64,000 nt of DNA from Flavobacteriales bacterium UBA1494 (GCA_905182175.1 CAJJAT010000026.1:1-64000), one strand, 5' to 3'. Positions 1-64,000 are shown, counted from the stretch's first letter. Translations and numbers: made by a program. The notes: a model not told the origin generated them from the sequence alone.

Positions 1-95
1 GCAGCAAAAAAAATGCCCGATTGGATTCCTGGAGAAAAAATGGTAAAAAAATAAAGAAGTTAATAACCTTACCTATAAGTTTTTACATTCCATAA
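1..95 (+). pseudogene. 3' end of a TonB C-terminal-domain protein, frameshifted
   Basis: The window opens inside a gene. Frame 1 reads AAKKMPDWIPGEKMVKK and stops at 54. The MP.W.PG motif is the hallmark of the TonB_C domain found in energy-transducer-like proteins of Bacteroidota. If one A is added to the A6 run at 35-40, reading continues as NGKKIKKLITLPISFYIP and stops at 93-95. That is the expected last beta-strand (G.x..xx.tLPI.F) of the domain. The visible end is therefore frameshifted by one base, through real decay, slippage or a sequencing error. The 5' part lies outside the window. Confidence 0.7.
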
Positions 96-152
96 CCACC
101 CAATCCACCAACACCACCAACTAAGTAATTATTTCAACTACTAATTTAGTGT

Positions 153-187
153 AACGCCCTTTCTTTTTAAAAGATTGGGCGTTTTTT
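153..187 (+). terminator. Rho-independent terminator after the first TonB-like gene
   Basis: A stem of aacgccc (153-159) pairs with gggcgtt (177-183), with further pairing inside, and is followed by a run of T. It lies about 60 bases after the restored stop codon of the partial TonB_C gene and reads on the plus strand. Confidence 0.75.
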
Positions 188-264
188 GTAACTTGTAAAG
201 TAAAGCTCAGAACATTTCTAGTTAGCCTGCGTACAAACGACATGTTTCATTTAAAACTGATACC

Positions 265-648
265 ATGAAAAATACTTTAATCTTGCAAATGGCACTTTTA
301 GTAAGCTAAGTAACCGTTAGCTTTTCTGGAAATTTTGAGGGGCCAACTCTGGTTGAACAAGCAGAAACAGATCAAAAAGCATCATTCCCCGGAGGGACAG
401 AAAAAATGAACGCTTGGATAAAAGAAAACCTACGAACTCCAAAAGAAGATGTCCGGTATGGTATTGTTAGAGTTGAATTTACTGTAAAAAAAAGTGAAAT
501 GCTTACCAATTTTGTAACTAAAAAAGGCCTTAACGAAGGCATGGATTTTTCCGCTATTGAATGTCTGCAAGCAATGCCAAAATGGAATCCGGCAATAAAA
601 GACCACCAAAAACAAACCTTGCCCCTAAAATTTTCATCTGTCGACTAA
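265..648 (+). pseudogene. TonB C-terminal-domain protein interrupted by a nonsense codon
   Basis: An ATG at 265 opens a hydrophobic leader (MKNTLILQMALLVS) that runs into an in-frame TAA at 307-309. The same frame then continues without a stop to 648. After the stop comes the TonB_C landmark FPGG at about residue 42, then MNAWIKENLRTP, and near the end AMPKWNPA and TLPLKF. The short open frame starting at 406 covers only the C-terminal 80 residues. Proteins of this family are usually small periplasmic proteins with a signal peptide and a TonB_C domain. This copy lies right after a second frameshifted TonB_C gene, so the two look like tandem paralogues that are both damaged. Confidence 0.75.
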
Positions 649-679
649 AGAGTTTAATACGACCAATTAAATTGCGGCT

Positions 680-715
680 AGCCCGTCTTTATTCACCGAT
701 AAAGTTGGGCTTTCT
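680..715. terminator. Imperfect hairpin between convergent genes
   Basis: agcccgtctttat (680-692) pairs imperfectly with ataaagttgggct (699-711) and is followed by tttctttttt. It lies between the TonB_C pseudogene on plus and the enoyl-CoA hydratase on minus. It overlaps the last codons of the latter, so it would mainly terminate plus-strand transcription. Confidence 0.5.
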
Positions 716-1468
716 TTTTTCTAAAAATGCCGCTACACCTTCCCGGTAATCTTTTGTTTCACTTGCTTCAATCTGCAAGTCTGACTCCACTTGTAATTGA
801 GCTGTTAAATCGTTTGTAAGGGCTTTGTTTAATGCTGATTTTGTGAGAGCTAGTCCTTTTGTCGGCATTTTAGCCATTCGGTTAGCTAGTGCATCTACTT
901 CTTCTGAAAATGTTTCGAAGAGAAGTACTTTATAGATCATTCCCATTCTTTCTGCTTCCGCTGCTCCTACTTTATCGCCTAACATAGCCAGTGCACTTGC
1001 TTTTTGGAAACCAATTAAACGGGGTAGAAAGAATGTTCCACCGCTATCTGGAATTAAACCAATTCCAGAAAAAGCTTGAATAAAATTAACTCTTTCATGT
1101 GCCACAACAATGTCGCAAGCTAAGGCTATGTTCGCTCCTGCTCCTGCAGCTACTCCGTTAACAGCTGCAATTACCGGTTTAGGTGCATTTCTAATTTTTT
1201 GAATAATCGGCCCGTAGTGTTCGTCCAGAATTTTTCTAAAACCGGGGTTTTGTGCTTGGTCAGTCACTTCAACCAAATCTTGACCTGCGCAAAAAGCTTT
1301 TCCTTCACCAGTTAACACAATTACGCGAATTTCTTTATCCGCGGTGCACTCTTCTAGATTAGCTTGCAGATTAAGTGCCATTTCTCGGTTAAAACTGTTG
1401 AATGACTTTGGACGATTCAACGTAAGTGTTGCAATGCCGTTCTGTTTGGTAAAAAGTATAGATCCCAT
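689..1468 (-). CDS. paaG: Enoyl-CoA hydratase/isomerase, PaaG type
   Basis: This 259-residue crotonase-fold enzyme has the usual family length. The oxyanion-hole segments are AFCAGQDL (58-65) and NGVAAGAGANIALACD (104-119). GLIPDSGGT (137-145) places an Asp at 141, as in PaaG-type 1,2-epoxyphenylacetyl-CoA isomerases, where the equivalent Asp is catalytic. The family isomerises or hydrates acyl-CoA intermediates in the cytoplasm, in phenylacetate or fatty-acid breakdown. No other paa gene is visible here, so a general beta-oxidation role is possible. The gene stands alone and converges on a decayed TonB-like gene. The family call is firm; the exact substrate is inferred from the Asp motif. 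Confidence 0.82.
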   Translation of the reverse strand: MGSILFTKQNGIATLTLNRPKSFNSFNREMALNLQANLEECTADKEIRVIVLTGEGKAFCAGQDLVEVTDQAQNPGFRKILDEHYGPIIQKIRNAPKPVIAAVNGVAAGAGANIALACDIVVAHERVNFIQAFSGIGLIPDSGGTFFLPRLIGFQKASALAMLGDKVGAAEAERMGMIYKVLLFETFSEEVDALANRMAKMPTKGLALTKSALNKALTNDLTAQLQVESDLQIEASETKDYREGVAAFLEKRKPNFIGE

Positions 1469-1568
1469 GCTTATTATTTGAAATTCGAAGGTAAGAAAAG
1501 GCGAAGATAAACGACTGCAATTTTTATAAAATACTTCATCATATTACGTTTTAAAGTAACTTTACAAA

Positions 1569-2762
1569 GTGGGTGAAGACCAAGATTTTTTTAGACAACA
1601 TTTAGCGCAGACTACTCCGTTTCCTTTTGGAATAAAAGTGAGTCATGCTAAAGGCAGTTACATTTACGACAAAAATGGTAAAGCGCATTTAGATTTAGTT
1701 TCTGGTATTGCGGTAAGCGCTCTGGGCCACGGACATCCAAAGATCTTAGAAGCTATAAAAAAGCAGAGCGAAAAGCATTTACACGTAATGGTTTATGGTG
1801 AATTTGAACAAGATGCCCAGAACGATTTAGCGAAAGAATTACTTCTGACATTACCCTCCAGTTTAAATTCGTTTTACTTTGTAAACTCTGGTACTGAAGC
1901 TATTGAAGCAGCCTTGAAATTGGCAAAAAAAGTGACAGGAAATCAGGAGATTATTGCTTTCGAAAAAGCATATCACGGAAGTACTCACGGTGCATTAAGC
2001 TTGAGTTCAAATGAAGTTAAAAAAGCCCCGTTTGAGCCCTTACTTCCTCAGGTGAGCCACATACAACTAAATAATTACGAAAATTTAAACCGCATAAGCA
2101 AAACAACAGCCTGCGTAATTTTAGAAACGATACAGGGCGATGCTGGAGTTCGTTTTCCAGAGAAGGAATATTTAAAAGCCCTTCGAAAAAAATGTGACGA
2201 AACCTGCACGATTTTAATCTTTGATGAAATTCAGTGCGGCATGGGAAGAACCGGGAAAATGTGGGCTTTTGAGCATTACGACGTTGTTCCTGATTTTTTA
2301 GTAGCCGGCAAAGCTCTTGGTGGAGGAATGCCAATTGGTTGTTTAATGGCCGAGCGCAAATTAATGCTCCAATTTAGTGAGAACCCAATGTTAGGGCACA
2401 TTACAACGTTTGGCGGTCACCCCCTTGTTTGCGCCACAGCAGCAGCGGGTCTAAAAATAATTCGAGAAGAGAAACTACTGGAAGAGTTACCTAAAAAAGA
2501 ACAACTGTTCGCAAAACTATTACAGCACAATGCAATAGTAGAAGTTCGGCAATTGGGCTTAATGTTGGCCGTTGAATTAAAAAATGAGGAACAAGTGCAA
2601 CAGGTAGTTTTAAAAGGAATGGAGCGAGGAATTATTCTATTTTGGTTTTTATCCACTCCAAACGCCTTTCGCTTAGCCCCCCCTCTAAACATTTCAGAAA
2701 GTGAAATTATAGAAGGTTGCAGCGCCATACTAGCGCTTTTAGATAAGCTTAAAGTTTCGTAA
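1569..2762 (+). CDS. Class III pyridoxal-phosphate aminotransferase
   Basis: This 397-residue fold-type I aminotransferase belongs to the acetylornithine/4-aminobutyrate group. Visible landmarks are VNSGTEA (105-111, phosphate binding), YHG (135-137), the cofactor-binding acid in FDEIQCGMGRTG (218-229), and the Schiff-base lysine K248 in VAGKALGGGMP. The start is GTG, giving MGEDQDFF; no in-frame ATG lies nearby. Proteins of this subgroup in Bacteroidota are usually annotated only as aspartate aminotransferase family. There are no arginine or lysine biosynthesis genes beside it, so the amino donor and acceptor cannot be assigned. It lies 57 bases upstream of the DUF2911 gene. Confidence 0.85.
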   Translation: MGEDQDFFRQHLAQTTPFPFGIKVSHAKGSYIYDKNGKAHLDLVSGIAVSALGHGHPKILEAIKKQSEKHLHVMVYGEFEQDAQNDLAKELLLTLPSSLNSFYFVNSGTEAIEAALKLAKKVTGNQEIIAFEKAYHGSTHGALSLSSNEVKKAPFEPLLPQVSHIQLNNYENLNRISKTTACVILETIQGDAGVRFPEKEYLKALRKKCDETCTILIFDEIQCGMGRTGKMWAFEHYDVVPDFLVAGKALGGGMPIGCLMAERKLMLQFSENPMLGHITTFGGHPLVCATAAAGLKIIREEKLLEELPKKEQLFAKLLQHNAIVEVRQLGLMLAVELKNEEQVQQVVLKGMERGIILFWFLSTPNAFRLAPPLNISESEIIEGCSAILALLDKLKVS

Positions 2763-2819
2763 AAAAACTTTTTTAGCAAACAAGAATTTGATAGTTTAGC
2801 AGAACTTAAAAATAAAAAA

Positions 2820-3326
2820 ATGAAAAAATTAAACAGTATTCTAATCGCTTTATTTATAATTAGTGGATTTTCAGCAAATGCTCAAGGAAAAGCAGCAAAA
2901 AGTCCTGCAATGGAAACCAAAGCGATAATTGGCAATGTTGAAGTTAGGATTACCTATTGCAGCCCTTCTGTAAGAGATAGAGAAATTTTTGGAGGTTTGG
3001 AGCCTTTTGGCAAGGTTTGGAGAGCCGGAGCAAATGAAGCAACTACCATGAGCTTTAGTAATGCAGTTACAATAAATGGTTCAAAATTGTCTGCAGGTAC
3101 TTATTCTTTCTTCGTTACACCAAGTAAAGAGGATAACTGGGAGGTGATATTTAACAGCGAAGCAAAGCAATGGGGTGTATATAAATTAGATCGAAAAAAA
3201 GATGTGCTAGTAAGTGAAGCTTCAGTTACTGCAATTGACAAAAACGAGAAACTCAAATACAGCATAGAAGGTAATTTCATACACCTTGATTGGGATACTA
3301 AAAGAGTTAGTATTCGAGTAAATTAA
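2820..3326 (+). CDS. DUF2911 secreted protein
   Basis: The 168-residue protein has a Sec signal peptide (MKKLNSILIALFIISGFSANA, cleavage near 21) followed by a single DUF2911 domain. Typical family landmarks are visible: ITYCSPSVRDREIFGGLEPFG, then KVWRAGANEAT (around 65-75), and LSAGTYSFFVTP (about 96-107). DUF2911 is common in Bacteroidota and has no assigned function. The protein should be periplasmic. It stands 57 bases after the aminotransferase and 38 before kdsA on the same strand, so the three may be co-transcribed although their functions look unrelated. Confidence 0.88.
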   Translation: MKKLNSILIALFIISGFSANAQGKAAKSPAMETKAIIGNVEVRITYCSPSVRDREIFGGLEPFGKVWRAGANEATTMSFSNAVTINGSKLSAGTYSFFVTPSKEDNWEVIFNSEAKQWGVYKLDRKKDVLVSEASVTAIDKNEKLKYSIEGNFIHLDWDTKRVSIRVN

Positions 3327-3364
3327 ATAGATCCTTCTACATACCCATTAAGATTATAAGCAAC

Positions 3365-4174
3365 ATGCCTAAGACCCTTGCAAACATAAAAAACCTAACT
3401 TCTGATAACTTCTTCTTATTAGCAGGACCATGTGCCATAGAGGGAGAGAAAATGGCTTTTGAAATTGCTGAAAGAATTCATGACATTACAACTCGGTTAG
3501 AGATTCCTTGGATTTTTAAAGGATCTTACCGTAAGGCCAATCGTTCAAGGCTCGACTCTTTTACTGGAATTGGAGATGAGAAAGCGCTAAAAATTTTAAA
3601 ATCTGTAGGGCTTAAATTTGACGTCCCTGTGGTGACTGATATTCATTCAGCTCAAGAAGCAATACTAGCGGCGCATTATGTGGACGTTTTGCAAATACCG
3701 GCTTTCTTATGCCGTCAGACTGACTTATTGGTTGCTGCGGCCAAAACTGGCAAAGTAATCAACATCAAAAAAGGGCAGTTTTTAGCACCTGAGTCGATGC
3801 AATTTGCTGTTAATAAAGTGAAAGAATCTGGAAATAATAAGGTTTGGTTAACCGATCGTGGAACCATGTTTGGTTACCAAGACATGGTGGTAGATTTTAG
3901 AGGTATTCCTAAAATGAAGCATTACGCTCCAACTATTATGGACATTACTCATTCTTTACAACAACCGAATCAGAGTTCAGGAGTTACCGGCGGACAACCA
4001 GAAATGATCGAGACGATTGGGAAAGCCGCTATTGCAGCCGGAGCAGATGGTATTTTTATTGAAACACACTACGACCCTTCTGTTGCAAAATCTGACGGAG
4101 CAAATATGTTGCATTTAGATCATTTAGAAGATTTACTGACCAAATTAGTTCGAGTTCGACAAGCAGTGATTTAA
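3365..4174 (+). CDS. kdsA: 3-deoxy-8-phosphooctulonate (KDO-8-P) synthase
   Basis: KdsA condenses phosphoenolpyruvate with arabinose 5-phosphate to make KDO 8-phosphate, the first committed step towards the KDO of lipopolysaccharide inner core. The 269-residue length fits the family. Active-site segments include AGPCAIEGE (20-28), FKGSYRKANRSR (51-62), LQIPAFLCRQTDLL (near 117-130), NIKKGQFLAP, LTDRGTMFGY, and a C-terminal IFIETHYDPSVAKSDGANML. It is cytoplasmic. No other KDO genes are adjacent. The assignment is secure from the many conserved substrate-binding segments. Confidence 0.96.
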   Translation: MPKTLANIKNLTSDNFFLLAGPCAIEGEKMAFEIAERIHDITTRLEIPWIFKGSYRKANRSRLDSFTGIGDEKALKILKSVGLKFDVPVVTDIHSAQEAILAAHYVDVLQIPAFLCRQTDLLVAAAKTGKVINIKKGQFLAPESMQFAVNKVKESGNNKVWLTDRGTMFGYQDMVVDFRGIPKMKHYAPTIMDITHSLQQPNQSSGVTGGQPEMIETIGKAAIAAGADGIFIETHYDPSVAKSDGANMLHLDHLEDLLTKLVRVRQAVI

Positions 4175-4336
4175 TTTTAACACACAATTTTGTTAGTAGA
4201 GTATTATTTTATAGCTTTGACTATCAATTTACCTTTATTTCAACAGGTAAGAAATCCTTCCGGATAAGTACCTCGTGAAACCTTAGTGACTTGATTTTGA
4301 AAGAATAATTTAACATTCTAAATAAGACATTTCAAT

Positions 4337-4386
4337 ATAACACGGATATAATTGCTCTTCATTATATGCAAGTGTTATGAGCAATT
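4337..4386 (+). repeat. Nested attC-like stem-loop with pseudoknot potential
   Basis: An outer stem ATAACAC (4337-4343)/GTGTTAT (4372-4378) encloses an inner stem ATATAAT (4346-4352)/ATTATAT (4361-4367). Both are perfect 7-bp matches separated by short asymmetric bulges, with an 8-base loop. The loop bases TGCTC (4353-4357) can also pair with GAGCA (4379-4383) just outside, giving a pseudoknot. The two-box arrangement recalls integron attC sites, but it is shorter than typical and no integrase is present. It lies 28 bases before the ATG at 4414. Confidence 0.5.
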
Positions 4387-4477
4387 TAAAAAAACGAATT
4401 GTCCTGAAATTGTATGAAAAAAAAACAAATAAAAACGAATACTCGGAATAGTATTTATTACTGCCAGCGTAAGCTCT

Positions 4478-5467
4478 TTGGCGTTCGTACCATGGATTTT
4501 AGTAAAGGCTTGGATTTTGCCACTACCTGCAGTGGTTCAAGAACAAGTAAATGAAGCCATTGGTCATGGTTTTGATGGAATGATTGTTTACGTAGACCAA
4601 GCAGGTAAGCCAGCGGAGTTTTACGCCGCAGGCTGGCATGACCGAAAAAAGAAAATTCCTGCCGACTCGAAAGCCCTTTTCAAGATTGGTAGTATTAGCA
4701 AGTTATATGTTGCTGTTGCTGTCGCTAAATTTATAAGTAACAAACGTTTGTATTTAGATAAAACGCTCGCTGATTACGTTCCGGAACTTGTGGGAAGAAT
4801 TGAAAATGCGGATAACATTACCTTGAGAATGATGATACAACACAGAAGTGGCATTCCCGATTTCACCCACACTTCCGGCTATTGGGAAGCCCCACCGAAA
4901 GCCAATAGTGAAAATCTTGAGTTGGTGCTGGATAAGACTGCCGACTTTGAACCTGATAAAAAATACAAATATTCAAATACAAATTATTTGTTGATAGGTA
5001 ACATACTTGATAAAATATTGGGATACAGCCATCACCAATATATCAAAAGGGAGATTTTGATACCGCTTGAGCTGAACAATACTTACAATTTGCTTAGTGA
5101 AGTAAATATAGACGATGTTATGAGTGGGTATCATGTAGGTTATGATGAAGATTTAAAGTATAATGATTTCATAAAACCTGCCGGCTCAATGATAGCTGCA
5201 GCGATGGATGTAGCCGTATTCTTGCGGGCATTGAATGATGGTTCGGTGTTTAATAAAGGAGAACAGGAAATTTATTCCTCCATTTACGCTTACAAACATA
5301 CAGGTCTGCTTCCTGGCTATCAGAGTTTTGCAGAATTCCACAAAGACATAGACACAGTGGTTATTCAGTTTAATAATACAACTAATTTTGGTGGATATGA
5401 CTGGAATTTAGCGGAAATCATATATGGTCGTATCGTAAAAATAGTGAGAAGTAAAAAAGGCTCCTAA
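4478..5467 (+). CDS. Serine beta-lactamase-fold hydrolase with frameshifted leader
   Basis: The 329-residue open frame holds a class C beta-lactamase/D-aminopeptidase-type domain. The catalytic SxxK is S72-I-S-K75 (GSISKLY), the YxN motif is Y165-S-N167, and the third motif is HTG (274-276). In this frame the first usable codon is a TTG at 4478. Upstream, an ATG at 4414 begins MKKKQIKTN but runs out of frame. Removing one A from the A5 run at 4431-4435 would join it to ILGIVFITASVSSLAF, giving a credible N-terminal membrane anchor. The annotated start is therefore probably artificial and the true gene likely spans 4414-5467 with a -1 shift. Family members hydrolyse peptides, esters or lactams in the periplasm; the substrate is unknown. 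Confidence 0.8.
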   Translation: MAFVPWILVKAWILPLPAVVQEQVNEAIGHGFDGMIVYVDQAGKPAEFYAAGWHDRKKKIPADSKALFKIGSISKLYVAVAVAKFISNKRLYLDKTLADYVPELVGRIENADNITLRMMIQHRSGIPDFTHTSGYWEAPPKANSENLELVLDKTADFEPDKKYKYSNTNYLLIGNILDKILGYSHHQYIKREILIPLELNNTYNLLSEVNIDDVMSGYHVGYDEDLKYNDFIKPAGSMIAAAMDVAVFLRALNDGSVFNKGEQEIYSSIYAYKHTGLLPGYQSFAEFHKDIDTVVIQFNNTTNFGGYDWNLAEIIYGRIVKIVRSKKGS

Positions 5468-6808
5468 CCATGTATATAAAAAACAGGCGAAATAAAACTA
5501 AATTCAAGGTCTGTAACCCCTTTTAACTTCATATCAGTTTGATAATGAATCACTCGAAATCTACTTTATTCCATTTTACCAACGTTAGCAAAATTCTAAA
5601 AAATGACAGATAAGAAAAGTTGGATCAAGATATTTCTCTTCTTTATCCTCAAGCTGAAGACGAAAAATCTGAAGCATTTTATAAATTATTTTGTCAAATA
5701 TTAATTTCATCTACTACATTATAATGTATTCTTATTTCTTTTTACAACAAATGCAACAGTGATAATTGCAGTCATTTGTTTTTTTTGATAAGTGCTGCGA
5801 AATGCGCAATTGGTATCCTTTGCCTAGCTTATCTTTTATTTTCTGAAGTTGAGCTTTCAACGGGCTTTGTTACAAGAGTAACACCCATTAAAGCAATAGA
5901 ATTATGTTGTAAATAAAAAGTACGCGAGGAAGGGTAAGTGCCCAAAAGTTGCCAAGTTTTTAGAGAATATAGCAGTTTTTCATTTACAGCAAAAGAACAG
6001 TACAATGAGAAATTGCTAACTGTATAGGAATAGTTTACACATATTTTTCAGGCTCCATTGAATACCAAATTAAATCCTCTAAGAGAAAAAATCTCCTTTT
6101 ATCTGTTCGATTTGTTCAATAATTTACCAAGCTCTCCAACCGTTTTATTGATCACGGTATTTTCTGACCCTGCATACCCAGCGCAAAATGAAAGACATGA
6201 ACGAAAGCTCAGAGATTAAACAAAGGCGTTAAATTTCTTTGTGAAAAGGCACAACAAGAATAAAACAACATGAAGTTTTACTGTCTAAAACTTCATGTCA
6301 AGTTTATGGTCTTAAAGCAAGTCTTTCTTTGGACAGGGTTCCTCATATTGGTGGCGATTCCAAAAAAATGAAGAAGAAAGGAACAACATATGAAAGATCG
6401 ATTTGTACCATTAAAAAAGAAACATTCAATGTAAAAACTAAAAAATTCCATGAAGTGATAGAGAATAAAACATATCTGCAAACTCTAACTTTTGAAAAGG
6501 ATAAATATTAGAAACACCGGATATAAGAGCAACTATATTGAATAGTTTTAATATAAAGAAAAGCTACGCACGACCCTTGGTATGAAATGATGGCACTCTT
6601 TGGAATGCTCCGTTTCACAAAATAACATTCTCGCCTATTTACAAAACTCGCATGAACAAAATTTAACGCCTCAGACCAATTAAACCATCTTCTTACTTAA
6701 TATTGAGCATGAAATATTCTCATTTTTTCATATCCGACTATCAACTTAACACCACTAGAAAACTATTAATAGCAACTTCTGTTATACTTTCCTATCTCTT
6801 ATACTGTA
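5468..6808. other. 1.3-kb stretch without a convincing gene
   Basis: Both strands are rich in stops. The only longer open frame (6329-6511, 60 residues, rich in Lys) has no recognisable motif. A perfect hairpin lies at 6268-6298. I see nothing else that I can name; the stretch looks like decayed coding sequence. The mnmH promoter should lie at its right end. Confidence 0.5.
6268..6298. repeat. Perfect 13-bp inverted repeat with 5-base loop
   Basis: ACATGAAGTTTTA (6268-6280) and TAAAACTTCATGT (6286-6298) are exact reverse complements around ctgtc. No T-run follows on either side, so it is not an obvious terminator. It is far from any gene end and might be a repeat-element core or an orphan RNA hairpin. 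Confidence 0.7.
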
Positions 6809-7831
6809 ATGAAGCAAATAATTTCCATAGTCTATTACTTTAAGAATTTAGCTCATCTACCCATTATTGATGTGCGGTCCCATGCAGAATTTACGAAAGG
6901 ACACATTATAGGAGCTTACAATGTCGAGTTGTTCACAGATGAAGAGCGCGCGGTGGTTGGTACTGCCTATAAAAAAGAATCGAAAGAAAAGGCAATTGCC
7001 ATTGGATATAAATATGTTACTCCTAAACTCAATGACTTTATCAGTAAATCTCTTGAGATTGCTCCTAAAAAAGAACTTGTTATACTTTGTTGGCGAGGAG
7101 GCATGAGAAGTAACGCTTTTGCAGACCATCTTATCAAGCATGGTTTTGAAAAGGTTTACGTCATTGAAAAAGGATATAAATCTTTTAGAACTCATGTGTT
7201 GGAGTTTTTTGGAAAGCCTTTTAAGCTTAATGTTTTAGGTGGTTATACTGGAACAGGGAAAACTAAAGTACTACATTTTTTAGAAAAAAAAGGACAACAA
7301 GTTATTGACTTAGAAGGAATAGCAAATCACAGAGGGTCTTCATTTGGAGGCATAGGTCTTGCGGCGCAACCAACAAATGAGCATTTTGAGAATAAACTAT
7401 TCTCCAAATTACAAGGCTTAAATCCGACTAAGTCCATATGGCTTGAGGATGAAAGCAGAGCCATTGGAAGTGTATTCATTCCCGAACTATTTTATGCTAC
7501 TATGAGTACCATGCCTGTATATTTACTTGATATACCACTTCAGGAGAGGGTAATCCATTTGGTAGATATCTACGCTGATCTTAACTCTAACCAATTAGCA
7601 GATGCGATTAGTCGAATAAGTAAAAGACTGGGTTACGATAATGCTAAATTTGCTTTGGATGAACTTGAAAACAAAAATTATGACAAAGTGGTCACGCTTA
7701 CGCTTGTCTATTATGATAAATGTTACTTAAAGGGTTTACAAAAACGTGATCAATCGAGCATTATGTCCTACACGTTTCCAAGCGTGAAACCTGAAGAAAC
7801 AGCAGATTTTTTAATAAGCAAAACAAATTGA
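6809..7831 (+). CDS. mnmH: tRNA 2-selenouridine synthase MnmH (SelU/YbbB)
   Basis: MnmH replaces sulfur by selenium at the wobble 2-thiouridine of tRNAs for Lys, Glu and Gln, using selenophosphate. The 340-residue protein has an N-terminal rhodanese domain (about 12-135) with the catalytic Cys94 in [11 protein letters not shown]-terminal P-loop domain begins with GGYTGTGKT (144-152). It is slightly shorter than the E. coli protein. Its stop codon lies only 2 bases before the selD ATG, so the two genes form an operon that supplies and uses selenophosphate. No selA, selB or selenocysteine tRNA gene is visible in the window. Confidence 0.95.
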
Positions 7832-7833
7832 AA

Positions 7834-8871
7834 ATGGTCGAGGCTATAAAATTAACTTCTTACAGTCATGGCGCAGGTTGCGGTTGTAAAATATCACCAA
7901 AGGTTTTAACGACCATCTTAGCATCTAGTTCACCAAAAGTGGAAGACAAACGTCTCTTAGTGGGCAACGATACCAGGGATGATGCTGCGGTTTACGACAT
8001 GGGAAATGGGGTAGGTATCATCAGCACCACAGATTTCTTTTTACCCATTGTTGACGATCCCTTCACCTTTGGAAGAATTGCGGCTACAAATGCCATCAGC
8101 GATATTTATGCAATGGGTGGAAAGCCATTAATGGCAATTGCTATTTTAGGATGGCCCATTGATAAACTAGCTCCTGAGGTTGCTGCTCAAGTAATGGAAG
8201 GTGGCAGAAAAGCTTGCAATGATGCGGGAATAATACTTGCCGGAGGACACAGCATTGATAATCCAGAACCTATATTTGGACTTGCGGTTACTGGTTCTGT
8301 TGCCATCCCTAAATTAAAACAGAATGATAAAGCACAAGCAGGAAGTGTCCTTTATCTTACAAAACCTTTGGGTATTGGTATTTTAGCCACCGCACAAAAG
8401 AAAGGCATTTTAGATGCAGCACACAAAGATATCGCAGCCAATTCTATGATAATTTTAAATGATGTTGGACTGGAGCTTTCAGAAATTAATGAAGTAACAG
8501 CACTAACCGATGTAACAGGTTTTGGTCTCATGGGACATTTACTTGAAGTGTGCGAAGGAAGTAATGTATCTGCCCTTATTCACTCTAAAAAAGTTCCTAT
8601 TTTCGAAGAAATTCATACGTATATCGATAAAAAATGTATCCCCGGTGGAACAACCAGAAACTGGGAAAGTTATGGTCACAAGATTCATATAGACGATGAA
8701 AAACTACGAAATATCTTATGCGACCCCCAAACTAGCGGAGGATTGTTAATAGCGGTTAAAAAAGAAGCTGCCCACAAAATTGAAGCTTTACTAAAAAGAA
8801 AAGGACTTTATGCTGAAGCAATTGGCGAACTTACAGAAAAATCAGAATTCCCGATATACGTTAAGGGATGA
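7834..8871 (+). CDS. selD: Selenide, water dikinase (selenophosphate synthetase)
   Basis: SelD makes selenophosphate from selenide and ATP. The 345-residue protein starts MVEAIKLTS from the ATG at 7834; an overlapping TTG at 7828 is possible but less likely. The active-site segment [11 protein letters not shown] (12-22) carries the catalytic Cys (C16) and Lys (K19) in the same context as the E. coli enzyme, with Cys and not selenocysteine. [11 protein letters not shown] and [21 protein letters not shown] are the nucleotide-binding and metal-binding AIRS-type segments, and [11 protein letters not shown] is near the C-terminus. Coupling to mnmH suggests its product goes to tRNA selenation. Confidence 0.96.
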
Positions 8872-9226
8872 TTGTTTGCAATGCCATCCGATCAGTTCTC
8901 TTTTTGACAGTCTAAGGTCAAAATATCTAAACATTCTTTTATGCTATTTGTAGAATACTCTTCGGCTTCCTCAAAGAAATAGTTGTAAGAGTTGCTAGGT
9001 TAGAATTGGTAACGGTCCTTTACTCATAATAGAATATGTTGATTATTACTGAAGGATTTGGATAAAGACTCTTTGACACTGAACTTAAAAAGAATAGACA
9101 ATACCCTTTTTAAGGTTCTAATAATTTGATGACAAATTACCGATGCTGTAACTAGAGTTAATCTATTAAATGTCAAATGAAATAAGGTATTCCGTCAAGC
9201 CCCCTGAAAACAAAATTTAAAACACC
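8872..9226. other. Intergenic stretch, possibly decayed
   Basis: No start-to-stop gene is visible. On the minus strand a short open run near 8905-9000 reads PSNSYNYFFEEAEEYSTNSI and on to a stop. It is a possible C-terminal scrap of an unidentified protein. Nothing else is recognisable. Confidence 0.4.
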
Positions 9227-9286
9227 AAAACCTAGTCCTCTCGATACAATTCCGACCAATCGGAATCACTCGAGGAACTAGGTTTT
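9227..9286. repeat. Long imperfect inverted repeat (hairpin)
   Basis: The left arm at 9227-9255 begins aaaacctagtcctctcga. The right arm at 9260-9286 ends ctcgaggaactaggtttt. The arms are near-complements over about 27 bases with a 4-base loop and two small irregularities. It opens the repeat cluster that follows and resembles a palindromic intergenic repeat unit more than a terminator. Confidence 0.7.
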
Positions 9287-9299
9287 GCTTTATATAAAT

Positions 9300-9640
9300 G
9301 TTTGTTGCTCCCTCTTCCTTGCCGTCATGCGCTGCTTTTTTTTATTGCGCCCTTCGATACGCTTTTTCAAAGTACTCAGGGTGCAATAAAACGCAGCTCC
9401 ATGTTTTGCGCTCCTGCTAATCGTCGGCTAACGTTTGTTCGTCAATCATGGCGTAGATTGCTTCACTTTGTTCGCAATGACTAGCCAATCTTCCTCAGTC
9501 ACTCACTGCTGTTATGTTGTTCGTACTCCTTCGGCAAGCTCAGGAACCACTCACAACCTTCACAGCAGGCAGCCTCCTAATGCGCAACGGGTCGCCTTAA
9601 CCACGTAATGGCTTTTTAAAACTGCTTGTGGCAGTTTGTG
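9300..9640. repeat. Mosaic of intergenic repeat sequences
   Basis: The stretch is richer in G+C than its surroundings and carries motifs typical of dispersed intergenic repeats: cccttcgatacgc with actcagggtgcaa, attgcttcactttgttcgca followed by atgac, and tccttcggcaagctcaggaa. Translated, one segment reads RRLLHFVRND, the tell-tale false peptide encoded by the RNEAI/LHFVRND repeat type found in many bacterial genomes. The open frame at 9302-9484 is therefore a translated repeat and not a gene. Confidence 0.6.
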
Positions 9641-9899
9641 GGAATTTACTTCATCATAGACCAAGTGGAGAAATAGAGTTCATCAGAAGTAATTGATACT
9701 GCTCATAGTGCGTTTCAAATGAGCTGTTATCATAAAAATGAGAAAGGAAGTTAGACTTGCCAAGAGGCAAATACAATCGAAATAGTTTAGACTTCGCAGA
9801 ATCAGAAATGCCTGATACAGGATGTAAAGTTTACTTTGGAGCAACAAGAGAAAGGGTACTAATTTTTGCATCCCACTTTAAAATCGTACTATTGAGATA

Positions 9900-10292
9900 G
9901 TGAGACAAATTCAATCCATCCTACTGCTTTTTATAATGGAGATAGCACTATTTCCATCTCAATTTGTGTGCGCTACTTACCCACTCGGACAAACCAATCA
10001 CAGCTTTTATGAATCTAGTCCTTGTGAAATTCGAACGGCAATCGTGAAACAACCCCGAGAGCAGCTTTTAACCCCAATGGTTTGTAAAGATATCTCCAAT
10101 GCAATGAATGATAACATTAACAATGACTCAGAAAGAGCAGTCTCTACGAAAGGATTGGCCGCTAGTATGGTCGTATTTAACTTGGATAACTACGATGTGT
10201 TGGAGCAAGTTTTTTTAACTCCTTCTAATCCAAAATGCCCCATGGCAACTTTGCAATCAGAAAGTCCGTTTCGCGCACCGCCATTGGTTTAG
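9900..10292 (+). CDS. Small secreted protein of unknown function upstream of RND pump
   Basis: The 130-residue frame starts at a GTG at 9900, or possibly at the ATG at 9936. It begins with a hydrophobic segment (IQSILLLFIMEIALFPSQFVCA) that could be a signal peptide, and ends in SESPFRAPPLV. I do not recognise the family. It lies 166 bases before the RND permease on the same strand, so it may share its promoter. The rest is polar and lacks obvious repeats, and only four cysteines are seen. It could be a small accessory protein of the pump or an unrelated orphan. Confidence 0.45.
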   Translation: MRQIQSILLLFIMEIALFPSQFVCATYPLGQTNHSFYESSPCEIRTAIVKQPREQLLTPMVCKDISNAMNDNINNDSERAVSTKGLAASMVVFNLDNYDVLEQVFLTPSNPKCPMATLQSESPFRAPPLV

Positions 10293-10458
10293 CTGCTCAT
10301 TTGTTTCGGCTACTGCCGCAAGCGGTGAATTGACTTCCCTCTACAACAGGAAAAAGCTCCTGCTTTCATACCTCAACTATGGGTCTTTAATAGATAAATT
10401 AAAAGATTAATATAAAGGTTATTTGACACAAGAAAATTAAGAATACAAAAAATTAGTT

Positions 10459-13400
10459 ATGATTAAATTATCTTTTAAGAATCCGTATTTGGTGCTTGTA
10501 TTTGCCATTATTGTGGCATTACTAGCTGGCGTTCTTATCCCAAGAATGCCGGTAGACATTCTTCCTCAATTCAAGAAATCTGCGATGCAGATTATTACCC
10601 TTTATCCCGGTATGCCTGCCGAAGTGGTGGAGAAAGATATCACTAGCCGAATGGAACGGTGGACCGGACAATCACCAGGAATCGAAAAACAACTTTCCAA
10701 AAGTATCATGGGCGTAAGTGTTGTAACCAATTTTTATGGTGAAGACATCGACCCTGCAGAAGCAATGGCTAATTCAACCTCCTATGCGGTAAGTGATATG
10801 TATTATCAGCCACCTGGTACAATGCCTCCAATGATCCAGCCGTTTGACCCTACAGCTTCTAAACCTTTGATGCTTTTAACAGTAAGTAGTGATGTAAAAA
10901 ATGGCAAGGAATTGTATGATGTAGCCTACTTAAATCTGCGCCAAATGCTGAGTGGTGTAGAAGGTATTGTTGCTCCTGCGGCTTATGGCGGGTCATTGAG
11001 AATGATTTATGTCTATGTGGACCCTAACAAGATGGAAGCGCTTGGAATTTCGCAAACGCAAGTAATGGAAGCCATTCAAAAAAATACAACCATGATTCCT
11101 TCTGGTATTGCCAACATTGGTAATGTCAATTATGGTGTAGATGCAAAAGGATTAATCATTGATGTGAAAGATTTTGACGACATCGTCATTACGCATAAAA
11201 ATGGAAATCCCATATACATTAAAGATATTGGACAAACAAAGGATGCCAGTGCCATTCAAACAAACATTGCCCGAGTAGACGGTAAAGAGCAGGTTTATTT
11301 ACCTATTTTCAAACGACCAGGTGCAAATACAATCGCCTCTGTGGAAGCAGTTAAAAAAGCATTACCAGGCTTGAAAGAAAGGATGCCAGACGATGTGAAC
11401 CTCAATGTAATTTTTGACCAGTCCTCTTATGTGCGAAATGCTATTTCGGGTTTACAAAATGCAGGATTAGGAGGTTTGATTTTAGTTATCATTGTCTTGA
11501 TCCTCTTTCTTGGAAATTTCAGGTCCTCCCTTATCGTAGCAATCAGCCTGCCTCTATCGGTGCTGTTTGCTTTCATCATGCTTTATCTTACAGGACAAGC
11601 TATTAATAGCATTACCATTGGAGGGCTGGCACTAGTATTGGGCCTTTTGGTGGACAACTCCATTGTTGTTTTAGAGAACATCGACCGCCATCTTAAAATG
11701 GGCAAAAATTCATTTTCAGCTGCAAAGGATGCTGCTTTAGAAGTAGCAAACCCTGTGTTAGCCTCTACATTGGTAATAATTGTAGTGTTTTTTCCAGTTC
11801 TATTTTTAACAGGAATAACTAAGTTTCTATTCTCACCTCTAGCAATAACAGTAACCGCCTCGATGATTGGATCATACATTTTTGCATTGACCTTGATTCC
11901 CTTAATGGCGGCATTTTTCTTTAAAAATAAGTTACCTAACTCAGATAATAAACCCAAGAAAAATATCCTTGGATTTTTTCAGAGATTCATTGACAGGTTA
12001 GGCGCTAACTATCAAAACAGTCTTTCAAAAACATTAGAATACCGTTGGCCTATTTTAGGAATTGCAGTTTTGCTATTGGTCACCTCTTTGTTTCTATTGA
12101 AAAATACGGGTTATGAATTGTTCCCGCAATCAGATGTTGGACAAATGGAAATTACCGTGCGGATGGAGTCAGGTACCCGCTTGGAGGATGCCAATAACAC
12201 CATTGCAGAAATGGAACAGGTTATCCGAGAAGAAACGGGGAATGATTTACAGCAGCTGGTAGCAAATATTGGAATCTTTTATGATTTACCTGCCGCATAC
12301 ACTCCGAATTCAGGAACTCAAGATGCCTTTATAGGAGTTCAATTAAAGGATTCTCACGAAACAAGCACCTTTGAATATGCCTCGCAACTGCGGAAAAAGC
12401 TACATGAGAAATTTCCCGGTATTGAATTGAGCTTTAATACTGGTGGAATGATAACAGCAGCGCTAAATGAAGGAAAGCCCGCACCAATTGATGTTCAAGT
12501 AAAAGGAAACGATCTTAATGTACTTCGGGAAATTTCTGAGAAAATACGAGATACCATTGCGACACTTTCTAGCACCCGCGATGTTCGTGTTTTACAGCGG
12601 CTAGACCAGCCTGCAAAAAACATAGAGATTGACAGGGTAAAAGCAGCAGAATTGGGGGTTGAGCCCGTAGACGCTATTAAAAATATGGTATCTGCATTGA
12701 ACTCTTCTGTTACGTTTCAAAAAGCATTTTGGATTGATGAGCGCAACGGCAATCACTATTATGTAGGGGTTACTTATCCTGAAAGTGAAATTCATAGTCG
12801 CTTTGTACTCGAGAATGTGGGAGTAAGTAGTTCCCTGACTGACAAAACCATTCCATTCCGAAATTTCTCAGAAATGACAGATGGCACAAATCCTGTTGAA
12901 ATAAATCACCACAATTTAACTAGGGCATTTAATGTCTACGCAAATGTTGAAGGCATGGATGTTGGCAGTGTTTCGGATGAAATACAAAAGATCATTGACG
13001 GAATGGAAGTTCCTCCCGGGTATGAAGTTAAATTTGAAGGAGAAGTTGCCATCATTAAAAAATCTTTTAGCGGACTGGGGATAGGATTAGCTTTGGCAGT
13101 AATTCTATCGTTCCTAATTATTACACCTCTCTTCCGTTCATTTAGAAAACCACTGATCATCATTTTGGCTTTCCCTTTTGGACTAATTGGTGTTGGATTT
13201 TTGATGTGGAGTACAGGAACCTATTTAAGCATTCAATCCATCATGGGAATTATTATGATGGTTGGTATTTCTGTTTCTTACGGAAATATATTGGTGGACA
13301 GAATTAATGTTTTGATGATTGAAGGCAAACAGAAACAAGCTGCCATAATTGAAGGTTCTTCCGACCGCTTTCGTCCAGTATTGATGACCGCATCTACCAC

Positions 13401-13560
13401 TATTTTTGGGTTATTGCCTACTGCTTTAGCAACCAGCCCAGGCTCAGAAGCGAATGTTCCTTTGGCGATTGCTGTTATAGGTGGAACATTCATGGCAGCC
13501 CTAATTACCCTTTACATCATTCCTATTTTTTATTCACTTATTGCAAAAACCGCAAAATAA
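10459..13560 (+). CDS. RND family multidrug efflux permease
   Basis: The 1033-residue inner-membrane permease of an AcrB/MexF-like tripartite pump exports substrates using the proton gradient. TM1 (about 9-28) is followed by the first periplasmic porter region with TLYPGMPAEVVEKDITSRME. TM2-TM6 include LVDNSIVVLENIDRH (about 398-412), the TM4 region that carries the proton-relay acid. A second TM1-like segment lies near 530, and the duplicated second half ends in TM12 (LITLYIIPIFYSLIA). The stop codon TAA overlaps the ATG of the adaptor gene (TAATG). Gene order is permease, adaptor, TolC. The substrate cannot be read from sequence, and no regulator is adjacent. Confidence 0.95.
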   Translation: MIKLSFKNPYLVLVFAIIVALLAGVLIPRMPVDILPQFKKSAMQIITLYPGMPAEVVEKDITSRMERWTGQSPGIEKQLSKSIMGVSVVTNFYGEDIDPAEAMANSTSYAVSDMYYQPPGTMPPMIQPFDPTASKPLMLLTVSSDVKNGKELYDVAYLNLRQMLSGVEGIVAPAAYGGSLRMIYVYVDPNKMEALGISQTQVMEAIQKNTTMIPSGIANIGNVNYGVDAKGLIIDVKDFDDIVITHKNGNPIYIKDIGQTKDASAIQTNIARVDGKEQVYLPIFKRPGANTIASVEAVKKALPGLKERMPDDVNLNVIFDQSSYVRNAISGLQNAGLGGLILVIIVLILFLGNFRSSLIVAISLPLSVLFAFIMLYLTGQAINSITIGGLALVLGLLVDNSIVVLENIDRHLKMGKNSFSAAKDAALEVANPVLASTLVIIVVFFPVLFLTGITKFLFSPLAITVTASMIGSYIFALTLIPLMAAFFFKNKLPNSDNKPKKNILGFFQRFIDRLGANYQNSLSKTLEYRWPILGIAVLLLVTSLFLLKNTGYELFPQSDVGQMEITVRMESGTRLEDANNTIAEMEQVIREETGNDLQQLVANIGIFYDLPAAYTPNSGTQDAFIGVQLKDSHETSTFEYASQLRKKLHEKFPGIELSFNTGGMITAALNEGKPAPIDVQVKGNDLNVLREISEKIRDTIATLSSTRDVRVLQRLDQPAKNIEIDRVKAAELGVEPVDAIKNMVSALNSSVTFQKAFWIDERNGNHYYVGVTYPESEIHSRFVLENVGVSSSLTDKTIPFRNFSEMTDGTNPVEINHHNLTRAFNVYANVEGMDVGSVSDEIQKIIDGMEVPPGYEVKFEGEVAIIKKSFSGLGIGLALAVILSFLIITPLFRSFRKPLIIILAFPFGLIGVGFLMWSTGTYLSIQSIMGIIMMVGISVSYGNILVDRINVLMIEGKQKQAAIIEGSSDRFRPVLMTASTTIFGLLPTALATSPGSEANVPLAIAVIGGTFMAALITLYIIPIFYSLIAKTAK

Positions 13561-14660
13561 TGAAGACTTTAATAAATATAAAATCAGTAGCAGTTTTTGC
13601 AATGCTACTCTCCTTGCTTGTTTCCTGTAACAATTTGGAAAAAGATACGGAAGGAACCGTTGCAAATCGCTACAAAGTAGACAAAGTTCAGAAAGTAGAA
13701 GTTGTTACGCCCAAGCAACGATCTTTTAAAAGTGAAGTGCTAATCGCAGGAACGGCACGTCCTAATCAAATCGTCACACTTTACGCCATGGAAGCGGGAA
13801 TGCTTGTAAAAATGAGCAAAGATATTGGTGATCAAGTAACTATAGGAGAAACCATTGCTTTTTTAAAAAATCCTGAATTACAGCAACAACAGCTAAAATG
13901 GTTGGCCGAAACAACAGCTAAAAAAGCCAATTTTGAGCGTTTAAATGCAGTGTATAAAAAAAGTCCTGCCCTAACTAATGTTCAGTTGGTAGAAAGTGCT
14001 GAAGCAGAATACCTTTCTACAAAAGCCAATTTGGTTGCATTTAATAATCGAGTGGAATTTTTAAGTATTAAAGCTCCTTTTTCAGGGATTATAACGAAAC
14101 GGTTTGTGGACAAAGGAGCGCTAATCCAAAGCGGTTTAAATGAAAGTAATCCACAAGCGCTGTTTGAGTTACAGGAAATAAATCCAATTCGATTGACCAT
14201 TCCTGTTCCCGAATCAGATGCAGTAGGTATCCAAAAAGGAATGAAAGTTGAGGTTAGCTTCCCTGAACTGTCCAGTGAATTTTCAGTGGCAAAGGTCAGT
14301 CGCACTTCCAATGCGCTTGACCCTATGTCTAAAACAATGCAAGTTGAAGTTGACTTGGACAACCTTGATGGCAAAATAATTTCGGGAATGTACGCCAAGG
14401 CTTTGTTACAAATTAACAGCAAGGAAAATATCCTGTCTTTACCCATGATAGCTAAAGTAAGTCACAAAAACGAAGACTATGTGCTTGTTGTAATAGAAGG
14501 TAAAGTCAAAAGAATACCAATTACCATAGGCCTATCAAATCAAGATTACTTTGAAGTTCTAAACGATCAATTCAATTCTGAAACACAGGTAATTGTTCAA
14601 GGAAAAGGCTTAGTGAAACCAGGACAAATTGTGACACCAATAGTAAAGCAACAGCAATGA
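13560..14660 (+). CDS. RND efflux periplasmic adaptor (membrane fusion) lipoprotein
   Basis: The 366-residue adaptor bridges the permease and the TolC channel. A lipoprotein signal ends in LLSLLVSC with lipidated C23. After about 40 residues comes the barrel-sandwich hybrid, split around a coiled hairpin: RPNQIVTLYAMEAGMLVKM and later VEFLSIKAPFSGIITKRFVD. The hairpin between them (about 105-160) is rich in Gln, Leu and Ala. A beta-barrel and C-terminal domain follow. The gene overlaps the permease stop at its 5' end and the TolC start at its 3' end (ATGA at 14657-14660), which indicates translational coupling. Confidence 0.94.
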   Translation: MKTLINIKSVAVFAMLLSLLVSCNNLEKDTEGTVANRYKVDKVQKVEVVTPKQRSFKSEVLIAGTARPNQIVTLYAMEAGMLVKMSKDIGDQVTIGETIAFLKNPELQQQQLKWLAETTAKKANFERLNAVYKKSPALTNVQLVESAEAEYLSTKANLVAFNNRVEFLSIKAPFSGIITKRFVDKGALIQSGLNESNPQALFELQEINPIRLTIPVPESDAVGIQKGMKVEVSFPELSSEFSVAKVSRTSNALDPMSKTMQVEVDLDNLDGKIISGMYAKALLQINSKENILSLPMIAKVSHKNEDYVLVVIEGKVKRIPITIGLSNQDYFEVLNDQFNSETQVIVQGKGLVKPGQIVTPIVKQQQ

Positions 14661-16015
14661 ATACAATAAAAAATAGATTCAAAGAAATGAGGATACTAAC
14701 GTGCGTCTTGTTTTTACTAGTCGGCAATACAGCAAAAGTTTCAGCCCAAGACACCATTGCTATCAATTTAGAAACAATATTGAAAGTCGGTGGAGCAGCG
14801 AACCTAACCATCAAGGAATATAAAGAACGCCAAGAACTCTCCTTGGCTAAATTAGCCAAAGCCAAAGAGTGGTGGCTACCAGAGGTATATGCAGGAGTTC
14901 AGACCCATCAACTTTGGGGTGCAGCGATGAATGCAGACGGTCGATTCTTCTTGGATGTAACCAGACAGAATCTTTGGGGTGGTTTAGGAGTAAATGCGAC
15001 TTGGGATTTTGCAGAAGGCATTTACAACGTTAAGGCTGCTCATTTAAAAAGTGAAGCGAATAAATACCTCACACAGGCAGAAAGCAATCAGCAACTGCTA
15101 AAAATGATACATAGCTATTACGATTTAATGACCGCTCAACTCAATTTCAATGCTTACGAAAGTTTGGCCATTCAATCCGATAAGATTGCACAGCAAATAC
15201 AAATTCAGTTAGAAGCAGGCTTACTTTACGAGTCAGATTTACTCGTAGCAAAAAGCAACAAAAATCATTTGCAACTAGAGATGTTTCAAGCTAAAAAAGC
15301 GTGTAACAATGCATCTGCAACACTAAAAAAAATGCTCAATATCGAGCAAAACGTCAAGATGTTAAGTACAGACACATCTTTACTTCCCTTGGATTTCACA
15401 GCCAAATTAAAAGTAGTAGAAGATTCAGCTTATCGCAACCGTTTTGAAATTAAAGCCAATGAAATACATTTAATCTCGCTAGAAACGGAACGAAAAAAAT
15501 ACACCACGGGGTTATTTATTCCTGAACTAAATATTAGCACGTATGGGTCAACCTATGGGAGGATCAATGGAAATGTTTCACCCATGTTTCCTGCAGAGAA
15601 CCCAAAGACACAACAGCTTTATCCAACCGGGGCTTTGAATGTTTCGGTGTTGTGGAAGATTCCATTAGGAGCGCTTACCTATCAAGGTGACAAAAAAATA
15701 TTTGACAGTAAAATTCGACTCAACGTAATCAAAAAAGAACAGTTTAAAGCCCAAATTAGTGAAGAAATAGCGCATGCAAAATCTGATTTACAATTAAGTA
15801 AAGACCAAATAAAAACTGCTAAAGAAGCATTGGGCTTTACTTCAAAAGCATTGAATCAAAGCATGGAAAGGCAACAAATTGGAACGGCCAAACCGTTTGA
15901 GGTTTTTCAGACTCAGCAGTTTTTTTTACAAGCGAAGTTGGATTTTTTGAAGGCTGTAAGCGAATTTAATAAAGCACAGTTTGCCTTTAAGGTGGCAAAA
16001 GGGGAGATCCTTTAA
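14657..16015 (+). CDS. TolC family outer-membrane efflux channel
   Basis: The 452-residue protein has a signal peptide (after MKNRFKEM-type basic residues, LTCVLFLLVGNTAKVSAQ) followed by two copies of the TolC helical repeat. The repeats are predicted from long Ala-, Lys- and Gln-rich helical segments at about 40-200 and 240-450. Segments such as WWLPEVYAGVQ and LNVSVLWKIPLGAL look like the outer-membrane strands. It completes the tripartite pump as the outer-membrane duct. It overlaps the adaptor gene by 4 bases and is the last gene of the operon. No clear terminator hairpin follows. Confidence 0.93.
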   Translation: MNTIKNRFKEMRILTCVLFLLVGNTAKVSAQDTIAINLETILKVGGAANLTIKEYKERQELSLAKLAKAKEWWLPEVYAGVQTHQLWGAAMNADGRFFLDVTRQNLWGGLGVNATWDFAEGIYNVKAAHLKSEANKYLTQAESNQQLLKMIHSYYDLMTAQLNFNAYESLAIQSDKIAQQIQIQLEAGLLYESDLLVAKSNKNHLQLEMFQAKKACNNASATLKKMLNIEQNVKMLSTDTSLLPLDFTAKLKVVEDSAYRNRFEIKANEIHLISLETERKKYTTGLFIPELNISTYGSTYGRINGNVSPMFPAENPKTQQLYPTGALNVSVLWKIPLGALTYQGDKKIFDSKIRLNVIKKEQFKAQISEEIAHAKSDLQLSKDQIKTAKEALGFTSKALNQSMERQQIGTAKPFEVFQTQQFFLQAKLDFLKAVSEFNKAQFAFKVAKGEIL

Positions 16016-16343
16016 ACCCTTCTCATTTACCAAAACACTACTCAATTTTGACAGCAATTCCAGTGTAAAAGTTTGACATACAAGGCAAAGTAGAAACCTT
16101 ATGCGTTTAGTTTACTGCTGTGCGAACGGTAAACTACTTTTCAAGAGACTTGGTTGATTTAGGTTAGTTTAATTGACTTCTCACCTGTTTGTAAACCCAT
16201 AAAAACTGTTCTCAAATTTTGAAAAAACAAAATCTCAGCCGTTAACTTTACTATTGGCAACTTAAACCATTTTTATTACTTCGCTTAAGATTAACAGATG
16301 TATCAAGACCTGAAAACAATAACTTTTGCTAACATTGTAGTAC
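16016..16343. other. Intergenic region after the efflux operon
   Basis: About 330 bases hold no open frame or strong hairpin. A weak 6-bp repeat gtttac/gtaaac lies near 16109-16133. The promoter of the next gene should be at the right end. Nothing else is seen. Confidence 0.5.
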
Positions 16344-17210
16344 ATGCAAACGACAAAACTCAGTAATCAAAGTATTTTACCACTCACCTGTTCCCGTGCT
16401 GGCACATGCTGTTACGGTAAAGTTGTTAATCTTAATCCGTGGGAGCTATTAAACTTAAGTAGGGAGAAAAAAATTACACCAAAAGAGTTTCGTGACCTTT
16501 ACTGTGAATTTGGTGGCATTCGATTGCGATTTGACGGAAAAGCAGATACAAAAGGACAGCAATCTTGCAGTCAATATGTAGATAATTTCGGATGCAGCGT
16601 CCACTTGGGACGGCCATTGGCCTGTCGACTATTTCCGTTAGGCCGTCAAATACAAAATAATGAAGCACACTACATCTACCAAGGTGCTAAATTTCCCTGC
16701 TTAACTGACTGTGCAGAAGTTTTAGAATTACCTAAACTAAGTGTTGGTGAATACCTAAAAGGTCAGGCGGCAGATCAATTTGAAAAAGCGCAAGATGAAT
16801 ACTTAAAAGTAATGCAAAACATAGCAGACATAGCTTTTGAATTGTTATTAGACTCGGGTTTGGCAGCATCCGGAGACAGGAAAACATTAAAACTGTGGAG
16901 AGAAATGGGCAAAGCTGAACCTGAGGTTTTAGCCCAAAAAATTGGCAAAGAATGGATAGACTATTTGATGATCCCACCCATAACAGAAGATAGTCTCAAT
17001 CCTATTCTTTTTGCACAAAAGCACAACAATTTTATAGCACAAAAAGCACAGGAAAAATTTGGTGCTTTAAAAACAAATCAAGAATTTCACGAAGGTTCCG
17101 TTTTACTAATGGGAGTTTCATTGCACCTAGCGAGAGGACTAGGGGCGGACCAGAAATCAATTGCTGAACACTGGATTGCAACAGCAAAAAACTTTGGTGC
17201 TGGAGAATAA
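16344..17210 (+). CDS. YkgJ-family cysteine-cluster protein
   Basis: The N-terminal half shows the YkgJ (CxxCxxCC-type zinc/iron-chelating) signature: CSRAGTCC (C16, C22, C23), then SCSQY (C75), and GCSVHLGRPLACRLFPLG (C84, C94). The spacing matches the family pattern C..y....C.Iy..RP..Cr.fP. At 288 residues it is longer than minimal YkgJ proteins; the C-terminal half (about 130-288) is helical and unassigned. The family is thought to bind a metal ion and its function is unknown. The gene stands alone, with decayed sequence on its right. Confidence 0.85.
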   Translation: MQTTKLSNQSILPLTCSRAGTCCYGKVVNLNPWELLNLSREKKITPKEFRDLYCEFGGIRLRFDGKADTKGQQSCSQYVDNFGCSVHLGRPLACRLFPLGRQIQNNEAHYIYQGAKFPCLTDCAEVLELPKLSVGEYLKGQAADQFEKAQDEYLKVMQNIADIAFELLLDSGLAASGDRKTLKLWREMGKAEPEVLAQKIGKEWIDYLMIPPITEDSLNPILFAQKHNNFIAQKAQEKFGALKTNQEFHEGSVLLMGVSLHLARGLGADQKSIAEHWIATAKNFGAGE

Positions 17211-17339
17211 TATTGAAGCTAATCTGCTCACTGTTCTATTTATTGAAACGTTCAACGACTCGCTAATTAAATATTTAAACCGCGTTACTTAAAATCTAAT
17301 ACATCATCCCGACTTTCTTAGGACTAAAACATGTACTTA

Positions 17340-17605
17340 TCCTGCCTTTTGCTGCATAAATTTGCAACATCTGGATTAATTCGTGCTATAATGCTATATG
17401 CACCAGTGGTTGATACTTGGGTTTTATACATCCCAAACACAACTTGAAAACACCAAAGCAACTCTAATTTTTTGGCCATTAAAAATTCTTTCAACACTTT
17501 TTAAAAGCTCAGAAACTCATCGCTAAGTTTTTTGGAGTGAATGAATGCATCGATCGTACCTTTTGAAACATCTATCCCAAAGGCTTTCTTTAATTCCACG
17601 ACTTA
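17340..17605 (-). mobile_element. Remnant of an IS110-family transposase N-terminus
   Basis: On the minus strand from about 17605, one frame reads VVELKKAFGIDVSKGTIDAF and continues IHSKKLSDEFLSF to a stop near 17501. The segment FGIDVSK.T.D.F matches the start of the DEDD catalytic domain of IS110 transposases, where the D is a metal ligand. Further left the frame is broken, and another frame reads through to about 17340 without a firm match. No inverted repeats or downstream C-terminal domain are visible. I call it a truncated dead IS110 copy. Confidence 0.6.
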
Positions 17606-17658
17606 ATATTTAATAATATAAAAACTATCTAACGCATTATAATTGTGATATAAAAACA

Positions 17659-18081
17659 TTAAGCTTTAAAATAGCTTTTATACTGCCATAACCTGGGAAC
17701 AAATGAAAGCAGTAAAACCGGATATATAATTATATCAGCAATGATGTTTCCTGTTGTAAAACTCATGTTATCTTCTATAACAGTGCTTTTACCTCCACCG
17801 TATAAAACATGCTTGTGCTTCCATTTTTTTAAAGGAAAAGGCAATGTTCTACCTTCATCAATAAAATAGCGCATATCCTGAGACATTCCATCTTCCGTTA
17901 TTTCACTGATCCATTCACCAACAAGCGGTAATTTTAAGTGCACAACATCGCCCTTCTTTGATCCCCCAAACTCAATTAACTGAGCACCTGGAGGAAGTAA
18001 AAATTCAAACAAATTGCCGTCAAACCGATTATATACAAAATTTATGTCTTGAGGTACCCTTGATTTAAGTGTAATATTCAT
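17659..18081 (-). CDS. SRPBCC (START/Bet v1-like) superfamily protein
   Basis: Starting at the ATG at 18081 (MNITLKSRV), preferred over 18096, the protein has 140 residues. It follows the pattern of the ligand-binding SRPBCC proteins common in Bacteroidota: an initial strand with VPQDINFVYNRFDGNLFEFL, a middle LKLPLVGEWISEITEDG, and the characteristic PFPLKKWKHKHVL preceding a strand with N/T-rich residues. The C-terminal helix IIADIIIYPVLLLSFVPRLW is hydrophobic. The fold forms a cavity for a hydrophobic ligand. No function can be assigned. The gene is flanked by an IS110 remnant and decayed sequence but is itself intact. Confidence 0.65.
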   Translation of the reverse strand: MNITLKSRVPQDINFVYNRFDGNLFEFLLPPGAQLIEFGGSKKGDVVHLKLPLVGEWISEITEDGMSQDMRYFIDEGRTLPFPLKKWKHKHVLYGGGKSTVIEDNMSFTTGNIIADIIIYPVLLLSFVPRLWQYKSYFKA

Positions 18082-18469
18082 AGGTGGAAGATACAACTTC
18101 TACAAGGTTTTGTTCGAAAAATAGACCAATATAACTTTCTATGAATGGAATTTGACATGCCAATTTAAAACGCTTGTAAATTAGCCATCCCACACCTATC
18201 AGACTGAAATACCGAACGCAAAAAGACGCAAAATAAATTCTACAAAATACATGTAACACATCATTTATAGATGCGTTTTAAAGTCTTTACTCTATTTTAG
18301 GAAACATAAATTAGAGGTAATTTTTTTAACTAAATAAAGTTAAAGAACCGCTCGAAAGAATATTCAATATGGCTCTTATTACAGTGGATATTCTTCCACC
18401 CACACAAGAAGGCATTAGTTTTATAAAATGACCTAGATTACAATCCTAGTCTTTAAAATAAGTAAAACT
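18082..18469. other. Intergenic region, no gene seen
   Basis: The stretch upstream of the SRPBCC gene and before the next pseudogene has scattered stops in all frames. The minus-strand open frame at 18065-18259 has no recognisable sequence. I see only AT-rich presumptive promoter DNA. Confidence 0.45.
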
Positions 18470-19702
18470 ATGGTGAAACGATTTTTTAAATGAGCATTTA
18501 GAATATTTCTAGCGCTATTATTTCTATTGGCGCTTAACTATGGTGTATTTCATTTATGGGAGTATGGTATACAGGAGCTAAATATGTTAAATACTTAGCT
18601 GAGAATGGCGAAACCGTCGCAATAGATCAGAATTTTTCATATAAATTGATGGAATCAGATATTGAAAATAGCAAATTGATTTTAGCAGTCGAAATTTATG
18701 GAATTGATCAACCTCAGAAATTTGATGTTGATTTTTTTAAATACCTACATGAAAATCATAATGTAAATCACTACTTAGCGGAACTCGATTTTGTGCAAGC
18801 TAATTTTATGAATGATTTTTTAGAATCTGGAGATGAAGAGTTATTAAGTTCTGCTCAAAAAAAATGGGCAGTTATGCAAGGAAGGAACAACCAAGATTAT
18901 TTCGATAAGTATTTAGAATTACATGCGTACCACAAACAACTTCCTGAAAATAATAAATTTGAATTCATTGGAATTGATAAGCTTCAAGATAGTCCATTAC
19001 TTTAAACTTATTTAAAGCGCTTTTCTTTAGACACTGAGTTAGAGAATTCGAGCACGATCAAAGACGAATTGCTTTTAAAAAAATAGAAGTAATGAAGGCT
19101 CATTATTCACAGAGCCCTGATACAATGTTTATTCTTTCACATTTAGAAACAAACATAAAATATGTTCAAGATAAACTACACAAAGAAGAAGAAGGTCTAT
19201 TTCAAAACTTCCCCAGTTTATATAAACACTATAAACATAGAGGAAACTAGAATCTACGGCTATTTTGGTTTATATCACGCCTTTCAATATAGAGTAAACA
19301 ACCAACACCCATTGGCCTCAAAAATTAGATTATCTGACTTGAAAAATAGTGTCTATGAATTTTATGATGAACGATAGCTATATGGTTATGCCAAGCAATC
19401 AGCTACCTGAATTTATGAGAGATGGAACCAACTATATGAGGCTACCTGTTACTGAAAATAACATGCTGATTATGTATGTTTACAGTATTAAGGATTTTAA
19501 GCGAAACACTCCTTTAAAGAATAAAACTTTGATTAAAATGAATGGTGGCGATAGTCCTTATTCTAATTCAAGCAGATTAAATACAACCATTGAATTGCTG
19601 CCGGTTACAGATGTTTTTAAAATGACGGATAAGGGAAAGCTTTACGCGCAGTGCCCTGTTTTTGTTCGAAATTCAGATTGGGCGGAACCTATGAAAGAAT
19701 AA
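18470..19702 (+). pseudogene. Decayed erythromycin-esterase/ChaN-like secreted protein
   Basis: Three open pieces in different frames together make one gene of about 400 codons. The ATG at 18470 starts MVKRFFK, hits TGA, then continues in the same frame as a membrane leader (AFRIFLALLFLLALNYGVFH) to about 18590. A second frame, 18556-19005, holds ILAVEIYGIDQPQKFDVDFF, YLAELDFVQANF and FEFIGIDKLQDS. The pattern of a strand followed by E.HG-like residues recalls erythromycin-esterase/TraB-type proteins, where LGE.HG is usual; here it is AVEIYG. The third and fourth pieces at 19162-19377 and 19349-19702 cover the C-terminus. At least three frameshifts plus one nonsense codon are needed. Confidence 0.6.
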
Positions 19703-20017
19703 ATGGTTGTACCCTTATGAATTCTTAATAGCTTTGCTGAGCTTTTTCTCGTCATTAAAGTAAAATTGGAAATCTAATTTTAACTTACTCCGTTTCTGTT
19801 TTAGTGTTATTTGAGAGTTTTTATAAAAATTAAACCTATACATAGACTATCGATTATATTCAAAAACAAACGCATAACTAAATCTTATTAGCAGGCTAAA
19901 TGCCTAGATTATTTGTGTTCAATCTTATTTATAAAATCTAATTTTGAAGAGCGCTAGAGTAAAAGAACGGATGGATAACATTACATTTATCCCCCGAAAT
20001 AAAAAATAAGAAATAAC
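19703..20017. other. Intergenic region, no gene seen
   Basis: About 315 AT-rich bases with many stops. No hairpin, repeat or coding remnant is recognised. Confidence 0.45.
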
Positions 20018-20341
20018 ATGACAAGTAATACGGAAAAGCCATCGCCAGAAGCAAAAGCACTCTCCCTTTTTTTAATGGCTTATAAAACAACAAGCCCAGG
20101 TTATAAAGAGAAGTCTAAACGGATTAATAGACTGTGGAGTTTAGTATTAAAAGAAGAATTAAGCGGAACTGAGTATATGGAAGAGGTTCAAAAAACCTTA
20201 GCATCGTATGGTGGTTATTCAGAAGTTGTGGAGAAAACTGTTCGTTATTACATTGAAAAAACAGGAGAATGGACTTTAAAAGGTGATGATAAATATTGTT
20301 TAGATGCTCAGAACTTTGCTGATAAAATCTTGAATGAATAG
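20018..20341 (+). CDS. Hypothetical 107-residue cytoplasmic protein
   Basis: The frame is intact, with good codon use. It starts MTSNTEKPSPEAKALSLFLM and is predicted to be mostly helical, with balanced Lys and Glu and no signal peptide or membrane segment. One Cys and three Trp are present. I do not recognise a family. It is an apparently intact gene inside a long run of pseudogenes, which makes it worth testing as a recently acquired or conserved small gene. A weak purine-rich stretch (aaaataagaaataac) precedes the ATG. Confidence 0.6.
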   Translation: MTSNTEKPSPEAKALSLFLMAYKTTSPGYKEKSKRINRLWSLVLKEELSGTEYMEEVQKTLASYGGYSEVVEKTVRYYIEKTGEWTLKGDDKYCLDAQNFADKILNE

Positions 20342-20639
20342 CATGTCTGTTAGCTATGGTTTAAACCTAACTTGAAGCTAGAAAACACCATTCCGAAATG
20401 GTACAATTTAGTTACATGTCAGTTACAACTATTAACACCTAATATAGGAAGATATTAATCCACATATACGCAGAGTAATTGATATTTTTATCCTCATGCT
20501 TAACTCATTTTGATGGAGGGTTAATTACACAAGAGCCATAACCTATAATGCAGAAGAATAAGTACAATCAAAAACTAGACTAATCATTGAGCCTTTTTAG
20601 ACAGATAGATTCATTTTACAGTATCGTTAAAAAGAAGAG
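20342..20639. other. Intergenic region, no gene seen
   Basis: Nothing recognisable on either strand; stops are frequent in all frames. Confidence 0.4.
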
Positions 20640-21362
20640 TTCTAGTTGATTTCATTTTGGGCGCTTATTTATTTTTATTCTAATTTTTATCCAATAATTG
20701 GATACTGAATAATTTGAATTCACCAATAGACTTGCATTTTTATCAGGATTTGGAATCCTTGCTATTTTTAGTTTAAATTATTCACAGTGGTATTGAAAAT
20801 CTTGGGTATCAAATTGTAAATAGATTTTGATTTAACTCTTATGAAATAAATTCTACGCTATTCTTTACCCTTTGTGGGAACGTCATCTATTTATACAATC
20901 ATATCATTATAAACAAGAAGTAATATTCTACCCAAACACATCGCGTTTATTTCCAAAATATTGTGATTTTATTGATTCCAATAATCCACATCATTCTTTT
21001 TTTTAAGACAAAATTTTGGCGAATGTATTGTTCCATTTTCTAACAATACAATTTTAATAACTAGCGAAAACAGAACTAAAATACTAAAGCTTGAAAAAGA
21101 AGAATTACGATACATTTAAGCGGTAGAAAGCTTCATTAAAATAGCCTTTGTCATTGCGGTAAATAATCCTTTCTCTGAAATATTTAGCCAAACCTTCTCA
21201 AACGTACAGAGGCAACCGCCTTTTTTAGAAAAGTACCACAGGTCCTACTTTGTTACTGTTGCAAATAGCAAAAGCAATTCCAAATGTGCAAAAATTTCAT
21301 TTCAGCAAGTAAGGGGAGAATTCCGCGTTCTAAGAAACATTATAAAAAATAAATCTACTTAA
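20640..21362 (+). pseudogene. Decayed LytTR-family membrane regulator
   Basis: From about 21042 to the stop at 21360-21362, one frame encodes a LytTR DNA-binding domain broken by a single TAA at about 21117. It reads LEKEELRYI, stop, AVESFIKIAFVIAV, then FLEKYHRSYFVTVANSKSNS and a final FRVLRNIIKN. The L.yi.a..nY..i and fl..HRSyiVn landmarks are characteristic. Upstream, several frames hold membrane-like segments (LVDFILGAYLFLF, VILLIPIIHIILFF). This suggests the common Bacteroidota type with an N-terminal multi-helix membrane domain. Multiple disruptions show the gene is dead. Confidence 0.65.
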
Positions 21363-21472
21363 CAGTAAAGTTGGCGCCCTTCACGTTAACTTATATATTC
21401 CTAAAAACCCGTATCATTTCATCACTATTTATTGATCCACAATAGAATAAACTTCATTTGAAGAAATGATTC

Positions 21473-21760
21473 ATGCAAATAAATAACAAAATAATGTTTT
21501 TATCGCTTTCCATTCTTCTAACTTCAGCTCGTGGGGTAAGTCAAACGAATAAAATAAAAATCACGTTCATTAGCAATTGTAGGTTGCACATGACGAACAA
21601 TATTAATGTTATTTATGCTGATTTCCCCGATCGTTTATAGCCTTTATAAACTGACAGATTCAATCCATCTGAGTTGAACAGTTTAAAGGAAAACTCTTTT
21701 TTATTTCTACCCACAAACATTTATATAATTATTCTATAGGAAATATAAAACCTATATTCA
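21473..21760 (+). pseudogene. Decayed secreted MBL-fold metallo-hydrolase
   Basis: The ATG at 21473 opens MQINNKIMFLSLSILLTSARG, a signal peptide. It is followed by VSQTNKIKITFISNCRLHMT and ADFPDRL and ends at a TAG near 21639. This matches the N-terminus of secreted metallo-beta-lactamase-fold proteins in which a strand is followed by NCG.. and .DFPY. Further right, a different frame reads FFISTHKHLYNYSIG, which corresponds to the metal-binding THKHxDHYS motif with the second H and D altered. Only about the first third of the gene remains. Confidence 0.6.
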
Positions 21761-22370
21761 AGACATAATGATGTCAAAAATATAAGCGATAATTTAATAA
21801 GTAACTAATTATTAACTGAATATATAAAAATATCAGTTAAGGAGTAAATTTTTAAACACATAGAAATTTCAAAATATTTCGATACTCTTGGCTATCCTAT
21901 GCATATTATTGACCTGCTTGCTGCAACTAATATATTAAGTCCATTACCATTCATACTACCCTAACAAAAGGTTTGCAAGAGTTTGGTTATGCCTAAGTCT
22001 TCTTCGATTTTATGCTGTATTTATTGCGACCAGATAGTTAACAAACGTGTGACGGCTGCAGTAATGGCAGCCTTACTTGTGCTAATCTCATCTTTTACTT
22101 ATAAAGAAATAGCATCGCTTTAATCAAACCATATAAAAAAACTGCTTCTTTGTTCCATCTGATAGATGAGGCTTTTTTGTAACCAAAAATTAGTCTGATG
22201 ATAGTAAGAGATAAACTTTAGAAATTTACCATTAGAGCAATTTATTTAGGAGCTTTACTACCTGCCCATTCATTTACTCAATCAATTTATCACACCGTCT
22301 CCATTTCTAGTTCACAAATATGAATTTTAAATAAGGGATATCGTTCAACTAAACAAGAAGTTAATTTGAG
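21761..22370. other. Decayed coding stretch, family not recognised
   Basis: Short open pieces on the plus strand (for example MHIIDLLAATNILSPLPFIL near 21900 and RVTAAVMAALLVLISSFTYK near 22048) look like membrane helices of a small integral membrane protein broken by stops. A DoxX-like protein is conceivable but not demonstrable. A weak hairpin ccatct-gat-agatgagg followed by T6 near 22154-22177 may be the old terminator. Confidence 0.4.
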
Positions 22371-23360
22371 TTATCTTTTAAATATTTTCTGCACATGTTC
22401 ATTACTTCTAACCAAGTACATTCCTTGTTTTAAATCACTCAAATTAAAAACAACTTTACCATTTGCCTTTATTTCACCAGCCGAGGTATTCACTAGCGGT
22501 TTACCGTCTAAACTGTATATCTGAACTTGACCAATATTCTCTTCAGAGAACTCAACAGTTAAATTTTCATTGAATGGATTAGGATATACAACTAACTCTC
22601 TACTAGAATTCTTATTAACATTACCAAATATGGGACGGAAGTATTTATATTTCCCATCATAATCAGTCTGTTTTAAACGAAAATATGTCGGCACGTCAAT
22701 CCCAGTTACATCAACATATTTATAATTTAATCTCTTTGATGAGTTACCTGCACCATTAACCTCACCGATAACCTCCCATTCTTTTCCGTTTATAGATTTT
22801 TCAATTGAAAAATAATCGTTGTTTATTTCAGCTAGTGTTTCCCAAAAAAACAAAATCCTTTTATTGCTTTCAACACTTAAAGTAAAGCTCCCAAGCTCAA
22901 TGGGCAAACCTGAACTAGCACTATAACTTATTCGTTGGCTAGATATTCCGGGTCCATGAATTTCAAGATCTAAATCGACACATTGTCTGTCCGAAACAGT
23001 GGTTGTAGCGCAATCAAGATCACCCGTCCATGGGTTACTTGTTGTTCTGTTAGTTCCAGAACTATTGCTGCCGTTATTCGGTAAATTAAAATATAAACCG
23101 GAAGAGCTTCCACAAGTTAAATAACCTTGTAGCGTATATAAGTTACCTTGTGGCGTTCCAGAAAATACTATATCGTAAGAAATTTCGATATTGTAATTGT
23201 AACCCCAAGGGCAAGAAGTCGGTGCTACTATAGCAACAGGTTCTAAACTCACGTTTACAGTGTAAGGAGTGCCGCTGGTAGACGATATTGAGCATTGAGA
23301 AAAAGAATTTAACGTAAAAATAACGCTCACCAACACACACACAAAAAATTTTTTCTTCAT
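22371..23360 (-). CDS. T9SS cargo protein of unknown function
   Basis: The start is taken at the ATG at 23360 (MKKKFFVCVLVSVIFTLNSF), which begins the signal peptide; an upstream ATG at 23384 adds only 8 residues. The mature protein is Ser/Thr/Asn-rich for about 160 residues. It then has the typical linker GLPIELGSFTLSVESNKRILFFWETLAEINNDYFSIEKS-type fibronectin-like region. The C-terminal about 75 residues form a T9SS type A sorting domain: VVYPNPFNENLTVEF, QVQIYSLDGK, LKQGMYLVRS and a basic end KIFKR. The protein should be exported by Sec and T9SS and anchored or released at the surface. The N-terminal region is not recognised. Confidence 0.85.
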   Translation of the reverse strand: MKKKFFVCVLVSVIFTLNSFSQCSISSTSGTPYTVNVSLEPVAIVAPTSCPWGYNYNIEISYDIVFSGTPQGNLYTLQGYLTCGSSSGLYFNLPNNGSNSSGTNRTTSNPWTGDLDCATTTVSDRQCVDLDLEIHGPGISSQRISYSASSGLPIELGSFTLSVESNKRILFFWETLAEINNDYFSIEKSINGKEWEVIGEVNGAGNSSKRLNYKYVDVTGIDVPTYFRLKQTDYDGKYKYFRPIFGNVNKNSSRELVVYPNPFNENLTVEFSEENIGQVQIYSLDGKPLVNTSAGEIKANGKVVFNLSDLKQGMYLVRSNEHVQKIFKR

Positions 23361-23551
23361 TTCAAAGAATATTACGAACATCAAAAAATAAGGTTACAAA
23401 TTTATGCATTTTATATTGTTTACAGCAATTCTTTCAGGTGAATACGTTAGTTATTAGTTGGATATAATATGTAAAGTCAATTGGCCCCTATTTTGTTCAA
23501 TAAAATATATCGGAACTTAGCGACGTAACAATTTGATGAAATTTAAGACGA

Positions 23552-24430
23552 ATGCAACACACCATCTCAAACTCTCAACTAAAAGTTAACATCTTTGACA
23601 GAGGCACTGAAATTTGTAGTTTAAAATCAGTTCAAAGCGGCACAGAATACATGTGGAATGGAGACCCTGATATTTGGGGAAGTCACGCTCCGGTTCTTTT
23701 CCCTGCTATTGGTTCGTTTAAAAACGATGAGTGCACGATAAATGGGAAAGTCTATAATATTCCAAAACATGGTTTTATTCGGAACAACGAGGACATAGCG
23801 TTAAGCCACAAAACAGAATCAGCATTGCATTTTACATTAAACTATTCTGAGAAAACATTAGCTGTATTTCCCTTTAAATTCAAGTTCTACATTTCGTTTG
23901 AGTTGTACGGCAAGAAGCTAGTAATTTCACATAAAGTAGAAAATTTAGACGATCAAGAAATTCACTTTTCTTTGGGTGCTCATCCTGCTTTTAAATGTCC
24001 TATTAACAATAATGAGGAATACGCCGATTATTACCTTGAATTTGAAAAAACCGAGCATGCAGAAAGAACTTTGCTTTCGCCAAACGGCCTGATCTCAAAT
24101 GAAACAGAATTAATACTTGACAACACCAACATTTTGAACTTAACCCCAACTCTTTTCAAGGACGATGCTTTGATTTTCAAAAATTTAAAATCGAAAAAGG
24201 TGCGTTTAAAAAGTAGGACTTCTGATCAGGTGCTAACGGTTAGTTATTCAGACTTTAAGTACTTGGGAATTTGGGCAAAACCTAACGCCCCGTTTATTTG
24301 CATAGAACCTTGGATCGGCATTGCAGACCATGAAAATACAGATGGAGATTATCTTAAAAAAGACGGTTTAATTGTATTGCCAAAAGCTGAAGTATTTGAG
24401 GCGAGTTATGAGGTTGAGATTGAAGAATAA
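23552..24430 (+). CDS. Aldose 1-epimerase family protein (YeaD-like)
   Basis: The 292-residue protein has the galactose-mutarotase-like beta-sandwich. Visible segments are SGTEYMWNGDPDIWGSHAPVLFPAIGSFKND (about 31-61), PKHGFIRN (the catalytic His region, near 74-81), SLGAHPAFKCP (second His), and the C-terminal WAKPNAPFICIEPWIG. Members interconvert alpha and beta anomers of sugars or sugar phosphates in the cytoplasm. A decayed partial second copy of the C-terminus lies at 25945-26118. The gene converges on the DUF983 gene across a 10-bp inverted repeat. Confidence 0.9.
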   Translation: MQHTISNSQLKVNIFDRGTEICSLKSVQSGTEYMWNGDPDIWGSHAPVLFPAIGSFKNDECTINGKVYNIPKHGFIRNNEDIALSHKTESALHFTLNYSEKTLAVFPFKFKFYISFELYGKKLVISHKVENLDDQEIHFSLGAHPAFKCPINNNEEYADYYLEFEKTEHAERTLLSPNGLISNETELILDNTNILNLTPTLFKDDALIFKNLKSKKVRLKSRTSDQVLTVSYSDFKYLGIWAKPNAPFICIEPWIGIADHENTDGDYLKKDGLIVLPKAEVFEASYEVEIEE

Positions 24431-24464
24431 ACTTTTATAAGCCACTTTAGTTTTCAACCTAGCT

Positions 24465-24498
24465 TTTGTATGGTAAGCTGAAGAGGAAACCATACAAA
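24465..24498. terminator. 10-bp perfect inverted repeat between convergent genes
   Basis: TTTGTATGGT (24465-24474) and ACCATACAAA (24489-24498) are exact complements with a 14-base loop. They lie between the epimerase gene and the convergent DUF983 gene. No strong T-run follows, so it may be a bidirectional stem-loop that protects 3' ends more than an intrinsic terminator. Confidence 0.5.
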
Positions 24499-24535
24499 CA
24501 ACATAAAATGGTTTAGTCCTTACTTGTAAAACACA

Positions 24536-24904
24536 TTAGGGTTTGAAAAGGTACATCCACACCATTCTAGATAATCGAATGTTTAAAAACATCAATAAGA
24601 TTAATACAGGTAAAACTATAAAAACGATTCTTATATCAAATAGTTTTTCGAAAAACTGCTGTGCAATCAGATAGGTTACAATTGATTCTCCAATGGTAAA
24701 TGCATAACTAACATACAATGCCCCTATAAAAAACCCTGGCTCTATTTCAAATTTATAATTGCAATTTGGACAATTAGTGTTCATTTTTGGAAACCCTACA
24801 CTAAAGTAAAAGCTTTTATCCCGAAATACTTTTCCCTGATCACAACAAGGGCATTCATTGTTTACTATTTTTCGAATAGATTTCAACATGTCAATTTTTA
24901 ACAA
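24536..24904 (-). CDS. DUF983 zinc-ribbon membrane protein
   Basis: The 122-residue protein carries an N-terminal zinc ribbon with CPCCDQGKVF (C18-C21 region) and a second pair NCPNCNYKFE. Two membrane helices follow (about 62-82 and 90-112). This is the standard DUF983 layout. The function is unknown; the domain is widespread in Bacteroidota and Proteobacteria. It is divergent from an AraC regulator 64 bases away, which may share a control region. Confidence 0.88.
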   Translation of the reverse strand: MLKIDMLKSIRKIVNNECPCCDQGKVFRDKSFYFSVGFPKMNTNCPNCNYKFEIEPGFFIGALYVSYAFTIGESIVTYLIAQQFFEKLFDIRIVFIVLPVLILLMFLNIRLSRMVWMYLFKP

Positions 24905-24968
24905 AATTAAGACATCACATGTGTTAAAATAAGCGATAAATTCGCCTTTAATAACACAATAAAGACAT

Positions 24969-25850
24969 TTGATAAAAAACTATCCTATTTATGATATTAA
25001 ATCCTTCAACTGTAATCTACATCTGAATGAATTGTACATCAATACATTTAAAAGTCATCTGTTAGAACATAGTTTTATTGAGAATTCACACCGACATAAT
25101 TTTTATTTACTTGTATTTTTTACGCAAGGAACTGGAATTCATAAAATTGACCTTGATACGTATGAAATTATTCGAGGAAGTCTTTTTATACTGAAGCCAG
25201 GTCAAGCACACAGTTGGAAATTATCAAAAGATATTGATGGTTACATCGTTTTTTTTAATTCAGAAATTTACGAGCTTTATTTTGGAACAAAAAAAATTGA
25301 AGAATACCCATTCTATCAGTCCTCCAAAAATATACCCCACATTCATTTTAAAGAAAAGGAAATAGATCAGATTGAACCCTATTTTAAATTATTGATACAA
25401 GAATGTCGGACAGAAAAATCAGGAAAATCAAGCAAGCTACTGAATCTTATAGATATCATTCACATAGAGGTTGCACGAAAACATCTTATGGAAAATGATT
25501 ATACTTTTCAACCTTATTCTAGTAAAATGAAAATTTTTAACAACCTACTTGAAATCAATTTTGCAAACGAAAAGGCTCCCTCTTTTTATGCAGCAAAAAT
25601 GAACATTAGTCTCAAACACCTCAATCGAATTTGTAAAGATTTAGTTAATAAAACGGTAACAGAGATAATTACTCAGAAAGTAATTCTAGAAAGCAAGAGG
25701 AGATTAACATTTAGCGACCGCACCGTTAGTGAAATTTCTGAAGAATTGGGGTATTTGAATTATTCCTACTTTACCCGACTTTTTAAAAAAAGTACAGGGT
25801 TTACTCCTTCTAAATTTAGAGTTGATTTAAAGAAAGAAGATTGGTCGTAA
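24969..25850 (+). CDS. AraC family transcriptional regulator
   Basis: The 293-residue protein starts at a TTG giving MIKNYPIYDIKSF. The N-terminal cupin-like sensor region (about 1-160) includes HRHNFYLLVFFTQGTGIHKID and LFILKPGQAHSW, typical of ligand-binding AraC regulators. The C-terminal 100 residues are the double helix-turn-helix: FYAAKMNISLKHLNRICKDL and TVSEISEELGYLNYSYFTRLFKK followed by STGFTPSKFR. The effector is unknown. It is divergent from DUF983 and could regulate that gene. Confidence 0.92.
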   Translation: MIKNYPIYDIKSFNCNLHLNELYINTFKSHLLEHSFIENSHRHNFYLLVFFTQGTGIHKIDLDTYEIIRGSLFILKPGQAHSWKLSKDIDGYIVFFNSEIYELYFGTKKIEEYPFYQSSKNIPHIHFKEKEIDQIEPYFKLLIQECRTEKSGKSSKLLNLIDIIHIEVARKHLMENDYTFQPYSSKMKIFNNLLEINFANEKAPSFYAAKMNISLKHLNRICKDLVNKTVTEIITQKVILESKRRLTFSDRTVSEISEELGYLNYSYFTRLFKKSTGFTPSKFRVDLKKEDWS

Positions 25851-25944
25851 AAGATGTCTTCTCCAAGTATTAGATGCGTTTTTTAAAAAGAAGAATATAA
25901 AATAATCTAAAAATCTCAGCTTTTAGCAGCGCACATGAAATCAA

Positions 25945-26118
25945 GTTTTAACCGTATGATTTTAGAATTTTAAATATTTGGGCGGTTGGGCAAAACCGAA
26001 TGCACCTTTCGTTTGCTTGGAACCTCGGCTCAATATTGCAGACCATAAAATAGTGATTCCTTGTATAAAAGACGGCTTAATTACATTGACAAAAGACGGG
26101 GTTATAGAGCCGATTTAA
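25945..26118 (+). pseudogene. C-terminal remnant of a second aldose 1-epimerase
   Basis: One frame reads FKYLGGWAKPNAPFVCLEPR, then LNIADHKIVIP, DGLITLTKDGVIEPI and a stop at 26116-26118. This aligns with the C-terminus of the intact epimerase at 23552-24430 (FKYLGIWAKPNAPFICIEPW and the residues after it). Upstream, VLTV is followed by two stop codons where the parent reads VLTVSYSD. Only about 55 codons survive. It lies 1.5 kb beyond the intact gene, on the same strand, with DUF983 and AraC between. Confidence 0.75.
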
Positions 26119-26386
26119 AGGTTCCTGATTAGGTAGGGATATGATAGCGTATTTTAAATTGAAATTTAGGTTACCAGTTTCTTAACAAATTGTTGAAAAG
26201 CAATGAAAAACTAAAGCTCCCAACCTCTTCATTTTTAGAATTTATAGTCATTTTTGAGATAAATAATACGTAGATTCGTTACATAAAAATTTATCATTTA
26301 CAGGTAATATGATGCATTCCAACAAATTTTTGAAATACATTTATTAGCGGATAAATAAAAGGAATAGTTAAACAATTATTTGTGCC

Positions 26387-26419
26387 AAATCCCTCTGCTT
26401 TCGCAGAGGGATTTTTTAT
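26387..26419 (+). terminator. Strong rho-independent terminator
   Basis: aaatccctctgc (26387-26398) pairs perfectly with gcagagggattt (26403-26414) around a 4-base loop and is followed by a T-rich tail. It lies between the epimerase remnant and the helicase gene. It probably ended the transcript of the lost gene and now insulates the helicase. Confidence 0.85.
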
Positions 26420-26579
26420 TTTACTCTTTAATTTTTTTAAGTTAAAATAGTGTGTAACCTATTCATAAAAACGCTAAATCAGATCAATTTCAACTGCATT
26501 TTACTCAGGTTCTTTCTTAATTTTCCACCTTTTGAAAAACTCCAATTTCAAGACTTATTTTCCCTTATAAATTCCCACT

Positions 26580-28352
26580 TTGCAGCTCACTCAGGAACAA
26601 ACCAACATTGTAAACTCTACCGGAGACATTAAAATTAATGCGGTTGCCGGTTCTGGCAAAACAACAACGGTTATCGAGTATGCAAAAAATCAACCGAAAT
26701 CTTGCAGAATCCTATACATTGCATTCAACAAATCGGTCAGGTTAGAAGCTGATAAAAAATTTCGAGAAAAAGGATTAACCAATGTAACGGTCGAAACTGC
26801 TCATTCTTTAGCCTATAAAAACACCGTATTTCAACACAAATATGTGGTGCGGCACCAAGGTTACAAAACGTATGAGTTGGTTGAAATGCTTCAGCTGACA
26901 GGCAGCGGTGAAAAGCTAGCGGAATACGTTATTGCCAATCACATTAATAAGTTCATGGCTTATTTCTGCAATAGCGATAAAGCAAAAGTTCAGGAATTAA
27001 ACTATCTGGACATTGTTACAGACGAAAAAGCACAAGTATTTGTCACCACCTTTTACGATTACATTGAAGCCAAAACGAGGTTGCTTTTGAGTAAAATGAA
27101 TTCTAGTAAAATTGAAATTACCCACGATTTTTACTTGAAGAAATTTCAACTCTCCAAGCCCATCTTAAATTACGACTACATTTTATTTGATGAAGGACAG
27201 GATGCTTCATCCACCATGTTAGATATTTTTTTAAAGCAAAAAGCAACCAAAGTGATTGTGGGAGATACGCACCAGCAAATTTATGGTTGGCGCTATGCGG
27301 TAAACTCATTAGAAAAAGTTGATTTTAAAACATTTAATCTTTCCACCAGTTTTCGTTTTAGTCAAGATATTGCCAACTTAAGTATGGAGGTACTGAACTG
27401 GAAAACCGGGTTAACCGATTACGAACAGTTCCCTATAAAAGGAGAAGGGTCAACGACAAAACACACAACCAAAGCAGTTTTGGCTCGCACTAATTTAGGC
27501 TTATTGCTACAAGCAATTGAGTATGTTACAGAAAAAAAGATGCCACAGAAAATCTACTTCGAAGGCAACATTAATTCTTACACTTATGCCGACGAGGGAG
27601 CATCCCTTTACGACGTACTAAACTTGGACAATGGTAAATACACCTATATAAAAGACAAGCTAATTAAGAAAATGAGCAATCTGGATGAGCTTGAGGAATA
27701 CGTCAAAAAAACCGAAGATATTCAACTGGGCCTAATGATAGAGATTGTTAGAAAGTACGGAAATGAAATCCCATCTCTGATTAAAAAAATTAAGGACCAG
27801 CATGTCGCGCATGATGAAAAAGAAAAAGCAGAGATGATTTTTTCAACGGTGCACCGTTCTAAAGGAATGGAATACGATACGGTAAAAATTGTAAATGATT
27901 TTATAAGTGAAGAAAAGATAGAGAAGTCAAAAAAGGATCAAAGTAAGGTAAATGTTGATCCATCAAAAATCATTGAAGAAATTAACCTATTGTACGTTGC
28001 AGTTACCAGAACAAAAAATATTGTACACATTCCGGAAAGTTTATTGCCCAAAGACTTTCCCCCATCGCCTTACATTCACATTGAGTTAATAGATTCGAAA
28101 CCGGATAAAAAGAGCCAAAGCACATCAAAGGCAAAGAAACAAAACGATACTATTGTAAAGTCATACACTGCGCAAGAATCAAGATTGAAGCCAAGTAAAG
28201 CACATCAGTCATGGACAGCCGATTTAGATAAAGAACTCCTTAACATGCACAACGCTGACGCGACCATGACGGAACTCATTTGCCACTTTAAGCGATCGTC
28301 CGGCTCCCTTAGAATGAGAATTGATAAATTAACGTGGGGTGATGACTTGTAA
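26580..28352 (+). CDS. UvrD/Fbh1-like SF1 DNA helicase with Myb-like C-terminus
   Basis: The 590-residue helicase uses a TTG start (MQLTQEQTNIVNSTGD). SF1A motifs are complete: Q-motif at the N-terminus, Walker A AGSGKTT (23-29), Walker B DEGQD (204-208), motif III GDTHQQIYGWR (228-238), motif IV LSTSFRFSQ, motif V STVHRSKGMEYD, and motif VI LLYVAVTRTKN. This pattern is closer to the Fbh1-like group than to full-length UvrD. After about 500 residues comes a Lys/Ser-rich linker and then AHQSWTADLDKELLNMHNAD with a following helix-turn-helix (SGSLRMRIDKL). That part looks like a Myb/SANT-type DNA-binding tail. Role inferred: DNA repair or recombination control. Confidence 0.88.
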   Translation: MQLTQEQTNIVNSTGDIKINAVAGSGKTTTVIEYAKNQPKSCRILYIAFNKSVRLEADKKFREKGLTNVTVETAHSLAYKNTVFQHKYVVRHQGYKTYELVEMLQLTGSGEKLAEYVIANHINKFMAYFCNSDKAKVQELNYLDIVTDEKAQVFVTTFYDYIEAKTRLLLSKMNSSKIEITHDFYLKKFQLSKPILNYDYILFDEGQDASSTMLDIFLKQKATKVIVGDTHQQIYGWRYAVNSLEKVDFKTFNLSTSFRFSQDIANLSMEVLNWKTGLTDYEQFPIKGEGSTTKHTTKAVLARTNLGLLLQAIEYVTEKKMPQKIYFEGNINSYTYADEGASLYDVLNLDNGKYTYIKDKLIKKMSNLDELEEYVKKTEDIQLGLMIEIVRKYGNEIPSLIKKIKDQHVAHDEKEKAEMIFSTVHRSKGMEYDTVKIVNDFISEEKIEKSKKDQSKVNVDPSKIIEEINLLYVAVTRTKNIVHIPESLLPKDFPPSPYIHIELIDSKPDKKSQSTSKAKKQNDTIVKSYTAQESRLKPSKAHQSWTADLDKELLNMHNADATMTELICHFKRSSGSLRMRIDKLTWGDDL

Positions 28353-28512
28353 AATATCAAGTCAAGTGAACAGGGTTAGCTGCTCTATTCAACTAATTAT
28401 ATTCGAATTTATTCCGTTTATTTAATACCCAGAGGGTACACTTGCCACAATGAAAAGGCAACATGTAGTAGGAGTTACCAACGGTAACGAATGGATGGCA
28501 TGGTTTCAAATG

Positions 28513-28610
28513 AGTCACCTACTCTACTTCCACACTCTATCCAAGATCCATCATAAAGCAACAACTTGTTTGGTATTATCCCGCTTGCCGCGAAAAGTAA
28601 TATGCAAGCT
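28513..28610 (-). pseudogene. C-terminal fragment of a rhodanese (partial duplicate)
   Basis: This roughly 100-base stretch aligns with the 3' end of the intact sulfurtransferase gene (30151-30244) at high identity, in the same orientation. On minus it reads ACILLFAASGIIPNKLLLYD and GSWIECGSR; the intact protein ends ACILLLAASEIIPSKLLLYD, GSWTEWGSR. The two copies are direct repeats about 1.6 kb apart that flank the SGNH/T9SS gene. The plus-strand open frame at 28450-28731 crosses it and is not a gene. Confidence 0.8.
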
Positions 28611-28749
28611 AAAATTTAAAGAAAAAGCATTCTCCTCAAAAAGTAACTCAACTCTTAAACTGAAACTATTATCTTTGTTTTTGTTAGGCTATTTGCGAAC
28701 TATTCAACGCACTATTTACAGTTTTATATAACTCCATTAAATTCGTTTT

Positions 28750-30000
28750 ATGAAAAGAACATTGTTTTTATCTGCCCTTATTCTAACCAGTTATGTACTT
28801 CATGCGCAAGTAAAAAAGGTGCTTTTTTTGGGAAATAGCTATACTACTGCTAACAACTTACCCCAACTATTAAAAGACATTGGTTCAAGTTATGGAGATT
28901 CTATTTTTACAGACCAGAATACTCCAGGTGGATCTCAATTAAATCAGCATTCAACCAATACAACTACACTCGCCAAAATAAGGCAAGACAATTGGGATTA
29001 CGTTGTTATTCAAGAACAAAGTCAAAAGCCATCGTTTAGTCCTGCCCAAGTAGCCAATGCGGTGTTTCCTTTTGCTCAGCTATTGTGCGATTCAATAAAA
29101 GCCAATTGGTCTTGCTCTGAACCAGTTTTTTACATGACTTGGGGTAGAGAAAATGGAGATGCTTCGAATTGTGCCTCTTACCCTCCGGTTTGCACCTATT
29201 TGGGAATGCAACAACGCTTAAGAGATAGCTACATGACAATGTCCACGGCAAACTCTGCAACAACTTCACCTGTAGGAGTGGCATGGAAAACAATGAGAGA
29301 TAGTTTTCCTACCGTTGGTTTGTATGCCGCTGATGGAAGTCACCCCAATCTATATGGTAGTTACTTAGCAGCATGTGTGTTCTATTCTACATTCACTCAA
29401 AAAACAACTGTAGGCTGCTCTTTTATTCCTTCAGGAATAAGTGCAACAGATGCGTTAAACATTCAAAAAATTGCATCTAAAACTGTATTGGATAGCTTAA
29501 ACTTATGGAGAGTAAATGCAAATTTTCCCCTAGCGAACTTTACATACAATGGCGGTCCAACTACTCAATTTACGAATACATCTACTCTCGGTCAAACGTA
29601 TTTTTGGGATTTTGGAGATGGTGGAAGCAGCGTTCAACAAAATCCAACCCACACTTATTTTAGCACTGCTAATTATCAAGTAAAATTAATTACTTACTCC
29701 CAAGATAGCTGCTTTTCTGATACCATTTCGAAGTCTGTAAATGTAATTTCGACTCAGCTCAACACCATTAACTCAGAAAAGATATTCATTATTTACCCTA
29801 ACCCGACAGAGGGTTTAGTACAAATAAAAACGGATTTACTATTTACCAATATCGCTATTGCTGACGTATCCGGAAAGGAAATTATTCGTTTAGGAAACGA
29901 GAAAAAACTTAACTTAAGTGAAATTTCAAGTGGCACATACTTCCTTTCTGTGCTGCAAGAAAAGGAAACAATTGCAAGGATAAAGTTGATCAAAAGATAG
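28750..30000 (+). CDS. Secreted SGNH hydrolase with PKD and T9SS sorting domains
   Basis: The 416-residue protein has a signal peptide (1-19) and an SGNH/DUF4886-like hydrolase domain. S30 in VLFLGNSYT is the nucleophile, and D195 and H198 in DGSHPNLYGSYLA complete the triad. A PKD domain follows (about 254-330, with the typical YFWDFGDGGSSVQQNPTHTY). The end is a T9SS type A sorting domain (FIIYPNPTEGLVQIK to the basic IARIKLIKR). It is predicted to be exported to the surface as an esterase or deacetylase acting on polysaccharide or another polymer. The gene is bracketed by an intact rhodanese gene and a fragment of the same gene. Confidence 0.88.
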   Translation: MKRTLFLSALILTSYVLHAQVKKVLFLGNSYTTANNLPQLLKDIGSSYGDSIFTDQNTPGGSQLNQHSTNTTTLAKIRQDNWDYVVIQEQSQKPSFSPAQVANAVFPFAQLLCDSIKANWSCSEPVFYMTWGRENGDASNCASYPPVCTYLGMQQRLRDSYMTMSTANSATTSPVGVAWKTMRDSFPTVGLYAADGSHPNLYGSYLAACVFYSTFTQKTTVGCSFIPSGISATDALNIQKIASKTVLDSLNLWRVNANFPLANFTYNGGPTTQFTNTSTLGQTYFWDFGDGGSSVQQNPTHTYFSTANYQVKLITYSQDSCFSDTISKSVNVISTQLNTINSEKIFIIYPNPTEGLVQIKTDLLFTNIAIADVSGKEIIRLGNEKKLNLSEISSGTYFLSVLQEKETIARIKLIKR

Positions 30001-30153
30001 CCTAAAAACCATTTCTTGGATTCCCTAAAACTTAGAATTAAAAAAATGTGTTGCTTTCCAAAGCTATCGCTTTAGCTATGTTTCAATACGTACTTTTCAT
30101 TTCAATAAAAACTGGTAAAGCAATTAATTATTTGACAAAGGCTAGAGGTTAAT

Positions 30154-30960
30154 TCACCTACTTCCCCACTCTGTCCAAGATCCATCATAAAGCAACAATT
30201 TACTTGGTATTATTTCGCTTGCCGCTAAAAGTAAGATGCAAGCTGTAATTCCAGATCCACATGAAAAAATTAGCTCTTTTTGATTTTTATAGGGCTCGAA
30301 AAGTTGCTCCAATTCTTCCCTGATTTTGTACTTTCCGTTTTTTAATAAGGTAGCGTAATGCAAATTGAATGAATTAGGGATGTGTCCTGAACGGAACCCT
30401 TTTCGAGGCTCTAATACCTCTCCATTAAAACGAACTCCTGAACGAGCATCTAGAATAACAGGATCCTTTGTATCTACCCCTTTCTGTACTTGATTTTTAT
30501 CAATCAACAAATCGGACTTAAGGCACGCTGAAAAATTACTTCGCTCAACTTTAGCTTCGCTCTTCTGCTCTGTTTCAAATCCACTTGCTAACCATGCGGT
30601 AAGACCGCCATCTAATACAGACACTTTTGTGTGCCCCATGCTTTTAAACAAAAACCAAACTCTTGGACTCGAATAAATGCCGAGCGAATCGTAGACTACA
30701 ATTTTACTACTGTTGCTAATTCCCAATTTCTGGCAACCCAATTCAAATTGCTTTTCTGAAGGGAAAGTGTTCGGTAGACCAGAATGCTGATCACTAAAAA
30801 TAGTTTGTAAATCAAAAAATTGAGCACCTCTTATTTGAAGGTTTTCTACCTCAACCGAGATGCTTTCCTTTTTAGGAATTAGGGTGGTGTATAAAATGAC
30901 CAAATCAGGGTGGTCTAAAGTATCATTCAGCCAATTTGTGGTTACCAAAGATTGAAGCAT
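30154..30960 (-). CDS. sseA: Sulfurtransferase (thiosulfate/3-mercaptopyruvate type)
   Basis: The 268-residue protein has two rhodanese domains. The N-terminal inactive domain (about 1-130) includes VVYDSLGIYSSPRVWFLF. The C-terminal domain (about 160-268) begins PVILDARSGVRFNGEV and holds the active loop C234-GSGITA. CGSGxTA is the loop of 3-mercaptopyruvate sulfurtransferases, whereas thiosulfate rhodaneses have CRxGx[RT]. It transfers sulfane sulfur to thiols or cyanide in the cytoplasm. Its 3' end is partly duplicated at 28513-28610. Confidence 0.9.
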   Translation of the reverse strand: MLQSLVTTNWLNDTLDHPDLVILYTTLIPKKESISVEVENLQIRGAQFFDLQTIFSDQHSGLPNTFPSEKQFELGCQKLGISNSSKIVVYDSLGIYSSPRVWFLFKSMGHTKVSVLDGGLTAWLASGFETEQKSEAKVERSNFSACLKSDLLIDKNQVQKGVDTKDPVILDARSGVRFNGEVLEPRKGFRSGHIPNSFNLHYATLLKNGKYKIREELEQLFEPYKNQKELIFSCGSGITACILLLAASEIIPSKLLLYDGSWTEWGSR

Positions 30961-31261
30961 ATTGATGTCAAAGATTGATAATAAAGGTAAGATTTCGGTT
31001 CTGATTATTGCGTTATCCGATTTACCCGATTAATTTATCAGTAAAGTAAAGAATTAATAAACTTCTTAAAATAACATATAACACTACAAATGAAATAAAT
31101 ATCCATTTGTAAACGTTTTTAAATAATTACAACCGACTCTTAAACGACTATAAGCGTTTAACAACCGAATCGGGCTTTCCTGCCTTCTAATCTTTGCACC
31201 GTCAATTGAATTCAACGACACCTTTTAACTTATTATTAAACACTATTTAATTCATAATCGC
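30961..31261. other. Divergent intergenic region of rhodanese and ssb
   Basis: About 300 AT-rich bases hold the two divergent promoters. I see no strong hairpin or repeat. Confidence 0.45.
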
Positions 31262-31600
31262 ATGAAAAATTTAAGAAACACAGTACAACTTATCGGTAAC
31301 TTAGGTATGAATCCAGAAGTAAAAACATTAGAAAGCGGTTCTACCGTGGCCAATTTCTCTATCGCAACTAGCGACCGTTATAAAAACAAAGAAGGCGAGC
31401 AAGTAGAAAACACCACGTGGCACAATTTGGTAGCTTGGGGAAAGACTGCCGAAATCGCTGAAAAGTATTTAAAGAAAGGCGCCCAAGTAGCAGTGGAGGG
31501 CAAACTCGCCAACCGTTCATACGAAGCCAAAGACGGAACAAAAAAGTATGTATCCGAGATTTTAGTAAATGAAATCCTACTGCTTGGAGCGAAGGAATAA
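31262..31600 (+). CDS. ssb: Single-stranded DNA-binding protein, short form
   Basis: The 112-residue protein is an OB-fold SSB core: NTVQLIGNLGMNPEVKTLESG, VANFSIATSDRYKNKEGE, TTWHNLVAWGKTAEIAEKYLKKGAQVAVEGKLANRSYEAKDGTKKY. It ends directly after the last OB strand (VNEILLLGAKE). It lacks the acidic C-terminal tail that recruits partner proteins in full-length SSBs. Short SSBs of this kind occur in Bacteroidota as second copies; the main ssb is presumably elsewhere. The gene stands alone. Confidence 0.93.
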   Translation: MKNLRNTVQLIGNLGMNPEVKTLESGSTVANFSIATSDRYKNKEGEQVENTTWHNLVAWGKTAEIAEKYLKKGAQVAVEGKLANRSYEAKDGTKKYVSEILVNEILLLGAKE

Positions 31601-31778
31601 AGAAGGCAAAAGTGAATCGCCCCAAAGCTAAAAATTGAATAAGACTAACTTGAGGGCCTATAACGAGACAAGTACATGCTTCTGCCAGGTTATCAGTCAT
31701 GCATGCTTGAAACAGTTCGCTATCATTAATAAATCAACAACCGAATTTCAACTCGTAATTTATTAACTTTTTTACATC

Positions 31779-32048
31779 TTACTTCTTCAATAGGTCTTCC
31801 AATTCAGCTATTAAAGCAGAGTCGGAAGGCCTATTTGCATTAGAATTTACAATCAAACCTTCACGGTCAATTAACATATATCTTGGAATGCTAAATACTA
31901 AGTAATCCGTTAAAAATAAATTAGTAGTTGTTGTGCAACCAAATAACCCATTAGTCGCAGCTGCGATGAAGTTAATTTCGCTAACGGTCATTCTTGGAAC
32001 TACGACCTTTTGAGTCGTTGACACGATATCTAATGCCGATATAGTCAT
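31779..32048 (-). pseudogene. C-terminal remnant of a TlpA-like thioredoxin protein
   Basis: The 89-residue frame ends FSIPRYMLIDREGLIVNSNA and NRPSDSALIAELEDLLKK. This is the typical C-terminus of TlpA/ResA-like thioredoxin-fold proteins of Bacteroidota (IPRYiLIDkdGkIv...RPS). The N-terminal half, with its W..WC..C redox motif, is absent. The residues before the match do not resemble the family, and the upstream minus strand holds stops. I call it a truncated pseudogene. The C-terminal end of a large decayed surface protein lies 230 bases further right. Confidence 0.65.
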
Positions 32049-32278
32049 CTAATGTCGCACACTTCGTTCCTTGTTTGCTCGTTATCTAAGTATGCAGCAT
32101 TTACCAATACTACATTTTAAAATAATTGATTTTGCAATAATATGCGCCAATAAAAAACTTAATTGGTGCAATGTTATAAATACATCTAAATTATAATTGT
32201 TTATACCTACTCTGTTTTAGACTGCTGCTGAAAAAGCCGACCAAACTAAACAGAAGCAACGAATTACTCCTCTTCCTA

Positions 32279-34492
32279 TCAATTTTTATTAATTTTTAAT
32301 GTCAGAATTTCATCCCTGTATTTTAGCACGAAATAATCCATTCCAGAGCTTAAACAGTTCAATGAGATATTGGTAAACATTGGATTCAACTGACCTTTAA
32401 TAACTCTACTGCCTTGAAGATCTATCAATTTAAAATAGGTAGTACCTACTAAGCCTAAGGCATTTGAATCATATTCTACCGAATTAGGAAAAATAGTTGT
32501 TCGTTCCTTTACGATTTCTGCAAAGTTTAGCGAGGTTAAAAGACCTGCTGCTTTAAAGCTTTTGTTTGCGACGCAGTCCATACTATGTTGCACAGTCAAA
32601 ATGTAGTTTCCGCTTGACAAATTTGTTGCGCTTTTAACATTACTGCTTCCCTGTACACTATAATTGAAACTATAAGATGCTGTTCCCTAAGCGACTTGGG
32701 CAATTGCAGAACCAGTGGGAAAACCTATATCTATCGCTACTTCCAAGGAAATTAAAATGGAATCAGGAGTTACAAAGTCAAATAGCTCAGTTTACAGTCC
32801 GCATTGATTATTGTTTGCTATAAATGTAACTTCCTGATCTACGAAAAATGCAAAACGATTGCTACGAAAATTAGAATCTATTACCGCACCCCCTGTAGAC
32901 GAAATCCATTAAAATGTTGCAGAACTTAAACCCGCTATCGAGGCAGAAATGACAGTTGAGTCATAAGAACAAGTTGCAAAATTAACGTTCAAGTTAACCA
33001 CTCTACTTGCAGTTAATTTGAACCTAGCAACGGTAGTTGTATCAGTAAAGTAAAACTGATATGTTGAGCTATCTCTTAAGTTTTCAATTCTGCCTCTAAA
33101 TAGGTCTTCCATAACCAAACAATTTGCATACCCAGGAGGAGGAGCAAGGTTAAGCGAATGTAGCCCGTTACTTGGAACCTGAACTTGAATAAAAATATCA
33201 GAAGATAAAATCTAAATCTGAACTCAATATAACGTATTCAACACTGTCTTGTATCGCTGTAATTATTGGATTAATAGGTTGCCCTTTCAACTTATAAGCA
33301 TCCAAACTTGAGGTTGCTTCGTGCAAATAACGTACGACAATCTCATCACTAGCGCTCTGATTACTCAAACGCAATACATCAGTCGTGGATGGTCGCTTTA
33401 TCAAAGACCCATTCGTGCTCGACTTTACATTTTTATTTCCTATAAGTAAATGGTTTCCAATTACTTTTACCCAAAATTACTGAGACAAGGGAATATATTG
33501 CATACCTCCATTGATGTCAACACCATTAATGTAGGTTTGATATGAGCTTGTAGATCCTTTATAGATGTAAATTGCATCATTAATGTTTTGCTTCACCCAA
33601 TTTGAGCTGTTCCAATCAATAATTGAAGGATAAGGATTTCCTAATAGATTCCATCCATCTTCTTCAATCGCTTGAGTGAGATCATCCGTAAACGTGACCT
33701 AGAAATTAATCGTTCCTTGATAAATTTGTCCGGTTACGTCTATTTTTAAATCACTTGCTTCTATGTACGCTTGAACTCCTTTTTGCGATAGGCACAGCAT
33801 CGGTTACATTAGTGGCCGTATTGTATCTGGCGTTTCTATTACCAGATAAAGTTTCATCATAAAAATAACCATTGTTGAGATTAACAGTAGGAAAAGGAGT
33901 TCCTAAAAACCCGATCATTAACATGTCGTCAGACCATTCGTCTAGCGTCTTATTTTGAACCAGCATCGATAAAAAACGAAAATCGTAAAATTGATTTTCA
34001 ACAAATGCCTCAATCGTGACATCTCCAGAAATACTCCCTGTCAATATTGGAGCAAACCCAGCTGTCTTTATGCTGTAGCATTTAAAATAAGCCTCCAGGC
34101 GGTAGTTAAGTTCCCTAATGTTACTACTAAATAGCTATTAATTTAATTATTATCAACGAGTTGAACTCCCGAACTATTATCTATTTCTAGGTTGAAAAAT
34201 ACTGCATTTACCTGAACATTTCGAGGTTAACTCCCATTTAAAATAACTTTCCCAGTATTTAAATTAAATAATTTACCTGTTCCATTGTTTATTACATCCT
34301 CTGTTAAATAAAGTATTCCGTCATCAACAATTGAAAAAGTATCTCCACCTTTAAATCTCTATTGACATAAACAATCACGTTTAAACCCATAAACAATTGG
34401 ATTCCTTTATTTAAAAAAGGCGCAGGTTGAGAAATTGATTGAGAACTCAAGCAAAAAAGCAGATAAATAATCAGAAGGAAACACAACTTCAA
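32279..34492 (-). pseudogene. Large decayed T9SS surface protein
   Basis: At least five frame pieces on minus (34304-34492, 33751-34044, 33198-33404, 32909-33118, 32279-32620) assemble into one gene of about 740 codons. It begins with a signal peptide (MKLCFLLIIYLLFCLSSQSI). The middle has landmarks typical of long Bacteroidota adhesin-like proteins: VINNGTGKLFNLNTGKVILN, VENQFYDFRFLSMLVQN, the LGNPYPS motif (in the frame near 33640), and YINGVDINGGMQYIP near 33500. The C-terminus LIDLQGSRVIKGQL, GMDYFVLKYRDEI and LTLKINKN is a T9SS sorting domain. Stops and frameshifts are too many for sequencing errors alone. Confidence 0.75.
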
Positions 34493-34569
34493 TAAAATTT
34501 AAAAATATTTTTCAAAAGTTAAGGGGTTTAACATAAAATAAAATTTGATTTTACATTCTAGCTTGACTA

Positions 34570-35145
34570 CTAACTCTTTTTTACATACTGAGTTAAAATC
34601 ACAATGTGTTGTCCTTCTACTCTTCCTTCAATGTGCTCAGCGTTATCGCTAACTAAGGTGATATTTCGAACAGCAGTTCCTCGTTTAGCAACCAAACTAC
34701 TTCCTTTTACGTTTAAATCTTTTATTACAACTACACTATCGCCGTGTTGAAGTGTTACTCCATTGCTATCTTTATGCACAAGAGCATTCGGATTCACTTC
34801 CACAATCCCTTCTTTTGCCCATTCCAATTCTTCATCCGTTAAGTAAATCATGTCTAACAGGTCTTGTGGCCAACCTTCTTCTTTTAATCGATGCAACATA
34901 CGATAAGAAACTACCTTTACTGCCGAATTTTCATTCCACATGCAATCGTTTAGACACCTCCAATGATTTATCTCAATATTCTCAATATCATTTAATTGAT
35001 AATTACAATTGGAACAAGTGTAAACATAATTTCCACTGACCTTTTCAGTTTTGGGAGAAACTAAAAAAGGAGTTAAATCTTTATTAGAAGCACATAGCTC
35101 GCACTTGTTTGAACTTCGGTTTTCTAAATCGTCAATTAAGGCCAT
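34570..35145 (-). CDS. phnA: PhnA-domain zinc-ribbon protein (YjdM-like)
   Basis: The 191-residue protein has an N-terminal zinc ribbon with C15-ELC18 and YTCSNCNYQLND (second CxxC), then a helical linker. The C-terminal PhnA/YjdM beta-barrel reads VHKDSNGVTLQHGDSVVVIK, DLNVKGSS, VAKRGTAVRNITLV and IEGRVEGQHIVILTQYVKK. This longer form with an extended middle region is common in Bacteroidota. Despite the historic name there is no link here to phosphonate use; no phn gene is near. Its function is unknown. Confidence 0.88.
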   Translation of the reverse strand: MALIDDLENRSSNKCELCASNKDLTPFLVSPKTEKVSGNYVYTCSNCNYQLNDIENIEINHWRCLNDCMWNENSAVKVVSYRMLHRLKEEGWPQDLLDMIYLTDEELEWAKEGIVEVNPNALVHKDSNGVTLQHGDSVVVIKDLNVKGSSLVAKRGTAVRNITLVSDNAEHIEGRVEGQHIVILTQYVKKS

Positions 35146-35299
35146 AGGTTTGGTTTTGTCACAAATCTAGGATTATTGTTTAGCTTAGTTTATTGTTCAT
35201 CTAGATTCAGCTGAGTTATCAAGAGGTTACGGTTAATACTTATATTTTTTTTTGATTCAAATTACATTTACCTTTGTCGCTTCTAAAAAATTAAATTAA

Positions 35300-36544
35300 A
35301 TGGTAGATTTATTTGATAAAATTAACGCAAATCCAGGTCCTTTAGGACAGCACGCAAAGGAAAGTCACGGTTATTTTACGTTTCCAAAATTGGAAGGCGA
35401 AATAAAGAATCGCATGACCTTTAGAGGAAAAGAAGTTTTACAATGGAGTCTGAACAATTACCTAGGTTTAAGTAACCACCCAGAGATAAGAAAAGTAGAC
35501 ACAAAAGCTACTAAAAAGTGGGGAATGGGCTATCCAATGGGTGCAAGAATGATGTCCGGGAATACACCCTTGCATGAGAAGTTAGAAAAAGAATTAGCAG
35601 ATTTCGTCATGAAACAAGACTCGATCTTGTTAAATTTTGGTTATCAAGGGTGTATGTCTTCTATTGATGCATTGGTTGACAGAAACGATGTTATTGTTTA
35701 CGATGGTGAATCTCATGCTTGTATTATTGATGGAGTTAGACTGCACCAAGGAAAAAGATACGTTTACAAGCACAATGATATTGAGAATCTTAAAAAACAA
35801 CTTGAAAGAGCAACTAAGTTAGCGACGGAGCAAAACGGAGCAATTTTAGTAATCACCGAAGGTGTTTTCGGAATGAGCGGAAACCAAGGAAAGTTAAAAG
35901 AAATTATTGAGCTCAAAAAACAATACAACTTTAGACTTTTTGTTGACGATGCTCATGGTATTGGAACCATGGGTAAAACCGGAGCAGGAACTGGAGAAGC
36001 TCAAGGAGTGCAAGATGGTATTGATGTATATTTCGGAACCTTTGCAAAATCATTTGCAAGTATTGGGGCTTTTATTGCAGGTGACGAAGACATGGTACGT
36101 TATTTAAGATATAACATGCGTTCCCAGATTTTCGCTAAATCGCTGCCAATGCCTTTAGTTGTAGGAGCGAGAAAACGACTAAAAATGATTAAAACTATGC
36201 CTGAATTGAAAGATCAGTTGTGGTTAATTGCAAATGCACTACAAAAAGGATTGGTAGATTCAGGATTTAACATCGGAACTACCAATACGCAGGTTACTCC
36301 TGTAATTTTAGAAGGGGGATTAGGTGAAGCAACCAACCTAACGTTAGACTTAAGAGAAAATCACGGTCTCTTCTGCTCTATTGTCGTTTACCCGGTAATT
36401 CCAAGAGGCATGATTATTTTACGGCTAATTCCAACAGCAATGCACACCTTAGACGATGTTGACTATACCATTGAGACGTTTAAAAAAGTGTATACAAAGT
36501 TATTAGCAGGTGAATACAAATCTGATGAAATAGCCGCAGTTTAG
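35300..36544 (+). CDS. Alpha-oxoamine synthase family PLP enzyme (SPT/KBL/CapA-like)
   Basis: The 414-residue fold-type I PLP enzyme condenses an amino acid with an acyl-CoA or acyl-ACP, with loss of CO2. The landmarks are SLNNYLGLSNHPEI (50-63), GARMMSGNTPLHEKLE (81-96), DDAHGIGTMG (216-225), and the Schiff-base lysine K250 in FGTFAKSFASIG. Family members make sphingoid bases (serine palmitoyltransferase), 2-amino-3-ketobutyrate or cysteate-derived capnine for sulfonolipids. The sequence alone does not settle which. Lipid synthesis is plausible because Bacteroidota make sphingo- and sulfonolipids. It is monocistronic, with a strong terminator. Confidence 0.87.
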   Translation: MVDLFDKINANPGPLGQHAKESHGYFTFPKLEGEIKNRMTFRGKEVLQWSLNNYLGLSNHPEIRKVDTKATKKWGMGYPMGARMMSGNTPLHEKLEKELADFVMKQDSILLNFGYQGCMSSIDALVDRNDVIVYDGESHACIIDGVRLHQGKRYVYKHNDIENLKKQLERATKLATEQNGAILVITEGVFGMSGNQGKLKEIIELKKQYNFRLFVDDAHGIGTMGKTGAGTGEAQGVQDGIDVYFGTFAKSFASIGAFIAGDEDMVRYLRYNMRSQIFAKSLPMPLVVGARKRLKMIKTMPELKDQLWLIANALQKGLVDSGFNIGTTNTQVTPVILEGGLGEATNLTLDLRENHGLFCSIVVYPVIPRGMIILRLIPTAMHTLDDVDYTIETFKKVYTKLLAGEYKSDEIAAV

Positions 36545-36563
36545 AACTAACTATAAATTGCCA

Positions 36564-36604
36564 AAATCCCTTTTGTTCTGCTGAACAAAAGGGATTTTTT
36601 GTTT
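36564..36604 (+). terminator. Strong rho-independent terminator
   Basis: aaatcccttttgttc (36564-36578) pairs perfectly with gaacaaaagggattt (36583-36597) around a 4-base loop, followed by T6. It begins 20 bases after the stop codon of the alpha-oxoamine synthase. Confidence 0.93.
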
Positions 36605-36677
36605 CAAAAAGACTAATTCCTGCAAATCATAATAATAAAAGACAGTTTACAGGAATAAAAAAAGTAGTTCACTGTAA

Positions 36678-38158
36678 ATGAATGAATGGCTAATTTCGTT
36701 GAGTGCAGTATCTTTAACTTCCTCATCCCAACAAATGCTATTTAACTCGGTAACCTTTTTATTATTTTTTACCGTTTTTTTTATCCTCTATTGGGCAGTC
36801 AACAATAAATTAAATGTTACGGCTCGAAATGCATTCACAATTGTTTCCAGTTACCTTTTTTATGGATGGTGGGACTGGAGATTTCTAAGTCTCATTGCTT
36901 TTAGCTCAGTAGTAGATTTTTCCATTGGGCTTGCCTTAAAAAAACAAGAAAAAAAAAGGCTTAGAAAAGTCTTATTGTATCTATCAGTTACTGTAAACCT
37001 AGGAATACTTGCAACATTCAAGTACTTTAATTTCTTTATTGAATCTCTAACTGAGTTTGCTCAACACTTTTCTGTACATCTTAATTCGAGTACTCTGAAC
37101 ATTGTACTACCGGTAGGAATTTCTTTTTACACTTTTCAAACGTTAAGTTATACTATAGATATTTATAGAAAGCGTTTAAACCCAACCCAAAATGTTATTT
37201 CGTTTTTTGCATTCGTTTCCTTTTTCCCTCAATTAGTTGCCGGACCAATTGAAAGAGCGAGTAATCTCTTAAGACAGTTCGAAGGTAAAAAGAAGTTCAA
37301 CTACAACCTATGCATTCAAGGACTGCGTTTAACCCTGTGGGGGTTATTTAAAAAAGTAGTTATTGCAGACAACTTTGGAGTGTTAGCAGACTCCCTTTTT
37401 GCAACAAGCGATTCCTATTCAGGAGTGTCAATTTTAGCAGGATCTTTGTTTTTTGCTTTGCAAATTTATGCTGATTTTTCTGGCTATTCTGATATAGCAA
37501 TTGGAATTTCAAAATGTCTAGGCTACGAGTTAAAAGCAAATTTCAGAACACCCTATTTTGCAAAATCATTGGATGAATTTTGGCAACGATGGCATATTTC
37601 GCTTTCTACATGGTTTAGAGATTATGTCTATATTCCTCTTGGAGGAAACCGGAAGAACCCATCTAGAGTGCACTTCAATATTTTTACAACATTCTTTTAT
37701 CAGTACTTTGGCACGGAGAAAATACTACATTCATTATTTGGGGAGTATTACACGGACTGGCGCTAATTACTGAAAAATTGATTCCTTTGAAACTAAACAA
37801 ATGGTTGGCTTGGCCTTTAGTGATGGGATTGGTTGTATTGTTTTGGATTCCTTTTCGGGCAGAAAGCACATCTCATTTGTTTGAGATGACAAGATCAATT
37901 ACAGACTTAAGCAGCTATTCAATTGGCACAATTTCAACTGCCATAGAAAGCTATTCTATGAATCGATTTGTTGCGTTAATAGTTGTTTCCATTTTATTCT
38001 TAGCGGTTGAATGGAATATGAACTTAGTAAATTTCAGTAATTGGATAGAGCAAAAAAGCAATCCTGTTAGAGTGATGAACTATTATGCTTTACTATTTTC
38101 AATTTTAATCCTTGGCAACTTTACCGTAAAACCGAGCTTTATATACTTCCAATTTTAA
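36678..38158 (+). pseudogene. MBOAT O-acyltransferase split by a one-base frameshift
   Basis: Two frame pieces (36678-37766 and 37778-38158) form one membrane-bound O-acyltransferase of the AlgI/DltB group. The natural start is probably the ATG at 36735 (MLFNSVTFLLFFTVFF), giving 474 residues, the normal length. Landmarks include FYGWWDWRF, VGISFYTFQTLSYTIDIYR, FPQLVAGPIERA, YADFSGYSDIAIG and FWQRWHISLSTWFRDYVYIP. In the first frame the protein ends wrongly after NIFTTFFYQYF. With one base added near 37692 it continues as LLSVLWHGENTTF, restoring the catalytic His in WHG. The downstream SGNH gene overlaps its stop (TAATG). The pair should transfer acyl groups to an exopolysaccharide or a lipid. 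Confidence 0.85.
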
Positions 38159-39087
38159 TGAGAAAGCTGAGTCTAAATCTTTTCTATTTTTTAATTCCAA
38201 TAATTTTAATTATCGGAATTGTTCCTGTAAACAGACGTGCCAAATATGTTGGTTTAAACGACGATTGCTCCAGTAGAGGAACTTGGATGCACGATAGAGT
38301 TTATACAAACAACACCCCAACTGACATTGTATTTATAGGCTCATCTAAAACCATAAATGGGATTAATGATGAACGAATTAACTCAGCCCTAGTAAACGAA
38401 ACGGTAACCAATTTTGGGTATTGTAGATTTGGCAGAAACTTACATCACTTGCTATTACGGGAATTACTTCAGCAAAAACAGCCAAAGTTACTCGTTCTAG
38501 AAATTAGAGAATCAGAAAATAGAGCTGGACATCCAATTTTTCCATTTTTATCCGAATCGAAAGAGGCTATTTTACCCTATCCTTTTTTCAATAAAAATGT
38601 ACTAAAAGACATTTGGAGACACCTAGCCTATAAAGTTGAATTGCTGCAAGAAGCAATTTACAGCGATGAAACGATAGAGCCAATTCGGTCAAGTAATTTT
38701 GGATATTTGCGAGTTCCTGGCAACGCCAATCTCGCAGATTTAAATAAAAACAAATTAAAAATGAATTCTTGTAAAGACAAGTTAACAGAATTTGAAGAAA
38801 ACTTTCACCATCATTTTGCGCATCACTATTTAAAAAAGATTGCTGCCCTTTGTAAGAAAAAGAAAATTGAATTATTGCTTTTAAACCTCCCCTCGTATGG
38901 AAATAATCGAACTAACAACCAAGATTTTATTCGATACAAAGACTACGGCCGAATATTACTTCCACCTTTAGAAATACTTGATAACCAAACTAACTGGTTC
39001 GATGTAAATCACCTCAACGAGCAAGGAGCAAAACAACTATCAGATTGGTTAAGCATTGAATTATCAGCAGTAATAATAAACAATTAA
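38158..39087 (+). CDS. SGNH-like partner of MBOAT acyltransferase
   Basis: The 309-residue protein has an N-terminal membrane anchor (about 5-24) and an extracytoplasmic SGNH/AlgJ/DltD-like domain. TDIVFIGSSKTINGI (56-70) gives the nucleophile Ser in GSS. The C-terminal FDVNHLNEQGAKQL (about 281-294) provides the catalytic D..H pair. Its ATG overlaps the MBOAT stop codon, so the two are translationally coupled. Such pairs move acyl groups across the membrane and attach them to polysaccharide. The middle residues are unassigned. Confidence 0.8.
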   Translation: MRKLSLNLFYFLIPIILIIGIVPVNRRAKYVGLNDDCSSRGTWMHDRVYTNNTPTDIVFIGSSKTINGINDERINSALVNETVTNFGYCRFGRNLHHLLLRELLQQKQPKLLVLEIRESENRAGHPIFPFLSESKEAILPYPFFNKNVLKDIWRHLAYKVELLQEAIYSDETIEPIRSSNFGYLRVPGNANLADLNKNKLKMNSCKDKLTEFEENFHHHFAHHYLKKIAALCKKKKIELLLLNLPSYGNNRTNNQDFIRYKDYGRILLPPLEILDNQTNWFDVNHLNEQGAKQLSDWLSIELSAVIINN

Positions 39088-39098
39088 AACGCTAGTTC

Positions 39099-40136
39099 TT
39101 ATTGATAGGACACTGTTGTTATCTTACTCATCTTATCTTTTTGAAAGCTCTTCATCGCTACGAGCTGACTTTCTTGATCGTACTCATACGCCGTGTTGTA
39201 CTTCATTTTAGCTCTTTTGTACCAAGCATAGTTTACAAGATTTTCTCCATCGTATTTATAAATAGTTTGGTACCGTACTCTTCCATTTTTATATGATTTG
39301 TGATACAATTGCTTTGCAATATCCGGATTAAATATGCTTTCATAGGTTAGTTCATTGTCGCTGTTGTACTTTTTGTAAGACATTAATGAAGTGTCTGCAC
39401 CGCGATACTTGGAAACCATTTTTACAACCTTTCCATTTTCGTCAAAAGTCTGTTGTACTTTAATTAAATGTTTGTCATCAGTTTCTTCCCACCTGCAAAC
39501 CTGACTAACATCCTTCTTCTTTGTCAACTCTTCCCCTTCTTTCTTGCAATCAAACGTCCATGTTTTTAGCACTTTACCTTTACCATTGGTTAACGTCGAT
39601 TGCTTTTTTTCGCAAGCAGTATAGTATTCATAATTCCATTTCTTTTTTACTGAAACCCCGTCTCTTTTATACAAGGTTGAGTTATCCATACATTTCTCAT
39701 TTGTTTTATACTTCCAAGCACTTTGATTTTTTAGCGTATTATTTCTTTTAAAATATTTGTAAGATGTTTTACGATTTTTATCGTCCCTCTCAATTTGTAT
39801 CTCAGACGTTAGCTTCCCGTTTTTGTATCTTTTAGAATTCAATAATTCCCCCTCTTTGTTATACCTGAAGGCTTTTGTTAGGGATGCTTCGCCTTTTTTA
39901 ATCTTTTTTTCTTCTGTTAATACAGCAAATTCGTTGAATTTTTTTTGATAATAGTACGTTTTACCTGTTCGTACATTTTTAGTCTCTATCGTTACTGTTT
40001 TATTTTTCACCCCGGGAACCATATATACTATATCTTGAGAAAGAGAAGAATTATGGTAGTAATCATAATTATACTCTGGTTGTGCTGAAATTGCTAAAAA
40101 TGAACACACGAGTGCTATCAATAATAAATTTTTCAT
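39099..40136 (-). CDS. Secreted protein with repeated YK/YE-type strands
   Basis: The 345-residue protein has a signal peptide (MKNLLLIALVCSFLAISAQ). The rest is very rich in Lys, Tyr, Thr and Asn. It consists of short repeated strands such as FRYNKEGELLNSKRYKNGKL, YKYFKRNN, KKWNYEYYTACEKK, YKKYNSDNELTYE and YEYDQESQLVA. The layout resembles RHS/YD-like or MORN-like beta-repeat proteins, but I cannot assign a family. No T9SS domain is present, so it should be periplasmic or outer-membrane associated. It converges on the SGNH partner gene. Confidence 0.6.
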   Translation of the reverse strand: MKNLLLIALVCSFLAISAQPEYNYDYYHNSSLSQDIVYMVPGVKNKTVTIETKNVRTGKTYYYQKKFNEFAVLTEEKKIKKGEASLTKAFRYNKEGELLNSKRYKNGKLTSEIQIERDDKNRKTSYKYFKRNNTLKNQSAWKYKTNEKCMDNSTLYKRDGVSVKKKWNYEYYTACEKKQSTLTNGKGKVLKTWTFDCKKEGEELTKKKDVSQVCRWEETDDKHLIKVQQTFDENGKVVKMVSKYRGADTSLMSYKKYNSDNELTYESIFNPDIAKQLYHKSYKNGRVRYQTIYKYDGENLVNYAWYKRAKMKYNTAYEYDQESQLVAMKSFQKDKMSKITTVSYQ

Positions 40137-40263
40137 GGTACCTCAATTTAAATTTCTAAATTATAATATAAACTAGTAACAACTTGGAATATTGTGGCGC
40201 TAAAATTAAATTCCTGGCGACACAAACACTACTTTAGTTAATATTATTCCGAAATTTGAGGAC

Positions 40264-40854
40264 ATGGATTTTGACCCGTTCAAGAAAAAAATTAAAGAAT
40301 TAAATAACCTGCCTGCAAGTAAAGGAAACATTTTAGTTGCCGAACCTTTTATGCAAGACGACTACTTCAAGCGATCGGTCGTGTACCTTTGTGAAAATAA
40401 CGAAGATGGCACCGTCGGATTTATACTAAATGAACGCTTAAATCTTAATTTAAAAGATGTGTGCAATGAAAGCTTAGCTTTTGACGCTCCTCTATTTATG
40501 GGTGGACCAGTGGAAGCACAAAGCTTGTTCTTCATTCATACCTGTGCTGAATTAACCGAAGCAATTCCTATTGAAGAGGGGGTTTATTGGAGTGGAGATT
40601 TTGAGCAACTGAAAGAGTTCATGCTTCTTGGAAAAGTCAAAGAAAGTGAAATTCGTTTTTTCCTAGGTTACTCAGGTTGGGATAAACAGCAGTTACTCTC
40701 AGAACTAAAGCAAGAGAATTGGTTAATTGGGAAATTAGATAAGAAGACTCTTTTCGATTTAAGCACCGAAGAACTTTGGAAATATGCGCTAAAAAACATG
40801 GGGAAAGAGCAAGCATTAATGGCCAATTTCCCTAACAACCCAAGCTTAAACTAA
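40264..40854 (+). CDS. YqgE/AlgH family protein
   Basis: The 196-residue protein matches UPF0301: GNILVAEPFMQDDYFKRSVVYLCEN (20-44), GTVGFILNERLN, PLFMGGPVEAQSLFFIHTC, and FFLGYSGWDKQQLLSELKQENW. YqgE/AlgH is widespread; the name comes from a link to alginate regulation in Pseudomonas, and the biochemical role is not known. The protein has no signal peptide. It stands alone, divergent from the secreted repeat protein. An AT-only inverted repeat (TAATTTAA/TTAAATTA, 40861-40879) follows the stop. Confidence 0.9.
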   Translation: MDFDPFKKKIKELNNLPASKGNILVAEPFMQDDYFKRSVVYLCENNEDGTVGFILNERLNLNLKDVCNESLAFDAPLFMGGPVEAQSLFFIHTCAELTEAIPIEEGVYWSGDFEQLKEFMLLGKVKESEIRFFLGYSGWDKQQLLSELKQENWLIGKLDKKTLFDLSTEELWKYALKNMGKEQALMANFPNNPSLN

Positions 40855-41014
40855 CGCCTTTAATTTAACGTTTAAATTATTAGACAGCAACGATTATACC
40901 TATCCCATCAATTGAATCTAACAGATATTATATCAACATATCCTAATCGAATGGCTAGCTACCGGCAAGCCCTCGGTGACCCTTTCTATTTTAAGTAACC
41001 AGCACTGATTAATC

Positions 41015-41389
41015 CTAAATTCTTGTAGCTCCTTGCTTAAAATTCAAATCACTTAGAAGCTTATCAGTAAAACTATAGTGCCCCCGATGTGATACAATTC
41101 TAAAGCTTCTATTGTTAATTTCAGCCAATTTTTTTAAAAATTTCCATTTAGATTTTAACGTAATAGGGTTCTCAGACTTCACTCCTACCTCAACATAGTG
41201 TACTCTTCCATCGGATGATATTGAAACAATATCAGGAGTAATTTTTAAATGCTCACTTTTCATTTCAAACGACTTAGGGCTCTCGTAGCCTTTCACGTCT
41301 GCTTTAATATCTACATGCCCCAACTTCTTCAGGTAATTAATAGTTTTATTGATTAAGTTTTTACTTTTTGCTTTTTTTGAATTTATCAT
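41015..41389 (-). CDS. Small unknown protein, nuclease-like fold suspected
   Basis: The 124-residue basic protein starts MINSKKAKSKNLINKTINYL. It contains KITPDIVSISSDGRVHYVEVGVKSEN (about 48-73). The TPD....V.YVEVGVK segment has the acidic residues and lysine of PD-(D/E)xK nucleases, though the spacing is not canonical. A helix (LKSKWKFLKKLAEINN) and strand (FRIVSH) follow. I see a similar order of TPD, beta-strand and helix-strand in the proteins at 45359 and 51808. It lies 33 bases after the stop of the alanine-racemase-like gene on the same strand, at the end of the operon. No family is assigned. Confidence 0.6.
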   Translation of the reverse strand: MINSKKAKSKNLINKTINYLKKLGHVDIKADVKGYESPKSFEMKSEHLKITPDIVSISSDGRVHYVEVGVKSENPITLKSKWKFLKKLAEINNRSFRIVSHRGHYSFTDKLLSDLNFKQGATRI

Positions 41390-41422
41390 TGTTTATTTTT
41401 TACACGTTTATTAAAATTATTA

Positions 41423-42583
41423 CTACTCAACTATCACTCTAGGTATCTCAGAGGGAAGACGGGTTAATAGCTCATAACTAGGAAGATTTCCGAGGTCGGA
41501 AAAAGAGCTTACCGAAATTTCTAAATCCCCCTGTTCACCTATCAAAACAACTTCATCTCCTAGGGCAATATCTTCTGCATTTGTAATGTTAACCGTTACT
41601 GCATTCATGTTGATAGTTCCAATTATATTGAGCCGCTGTCCTCTTATTAACACCTTTCCCAAGTTGCTTAGGTTTCTATCTAAACCTAGTGCATACCCCA
41701 CAGGAATAATTGCAATTTTCGTTGGGACATTCGTTAAGTACGAGGTTCCATAGCCTATAAATTCTCCTGATTTAACTTCTTTTATGTCCATAACGCTACT
41801 TTTCCAACTAAGCACTCTTTTAGGCTCTATTTCAATTTTATTTTCCTTGTTTCTATAGTTGATTAACGTTTCCATGTTGGGATAAAACCCATATTGCATA
41901 ATTCCAATTCTAACCATGTTGTGTATTGATTTTGGGTAGATTATTGCTGCGGCAGAGCAGGCACTATGAATTAATTTCGGCAATTGATTTTGCTTCTTTA
42001 ATAACATAAGGACTTCATTAAATTTTGATTGTTGCTTTTTTACTCTAGGATGATTCATAATACTTTCCGCTCCAGCAAAGTGAGTGCAAATTCCTTTTGC
42101 TTTTATGTACCGTTGGTTCGCCTGTATAAGCGAGAATACGTCATCCAACTCTGATATAGGAAAACCTGTCCGGTTCATCCCTGTCTCTATTTCAACATGA
42201 ACCAATGCTTTTTTATCAATTCTTTTTGCTATTTGAATAGCATCGGCTAATCGATTTTTTTCAAAAACAAAAAATTCCAATTGATTTTCTATAATCCATT
42301 CTAAATCTTTTCGGTCAATGTAGCCCATAATAAGAATATCAGCTTTTCCATTGGTCACTTTCCACACCCTATAGGCCTCATGGGCAGTATAGGTACAAAA
42401 TTGTTTTACTCCTGCCTCAAAAGAAACCTTGCAGTAAATTTCTATTCCGTGACCGTAAGCGTTTCCTTTAACAACAGATCCATACGTAACATCCTCTCCA
42501 ATAAGTTGTCTTACAAAATTGATATTATGAATGATAGCAGATTTGCTAATTTCTATTGTTAATGGTGGCTTAGGACTATTCAT
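41423..42583 (-). CDS. alr: Alanine racemase-like PLP enzyme
   Basis: The 386-residue fold-type III PLP enzyme has the Schiff-base lysine K39 in GSVVKGNAYGHG and HVEIETGMNRTGF (dimer/active-site segment). It also has SAAAIIYP, GIMQYGFYPN, the second-base region IGYGTSYLT with Tyr, and GTINMNAV (normally GxxxMDxx in Alr; Asp is replaced by Asn). The start overlaps the stop of the M20 gene by 8 bases. It would interconvert L- and D-alanine or a related amino acid. The Asn change and the operon partners suggest a special substrate and not the housekeeping Alr role. Confidence 0.8.
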   Translation of the reverse strand: MNSPKPPLTIEISKSAIIHNINFVRQLIGEDVTYGSVVKGNAYGHGIEIYCKVSFEAGVKQFCTYTAHEAYRVWKVTNGKADILIMGYIDRKDLEWIIENQLEFFVFEKNRLADAIQIAKRIDKKALVHVEIETGMNRTGFPISELDDVFSLIQANQRYIKAKGICTHFAGAESIMNHPRVKKQQSKFNEVLMLLKKQNQLPKLIHSACSAAAIIYPKSIHNMVRIGIMQYGFYPNMETLINYRNKENKIEIEPKRVLSWKSSVMDIKEVKSGEFIGYGTSYLTNVPTKIAIIPVGYALGLDRNLSNLGKVLIRGQRLNIIGTINMNAVTVNITNAEDIALGDEVVLIGEQGDLEISVSSFSDLGNLPSYELLTRLPSEIPRVIVE

Positions 42584-43712
42584 GAATTTCCTTAATTATT
42601 TGACTGAATATTTCGATACCCGTTAGGATGATTTCGTCGGGAAAGTCATAATCAGTTGTGTGCAGAGCAGGAGTCTCTTCTCCAGCTCCCAGTCCAAACA
42701 TTGCTCCGTCGTATTTATGCGTAAATAAGCCAAAGTCTTCGCCCCATTTAAAGGGAGTCTCTAATTTTGATACAGATAAGTTTGAACGCTCTGCAACTTT
42801 CGATATGAGTTCAATGGCTTTTTTACTGTTACTACTGGAATTAAATTCTTGTGTCCAACTAATGGCCACCTCTAATTCTTCCGCGCTGCACACTTCGTTG
42901 ATGTATTTTTCAAAACCCTTGCATTTTCGGCTCAGCAACTTTTTATCCCAAGCCCTCATTGTAAAATGAACCTCTCCAAGACCTGCTGAAACCCCATACC
43001 CTTCTTCGCCTATATGAGAATGAACTGCAGTAATTACAAAAAATGCAGGATCAATAGATTTGTTGTTGACATGCCGGTTTGCTTCTAGAATAATTTTAGC
43101 AATAGCAACAGAAGGGTTTTGACCCATTTCAGGTTCAGCTGCATGAGCAGTTTTGCCCGTTAGCTTAACCGTCAAACTAATTACGTTTGCAGTAAAAACG
43201 CCCTCTTTTATTACTATTTCCTTTAATGGAAAACCAGGTAAATTATGAAGTGCGAAGACTTGATTGACGACAAGGCGTTTAAAAAAGGAATGAGCCAAGG
43301 CTGATTTCGCACCCTCTCCGTTTTCTTCTGCAGGTTGAAATAATAAAATCACTTTACCTCTACTAATTGGATTTTCAGACAAGTTTTGTGCCACCCCAAG
43401 CAAAATTGTAGTGTGACCATCATGACCACATTTATGCGAAACATTCGCTATTACAGAGCGGTACTCAAAGTTGTTTTCTTCTTGTATCGGAAGTGCATCA
43501 ATATCTGCTCTGAAAAGTGTCGTTTCCCCTGCCTTTTCACTTTCAAAAACTGCAACTACTCCTGTGTTGCTAATTTTAAGCACCTCATTTGCTTTTGTCT
43601 TTTTAAGGTTATTATAAATGTATTCAGCTGTTCTAAACTCTTGACCAGATAATTCTGGATTGGTGTGTAAATACTTTCTTATTCGTATTAATTCATCTAT
43701 TTGTTTCAGCAT
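42576..43712 (-). CDS. M20 family amidohydrolase (aminoacylase-like)
   Basis: The 378-residue zinc hydrolase belongs to the M20D/IAA-amino acid hydrolase group. Metal ligands are visible in CGHDGHT (95-101), FQPAEENGEGA (125-135) and FALHNLPGFPL, and a dimerisation domain includes GKTAHAAEPEMGQNPSVAI. GLGAGEETPALHTTDYDFPDE near the C-terminus carries the last ligand. Members remove acyl groups from N-acyl amino acids or peptides. It is the third gene of the operon, 2 bases after the racemase-like gene and overlapping the alr-like gene. Deacylating a D- or L-N-acetyl amino acid is plausible. Confidence 0.87.
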   Translation of the reverse strand: MLKQIDELIRIRKYLHTNPELSGQEFRTAEYIYNNLKKTKANEVLKISNTGVVAVFESEKAGETTLFRADIDALPIQEENNFEYRSVIANVSHKCGHDGHTTILLGVAQNLSENPISRGKVILLFQPAEENGEGAKSALAHSFFKRLVVNQVFALHNLPGFPLKEIVIKEGVFTANVISLTVKLTGKTAHAAEPEMGQNPSVAIAKIILEANRHVNNKSIDPAFFVITAVHSHIGEEGYGVSAGLGEVHFTMRAWDKKLLSRKCKGFEKYINEVCSAEELEVAISWTQEFNSSSNSKKAIELISKVAERSNLSVSKLETPFKWGEDFGLFTHKYDGAMFGLGAGEETPALHTTDYDFPDEIILTGIEIFSQIIKEIHE

Positions 43713-43714
43713 GC

Positions 43715-44785
43715 TTAAACCACAACTTTTTCTATGTAATTTGAACTCAAGAGTGCTAATGCCCCCATGTATTTCAAATCAAAGGAAATTAAGTCTCCGA
43801 CTTTATAGTCAAGATCAGTCTCTCCTAAATCTACGACAATCATGTCTGAACTAGCGCCGATAAAGGATATTTTCGAATCGACAGGAATTAAGAAGTCTGT
43901 GGATATATCTAAAAGTCCGATGTCAATGATAGCTCTAAATGACAATTTCCCGTAATCCTTTTCGTCAATTTCAAAGGTTTCTCCTGAAGGGTTTTCTGCA
44001 ATTTGCCCATTTGGTATTTTCGGTTTCTCCGTAATCTCAATAATCTCAGAATAGAGTTTCAGCACTCCTTCCTGCATACCTTTAAAAGGTACTTCATTAA
44101 TGATGTCATTTCCAAAAAACAGGGTATCCCCTATTCTAAAATGATTCACTCCTTCAGGAACCTGCTGGTAATTTAACATTGGAAGAATTACAGAGGTTCC
44201 ACCAGAGACCCACGGTATTTTTTTGTTAAAAGTTGCTTCTATCAATTGCTCGTATAAGCTTAACTGAATCAGCTTATCTTCAGACGGTAAAACACCGTTT
44301 AGACAATTCAAATTGGTTCCAATTCCCGACACCTCTATATTTGGCAATTCAAAAACAGACCGGTAAAAGTCTATCAAATGTTCTCCAAGAACACCTTCCC
44401 TCAAATCCCCCATTTCTATCATAATTATGACCTTATGCACTTTCTCCTGCAGTTGGGCCTCTTTTGATAAAAGTTTGATTGTTTCTAACTCTGTATTAAA
44501 GCTAACGTCTGCGTATTTTACAATATTTTTTATACTCCTTTTTGCAGGTGGCTTGATGTAAACAGTTTGCACATCGGGATTCATCGCTTTAATGGTTTTC
44601 AAATTGCTAATTCTCGAATCACAAACCTCTTTAATGCCTAAGTCTAGTAGCTCTTTTAAGTAAATTTTATTTCCACAGAATAATTTTGTTACTACACTCC
44701 AACTTTTACCATGCGTTTTCATTAGATGATCTAAAAAATGGTAATTGTGCTTTAATCTTTTCCTATCAAGTTCTATAAATGCCAT
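43715..44785 (-). CDS. Ornithine/alanine racemase-like PLP enzyme
   Basis: The 356-residue protein belongs to the alanine/ornithine racemase family (Orr/YhfX-like, N-terminal Ala_racemase domain). It starts MAFIELDRKRLKHNYHFLDH. The PLP lysine is K34 in SWSVVTKLFCGN, followed by EVCDSRISNL. VIIMIEMGDLREGVL, GIGTNLNCLNGVLPS and VSGGTSVILP are the phosphate- and substrate-binding segments. GVNHFRIGDTLFFGN follows. Known members racemise ornithine or lysine. It is the second gene of a tight operon, 2 bases after the GNAT gene and 2 before the M20 gene. The operon order suggests a D-amino-acid pathway, but the substrate is not known. Confidence 0.85.
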   Translation of the reverse strand: MAFIELDRKRLKHNYHFLDHLMKTHGKSWSVVTKLFCGNKIYLKELLDLGIKEVCDSRISNLKTIKAMNPDVQTVYIKPPAKRSIKNIVKYADVSFNTELETIKLLSKEAQLQEKVHKVIIMIEMGDLREGVLGEHLIDFYRSVFELPNIEVSGIGTNLNCLNGVLPSEDKLIQLSLYEQLIEATFNKKIPWVSGGTSVILPMLNYQQVPEGVNHFRIGDTLFFGNDIINEVPFKGMQEGVLKLYSEIIEITEKPKIPNGQIAENPSGETFEIDEKDYGKLSFRAIIDIGLLDISTDFLIPVDSKISFIGASSDMIVVDLGETDLDYKVGDLISFDLKYMGALALLSSNYIEKVVV

Positions 44786-44787
44786 AT

Positions 44788-45237
44788 TTATTTAGACGAT
44801 CTTCTTTGTAACCTCATTTCTGAGTATTTATTTTCAAAGCCCATTTTATTGTATAAGAAAATTGCGGGGTTATTAGGCTCGACATGCAACGCAATATCTC
44901 CTTTTGTGAATTTAATTGCGTTTTTCATTAGCTCTTTGCCAATTCCACTACCTCTGTGCCCACTATGAACCGCAATGTAAACCAATATATTTTCAGGAAT
45001 GTACTTCGCCATTCCTGTCTCATTGATTACCACAGCACCTATAATAATATTTTCATCTAATTGAAGAATGATAGTCCCTCCCGGCTTAAGAGGGTCAAAG
45101 ACATATTCTAGTGCGAGTAATATATCAGACTTACTGTCTCCATACTCTTCAAGGTGTTCGTGCAAAAAATCAGCAATGACACTATTTGAATGATGAAGGT
45201 CTTTTCCGGTAAACTTTGTTAATAATTTATACTCCAT
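44788..45237 (-). CDS. GNAT family N-acetyltransferase
   Basis: The 149-residue acetyltransferase has the GNAT core. ILVYIAVHSGHRGSGIGKELM (about 90-110) gives the acetyl-CoA pyrophosphate-binding loop R/Q-x-x-G-x-G/A as HRGSGIG. It ends in LHVEPNNPAIFLYNKMGFENK. It is the first gene of the four-gene operon. A promoter should lie in the 121 bases to the small unknown gene at 45359. In the operon it may acetylate the same amino acid that the M20 enzyme deacetylates, or a different step; that is inference. Confidence 0.87.
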   Translation of the reverse strand: MEYKLLTKFTGKDLHHSNSVIADFLHEHLEEYGDSKSDILLALEYVFDPLKPGGTIILQLDENIIIGAVVINETGMAKYIPENILVYIAVHSGHRGSGIGKELMKNAIKFTKGDIALHVEPNNPAIFLYNKMGFENKYSEMRLQRRSSK

Positions 45238-45358
45238 ATATTGTATTATTATTTTTAAATAAAATTTAATTTTGTCGTTCGGTTAACTCCGAGAGAAAAA
45301 AATAGACGTCAAAAGTGAATGTTAAACAACTATTAATGCATCACTACCTCAAATAAAT

Positions 45359-45724
45359 CTATTGAATTGTTAGGAAGTCTACGTTTTCGTATTTACCTCT
45401 CAACTTAGGTTTAACTCGTGCAATAAACTTTCTACCTCCTGCTATATATAGCTTGCCATTGTGCTCGCTTGCATACATAGAGAATAATCTTATCTTCTGA
45501 AAAAAAGAATCACCTAAGCTGCCTGCCTCCCCTGTATCGATAGAAAACACGTATACAATTTTTTTCGATTTTACAAGCATATCAGGAGTGTATGACTCAT
45601 CGGTTTCTCGTGATGTTATTTTAGGAGGTAACATATTGGGAATATCACGTGCATAAATATCTAAATCCGATTTATTAGGCAATGATTGTATAATTGTTGC
45701 TATTACTTTGGGAGTTGAAATCAT
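45359..45724 (-). CDS. Small unknown protein, paralogue of the one at 51808
   Basis: The 121-residue protein reads PKVIATIIQSLPNKSDLDIY near its start. It shares this with the 51808 protein (PQVIDAIIESLPNNSGLDIY). Both also have ARDIPNM/AQNIPNM, PPKIT/PPKLT and ESYTPDMLVK/QSFTPEMLIK, and C-terminal helices with FF.KIRLF and NGKLYI. After the PD segment comes VYVFSIDTGEAG, where the partner has SIETKES (an ExK-like motif). I do not recognise a known family. It stands 121 bases upstream of the GNAT operon. The function is unknown; an endonuclease-like fold is a guess. Confidence 0.65.
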   Translation of the reverse strand: MISTPKVIATIIQSLPNKSDLDIYARDIPNMLPPKITSRETDESYTPDMLVKSKKIVYVFSIDTGEAGSLGDSFFQKIRLFSMYASEHNGKLYIAGGRKFIARVKPKLRGKYENVDFLTIQ

Positions 45725-45928
45725 ATATTTGTTTCTACGGAAACAAATATAGGCGTAGTTTACTACATCTAAACTTTAAGCAGCAGTTAGCTATTTAGCA
45801 TGTTTTGTTTGTTATAGGAAATCTTATGCTGGAGATATACTGTTTAAGTTTCCGTTACAGGTTATCCTTTATCAACTTGTTAACACAAATAAACGTTAAG
45901 AACTACTAAATAACACTGTATTTTGAAA

Positions 45929-46408
45929 TTAATTAGAAGACATTGGCTCTTCCATAGTAATTAGTGGAGAAGCTTCAATACTTTGAATTTCTAGTGACTT
46001 CACTAACGTTTCTAATCCCCTTTTTACCTCTCGTACTTTTGCTTCGCTAAGCTGAGAAAGTTTAACATTTAACCTATCGTGGAGTAAGCCATGTGATGCT
46101 GCAAGTAATTTTATACCCTCTTGGCTTAATGAAACGTAAGTTGTTCTCTTATCTCCTACTTTCGGTAAACGATTCAAAAGCTTCTTTTTTTCTAACCTGC
46201 TAATAATACCGGTGACCGTACTTCTGTTAAGGTGTAAAAAAAGAGTGATCTCTTTTTGGGTTGCAGTGAGGTCCTCTTTTTTATTTAAGTAATCCAAACA
46301 CAACAATTGAGGAATACTTATTCCCATTGTCTTTTGAATTCGTTTTGACTCTAAATTGATAGATCGAACAATTTTTCGGATATCAATTAATATTTCTGTG
46401 TAGTCCAT
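45929..46408 (-). CDS. MarR family transcriptional regulator
   Basis: The 159-residue protein has the winged helix-turn-helix of MarR regulators: QLLCLDYLNKKEDLTATQKEITLFLHLNRSTVTGIISRLEKKKLLNRL (about 34-81), then KVGDKRTTYVSLSQEGIKLL as wing and helix. It should act as a dimer on a palindrome in its own promoter region. The effector is unknown. Upstream on its left are the small unknown gene and the racemase operon on the same strand; it may regulate them, which is inference. Confidence 0.92.
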   Translation of the reverse strand: MDYTEILIDIRKIVRSINLESKRIQKTMGISIPQLLCLDYLNKKEDLTATQKEITLFLHLNRSTVTGIISRLEKKKLLNRLPKVGDKRTTYVSLSQEGIKLLAASHGLLHDRLNVKLSQLSEAKVREVKRGLETLVKSLEIQSIEASPLITMEEPMSSN

Positions 46409-47205
46409 TTTTATTATTTAATACCGCAACAATATTATTAAATTCTAACCCGGCAAGGAGTAAAGAATAACTTATTAATGTAAAATAATATGTAAATAGG
46501 GTAGAAATATAGTTCATGATTCCCTCTTTCCTGTCCTACTATCTCAACTTTTCCAATCGAACATTTGTAGCAGTTCACTCTTTAGGTTTGATTTTTGTCT
46601 TGCTGCCCTTTGCATTTTAACAAGCGCTAACATCGTCGCTATATTCATGTGTTTTTATTTTAAAATTCCGCAACTTTACTGCTAACGGTCTGTAATCAAT
46701 AAACTAGTCGTTGTTTTTTCTCTGCTATTTGCAAGTTCTAAACTTACCTAAGCCACAAAAACATATGTTTCCATTGCAGTTGCAATAGCTGTAATTAAAA
46801 GAGTAGCTTTTTTAGTAAGTGCATGTTTAAAATTGTGCAATAGATTCTTATTAAAATCTTGGGGTGATTATTATAGTAATCATAATGGTATTTTTTAATT
46901 TTTTTACGACGGATTTCACCTCTTATCAATCCAAAAAAAAATAGCTAATTACAAATAATAGTCCAGTTAATATAATTTCTTGCATCTTGATTATTTTAAT
47001 TTAACCTTGACGGTAAAGTGATTTAGATTGCTCTACACTACTTTTGTAAATGCAAACAACACGGCTACAACAGAACAAAGAATGGTTGCGTTTCACAGCG
47101 GAACCAAGGCTATAGGCGGATTGTTAACTAATTTACCTGAACCACAAAACTTAGCACCTACTGCAAAAAAAATGTTGTATTAGTTCATTTGTATGATACA
47201 TCATA
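46409..47205. other. 800-base decayed region
   Basis: No intact gene. A plus-strand frame near 47035-47180 reads TTFVNANNTATTEQRMVAFH and ends APTAKKMLY with a stop. It has no start and I cannot identify it. Membrane-like scraps (VSIAVAIAVIKRVAFLVSAC near 46775) appear on plus. The stretch looks like two or more dead small genes. Confidence 0.45.
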
Positions 47206-47766
47206 TTACACATCTTCTAAATTTTTTCGCCTTTTTTCTTTGAGTGTTTTATAATACGTAGGAGTCAATCCTGTCACTTTTTTAAACTGATTTGATAAAT
47301 GTGCGACGCTGCTGTACTGAAGTTCTTGTGAGATTTGAGTCAAGGTCAATTCTTCGTAAAGCAGTAATTCTTTTACCCTTTCTATTTTGTGAACAATAAT
47401 AAATTGTTGTATCGTAATTCCTTTCACTTCTGAGAAAATATTCGATAAATAATTATAATCGTATTCTAATTTTTCGCTTATAAATTCAGAATAGTTCTCT
47501 GTTGGAAATTCCTTGGAATAATGAATCATTTCGATGATGACATTTTTAATTTTTTCAATTAATATGTTTTTCTTGTCATCCAACAATTCTAAACCATTCA
47601 TCAATAAACTTACTTTCAACACCTTTCTCTGCTCTTTACTAATGTCTTCTAAAATTTGAATCATTCCTAAATCTACAAAGACATAGTGCAAACCCATTTT
47701 TATGAGTTCTTCTTTGACTATCATTTTACATCGCAAACTAACCATGTATTTAATATATAAATTCAT
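47206..47766 (-). CDS. AraC-type helix-turn-helix regulator with short sensor domain
   Basis: The 186-residue protein has the AraC domain in its C-terminal half: YNYLSNIFSEVKGITIQQFIIVHKIERVKELLLYEELTLTQISQEL, then QYSSVAHLSNQFKKVTGLTPTYYKTLKEKR. The N-terminal 80 residues (KYMVSLRCKMIVKEELIKMGLHYVFVDLG) match the small sensor domain of a Bacteroidota AraC subgroup linked to stress genes. It is divergent from the prohibitin gene 216 bases away and may control the stress cluster that follows (SPFH, two small proteins, USP). Confidence 0.9.
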   Translation of the reverse strand: MNLYIKYMVSLRCKMIVKEELIKMGLHYVFVDLGMIQILEDISKEQRKVLKVSLLMNGLELLDDKKNILIEKIKNVIIEMIHYSKEFPTENYSEFISEKLEYDYNYLSNIFSEVKGITIQQFIIVHKIERVKELLLYEELTLTQISQELQYSSVAHLSNQFKKVTGLTPTYYKTLKEKRRKNLEDV

Positions 47767-47982
47767 CTTGTTTTATAATTAAAGTAAATAATATTAGGTC
47801 CGAAAATGAGAATTTGTAGTCGCTAGAACGTATAATTCACAGATAGTATAGACATCATAGTTTTTTAAAGGTAAGGTTAATTAGAGGAAAGAACATCAAC
47901 TTATGTAACACACTAGGCGGCATGTGTAACAAGTCAGAATTAAAAGAATCTAACTTTTGCAATTAATTAAAATAAGAAACTT

Positions 47983-48828
47983 ATGGAAAATCAAGAGATG
48001 AATGACATTAAAAATATTTTAAAAAAAGGTCAATGGAGAACTATTATCGTTGTGGTATTAATTCTTTTCTTATTATTCGCTTTTAAGCCATGGGTTCAAG
48101 TAGGTGCAGGTGAAAGAGGCGTTGTTCAAAATTTTGGAGCTGTTCAGGATGTGGTCTTAAATGAAGGAATCCACTTTAAAATACCGGTAGTTCAAACAGT
48201 AGAAATGATGGATGTAAGGATACAAAAAGAAGTAACAGATGCTGCAGCTTCTTCTTCCGACCTTCAAGATGTTGCTTTATCGGTTGCATTGAACTTCCAC
48301 ATTATTCCTAGCAACGCAAATTTGGTCTATCAAACGATCGGAGTCGAGTTCAAAGAAAGGATTATTGATCCTGCTATTCAAGAAGTAATGAAAGCAGTTT
48401 CTGCAAGATATACTGCTGAAGAATTAATTACAAAAAGACCAGCTGTAAGTTCAGAAATTCAAACTGCCTTAACGCAAAGATTGTTGGAGTCGCATATCTC
48501 AGTTGACGCTTTTTCAATTATTTCTTTTAGCTTTTCTCAAACCTTCACAGATGCAATTGAAGCGAAGCAGACAGCTGAACAAAATGCGCTGAAAGCAAAA
48601 AGAGATTTGGATAGAATTAAAGTAGAGGCACAACAAACTATTGCTGCAGCGACTGCTGAAGCCGAAGCCTTAAGGTTACAAAAAATGAACATCTCTCCAG
48701 ATTTAATTGAACTAAGAAAAATTGAAGCTAACCTAAAAGCGATAGAAAAGTGGAACGGAATATTACCCGGTGTTACAGGAGCAGGTGCAATACCATTTAT
48801 TGGTGTTGGCGGTGCAACCAATCAATAA
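47983..48828 (+). CDS. Prohibitin-like SPFH-domain membrane protein
   Basis: The 281-residue protein has one N-terminal membrane helix (about 19-36) and an SPFH/PHB domain. GAGERGVVQNFGAVQDVVLNEGIHFKIPVVQTVEMMDVR opens the domain. Later segments include DVALSVALNFHI and VSARYTAEELITKRPAVSSEI. A coiled coil (AIEAKQTAEQNALKAKRDLDRIKVEAQQTIAAATAEAEALRL) follows, with a Gly-rich end. Prohibitins form ring scaffolds in membranes. It opens a cluster of stress-type genes and is followed by a 16-bp stem-loop. Confidence 0.9.
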   Translation: MENQEMNDIKNILKKGQWRTIIVVVLILFLLFAFKPWVQVGAGERGVVQNFGAVQDVVLNEGIHFKIPVVQTVEMMDVRIQKEVTDAAASSSDLQDVALSVALNFHIIPSNANLVYQTIGVEFKERIIDPAIQEVMKAVSARYTAEELITKRPAVSSEIQTALTQRLLESHISVDAFSIISFSFSQTFTDAIEAKQTAEQNALKAKRDLDRIKVEAQQTIAAATAEAEALRLQKMNISPDLIELRKIEANLKAIEKWNGILPGVTGAGAIPFIGVGGATNQ

Positions 48829-48863
48829 TAAGCATTAATCTATAAATAGGTCAAAGAATACCA

Positions 48864-48919
48864 GGAATTAGAATGCTCAGAATTAACTTTATTTAGTTCA
48901 TTATGAGTATTCTAATTCC
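48864..48919. repeat. 16-bp stem-loop after the prohibitin gene
   Basis: GGAATTAGAATGCTCA (48864-48879) pairs with TGAGTATTCTAATTCC (48904-48919); the only non-Watson-Crick position is a G-T pair in the RNA. The loop is 24 bases. There is no T-run after it, so it may be a 3'-end stabilising structure or a weak terminator between the SPFH gene and the 74-residue gene. Confidence 0.65.
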
Positions 48920-48984
48920 TTAATATTGGAGACCCAACGAAATCACTGAGCTGCCTTATCTATTTAATTCATTTAAAGAATCTA

Positions 48985-49209
48985 ATGATGAAAACTGAAA
49001 AAGAAACCAATACCGATATTTTAAAATTGTCTTTGCTAATCAAAAAGGATTATCCTGAATTATCAAAGTACATTGACGAGGGTTGGAATGATTTTTCAAA
49101 TTCAGATGAAACCGGTGTAAAAATCAAAAAACTTTCCGATTACTATAATTCTCTAAAAACATTATATAATTCTTATAAGGAGAGTCACGTCGCACATGAT
49201 AAGAGTTAG
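48985..49209 (+). CDS. Hypothetical 74-residue protein in a stress cluster
   Basis: The small frame (MMKTEKETNTDILKLSLLIK, later PELSKYIDEGWNDFSNSDE) is probably helical with balanced charges. I do not recognise a family. It lies between the prohibitin gene and the 125-residue gene on the same strand and begins 65 bases after the stem-loop. Codon use fits a real gene. The second Met (48988) is an alternative start. Confidence 0.5.
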   Translation: MMKTEKETNTDILKLSLLIKKDYPELSKYIDEGWNDFSNSDETGVKIKKLSDYYNSLKTLYNSYKESHVAHDKS

Positions 49210-49303
49210 TGCTGTAAATACAAAACTAAGTTATTTCACCATTTTTTGAAAATCGAAGATGGGTAAATGACATATTTATTTTACTCTTTAAATAATTAGA
49301 AGA

Positions 49304-49681
49304 ATGAAAACACAAAAAGACGCAGGCATATGGTTGGATCATTCAACAGCAAATTTGATGGATATAACTGCGAAAGAATCCAATGATTTTTTAACTTCTA
49401 ATCTCACCTTCAACACAAAAGAGGAAGCATTAAACAAAAGCGAAAAATTAATGCACAACAAACGACAGCAGATGAATGAAGCTTTTTACAAAGAGATTGA
49501 AAGTGAGATTTTAAATTATCAGCACATACTCTTGTTTGGACCAACCAATGAAAAAACTGAATTATACAATTATTTGAGTAAGGATGCTCATTTTGGAGGT
49601 ATAAAAATTGACGTCAAAAATACAGACAATATCACAGCTAATGAAAAGGTTGCTTTTGTTAAAAGCCACTTTAATGTCTAG
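49304..49681 (+). CDS. Small protein with eRF1/pelota-like pattern
   Basis: The 125-residue protein starts MKTQKDAGIWLDHSTANLMD. It continues with a helical part (KLMHNKRQQMNEAFYKEIES) and a strand and loop reading YQHILLFGPTNEKTELYNYL. The combination of GIWLDH..A at the start, an acidic-to-basic middle, and h.hhGP...K.eL recalls the eRF1 domain 3 or bacterial host-attachment-like small proteins found in stress loci of Bacteroidota. I treat that as a tentative fold guess. It is followed by decayed DNA and the USP gene. Confidence 0.6.
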   Translation: MKTQKDAGIWLDHSTANLMDITAKESNDFLTSNLTFNTKEEALNKSEKLMHNKRQQMNEAFYKEIESEILNYQHILLFGPTNEKTELYNYLSKDAHFGGIKIDVKNTDNITANEKVAFVKSHFNV

Positions 49682-50372
49682 TATTCCTACCTCAACAACA
49701 TTCGCGCAGTTTCACTTTGCTCACAAGTTGGCAGTTCGTTATTAAACAATCGACCAAGTGATCCTGTGCAGTCTGTTGAAATACCCATTCATAAATTTGA
49801 GAAATATTATTGATTGAAGCCGGAAAGCCGTGCGTAAGATTACTGGACGAAAACGGACAATTTTGAATTGCGTCTAATCTTCTATGAAATGAACCGAAGA
49901 CATTTATTCCTGATTTCCATTTTAACCAAACTTGGATTCACACGCTAAAAGGAAAATTAAAAGAGGAGCGTTTCAGAATGTCTAAAAGTGGAGTAGAATT
50001 AAAGCAACTAAATTCTATGAGTTTAAACACAGATATTTTTTTGCTTAGGCGTAAAATCAGAATTCATCAGCACAAGAACGTTTATGAAGTTCGAACAGTT
50101 TCTTTGAATTTATAAAGCAAACTAATTGAAAACTGTACCGAGTATAATCCCAATACCACCGCAACAAAGGTAAAGATTCATGATGGTTCAGTTTATTTTC
50201 TACTATTTCTGCAATGCAAGCCATAGCAAACCATAAATTTAAGGCTCAATTTGACACCTTAATTAATTTTTAAGTGTAGTATTTTTGAAGCGTTAATCCG
50301 GAACATTTAAACCATAGTGAAATCTAAAGATTGAATACCCCTCCCGTCAAATAACCATATAAAACTCAAATC
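49682..50372. other. 690-base decayed stretch upstream of the USP gene
   Basis: Open pieces on plus include FNQTWIHTLKGKLKEERFRM followed by SKSGVELKQLNSMSLNTDIF (about 49920-50040) and RRKIRIHQHKNVYEVRTVSLN. They share one frame and stop near 50115. There is no start and I recognise no family. It is probably a dead gene. The right end should hold the USP promoter. Confidence 0.45.
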
Positions 50373-51224
50373 ATGAATACGGTACTTTTTCCAACTGATT
50401 TCTCAAAAAACGCCCAACAAGCTTTTCGATATGCGAAGGCAATGGCGAAAAGAAAAAGAGCAAAGTTGATCTTACTCTATGCGTATGACTTGCCACTAAT
50501 AGCTCCAGCTAGCGCTTTCACAACAAGAGGCCATGCACTACATCTAATTGACCAAAGCCTTAGGGATGCTGCTCTTCAGCAAATGGAACAGTATACAAAT
50601 GAGCTGGACCTGTTAGGTGAGAATTATGCCGTTTTAATCAAAGAAGGAAATGCCGCTAACGTTATTGCCGAGTTCTGTCTGAACGAAGTTATTGATCTCA
50701 TTGTAATGGGCACCAAAGGTAAAAGCGATGACAGAGAATTTTTGATGGGCAGTGTTACCGCAAGACTCGTGGGAAAGGTAAAAATACCAGTGCTTTCCAT
50801 TCCTGAATCTGCTGCTATTCGACCACTCAAACAAGTTGTTTTTGCAACGAACTTGATTTACAATTCAGAAGATGAAATTCAAAAAGCAATCAACTTTGCG
50901 ATGGTAAACAGCAGTAGCTTGACTTTTTTACACATTCAAACAGACATTGAAAAAAACAACAGCAAGTTAAATGAATTGTCAAAAATACTTGAATTCAACA
51001 AAAATGAAAACGTGACGCTGACGATAATTCAAGACAATGATGTTGTGCATGGAATTGGTCACTATTTAAAGGACAATGATCCGGATTTACTAGTATTGAG
51101 TACGCACACAAAATCTCTTTACGAAAAACTATTTCATAAAAGTATTCGAAAGGAAATGGTGTTGAATAGCAAAGTACCCCTACTTATCTTCAGCAAAGAA
51201 ATTCATCCAATCGTATTTTTCTAA
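50373..51224 (+). CDS. Tandem universal stress protein (UspA)
   Basis: The 283-residue cytoplasmic protein holds two UspA folds. The first (about 1-145) starts NTVLFPTDFSKNAQQAFRYA and has the nucleotide-binding motif DLIVMGTKGKSDDREFLMGSVTARLV (G-2x-G-9x-GS type). The second (about 150-283) starts KQVVFATNLIYNSEDEIQKAI and lacks a clear G-2x-G motif, ending NSKVPLLIFSKE. Tandem USPs with one degenerate half are common. A decayed USP C-terminus lies on the opposite strand just downstream. Confidence 0.92.
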   Translation: MNTVLFPTDFSKNAQQAFRYAKAMAKRKRAKLILLYAYDLPLIAPASAFTTRGHALHLIDQSLRDAALQQMEQYTNELDLLGENYAVLIKEGNAANVIAEFCLNEVIDLIVMGTKGKSDDREFLMGSVTARLVGKVKIPVLSIPESAAIRPLKQVVFATNLIYNSEDEIQKAINFAMVNSSSLTFLHIQTDIEKNNSKLNELSKILEFNKNENVTLTIIQDNDVVHGIGHYLKDNDPDLLVLSTHTKSLYEKLFHKSIRKEMVLNSKVPLLIFSKEIHPIVFF

Positions 51225-51260
51225 TCTAGGTAACTTTTTACTCTCAACACTAATTCATCA

Positions 51261-51600
51261 TCTACCCTTCCTTATTTTTATTCTGATGAAAAACCAATGT
51301 CGGAGTCTGAATGCCGTCGAGGTCCATTTTCGTAAAACTTTTGCGAAATAATTCTTCAACCCATATTTTATCCTATTTTGACATAAGGAGCATATCAGCC
51401 ACTTTCTCGACCATCTTTTGTACTCATGAATTCAATTTATCTTTCTACACCAATCGCTCAGACGAAAGCTTGTTATTTTATTCAATACGACCACTGCATA
51501 ATTGTTTAAAAGCTTGCACACCTTCTTTACTCCTGTCGTTGTATTCGTTACTTAGCTGCATAAGTGTGATGTTAGCCTGAAACAGATTAATTATACCCTT
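51261..51600 (-). pseudogene. Decayed universal stress protein fragment
   Basis: The minus strand reads KIWVEELFRKSFTKMDLDGI, then QTPTLVFHQN, ending NKEG and a stop near 51261. This lines up with the C-terminus of the intact USP (LYEKLFHKSIRKEMVLNSKV, PLLIFSKE). Further right, short frames include MQLSNEYNDRSKEGVQAFKQ, as expected for a USP middle, but they are broken by stops. The plus-strand open frame at 51311-51580 is its shadow. Confidence 0.6.
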
Positions 51601-51807
51601 AGTTAACAGAACATCGTTTTAAAGAACATTTAGCATTTCTGCGAAATTATCATTCCTATATTTTAAGCGGTCATTTGGACGTTGTGAACACCCTACGACA
51701 CTACTTAAATTTCATAAATTCAGCTTATTATTATACAACCAGCTAACTGGCTCTTAAAGTCTTATTTTAGTATACAACAGCTACATTTGATTGAAAAGAT
51801 ACAAATT

Positions 51808-52173
51808 ATGACTACAACTCCACAAGTAATAGACGCAATAATAGAATCCTTACCTAACAACTCAGGTTTGGATATATACGCACAGAATATTCCCAACATG
51901 CAACCTCCTAAATTAACGTCAGAAAAAACAGAGCAATCGTTTACACCAGAAATGCTGATTAAAACAAAGGACTTCACTCATATTTTTTCAATAGAGACAA
52001 AAGAATCGAAGTCGTTAACTGATTCCTATCTAGATAAAATAAGGTTATTTTATTTACACACAAAAGAGTGTAATGGAAAACTGTACATCGTTGCCAAAAG
52101 TGACTTTCTCTCAAAAGCAAAGGTTGAATTGAAAAAAGAATATGACGATATCGACTACTTGAAAATTGAATAA
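51808..52173 (+). CDS. Small unknown protein, paralogue of the one at 45359
   Basis: Starting at the ATG at 51808 (MTTTPQVIDAIIESLPNNSG), which matches the start of the 45359 paralogue, the protein has 121 residues. An upstream TTG at 51787 adds 7. The conserved core is SLPN.S.LDIYA..IPNM.PPK, then SFTPEMLIKTKDFTHIFSIE with following T-K-E. PE...(14)...E-T-K matches the PD-(D/E)xK spacing. A helix LDKIRLFYLHTKECNG and strand KLYIVAK follow. It stands between a dead USP gene and the FNT gene. The family is unrecognised. The duplicate copy 6 kb away on the other strand suggests it is a mobile or duplicated small gene. Confidence 0.65.
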   Translation: MTTTPQVIDAIIESLPNNSGLDIYAQNIPNMQPPKLTSEKTEQSFTPEMLIKTKDFTHIFSIETKESKSLTDSYLDKIRLFYLHTKECNGKLYIVAKSDFLSKAKVELKKEYDDIDYLKIE

Positions 52174-52334
52174 TGATGTCGCATAAGTATGGCACCATTA
52201 TCAAAACTCAAATTGCACCAAAGATTCTACTTGCTAATTTGCTTTTAATTGATATGTTGCAAAGCTCTTAGAGCTTACATACAATTTGCAATCAGTTAAA
52301 GTACTGAGGCTATTTCAATCTAACTACAAGTATA

Positions 52335-53132
52335 TTGGACGATACTAAAAAAGAGATTCTCGATCAACCTAAAGGAGTCAATGCCATATTAGATGAGCAG
52401 ATCGCCACTGCTATCTATGAATACAAAAGAAATAATAAACGTCTTTTTATATCTGCCCTCTCTGCCGGCTTAGAAATCGGATTCAGTATATTTTTGATGG
52501 GAATATTATTTACCCTGTTTCAAGGGCAGGTTTCAAAAGAAATTTTGCACGTTCTAATCTCGTTAGCCTACCCCATTGGGTTCATTTTTGTAATCATTGG
52601 CAGATCCGAGCTGTTCACAGAACACACTACTTTGGCAATACTTCCGGTATTGAACAAAAGAACTAGCGTCAGGAGTCTTTTTACGCTTTGGGGAATTATT
52701 CTAGCTGGCAATTTAATTGGAGGTTATATCTTCGCAACATTACTGGCCTATTTTACTCCTGCAATTGGAATTATTTCTACTGACGCTTTTGCTCATTTGG
52801 CCCATAAAGTAATTGACATTCCTTTGCCAATGATTCTCGTTAGCTCTGTAATAGCAGGTTGGTTGATGGGGCTACTGTCTTGGTTGGTAGCATCTGCTCA
52901 AGAGACCATTAGTCGCTTATTTATGATTATTCTCGTTACTGCTACTATCGGCATTGGTGGACTGCACCACTCAATTATTGGCTCTATAGAAGTGTTTGCA
53001 GGTTTATTAATTGATCCAACAATTAACGTAAAGGACTATTTAAGTTTTGAAATCATCGCCATTTTGGGAAATGTATTGGGTGGCGTTTTCTTTGTCGGCA
53101 TCCTTAAATATGGTCAACGGCGGCCTCGGTAA
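52335..53132 (+). CDS. Formate/nitrite transporter (FNT) family protein
   Basis: The 265-residue membrane protein starts at a TTG (MDDTKKEILDQPKG). It has six predicted helices, with a first loop IGRSELFTEHTTLAILPVLNKR and LAGNLIGGYIFATLLAYF. Segments include AHKVIDIPLPMILVSSVIAGWLMGLLSWLVASAQ and GGLHHSIIGSIEVFAGLL. FNT members are pentameric channels for formate, nitrite or other small anions. No formate or nitrite enzyme is near. The Bacteroidota members of this type carry a slightly longer N-terminus. Substrate unknown. Confidence 0.88.
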   Translation: MDDTKKEILDQPKGVNAILDEQIATAIYEYKRNNKRLFISALSAGLEIGFSIFLMGILFTLFQGQVSKEILHVLISLAYPIGFIFVIIGRSELFTEHTTLAILPVLNKRTSVRSLFTLWGIILAGNLIGGYIFATLLAYFTPAIGIISTDAFAHLAHKVIDIPLPMILVSSVIAGWLMGLLSWLVASAQETISRLFMIILVTATIGIGGLHHSIIGSIEVFAGLLIDPTINVKDYLSFEIIAILGNVLGGVFFVGILKYGQRRPR

Positions 53133-53438
53133 AAGTTGATTGATTGTTTGTTTTACTAATCTATCACTTTCTAGAAGAATGCGTCACCATATGAACAAAA
53201 ACTTTACTCTAAACTTATAGTTTGAATGCAATTGCCAGAATATAGTTTAAACCTCAATAATGTTGAAAGCTTACACGATGTTGACGGTTAACATCAAATT
53301 TATTTCCACTAATTTTAATTTGCTACACTTTATAGGACAACAGGGTTGTCTTTTATGCGCTCTATCAAAAATAAAAAAGAAATCTTGGTACTTTTAGTTA
53401 CACTCTATTAAATGGTTCTTTTAGGTCAATTTTTGCCT

Positions 53439-53455
53439 AAAGGAGGACCTCCTTT
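53439..53455. repeat. 17-bp perfect palindromic repeat
   Basis: AAAGGAGG (53439-53446) and CCTCCTTT (53448-53455) are exact complements around a single A. A one-base loop cannot form a hairpin, so it looks like a dyad operator or element end. It lies in a gene-free stretch 85 bases left of the dead AHSA1 gene. Confidence 0.6.
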
Positions 53456-53533
53456 TTCAAAACAGTGAACCTACTTTTTTTAGCCTGTAGCCTACTTTTC
53501 TTCAAGGACACCCTTCTCAATAAAACTAAACAC

Positions 53534-54000
53534 ATGAAAACGAACAATTCTAATTGGACGCAATTTTCTAAACGAATTTTAGAAATGCCAATGTAGAGCA
53601 TATTTACAATACTTGTACCAAAAGCGCTGGGCTTGAAAAGTGGTTTTTATCTGATAATCAGTGCTACTTAAAAAAACAGCAAAGAGATACGTCCGACAGA
53701 AAATACAATCTCAAAAAGCGACTACAATGTAATTCAGGCAAATGGAGTAGATTGTATCAAACTTACTTTTGCTGGAAATTATCAGGTTGAAGTTCGTTTC
53801 TCAGCCGACAAAAATCAGACTCTTGTTGAGTTAACTCAAACTAAAATACCCCTTGACAACAAGTAAAAGAAGCCATTTGACTTGGTTGTACTTTTGCTTG
53901 TGAAATGTTACATCTATTTTTGATGAAAGACTTGATTTAAGAACCCAAAAAGCCAAAACTTACCCAAGCCATTCCAGTGGGGCAATTTCAGATAAGACAC
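53534..54000 (+). pseudogene. Decayed AHSA1-like SRPBCC protein
   Basis: The ATG at 53534 begins KTNNSNWTQFSKRILEMPM and hits TAG. A shifted frame continues NVEHIYNTCTKSAGLEKWFL and the next segment. A third frame near 53740 reads ANGVDCIKLTFAGNYQVEVR, then FSADKNQTLVELTQTKIP. These are hallmarks of activator-of-Hsp90-ATPase-like (AHSA1) SRPBCC proteins (I...vWtt.agL.kWf and VEVRFS....T.v.LTQ..IP). The C-terminus is broken further to about 54000. At least two frameshifts and a stop are needed. Confidence 0.7.
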
Positions 54001-54054
54001 GTAAATAACTCATAAAACTTGATATTCAGAGTAATTAATTACGCTGCTTTTAAT

Positions 54055-54963
54055 TTACTGCATGACCAACTTAGGACTTCTGTCTACGTTGAACAATCCC
54101 CAATGTTTTTCAGGCTCTAACACTTCATCAGAACCTTTCCAATTTTCATCGAAAGCTTCAAAAACAAAGGTGATTACCTGCTCTTTCTTGCTCCACTCTA
54201 CCAACTGATTGTAGTAGGTTGCTTGTAATTCTTCATTCACATTTGAAGGATCAATCCCTCTCCCATTAGAGTTAGTTGCCCAACCTGCTTCCGTAATTAC
54301 TACAGTCTTGTCGGGATATGCATCAGCAACAGCATGGTAATTTTCTAGCGTATAACTCATTGCCTCATTAATTCCTTTGTACTCCCAAACAGGATATGTA
54401 TGAATAGAGATAAAATCAACCACATCGGCCAGAGGCATTAATTTACCGAGCCATGGCAAGTAATTTTCGCAAAAAGTAACTGGTTGTTTGCATTCACCTT
54501 GAATCAATTGAACATAACGAATGACACTTTCGACTGGAACTAAATGGTCTGTCCACTCCACTGTTGCCTCATTGCCTGCAGATAAAGAAAAAATAATTTC
54601 AGGATAGGTATTTGCCAATTGGATCAGCTTTTGTATGCGCTTTAAGTTCACTATTTTATTCGCTTCTATCTCCTGATCTGTATAAACGCCTCCCCATTCA
54701 CAATTTTCATTGCTTACTTCGGCAACAATGTACGCTCCGAGCATAATTTTAAAATCAAGGCCTTCCTTTTTGATAACTTCAAGAACTGTTACAGAGTGAG
54801 CATCACAGTCGTACAATCTTAAATATTTCCATTGACCCTGAAGAATAAGAAGATCTTCTTTAATCTCTTCGTACGTAGGAAAAGTACCTGTCTCAGGACT
54901 CTGCCCATCTCTGAAACCTGAATAACAAATGGCTTCTGAATATTTAAAATTTACTGCACCCAT
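54055..54963 (-). CDS. GH17-like glycoside hydrolase, copy 1
   Basis: The 302-residue (beta/alpha)8 protein matches glycoside hydrolase family 17 (beta-1,3-glucanases). The acid/base Glu is in LSAGNEATVEW (about 128-138) and the nucleophile in VVITEAGWATNSNGRG (about 219-234). KYLRLYDCDAHSV and DFISIHTYPVW are other family segments. It has no signal peptide, so it would act in the cytoplasm or be moonlighting. Its ATG lies inside an ATT/AAT repeat, and it begins 8 bases after the stop of the second GH17 gene. The pair forms an operon; bacterial intracellular GH17 proteins often act on transferred or imported glucan. Confidence 0.8.
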   Translation of the reverse strand: MGAVNFKYSEAICYSGFRDGQSPETGTFPTYEEIKEDLLILQGQWKYLRLYDCDAHSVTVLEVIKKEGLDFKIMLGAYIVAEVSNENCEWGGVYTDQEIEANKIVNLKRIQKLIQLANTYPEIIFSLSAGNEATVEWTDHLVPVESVIRYVQLIQGECKQPVTFCENYLPWLGKLMPLADVVDFISIHTYPVWEYKGINEAMSYTLENYHAVADAYPDKTVVITEAGWATNSNGRGIDPSNVNEELQATYYNQLVEWSKKEQVITFVFEAFDENWKGSDEVLEPEKHWGLFNVDRSPKLVMQ

Positions 54964-54976
54964 TATTATTATTATT
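54962..54976. repeat. Five-unit ATT microsatellite at a gene junction
   Basis: (ATT)5 on plus reads as TAATAATAATAATG on minus, carrying repeated in-frame stops for one GH17 gene and the first bases of the other's ATG. A change in unit number would alter spacing between the two genes without changing either protein. Confidence 0.6.
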
Positions 54977-55856
54977 GATATTTTAAGTTTTCATCTTTAT
55001 CGTATACTCCCCAATATGCACCCACATCTCCCTCATCTCCTATCTTCCAAGCTTCATCAAAAGAAGAGAAGTAAAACACTTCCACATCGTACTCTCTACT
55101 CCAATTTTGAGTGTTGATGAAGTATTTCATAGCATTCTCGTCAGACGGATGAGCGCCATGATGACTTTGACCTTTATTGGGCCACCCGCACTCAGAAATA
55201 ATTACTTTTTTACCCTTTCCCGCTTTTACCGCTCTCCGATACATGTCTTGCATGTAAAGTATCGCATAATTAGAATGACAACCTTCCCAAAAGGGGTAGC
55301 AGTTGGCTAAAATAACATCACAAATTTCTGTAATTCTAGGACGATTTTCAAACTCATAGTAAGCGTCTACATAAGCTACGGGTATATCTTTAATTTGACC
55401 CTTAACTGATGAAATAGCATGTAACAATTCATCTTCAGTCATTTCTTGTCGATATAAAACTTCATTACCAACAGCAGCAATGTCGACAAAACCAGCTTGT
55501 GCCAATTCAATCAATTTGTTCATTTCTCTTTGATTTAGTTCCGTATCGTCACTTAACCAAGCACCCACCAACGTTTTTATCCCATATTCTTTGGCAATTA
55601 CCGGAATCATTTCATTGCCATCTGTGCAAGAAAAGGACCGAATCCAATGCACATGAGGCTGCAGAATTTTCATTCTTTTTCGGATTTGTGCCTCTGTAAT
55701 TTGAACGCCAGGCTCCTGTCCTTCCTCGTATGCGCTAAAAGCAATTCCATGAATGCCTGCCTGCCAATTATCTTTAAACAACTCAGCTAACTCTGCTGAA
55801 TCAATTGAGTTGTGCGTATTAATTAATGATAATTCTTTGTCTTTTCTATAGCTCAT
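54972..55856 (-). CDS. GH17-like glycoside hydrolase, copy 2
   Basis: The 294-residue protein is a paralogue of copy 1. The acid/base Glu is in AAVGNEVLYRQEM (about 137-149) and the nucleophile in VIISECGWPNKG (about 225-236). WAGIHGIAFSAYEEGQEPGV and DVILANCYPFWEG are further landmarks. No signal peptide. The two copies have diverged strongly outside the motifs, so they may have different sugar targets. It is the first gene of the pair, read right to left. Confidence 0.8.
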   Translation of the reverse strand: MSYRKDKELSLINTHNSIDSAELAELFKDNWQAGIHGIAFSAYEEGQEPGVQITEAQIRKRMKILQPHVHWIRSFSCTDGNEMIPVIAKEYGIKTLVGAWLSDDTELNQREMNKLIELAQAGFVDIAAVGNEVLYRQEMTEDELLHAISSVKGQIKDIPVAYVDAYYEFENRPRITEICDVILANCYPFWEGCHSNYAILYMQDMYRRAVKAGKGKKVIISECGWPNKGQSHHGAHPSDENAMKYFINTQNWSREYDVEVFYFSSFDEAWKIGDEGDVGAYWGVYDKDENLKYQ

Positions 55857-56029
55857 CGTATTTCTAACTAACTTCGTGCTAAAATGAGCAACTTCGTGTT
55901 TAATGTACTATAAGTTATCTCGATTACCCACATTTAACCTGATAAAGGTGAGAACTATTTTAAAACACGTCCCCCAAAAGGAGCTATTTATCATAGAATC
56001 TAGCGTAAACCACTGAAGATTTTGTAAAA
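55857..56029. other. Short intergenic region
   Basis: No open frame or strong hairpin. It should hold the GH17 promoter. The plus-strand desaturase fragment begins at its right edge. Confidence 0.4.
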
Positions 56030-56458
56030 AAATAGACCCCGTACAAACCAGTATTTAAAGCCATCCAACTTATTCCATCTGAAGGAAAAGAGGTTGGAAT
56101 TGCATTAAAAAAGAGAGTTAACGCATGCTTTAAGTCCAATAAAATATCCAAAACAGTTGATTATCAAATACGGATCAAGATGGTTGTTCTCCCTTTACTC
56201 TATCTCGTTACATTTGCATTAATGATGAGCAATTGGTTTTCGTCTAATTTTCTCGCTTTATATGACTTATGGATGTTAACGGAGATTGATATTGGTATTG
56301 ATAGCTTAATTCTAACTTCTGTCTTTCAGTCTACATATGTTGTAGCATCTTCTGATTTTCAATTTCTTAACGATGAAAACTTCGTTGATGGAGATTTTAC
56401 GATGCATCAACTACTAACCAAATTGAATTCCAAAAACAACCCCATGCGTTCCCGATGA
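56030..56458 (+). pseudogene. Acyl-CoA desaturase fragment with an internal deletion
   Basis: One open frame without a start reads KPVFKAIQLIPSEGKEVGIA, RVNACFKSNKISK, then a double membrane segment MVVLPLLYLVTFALMMSNWF. This matches the N-terminus of membrane fatty-acid desaturases. It then jumps to STYVVASSDFQF, GDFTMHQLLTKL and SKNNPM, which resembles the C-terminal segment between HV.eT.F and ..HQL.tt.nfs.k. The three histidine boxes that bind the di-iron centre should lie between and are missing. The gene is an internally deleted pseudogene. Confidence 0.6.
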
Positions 56459-56575
56459 GTTTGGTGTTAATTATGAAAAAATTGTTTCGTACAAATAACC
56501 GAGCGAATACTTTCCTTCTATAACATAACTTATTGAACTAGACACCCTAACTTTATGTCTGTAATCTACTATTAG

Positions 56576-56820
56576 TCAAAGTTTCTCATCGTAAATCCCT
56601 GTAATTGCTCCTTCATATTGCACGGGCAAACCAAAGGTTGAACGCATCATAGCACATGGCTCAATGGCAAAATTACTGTTCTTAAAATCATATAGATCCG
56701 ACAGGCGCAGTAAATATTGCTGCACCACATTGACGTTTAAATTTTGAATAGACCAATATTTTTCAACTCTATCAAAAGATTTGCCACAACCTTTACAACG
56801 ATAAACTTCGTTTCTTTTTC
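56576..56820 (-). pseudogene. Open fragment with a Cx2C ribbon, family unknown
   Basis: On minus the frame from 56820 to 56576 has no start and reads KRNEVYRCKGCGKSFDRVEK, YWSIQNLNVNVVQQYLLRLS, then FAIEPCAMMRSTFGLPVQYE and a stop. The YRCKGCGKSFD looks like half of a zinc ribbon. I do not recognise the family. The lack of a start and of the second Cx2C suggests a broken gene. Confidence 0.45.
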
Positions 56821-56919
56821 AAAGCCATACTTTTCAGAGTAATTATTACACTATTCAGCAATGAGTTAAAGATAAAAAAGAGTAGATTATTCTAGAAGTA
56901 TTTAAAACATTCAATTCTC

Positions 56920-57160
56920 TAGGTGTGCAATTTGTGTGCAAAATTGTAATACAAAAAAGCCAACACATTGTAAACCTCCAGTATTTGCTTTTATTTCGTC
57001 CGGGAGTCACAGGATGACCTTGCCTTCGGTCGGCGATCCTGTACGGGGAAATTCAACAGAAGCCTCTTATCTTACGATAGAAAGCTTTTATTGTCGGGGT
57101 GGCAGGATGACCTACCTTTCAGTCGGTGATCCTGAAATGAAATTTTGAGACAATCGAAGA
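56920..57160. repeat. Two tRNA-3'-end-like repeat units
   Basis: Two units share tttta-t-(t/c)gtc-ggg-gt-(g)-cAGGATGACC and a second half GGTCGG.GATCCTG: unit 1 at about 56990-57050, unit 2 at about 57090-57137. Each contains an inverted repeat AGGATGACC ... GGTCGG-GATCCT. The gtcggggtggcaggat part is what a minus-strand tRNA 3' end looks like in this phylum, where ttcgaacc would come next. Here it is interrupted by the palindromic insert. Confidence 0.5.
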
Positions 57161-57230
57161 CTTTTCGCTTCGCTCAATGGGCTTTTTTTATTGAATCTTC
57201 ACTCTGAAGCAAGCTTCAATTTGTTCCAAT

Positions 57231-57300
57231 AAAAAAAGCCCTGCACAATGTGCAAGGCTTCTTAGTCGGGGTGGCAGTCGAAAGTTCGAACTTTTTTGAA
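57231..57300 (-). repeat. Remnant of a tRNA 3' end with its terminator
   Basis: Read on minus, gttcgaac, gactgccaccccgac and then a terminator (gccttgcacattgtgcagggc, T7) resemble the end of a Bacteroidota tRNA gene such as tRNA-Pro. The T-arm is not foldable as a tRNA: AAAGTTCGAACTTT (57281-57294) is a 14-bp palindrome in place of the normal arm. The 5' half of the tRNA is absent. It looks like a relic of a tRNA gene or an old att site. Confidence 0.45.
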
Positions 57301-57783
57301 GGAAGGGCTAGAGTTGGTAAATACAGTAAAGCTTCTATGTCAACAATCTATAAAAGTAAGTTTATGCCTACCAGACAAACAGAAATGAAATGTGCTTAGT
57401 AATTAAATAATGGCTTATACCGATTGTTTAATAAAATGTCCCATACTCAGTCCCTATTGCATTCTGTTCCCCCTGCATTCATTTCGAGGTTTTATAATAG
57501 CACAGAATTAACCACTTCAGCAACACTCAGCGAATCGTTGTGTTAGCTGTTAACACCAATTCTGATTTTAAATTCCGCATATCGTTTAAGCCACTATATT
57601 TTAAAATCTAGAACTCGTAAGCGCCGAACAGTAAGATAACGTGCAAAGTTAATACTGAGCTTGTCTATAGTGAAGAATAAGTATGCGACAATAGATTACT
57701 AAATCGGTATAAATACCTTCATTCATTTATGTTGTCAATATTTTAACCGGTAACGTTAGGTTTATTTAAAGTTCTTAGTAATT
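57301..57783. other. Intergenic region left of the TonB receptor
   Basis: About 480 AT-rich bases hold no gene or hairpin that I recognise. Its right end leads into the operator-like site and the receptor promoter. Confidence 0.4.
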
Positions 57784-57800
57784 TCGCAACTTAGTCGCAT
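57784..57800 (+). promoter_or_regulatory. Candidate Fur/Zur-type operator upstream of the receptor
   Basis: TCGCAACTTAGTCGCAT matches the perfect operator at 61593-61609 (TTGCAACTTGGTTGCAA) in 13 of 17 positions, including GCAACTT and the G.CGCA/TTGCA side. It ends about 86 bases before the ATG of the TonB receptor, a position where it could block transcription. Confidence 0.6.
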
Positions 57801-57886
57801 TAGTAATACAGTTAGTCTAAATTAAAAAAAAATAATTTTGATTAACACATAAATGCTACATCAAAAGATTACAATTCAATTTATTA

Positions 57887-60304
57887 ATGAAACAAATTTT
57901 TACACTATTCTGTCTTTTGCTCATATGGCTTGTTCCGCTTGTTGCCCAAGTAGATAGTTGTAATTTTTCGATTAGTGGAACTGTGTTAGACGCAAAAACT
58001 AAGGAACCGGTACCTTATGCTTCAATTAAATTGTTCGGCGAGGAAAAGTTTACAACGACTAACATTAAAGGAGAATATACTTTTAAAAGTTTGTGTACTG
58101 ACGATAATACCCTTATCATTTCTTGTATCGGTTATTCTGAATCTATTTGCAATCATCATCATGAACATGGCAGATCTCCACATTTTTATTTGACGCAAAA
58201 GGTACATCAGATAGAATCGGTTTTGATTGAGGCTGAGGAAATAAAAGAAGAGGGAACCCAATCTATTGCTCAGGTTACCATCAGTAAAGAAATGCTAACA
58301 CAAAATCCGTCGCAATCATTAGCTGCTTCTGTGGCAAGTGTTGATGGTGTTAGCTTCATTTCTACAGGCTCTAATGTGCAATTACCTATAATTCATGGGT
58401 TATATGGTAATAGAGTTTTGATAGTAAACAATGGCATAAAGCACGGTTTTCAGAACTGGAATAGAGACCATGCCCCAGAAATTGATGTTTCTTCTGCAAA
58501 TTCAATTACAGTATTAAAAGGTGCAGCTGGTGTTCGCTTTGGTCCTGAGGCTTTAGGTGGTGCTATAATTATTGAATCTAACCCCTTGTACCGCAGGGAG
58601 CCATTTTACTTAAACATGGGAACCTCTTACGAAACCAATGGACAAGGACTTTCCTCAAATTTAGAGTTAGGCCAAGGTTTTAAAAATTGGAGTTATTTTT
58701 TGAATGGTAATTACACCAAAATTGGAGACCGCCAAAGCGCTGAATACAACTTAACCAATTCAGGCAAAGAGGAAAAATCATTTGGTTTTGGAACTCGCTA
58801 TCATTTAAAGAATTTCGATGTAAAGGTTTATTACAGTTTTGTTGACCAGAACCTCGCCCTGCTGCGGTCTTCCATAGCAGAAAGCGGAAACTCTTTTGTG
58901 AGAGCGATTAACTCCGATGAGCCCATAATTATAAATCCTTTCTCCTATGAAATTAATGAACCAAATCAGCTTACTCAACATCATTTTGGTAAAGTGGAAA
59001 TGAATTGGTGGTATTCAGAAAAAGCTAAATTAACTTTTCGTGCCGGAAGGCAGCTTAACTTTAGAGAAGAATATGATGTAAGAAGAAATGCAGATAAACC
59101 AATTATTGATTTAGACTTAATTACATCAGATTATCAGCTTGAATGGAAACACTCAGGTTGGTTTAAATCGGATGGATTAATAGGGCTGCAATACTTTAGT
59201 CAAAAAAACAGAAATAATCCCGGTACAGGAACTACAGCTTTTATTCCAAACTATGATACAAAAAGGTTAAGTGCTTTTTTAATTGAAAGTAAAAAAATAG
59301 GAACGAATACGTTAGAATTAGGGTTTAGAGTTGATTTTGAAAACAACTTTATTACAGGCCGCGAAACCTCTCAAGCTATCTTTAGCGATGAATATAGTTT
59401 CAATAACATAACGGCTTCTGTTGGCTATGTGAAAGAAATTTCTGAAACAATCTCTTTTAGAACTAACTTAGGAACAGCATGGAGAGCACCTAACATGGCA
59501 GAGCTTTATAGCTTTGGTCAGCATGGTTTTAAAAGTTCTTTTGGCTTGTTGCGGTATTACACAAATAATGAAGGAAGACTAAGAACCAATCGTATAATTG
59601 AGTTTACCGATAGCGGAGTAGAAGCAGAAAAAGGCTACAAGTTTATTAATGAATTAAAAGTAAACAACGATAAAAACCGTCACGCCATAACACTTTACTC
59701 CCATTACATTGAAAATTATATTTTTGACAGACCTTTAGCGGTTATTGGAACGATAAGAGGACCAATGCCCGTATTTATATTCGACCAAGCAGATGCCTTA
59801 TTCGCCGGTGTAGATTACAATTGGGAAAGGCAAGTTTCGGAACAGTTGTTAGGAACTTTTGGTTTTAGTTATTTATGGTCGAGAAACATTGCAGAAAATG
59901 AACCACTCATAAATCAACCCTCTATGCAGGTTAATTATGAACTAAGTTGGAATCAACCCAATTTTTGGAAATTTGAATCTTCGAAATTATCCCTTAAACC
60001 TACTTATACTTTTAGACAATTTCAAGCACCAAAAACAGTATCTCCGGAAAGTTTAATAAACGGCTCTGAAACGGTTACCCAAGAATCTGAAATTTTCGAT
60101 TTTACAGATGCGCCAAATGGTTATTTTATATTAAACCTTGCGTGGCGGTTTAAATGGGAAAATTTTGGAGGAAGTATTACTGTCGAGAATTTCCTTAACA
60201 ACTCCTATCGAGATTATTTGAATGAAATGAGGTATTTCGCCGATGAACTTGGAAGAAATATACGTTTTACAATAAACTATCAATTTAAAGCAAAAAAAAG
60301 TTAA
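57887..60304 (+). CDS. TonB-dependent receptor, candidate zinc or metal receptor
   Basis: The 805-residue outer-membrane receptor has a signal peptide (1-20). A carboxypeptidase-regulatory-like domain (about 25-115) includes GTVLDAKTKEPVPYASIKLFG. That domain ends in a His-rich loop NHHHEHGRSPH (89-99), unusual and a possible metal-binding site. The plug (about 125-240) has the TonB box-like start and NSITVLKGAAGVRFGPEALGG. The rest is the 22-strand barrel, ending in an aromatic residue pattern (FTINYQF). The gene is followed by a lipoprotein and a Fur-family regulator. A Zur-type operator-like site precedes it. I infer zinc uptake. Confidence 0.88.
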   Translation: MKQIFTLFCLLLIWLVPLVAQVDSCNFSISGTVLDAKTKEPVPYASIKLFGEEKFTTTNIKGEYTFKSLCTDDNTLIISCIGYSESICNHHHEHGRSPHFYLTQKVHQIESVLIEAEEIKEEGTQSIAQVTISKEMLTQNPSQSLAASVASVDGVSFISTGSNVQLPIIHGLYGNRVLIVNNGIKHGFQNWNRDHAPEIDVSSANSITVLKGAAGVRFGPEALGGAIIIESNPLYRREPFYLNMGTSYETNGQGLSSNLELGQGFKNWSYFLNGNYTKIGDRQSAEYNLTNSGKEEKSFGFGTRYHLKNFDVKVYYSFVDQNLALLRSSIAESGNSFVRAINSDEPIIINPFSYEINEPNQLTQHHFGKVEMNWWYSEKAKLTFRAGRQLNFREEYDVRRNADKPIIDLDLITSDYQLEWKHSGWFKSDGLIGLQYFSQKNRNNPGTGTTAFIPNYDTKRLSAFLIESKKIGTNTLELGFRVDFENNFITGRETSQAIFSDEYSFNNITASVGYVKEISETISFRTNLGTAWRAPNMAELYSFGQHGFKSSFGLLRYYTNNEGRLRTNRIIEFTDSGVEAEKGYKFINELKVNNDKNRHAITLYSHYIENYIFDRPLAVIGTIRGPMPVFIFDQADALFAGVDYNWERQVSEQLLGTFGFSYLWSRNIAENEPLINQPSMQVNYELSWNQPNFWKFESSKLSLKPTYTFRQFQAPKTVSPESLINGSETVTQESEIFDFTDAPNGYFILNLAWRFKWENFGGSITVENFLNNSYRDYLNEMRYFADELGRNIRFTINYQFKAKKS

Positions 60305-60414
60305 CATGAAAATAATAGCAAAAAGAATACTTACCACCAGAGCGCCGTAAAGAACTTAATTTTTAAAACAAATTTTACCAATTAAATAATTACACATTCA
60401 AAACAAATAACAAG

Positions 60415-61062
60415 ATGAACAAATTTAGAAAATATAGCCTATTGGTTATCTTAATTACAGCTGCATCATTAACTGGCTGTAAAGACGATGATGACGATGT
60501 AACACCTGCAGTAACAGCTCCACCAATGGAAAATGAAGAGGAAGTAATTACAGATGTAAAACTAATTTTTACCAATAGTGCTGACGCAAATGATATTGTT
60601 GAAGCAAGAGCACAAGATCCTGACGGAGAAGGAGTGCAGGAATTGGCAATTTTAGATACAATTAAGTTAGATGTGAGCAAAACGTACGTATTAACTTATG
60701 AAATATTGAACGCTTTAGATGCGAATGATGTTGAAAACATTGGCGATGAAATAAAAGAGGAAGATGACGAACATCAAATCTTTTACAGCTTTAGCAACAA
60801 TGCTTTTGCAAATCCTACAGGAAATGGAAACATTGATAATGCAGCAGATGCTGTAAATTACAATGATGAAGATTCAGAAGCGCAAGATGGTTCGGGTAAT
60901 CCTGTTGGTTTATCTACCACTTGGACAACTTCTGCAACGCAGTTGAACGGTGGTAATTTTACAGTTAGGTTACAACATCAACCAGATGTAAAAACATCAA
61001 GTTCAGGATCTAACGATGGAGATACAGATTTTGAATTACCTTTTGTATTGTCTATTCAGTAG
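60415..61062 (+). CDS. Acidic lipoprotein partner of the TonB receptor
   Basis: The 215-residue protein has a lipoprotein signal with the lipobox LTGC (C22) followed by KDDDDD. The mature part is acidic and rich in Asp, Asn and Thr, with VKLIFTNSADANDIVEARAQ and DPDGEGVQELAILDTIKLDV. It ends VRLQHQPDVKT and DFELPFVLSIQ. I do not recognise a named family. It follows the receptor by 110 bases on the same strand. It should be anchored on the outer membrane and could bind the substrate before the receptor. A terminator follows. Confidence 0.7.
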   Translation: MNKFRKYSLLVILITAASLTGCKDDDDDVTPAVTAPPMENEEEVITDVKLIFTNSADANDIVEARAQDPDGEGVQELAILDTIKLDVSKTYVLTYEILNALDANDVENIGDEIKEEDDEHQIFYSFSNNAFANPTGNGNIDNAADAVNYNDEDSEAQDGSGNPVGLSTTWTTSATQLNGGNFTVRLQHQPDVKTSSSGSNDGDTDFELPFVLSIQ

Positions 61063-61085
61063 AACCAATTGTTTTATTAATAATG

Positions 61086-61116
61086 AAGCCCATTTCTTAC
61101 GGAATGGGCTTTTTTA
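61086..61116 (+). terminator. Rho-independent terminator after the receptor operon
   Basis: aagcccatt (61086-61094) pairs with aatgggctt (61103-61111) and is followed by a T-run. It lies 24 bases after the lipoprotein stop and before the convergent Fur-family gene, and may work in both directions. Confidence 0.85.
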
Positions 61117-61161
61117 GTTTTAAAACATTATTATTAAGAGCATATGAAAAATTGCAGATTC

Positions 61162-61542
61162 TTAGTTTAGACAAGTTTCACACTTTCCTAACAACAAAAC
61201 TTGTGCGAGCTGAATTTGGTGTTTACTTATTTTGGGGATTTTAATTTCTTCAGTTAAACACTCTACCTTACCGCATCCGTTGCATTGAAAGTGCGGATGA
61301 ATGTCTATGTGATTTTCTGAGGAGCAATCTTGACACTTTGCATACCATTTTAATCCATTTTTACCGATGAAAGAGTGCAGTTTTCCGCTCTCTTCCATTC
61401 GGTCTAATATTCGATATACCGTACTTTTATTCATAGCAACTTTTAGGTGCTTAACTAAATAAACTACAGAAAGTGCATCTCTGCTCTCTTCAAATTGTTC
61501 CCATAAAAGTTTTACTGTAGCTGTTTGTCGCTTAATTGCCAT
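61162..61542 (-). CDS. Fur-family regulator, Zur-like
   Basis: The 126-residue metalloregulator has the Fur winged helix (about 1-80, with LSVVYLVKHLKVAMNKSTVYRILDRMEESGKLHSF) and a dimerisation domain. The structural zinc site is CNGC (C87, C90) and CETC (C121, C124). HPHFQCNGC includes the His cluster common to Fur/Zur. It is a little shorter than Fur of Proteobacteria. The gene is divergent from the ABC operon and separated from it by 76 bases that hold a perfect 7-3-7 operator. Zur rather than Fur is my inference from the neighbours and the operator shape. Confidence 0.85.
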   Translation of the reverse strand: MAIKRQTATVKLLWEQFEESRDALSVVYLVKHLKVAMNKSTVYRILDRMEESGKLHSFIGKNGLKWYAKCQDCSSENHIDIHPHFQCNGCGKVECLTEEIKIPKISKHQIQLAQVLLLGKCETCLN

Positions 61543-61592
61543 TGTACAAAAATAATAGAACTCGGTTGCATTAACAAGACTTTTTTTTATAT

Positions 61593-61609
61593 TTGCAACT
61601 TGGTTGCAA
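61593..61609. promoter_or_regulatory. Perfect Fur/Zur-type operator in a divergent promoter
   Basis: TTGCAAC-TTG-GTTGCAA is a perfect 7-3-7 inverted repeat that ends 9 bases before the ABC ATPase ATG. A second half-site GGTTGCA lies at 61564-61570, nearer the regulator start. The site could control both divergent genes. A related site lies at 57784-57800 before the TonB receptor. Confidence 0.8.
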
Positions 61610-61618
61610 TAGTAAGAT

Positions 61619-62320
61619 ATGATTGAATTAAAAAATGCTAGTAAGTCTTTTAAAGCCCATAAAGCTATAGATAAGTTGACTTTGAAAGTTGCCTCAGGTG
61701 AAATTTTTGGCTTGTTGGGATCTAATGGTGCTGGGAAGTCAACAGCAATAAATTTATTGTTGGGTATTTTAAAGTTAGATGAAGGTGTTATTTCTGTAAA
61801 TCAATTAGATATTACGAAAAATAGCAATAAAACACGAAGTATTATTGGCTATATTCCTGAAAATGTGAATTTATATCCTTATTTAACAGGATTAGAAAAC
61901 TTGGATTACTTCTGCCTATTAGCGGGCTTAAGGTACAGTAAAACTGAATTAAATTCTTTTTTAGGTCATTGCGGATTGCAAAAGAATAACGCAGATAAAA
62001 GAGTAAAAACTTACTCTAAGGGCATGCGTCAAAAAGTAGGTATTGCAATAGCGTATGCCAAAAAAGCAAAAGTGTATTTACTAGATGAACCTGCTAGCGG
62101 TTTAGACCCATTAGCAAGCAATGAACTTTCAAAATTGCTAATAGAATTGGCAAGTGAAGGAGCTTGTATTTTAATGGCTACTCATGACCTTTTCAGAGCT
62201 AGAGAAGTTTGCAACCGTATCGGCATCTTAAAAAATGGCAAATTGTTAAGGGAATTGAGTAGTGAATCAGTGACGGCGACCGAACTAGAGCAATTGTATC
62301 TAACATATATGCAAAACTAA
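61619..62320 (+). CDS. ABC transporter ATP-binding protein (NosF/CcmA-like)
   Basis: The 233-residue ATPase has Walker A GSNGAGKST (34-42), the Q-loop in IGYIPENVNLY, signature YSKGMRQKVG (about 132-141), and Walker B LLDEPASGLDPLA with H-loop ATHD. This short single-domain ATPase is like those that serve ABC-2-type permeases. It starts 9 bases right of the operator and lies 6 bases before the permease gene. It is the first gene of the divergent operon. Confidence 0.93.
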   Translation: MIELKNASKSFKAHKAIDKLTLKVASGEIFGLLGSNGAGKSTAINLLLGILKLDEGVISVNQLDITKNSNKTRSIIGYIPENVNLYPYLTGLENLDYFCLLAGLRYSKTELNSFLGHCGLQKNNADKRVKTYSKGMRQKVGIAIAYAKKAKVYLLDEPASGLDPLASNELSKLLIELASEGACILMATHDLFRAREVCNRIGILKNGKLLRELSSESVTATELEQLYLTYMQN

Positions 62321-62326
62321 GCTGAT

Positions 62327-63733
62327 ATGCGTTCAATTTTTATCAATGAATGGCGGCTTCTTTTAAGAAGTAAAGTGCTACTAAGTATAGGCCTTTGTTT
62401 TATACTTACTCTAATCGCTTCAGTATGGATTAGTCACAAGCAGGTTTCACTAGAAAAGACTGCTCAAGACGAAGCAAAACAACATTTGAGAGCACAATGG
62501 GAAAACATTGAAGAGATGAATCCACATAGTGCAGCCCATTATGGCACTTATGTTTTCAAGACTTCTTCCATATTAAGTAGCCTAGATAATGGGGTAAATA
62601 ATGTTACAGGTAGAATGATTCGTGTAGAAGGTCATGTGCAGAATGAAATGGTTCATTCTGAAGCATCTCAAATGGTCTTTGTATCAAAATTTGGTAAGTT
62701 AAGAGCTTCCATCTTCTTGCAATATATCATTCCACTACTGCTAATTTTTCTTGCATTTTATAGCATTTACAGCGAAAAACAGAGTGGTCGGTTAAAGTTG
62801 CTGCTACTACAGAGTAATAGCCTAAAACGCTTACTCTGGACAAAAACTCTGTCGGTATGCTCGGTTGGTCTGCTATTACTTGCTTTTGTAGTATTAATTT
62901 TTGGGATTTTGAATGTTCAGAGTTTTGATGAAGAGATATTAAAAAGACTAACTCTTTTTATAGGTGCTTATCTTTTCTACTACTTCATTGTTAGCGGATT
63001 TACAGTTTATTTAACTGCCCGTTTTAAAAATGCGACGCTTGCGTTAACTTTTATGCTAGGCATTTGGATGTTTTGGACCATATTTCTTCCGAATGTACTG
63101 ATGAGTAGTGCAGAGAAATTACATCCACTGCCAAGTCGGAATAAGCTAGCTACCGATATGAAAGAAGACAGAGCGAAAGGAATTGATGGACATAACCCCA
63201 CAGATGAGCGAGCTATAGTTTTAAAAGAAGAAGTATTAGCGAAGTACGGAGTTGATAGTTTATCACAACTTCCTATCAATTTCGATGGTATTCGTATGCA
63301 AGCAGACGAAGATTATGGAAACCAAGTGTGGGACAAACATTTTGGGGGAGTTATTACCAAGCTTCAATTGCAGAAGAAAAGCCTTCAACGGGGTGGAATA
63401 ATAAATCCTTTTATTTCCTTACAAAACCTTAGCATGGGTTTCGCTGCCTCAGATAATTATCATCATCAAATTTTCTTAGAGCAAGTAGAATATTACCGCA
63501 GAAAATTAATTCAATCCTTGAACATTGAACATGCTCATGGCGGCTCAAAAACCGGGGATTGGGGTTGGAAAGCTAAAAACTCTTTCTTCAAGGGAATACC
63601 TGATTTTGATTACCAATTGGAAAAGATAAAGGCTGTTATCAGAACTTACATTTTGGATGTAGCTTGTCTTCTAATGTGGACTGTTTTAATATTCGGCTTA
63701 TTGTCGTTCAATTCTAAAAAAATAGAACTTTAA
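62327..63733 (+). CDS. ABC-2-type permease with DUF3526-like region
   Basis: The 468-residue permease has an N-terminal helix (about 14-34), a large extracytoplasmic domain, and central helices at about 130-150, 172-190, 204-224 and 235-258 (IFLQYIIPLLLIFLAFYSIY, VGLLLLAFVVLIFGIL). A second large soluble part follows, and a last helix (ILDVACLLMWTVLIFGLLSF). The soluble region has LHPLPSRNKLATDMKEDRAKG and a His-rich stretch (DNYHHQIF, EHAHGG). Permeases of this DUF3526 type are found next to metal or nitrous-oxide genes. Its stop overlaps the ATG of the next gene (TAATG). Confidence 0.85.
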   Translation: MRSIFINEWRLLLRSKVLLSIGLCFILTLIASVWISHKQVSLEKTAQDEAKQHLRAQWENIEEMNPHSAAHYGTYVFKTSSILSSLDNGVNNVTGRMIRVEGHVQNEMVHSEASQMVFVSKFGKLRASIFLQYIIPLLLIFLAFYSIYSEKQSGRLKLLLLQSNSLKRLLWTKTLSVCSVGLLLLAFVVLIFGILNVQSFDEEILKRLTLFIGAYLFYYFIVSGFTVYLTARFKNATLALTFMLGIWMFWTIFLPNVLMSSAEKLHPLPSRNKLATDMKEDRAKGIDGHNPTDERAIVLKEEVLAKYGVDSLSQLPINFDGIRMQADEDYGNQVWDKHFGGVITKLQLQKKSLQRGGIINPFISLQNLSMGFAASDNYHHQIFLEQVEYYRRKLIQSLNIEHAHGGSKTGDWGWKAKNSFFKGIPDFDYQLEKIKAVIRTYILDVACLLMWTVLIFGLLSFNSKKIEL

Positions 63734-64000
63734 TGAAAAAATGGTTCATTTTTATTTTCGAGTGGAAACACTTTATTCGTAATCCGTTTAAGGTACTAGC
63801 CCTTGTACTTTTCTTTGCATCAGCTATTTACGGTATTAATAATGGAGTGGAATTGTTTGAGCAGCAAAACCAAAAAATTAAGACTATAAAAGAGATAGCA
63901 AGCGAAGGGGCTAAAGAGATAAATGCCTACTACCAAAAAGGAGAGTTAGGTCCTACTGACCACCCTTGGGTAGATGTTACCACTCCATTTTGGGCCATGT
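63733..64000 (+). CDS. Second DUF3526-like ABC permease, cut by the window end
   Basis: The ATG at 63733 overlaps the previous stop. The 89 visible codons read MKKWFIFIFEWKHFIRNPFK, then a first helix VLALVLFFASAIYGINNGV, and a soluble part with ASEGAKEINAYYQKGELGPT and DHPWVDVTTPFWAM. It looks like a paralogue of the preceding permease. The two would form a heterodimer with the ATPase. The rest lies outside the window. Confidence 0.8.
   Translation, partial: MKKWFIFIFEWKHFIRNPFKVLALVLFFASAIYGINNGVELFEQQNQKIKTIKEIASEGAKEINAYYQKGELGPTDHPWVDVTTPFWAM

Follow-up and report, generated by a model that had tools for sequence, protein, structure and literature searches.

A recurring Bacteroidota operon joining an acetyltransferase, an ornithine-racemase-like enzyme, and a modified alanine racemase

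Introduction

Why should one bacterial operon encode two different pyridoxal phosphate (PLP)-dependent racemases together with an acetyltransferase and an amidohydrolase? The question is raised by a locus in the window, the whole 64,000-nucleotide stretch of Flavobacteriales bacterium UBA1494 DNA that was analyzed (GCA_905182175.1 CAJJAT010000026.1:1-64000). Very little is established, to our knowledge, about what D-ornithine and D-lysine do in free-living Bacteroidota. A sequence-only reading of the window had proposed a pathway that makes or recycles a D-amino acid through acetylated intermediates. Here, gene families, active-site residues, and gene neighborhoods were compared across Bacteroidota genomes.

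A four-gene operon built from known families

The four genes lie on the minus strand with intergenic gaps of 2, 2, and -8 bases (Table 1). The sequence-only reading had described these genes, their families, and their spacing correctly: the coordinates are exact, and Pfam and NCBIfam agree. The GNAT protein contains the Acetyltransf_1/7 domains (49 bits for PF00583) and the acetyl-CoA-binding motif R-G-x-G-x-G/A, in which R95, G96, G98, and G100 are invariant in the alignment; a search of solved structures returned generic GNATs only. The M20 protein matches Peptidase_M20 in Pfam and TIGR01891 at 224.5 bits (cut-off 153.75), and its metal-site residues (CGHDGH, EE, H156, and H351) are invariant in an alignment of 10 operon members. 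The last gene encodes a modified alanine-racemase-family enzyme, here called Alr*, with both Ala_racemase domains (PF01168 and PF00842).

Table 1 Positions of the operon genes, their neighbors, and related features at other loci
Feature	Coordinates	Strand	Remarks
GNAT N-acetyltransferase, 149 aa	44788..45237	-	First gene; PF00583/PF13508
Orr-like fold-type III PLP racemase, 356 aa	43715..44785	-	NF040742; PLP lysine K34
M20-family amidohydrolase, 378 aa	42576..43712	-	TIGR01891; presumed N-acetyl (diamino) acid deacylase
Alr*, modified alanine-racemase-family enzyme, 386 aa	41423..42583	-	E131, N325-M-N327
MarR-family regulator	45929..46408	-	Upstream of the operon, same strand; Pfam MarR
Small protein, 124 aa	41015..41389	-	33 bp downstream of Alr*
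MBOAT-type O-acyltransferase frame	36678-38158		Broken across two frames
Paralogous small protein, 121 aa	45359-45724		
Paralogous small protein, 128 aa	51787-52173		
Protein with M23-like domain	L192:10907-11503, L117:8068-8796		Between Orr and M20
DUF1611 gene and related Orr-like gene	L038:6442-9256, L037:6820-9644		Overlapping
ATP-grasp/x/Alr* trio	L265:10294-14710, L266:5500-10453, L267:5750-10473, L268:5792-10299, L166:3784-8268		

Two neighbors may belong with the operon. The MarR-family protein is probably the regulator of the cassette, and a MarR homologue adjoins it at 12 of 143 loci. The small protein downstream of Alr*, which had no match in Pfam or NCBIfam, is a possible extra member, with homologues adjoining the cassette at loci L053, L060, L062, L065, and L071. 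Elsewhere in the window, two paralogous small proteins are encoded on opposite strands about 6 kb apart, around slipin/stress-protein genes; the 121-aa one had no match in Pfam or NCBIfam. The MBOAT-type frame is broken near its catalytic-His region and is either a pseudogene or carries a sequencing error.

The operon recurs across Bacteroidota around a GNAT-Orr core

Conservation was followed in a phylum-wide sample of 392 Bacteroidota genomes and in a set of 143 distinct Orr loci, for which all counts are raw and ignore kinship between genomes. First, the Orr-like gene and the GNAT gene were each found in 69 of the 392 genomes, and 67 genomes had both. The operon-type Alr clade occurred in 47 genomes, and all 47 also held Orr, even where Alr* was located elsewhere in the genome. 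Second, GNAT adjoined Orr at 127 of the 143 loci, and M20 and Alr formed an adjacent pair at 63. The operon is thus conserved, contrary to one of the two outcomes that the sequence-only reading had named as counting against it; the other, enzymes confined to alanine racemization in housekeeping roles, has likewise not been encountered so far. A PutP-like sodium/solute symporter (SSS) was present at 86 loci. Third, the most frequent layout was GNAT-Orr alone (28 loci), without a listed symporter or hydrolase. Finally, gene order varied, with Orr in second place, in last place, or before SSS; the association therefore survives rearrangement. The operon is thus a real, recurring Bacteroidota unit whose arrangement is beyond chance, with GNAT-Orr as the core and M20-Alr as an accessory pair.

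The distribution is patchy: 20 of 60 relatives have the Orr-like gene, yet it is missing from each of the five congeneric genomes besides the window genome. In a scan of named genomes that yielded 578 relatives, the best 80 of the 578 were nearly all from Bacteroidota. Named type strains exist for several hosts (Lutibacter, Algoriphagus, Flavobacterium, and Pontibacter). The operon is a metabolic module nearly confined to this phylum. Since the cassette is found in about one in six sampled genomes, a widespread metabolite or route for nitrogen may have escaped notice. One clade has an extra gene separating Orr from M20, whose product carries an M23-like domain; at L192 this product aligns with a portion of PRK06148 (114.8 bits, under the cut-off).

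Gene context favors ornithine as a candidate substrate

The Orr-like protein contains an Ala_racemase_N domain and scores 324.5 bits against the ornithine racemase family NF040742 (racem_Orr), below the curated cut-off of 480, as do the other cassette members (260 to 332 bits); it therefore represents a new subfamily. Like the clostridial ornithine racemase Orr, it is a short fold-type III racemase, and the match is full length (residues 4 to 354 of 356). Unlike the clostridial enzyme, it is partnered by a GNAT, and no ornithine aminomutase genes were seen with it. The PLP lysine K34 is invariant in the alignment. The AF2 model (pLDDT 91.6) resembles Alr, Bar, and Lys racemases (Z scores of 27 to 28) and, more broadly, fold-type III enzymes (24 to 28); the search of solved structures gave weak Alr matches only. 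A predicted ornithine racemase has also been mentioned for Halocola ammonii (PMC12838360).

About four independent context links connect the operon to ornithine or lysine. A good example is the Lutibacter flavus locus, which reads MarR-GNAT-SSS-M20-Alr-ArgB-ArgD-ArgC-ArgJ-Orr; a second Bacteroidota genome has GNAT-SSS-Orr-ATPgrasp-x-Alr-ArgB-ArgD-ArgC-ArgJ. The embedded ArgBDCJ genes are an extra set, because both genomes also keep an ordinary arg operon that includes separate ArgB, ArgC, and ArgD genes. ArgJ releases free ornithine. Since the usual Bacteroidota arginine route passes through acylated ornithine, an additional set whose last member is ArgJ would serve specifically to supply free ornithine. 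Genes for ornithine aminotransferase (673.8 bits against a cut-off of 378) and lysine 6-aminotransferase (686.8 bits against 521) diverge from the operon in one family-level clade. The Pontibacter copies adjoin the arg operon, and in one genome a second Alr* copy follows ArgBDCJ-ATPgrasp-x.

Because of this recurrent linkage to ArgBDCJ, to the two aminotransferases, and to the arg operon, ornithine is the best-supported substrate; gene context favors it, with lysine second, and it is ornithine that the Orr-like enzyme would racemize. Only physical linkage counts here, since ArgJ was not enriched genome-wide: it was found in 26 of 69 genomes with Orr versus 115 of 323 others, and it was rejected as a genome-wide partner of Orr. 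ArgJ was not found in the window genome, and arg genes were not detected near the operon at the close-relative loci of the window's family. A diaminopimelate route was rejected, there being no dap genes in the cassette.

A tentative pathway and its two main rivals

The order and direction of the reactions are matters of inference. In the pathway that we propose, the Orr-like enzyme would interconvert L- and D-ornithine, and the GNAT would acetylate the D-form, pulling the equilibrium toward an N-acetyl-D-diamino acid. M20-Alr*, joined at some loci by the sodium symporter, would then recover or import the product: M20 would strip the acyl group, and Alr* would turn the freed or side-chain-acetylated amino acid into the L-form. 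PLP racemases require a free alpha-amine, and an alpha-N-acetyl compound is therefore no direct substrate for either racemase; the GNAT and M20 must thus act before or after racemization or on the side-chain nitrogen, which for the acetylation means a step later than racemization or one at the side chain. A diamino-acid module of this kind, most likely for ornithine, in which the D-form comes from Orr, is trapped by GNAT, and is recycled by M20-Alr*, is the reading we lean toward, although it stops a little short of being probable. Against it stand the missing genome-wide enrichment of ArgJ, its lack in the window genome, the lack of detected arg genes at the close-relative loci, and the sub-cut-off score of the Orr-like protein. 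In addition, two racemases for one substrate are awkward, and the aminotransferase neighbors, seen in one clade only, fit breakdown equally well.

Breakdown is the basis of the closest rival, catabolic salvage, which we consider rather unlikely but a serious contender. The symporter would bring in D-ornithine or D-lysine, free or N-acylated, that derives from dead cells; M20 would deacylate the acylated forms, both racemases would work from D to L, and aminotransferases would lead to glutamate semialdehyde, with the GNAT guarding against D-amino acid excess. The symporter at more than half of the loci and the adjoining ornithine and lysine aminotransferases agree with this. So do the Lutibacter copies, which come after what appear, as judged by eye, to be hydroxyproline-breakdown genes, and a related Orr-like gene that is linked to the gene of a VanX-like D,D-dipeptidase at loci L037 and L038. 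However, ornithine-synthesis genes inside the operon make no sense for salvage, the acetyltransferase is nearly obligate, and the loci with GNAT-Orr alone have neither a listed symporter nor a listed hydrolase. These loci, for which no importer is listed, fit a self-contained making step. Synthesis rather than degradation is also favored by the biosynthetic genes inside the operon and by its two-gene core.

Alternatively, Orr and GNAT could build an acetylated diamino acid osmolyte that is re-imported by SSS and degraded by M20 and Alr*, which we regard as improbable. Ectoine clusters join making, uptake, and breakdown, and the same split would apply here. The M20 protein resembles the Nalpha-acetyl-DAB deacetylase DoeB2 (NF038260), at 197.7 bits and thus under the cut-off of 550; MscS channels are encoded downstream of Orr at L107 and upstream at L022; and many of the named genomes come from hosts of saline habitats. 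In addition, the bacterium Salinibacter ruber is known to contain small amounts of N-acetyl-lysine as a solute (PMC4685198). However, the MscS links are few, and Flavobacterium species that are not restricted to saline habitats carry the operon too. For the proposed D-amino acid pathway, then, what stands is the conservation of the operon, the divergence of its alanine racemase (below), and ornithine as the substrate best supported by context; its reactions keep the tentative standing given above.

The operon alanine racemase has an altered active site

Alr* forms a clade separate from the housekeeping Alr enzymes of the same genomes (support, 100/100). Four otherwise conserved positions have changed; canonical positions follow the Bst residue numbering. 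First, at the position of the carbamylated lysine, the 69 operon copies have Glu (54), His (10), or Gln (5). Second and third, N-M-N replaces C-M-D in 69 of 69 copies (Cys311 to Asn and Asp313 to Asn). Fourth, Asp285 is mostly His. The Asn-for-Asp change noticed earlier in the window is real (N327 in GTINMN) and recurs in every operon copy. Like canonical alanine racemase in family and domains, Alr* retains K39, Y43, R138, H168, Y278, and M326, and the PLP lysine, the catalytic tyrosine, and the carboxylate-binding arginine are kept in all 69 copies. By comparison, 9 of 15 housekeeping Alr proteins from the same genomes retain K and C-M-D, and two more have K and S-M-D. The AlphaFold model of Alr* is poor (pLDDT 65).

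In MtAlr, Asp322 is equivalent to GsAlr Asp313; it forms a pair with Asp285 and with a conserved Arg, and it contacts the substrate carboxylate via a water (PMC10288493). It is very unlikely that the operon feeds peptidoglycan D-alanine, with Alr* as a backup racemase for alanine or one that tolerates D-cycloserine. Alr* does exceed the TIGR00492 alr cut-off (292.4 versus 168 bits), and its Asp-to-Asn change coincides with MtAlr D322N, a substitution that confers D-cycloserine resistance (PMC10288493). However, the window genome holds a separate canonical Alr, four conserved positions are changed, and all 47 genomes with the clade also hold Orr. Alr* does not serve as a housekeeping enzyme. 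The active-site changes and the separate canonical Alr make a substrate other than alanine likely. The N-M-N motif could thus serve as a marker for enzymes automatically labeled "alanine racemase" that probably are not, and Alr* is a natural case of the Asp-to-Asn change linked to D-cycloserine resistance.

A second Alr* copy also occurs in a conserved trio with an ATP-grasp ligase and a protein of about 640 to 680 aa (Table 1), seen so far solely in genomes that also hold the GNAT-Orr cassette. The ATP-grasp protein resembles an L-amino acid ligase; its large partner has no confident Pfam match and contains an invariant NPTCQSAR motif. At L265, the trio directly follows ArgBDCJ. The trio resembles a biosynthetic unit, not described before, that would draw on ornithine.

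Comparison with known systems

A search of the open-access literature on D-ornithine, ornithine racemase (including Bacteroidetes), and DUF1611, with subscription papers outside its scope, gave no description of the operon. Each part is from a known family; neither their combination nor the Orr subfamily nor the Alr* clade turned up in the literature searched. Taken as a whole, the parts could form a new Bacteroidota pathway for making and recycling a D-diamino acid in N-acetylated form, with D-ornithine as the probable one, built on a new Orr subfamily and a new non-alanine Alr branch (N-M-N, no carbamyl-lysine), with an ornithine-using ATP-grasp/Alr* sister branch for a further product; this construction is rather doubtful.

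Beyond the clostridial Orr and canonical alanine racemase, three systems come close. In the lysine (dap) operon of Salinicoccus/Staphylococcus, an M20 hydrolase lies beside an Alr-family gene, a pair matched to N-acetyl-DAP deacetylase and DAP epimerase (PMC4685198). That is likewise a diamino acid operon, whereas the operon described here lacks dap genes and has GNAT and Orr-like partners. The staphyloferrin A racemase is PLP dependent and serves a D-ornithine product (PMC7857480), as proposed here; a staphyloferrin-type siderophore was rejected, with no siderophore synthetase recognized among the annotated neighbors. The third, the DgcN-DgcA pathway for D-glutamate, also couples an N-acetyltransferase to amino acid racemization. 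It consists of a DUF1611 N-acetyltransferase and a racemase that is a non-PLP epimerase, whereas the operon has a GNAT and a PLP racemase, and the substrate suggested is basic rather than acidic. The dgcN gene has been described as the key gene of an irreversible racemization pathway for acidic D-amino acids (PMC12363236).

DUF1611 was rejected as a member of the window operon, where Pfam did not detect it, and was seen only at the divergent loci L037 and L038, where a DgcN-type gene overlaps the related Orr-like gene (Table 1). These DUF1611-linked relatives score 381 to 409 bits against NF040742, above the operon protein. The VanX-like gene follows the Orr-like gene at L038 and is fused to it at L037, and the L038 pair occupies the same slipin/AraC-type site as the window operon.
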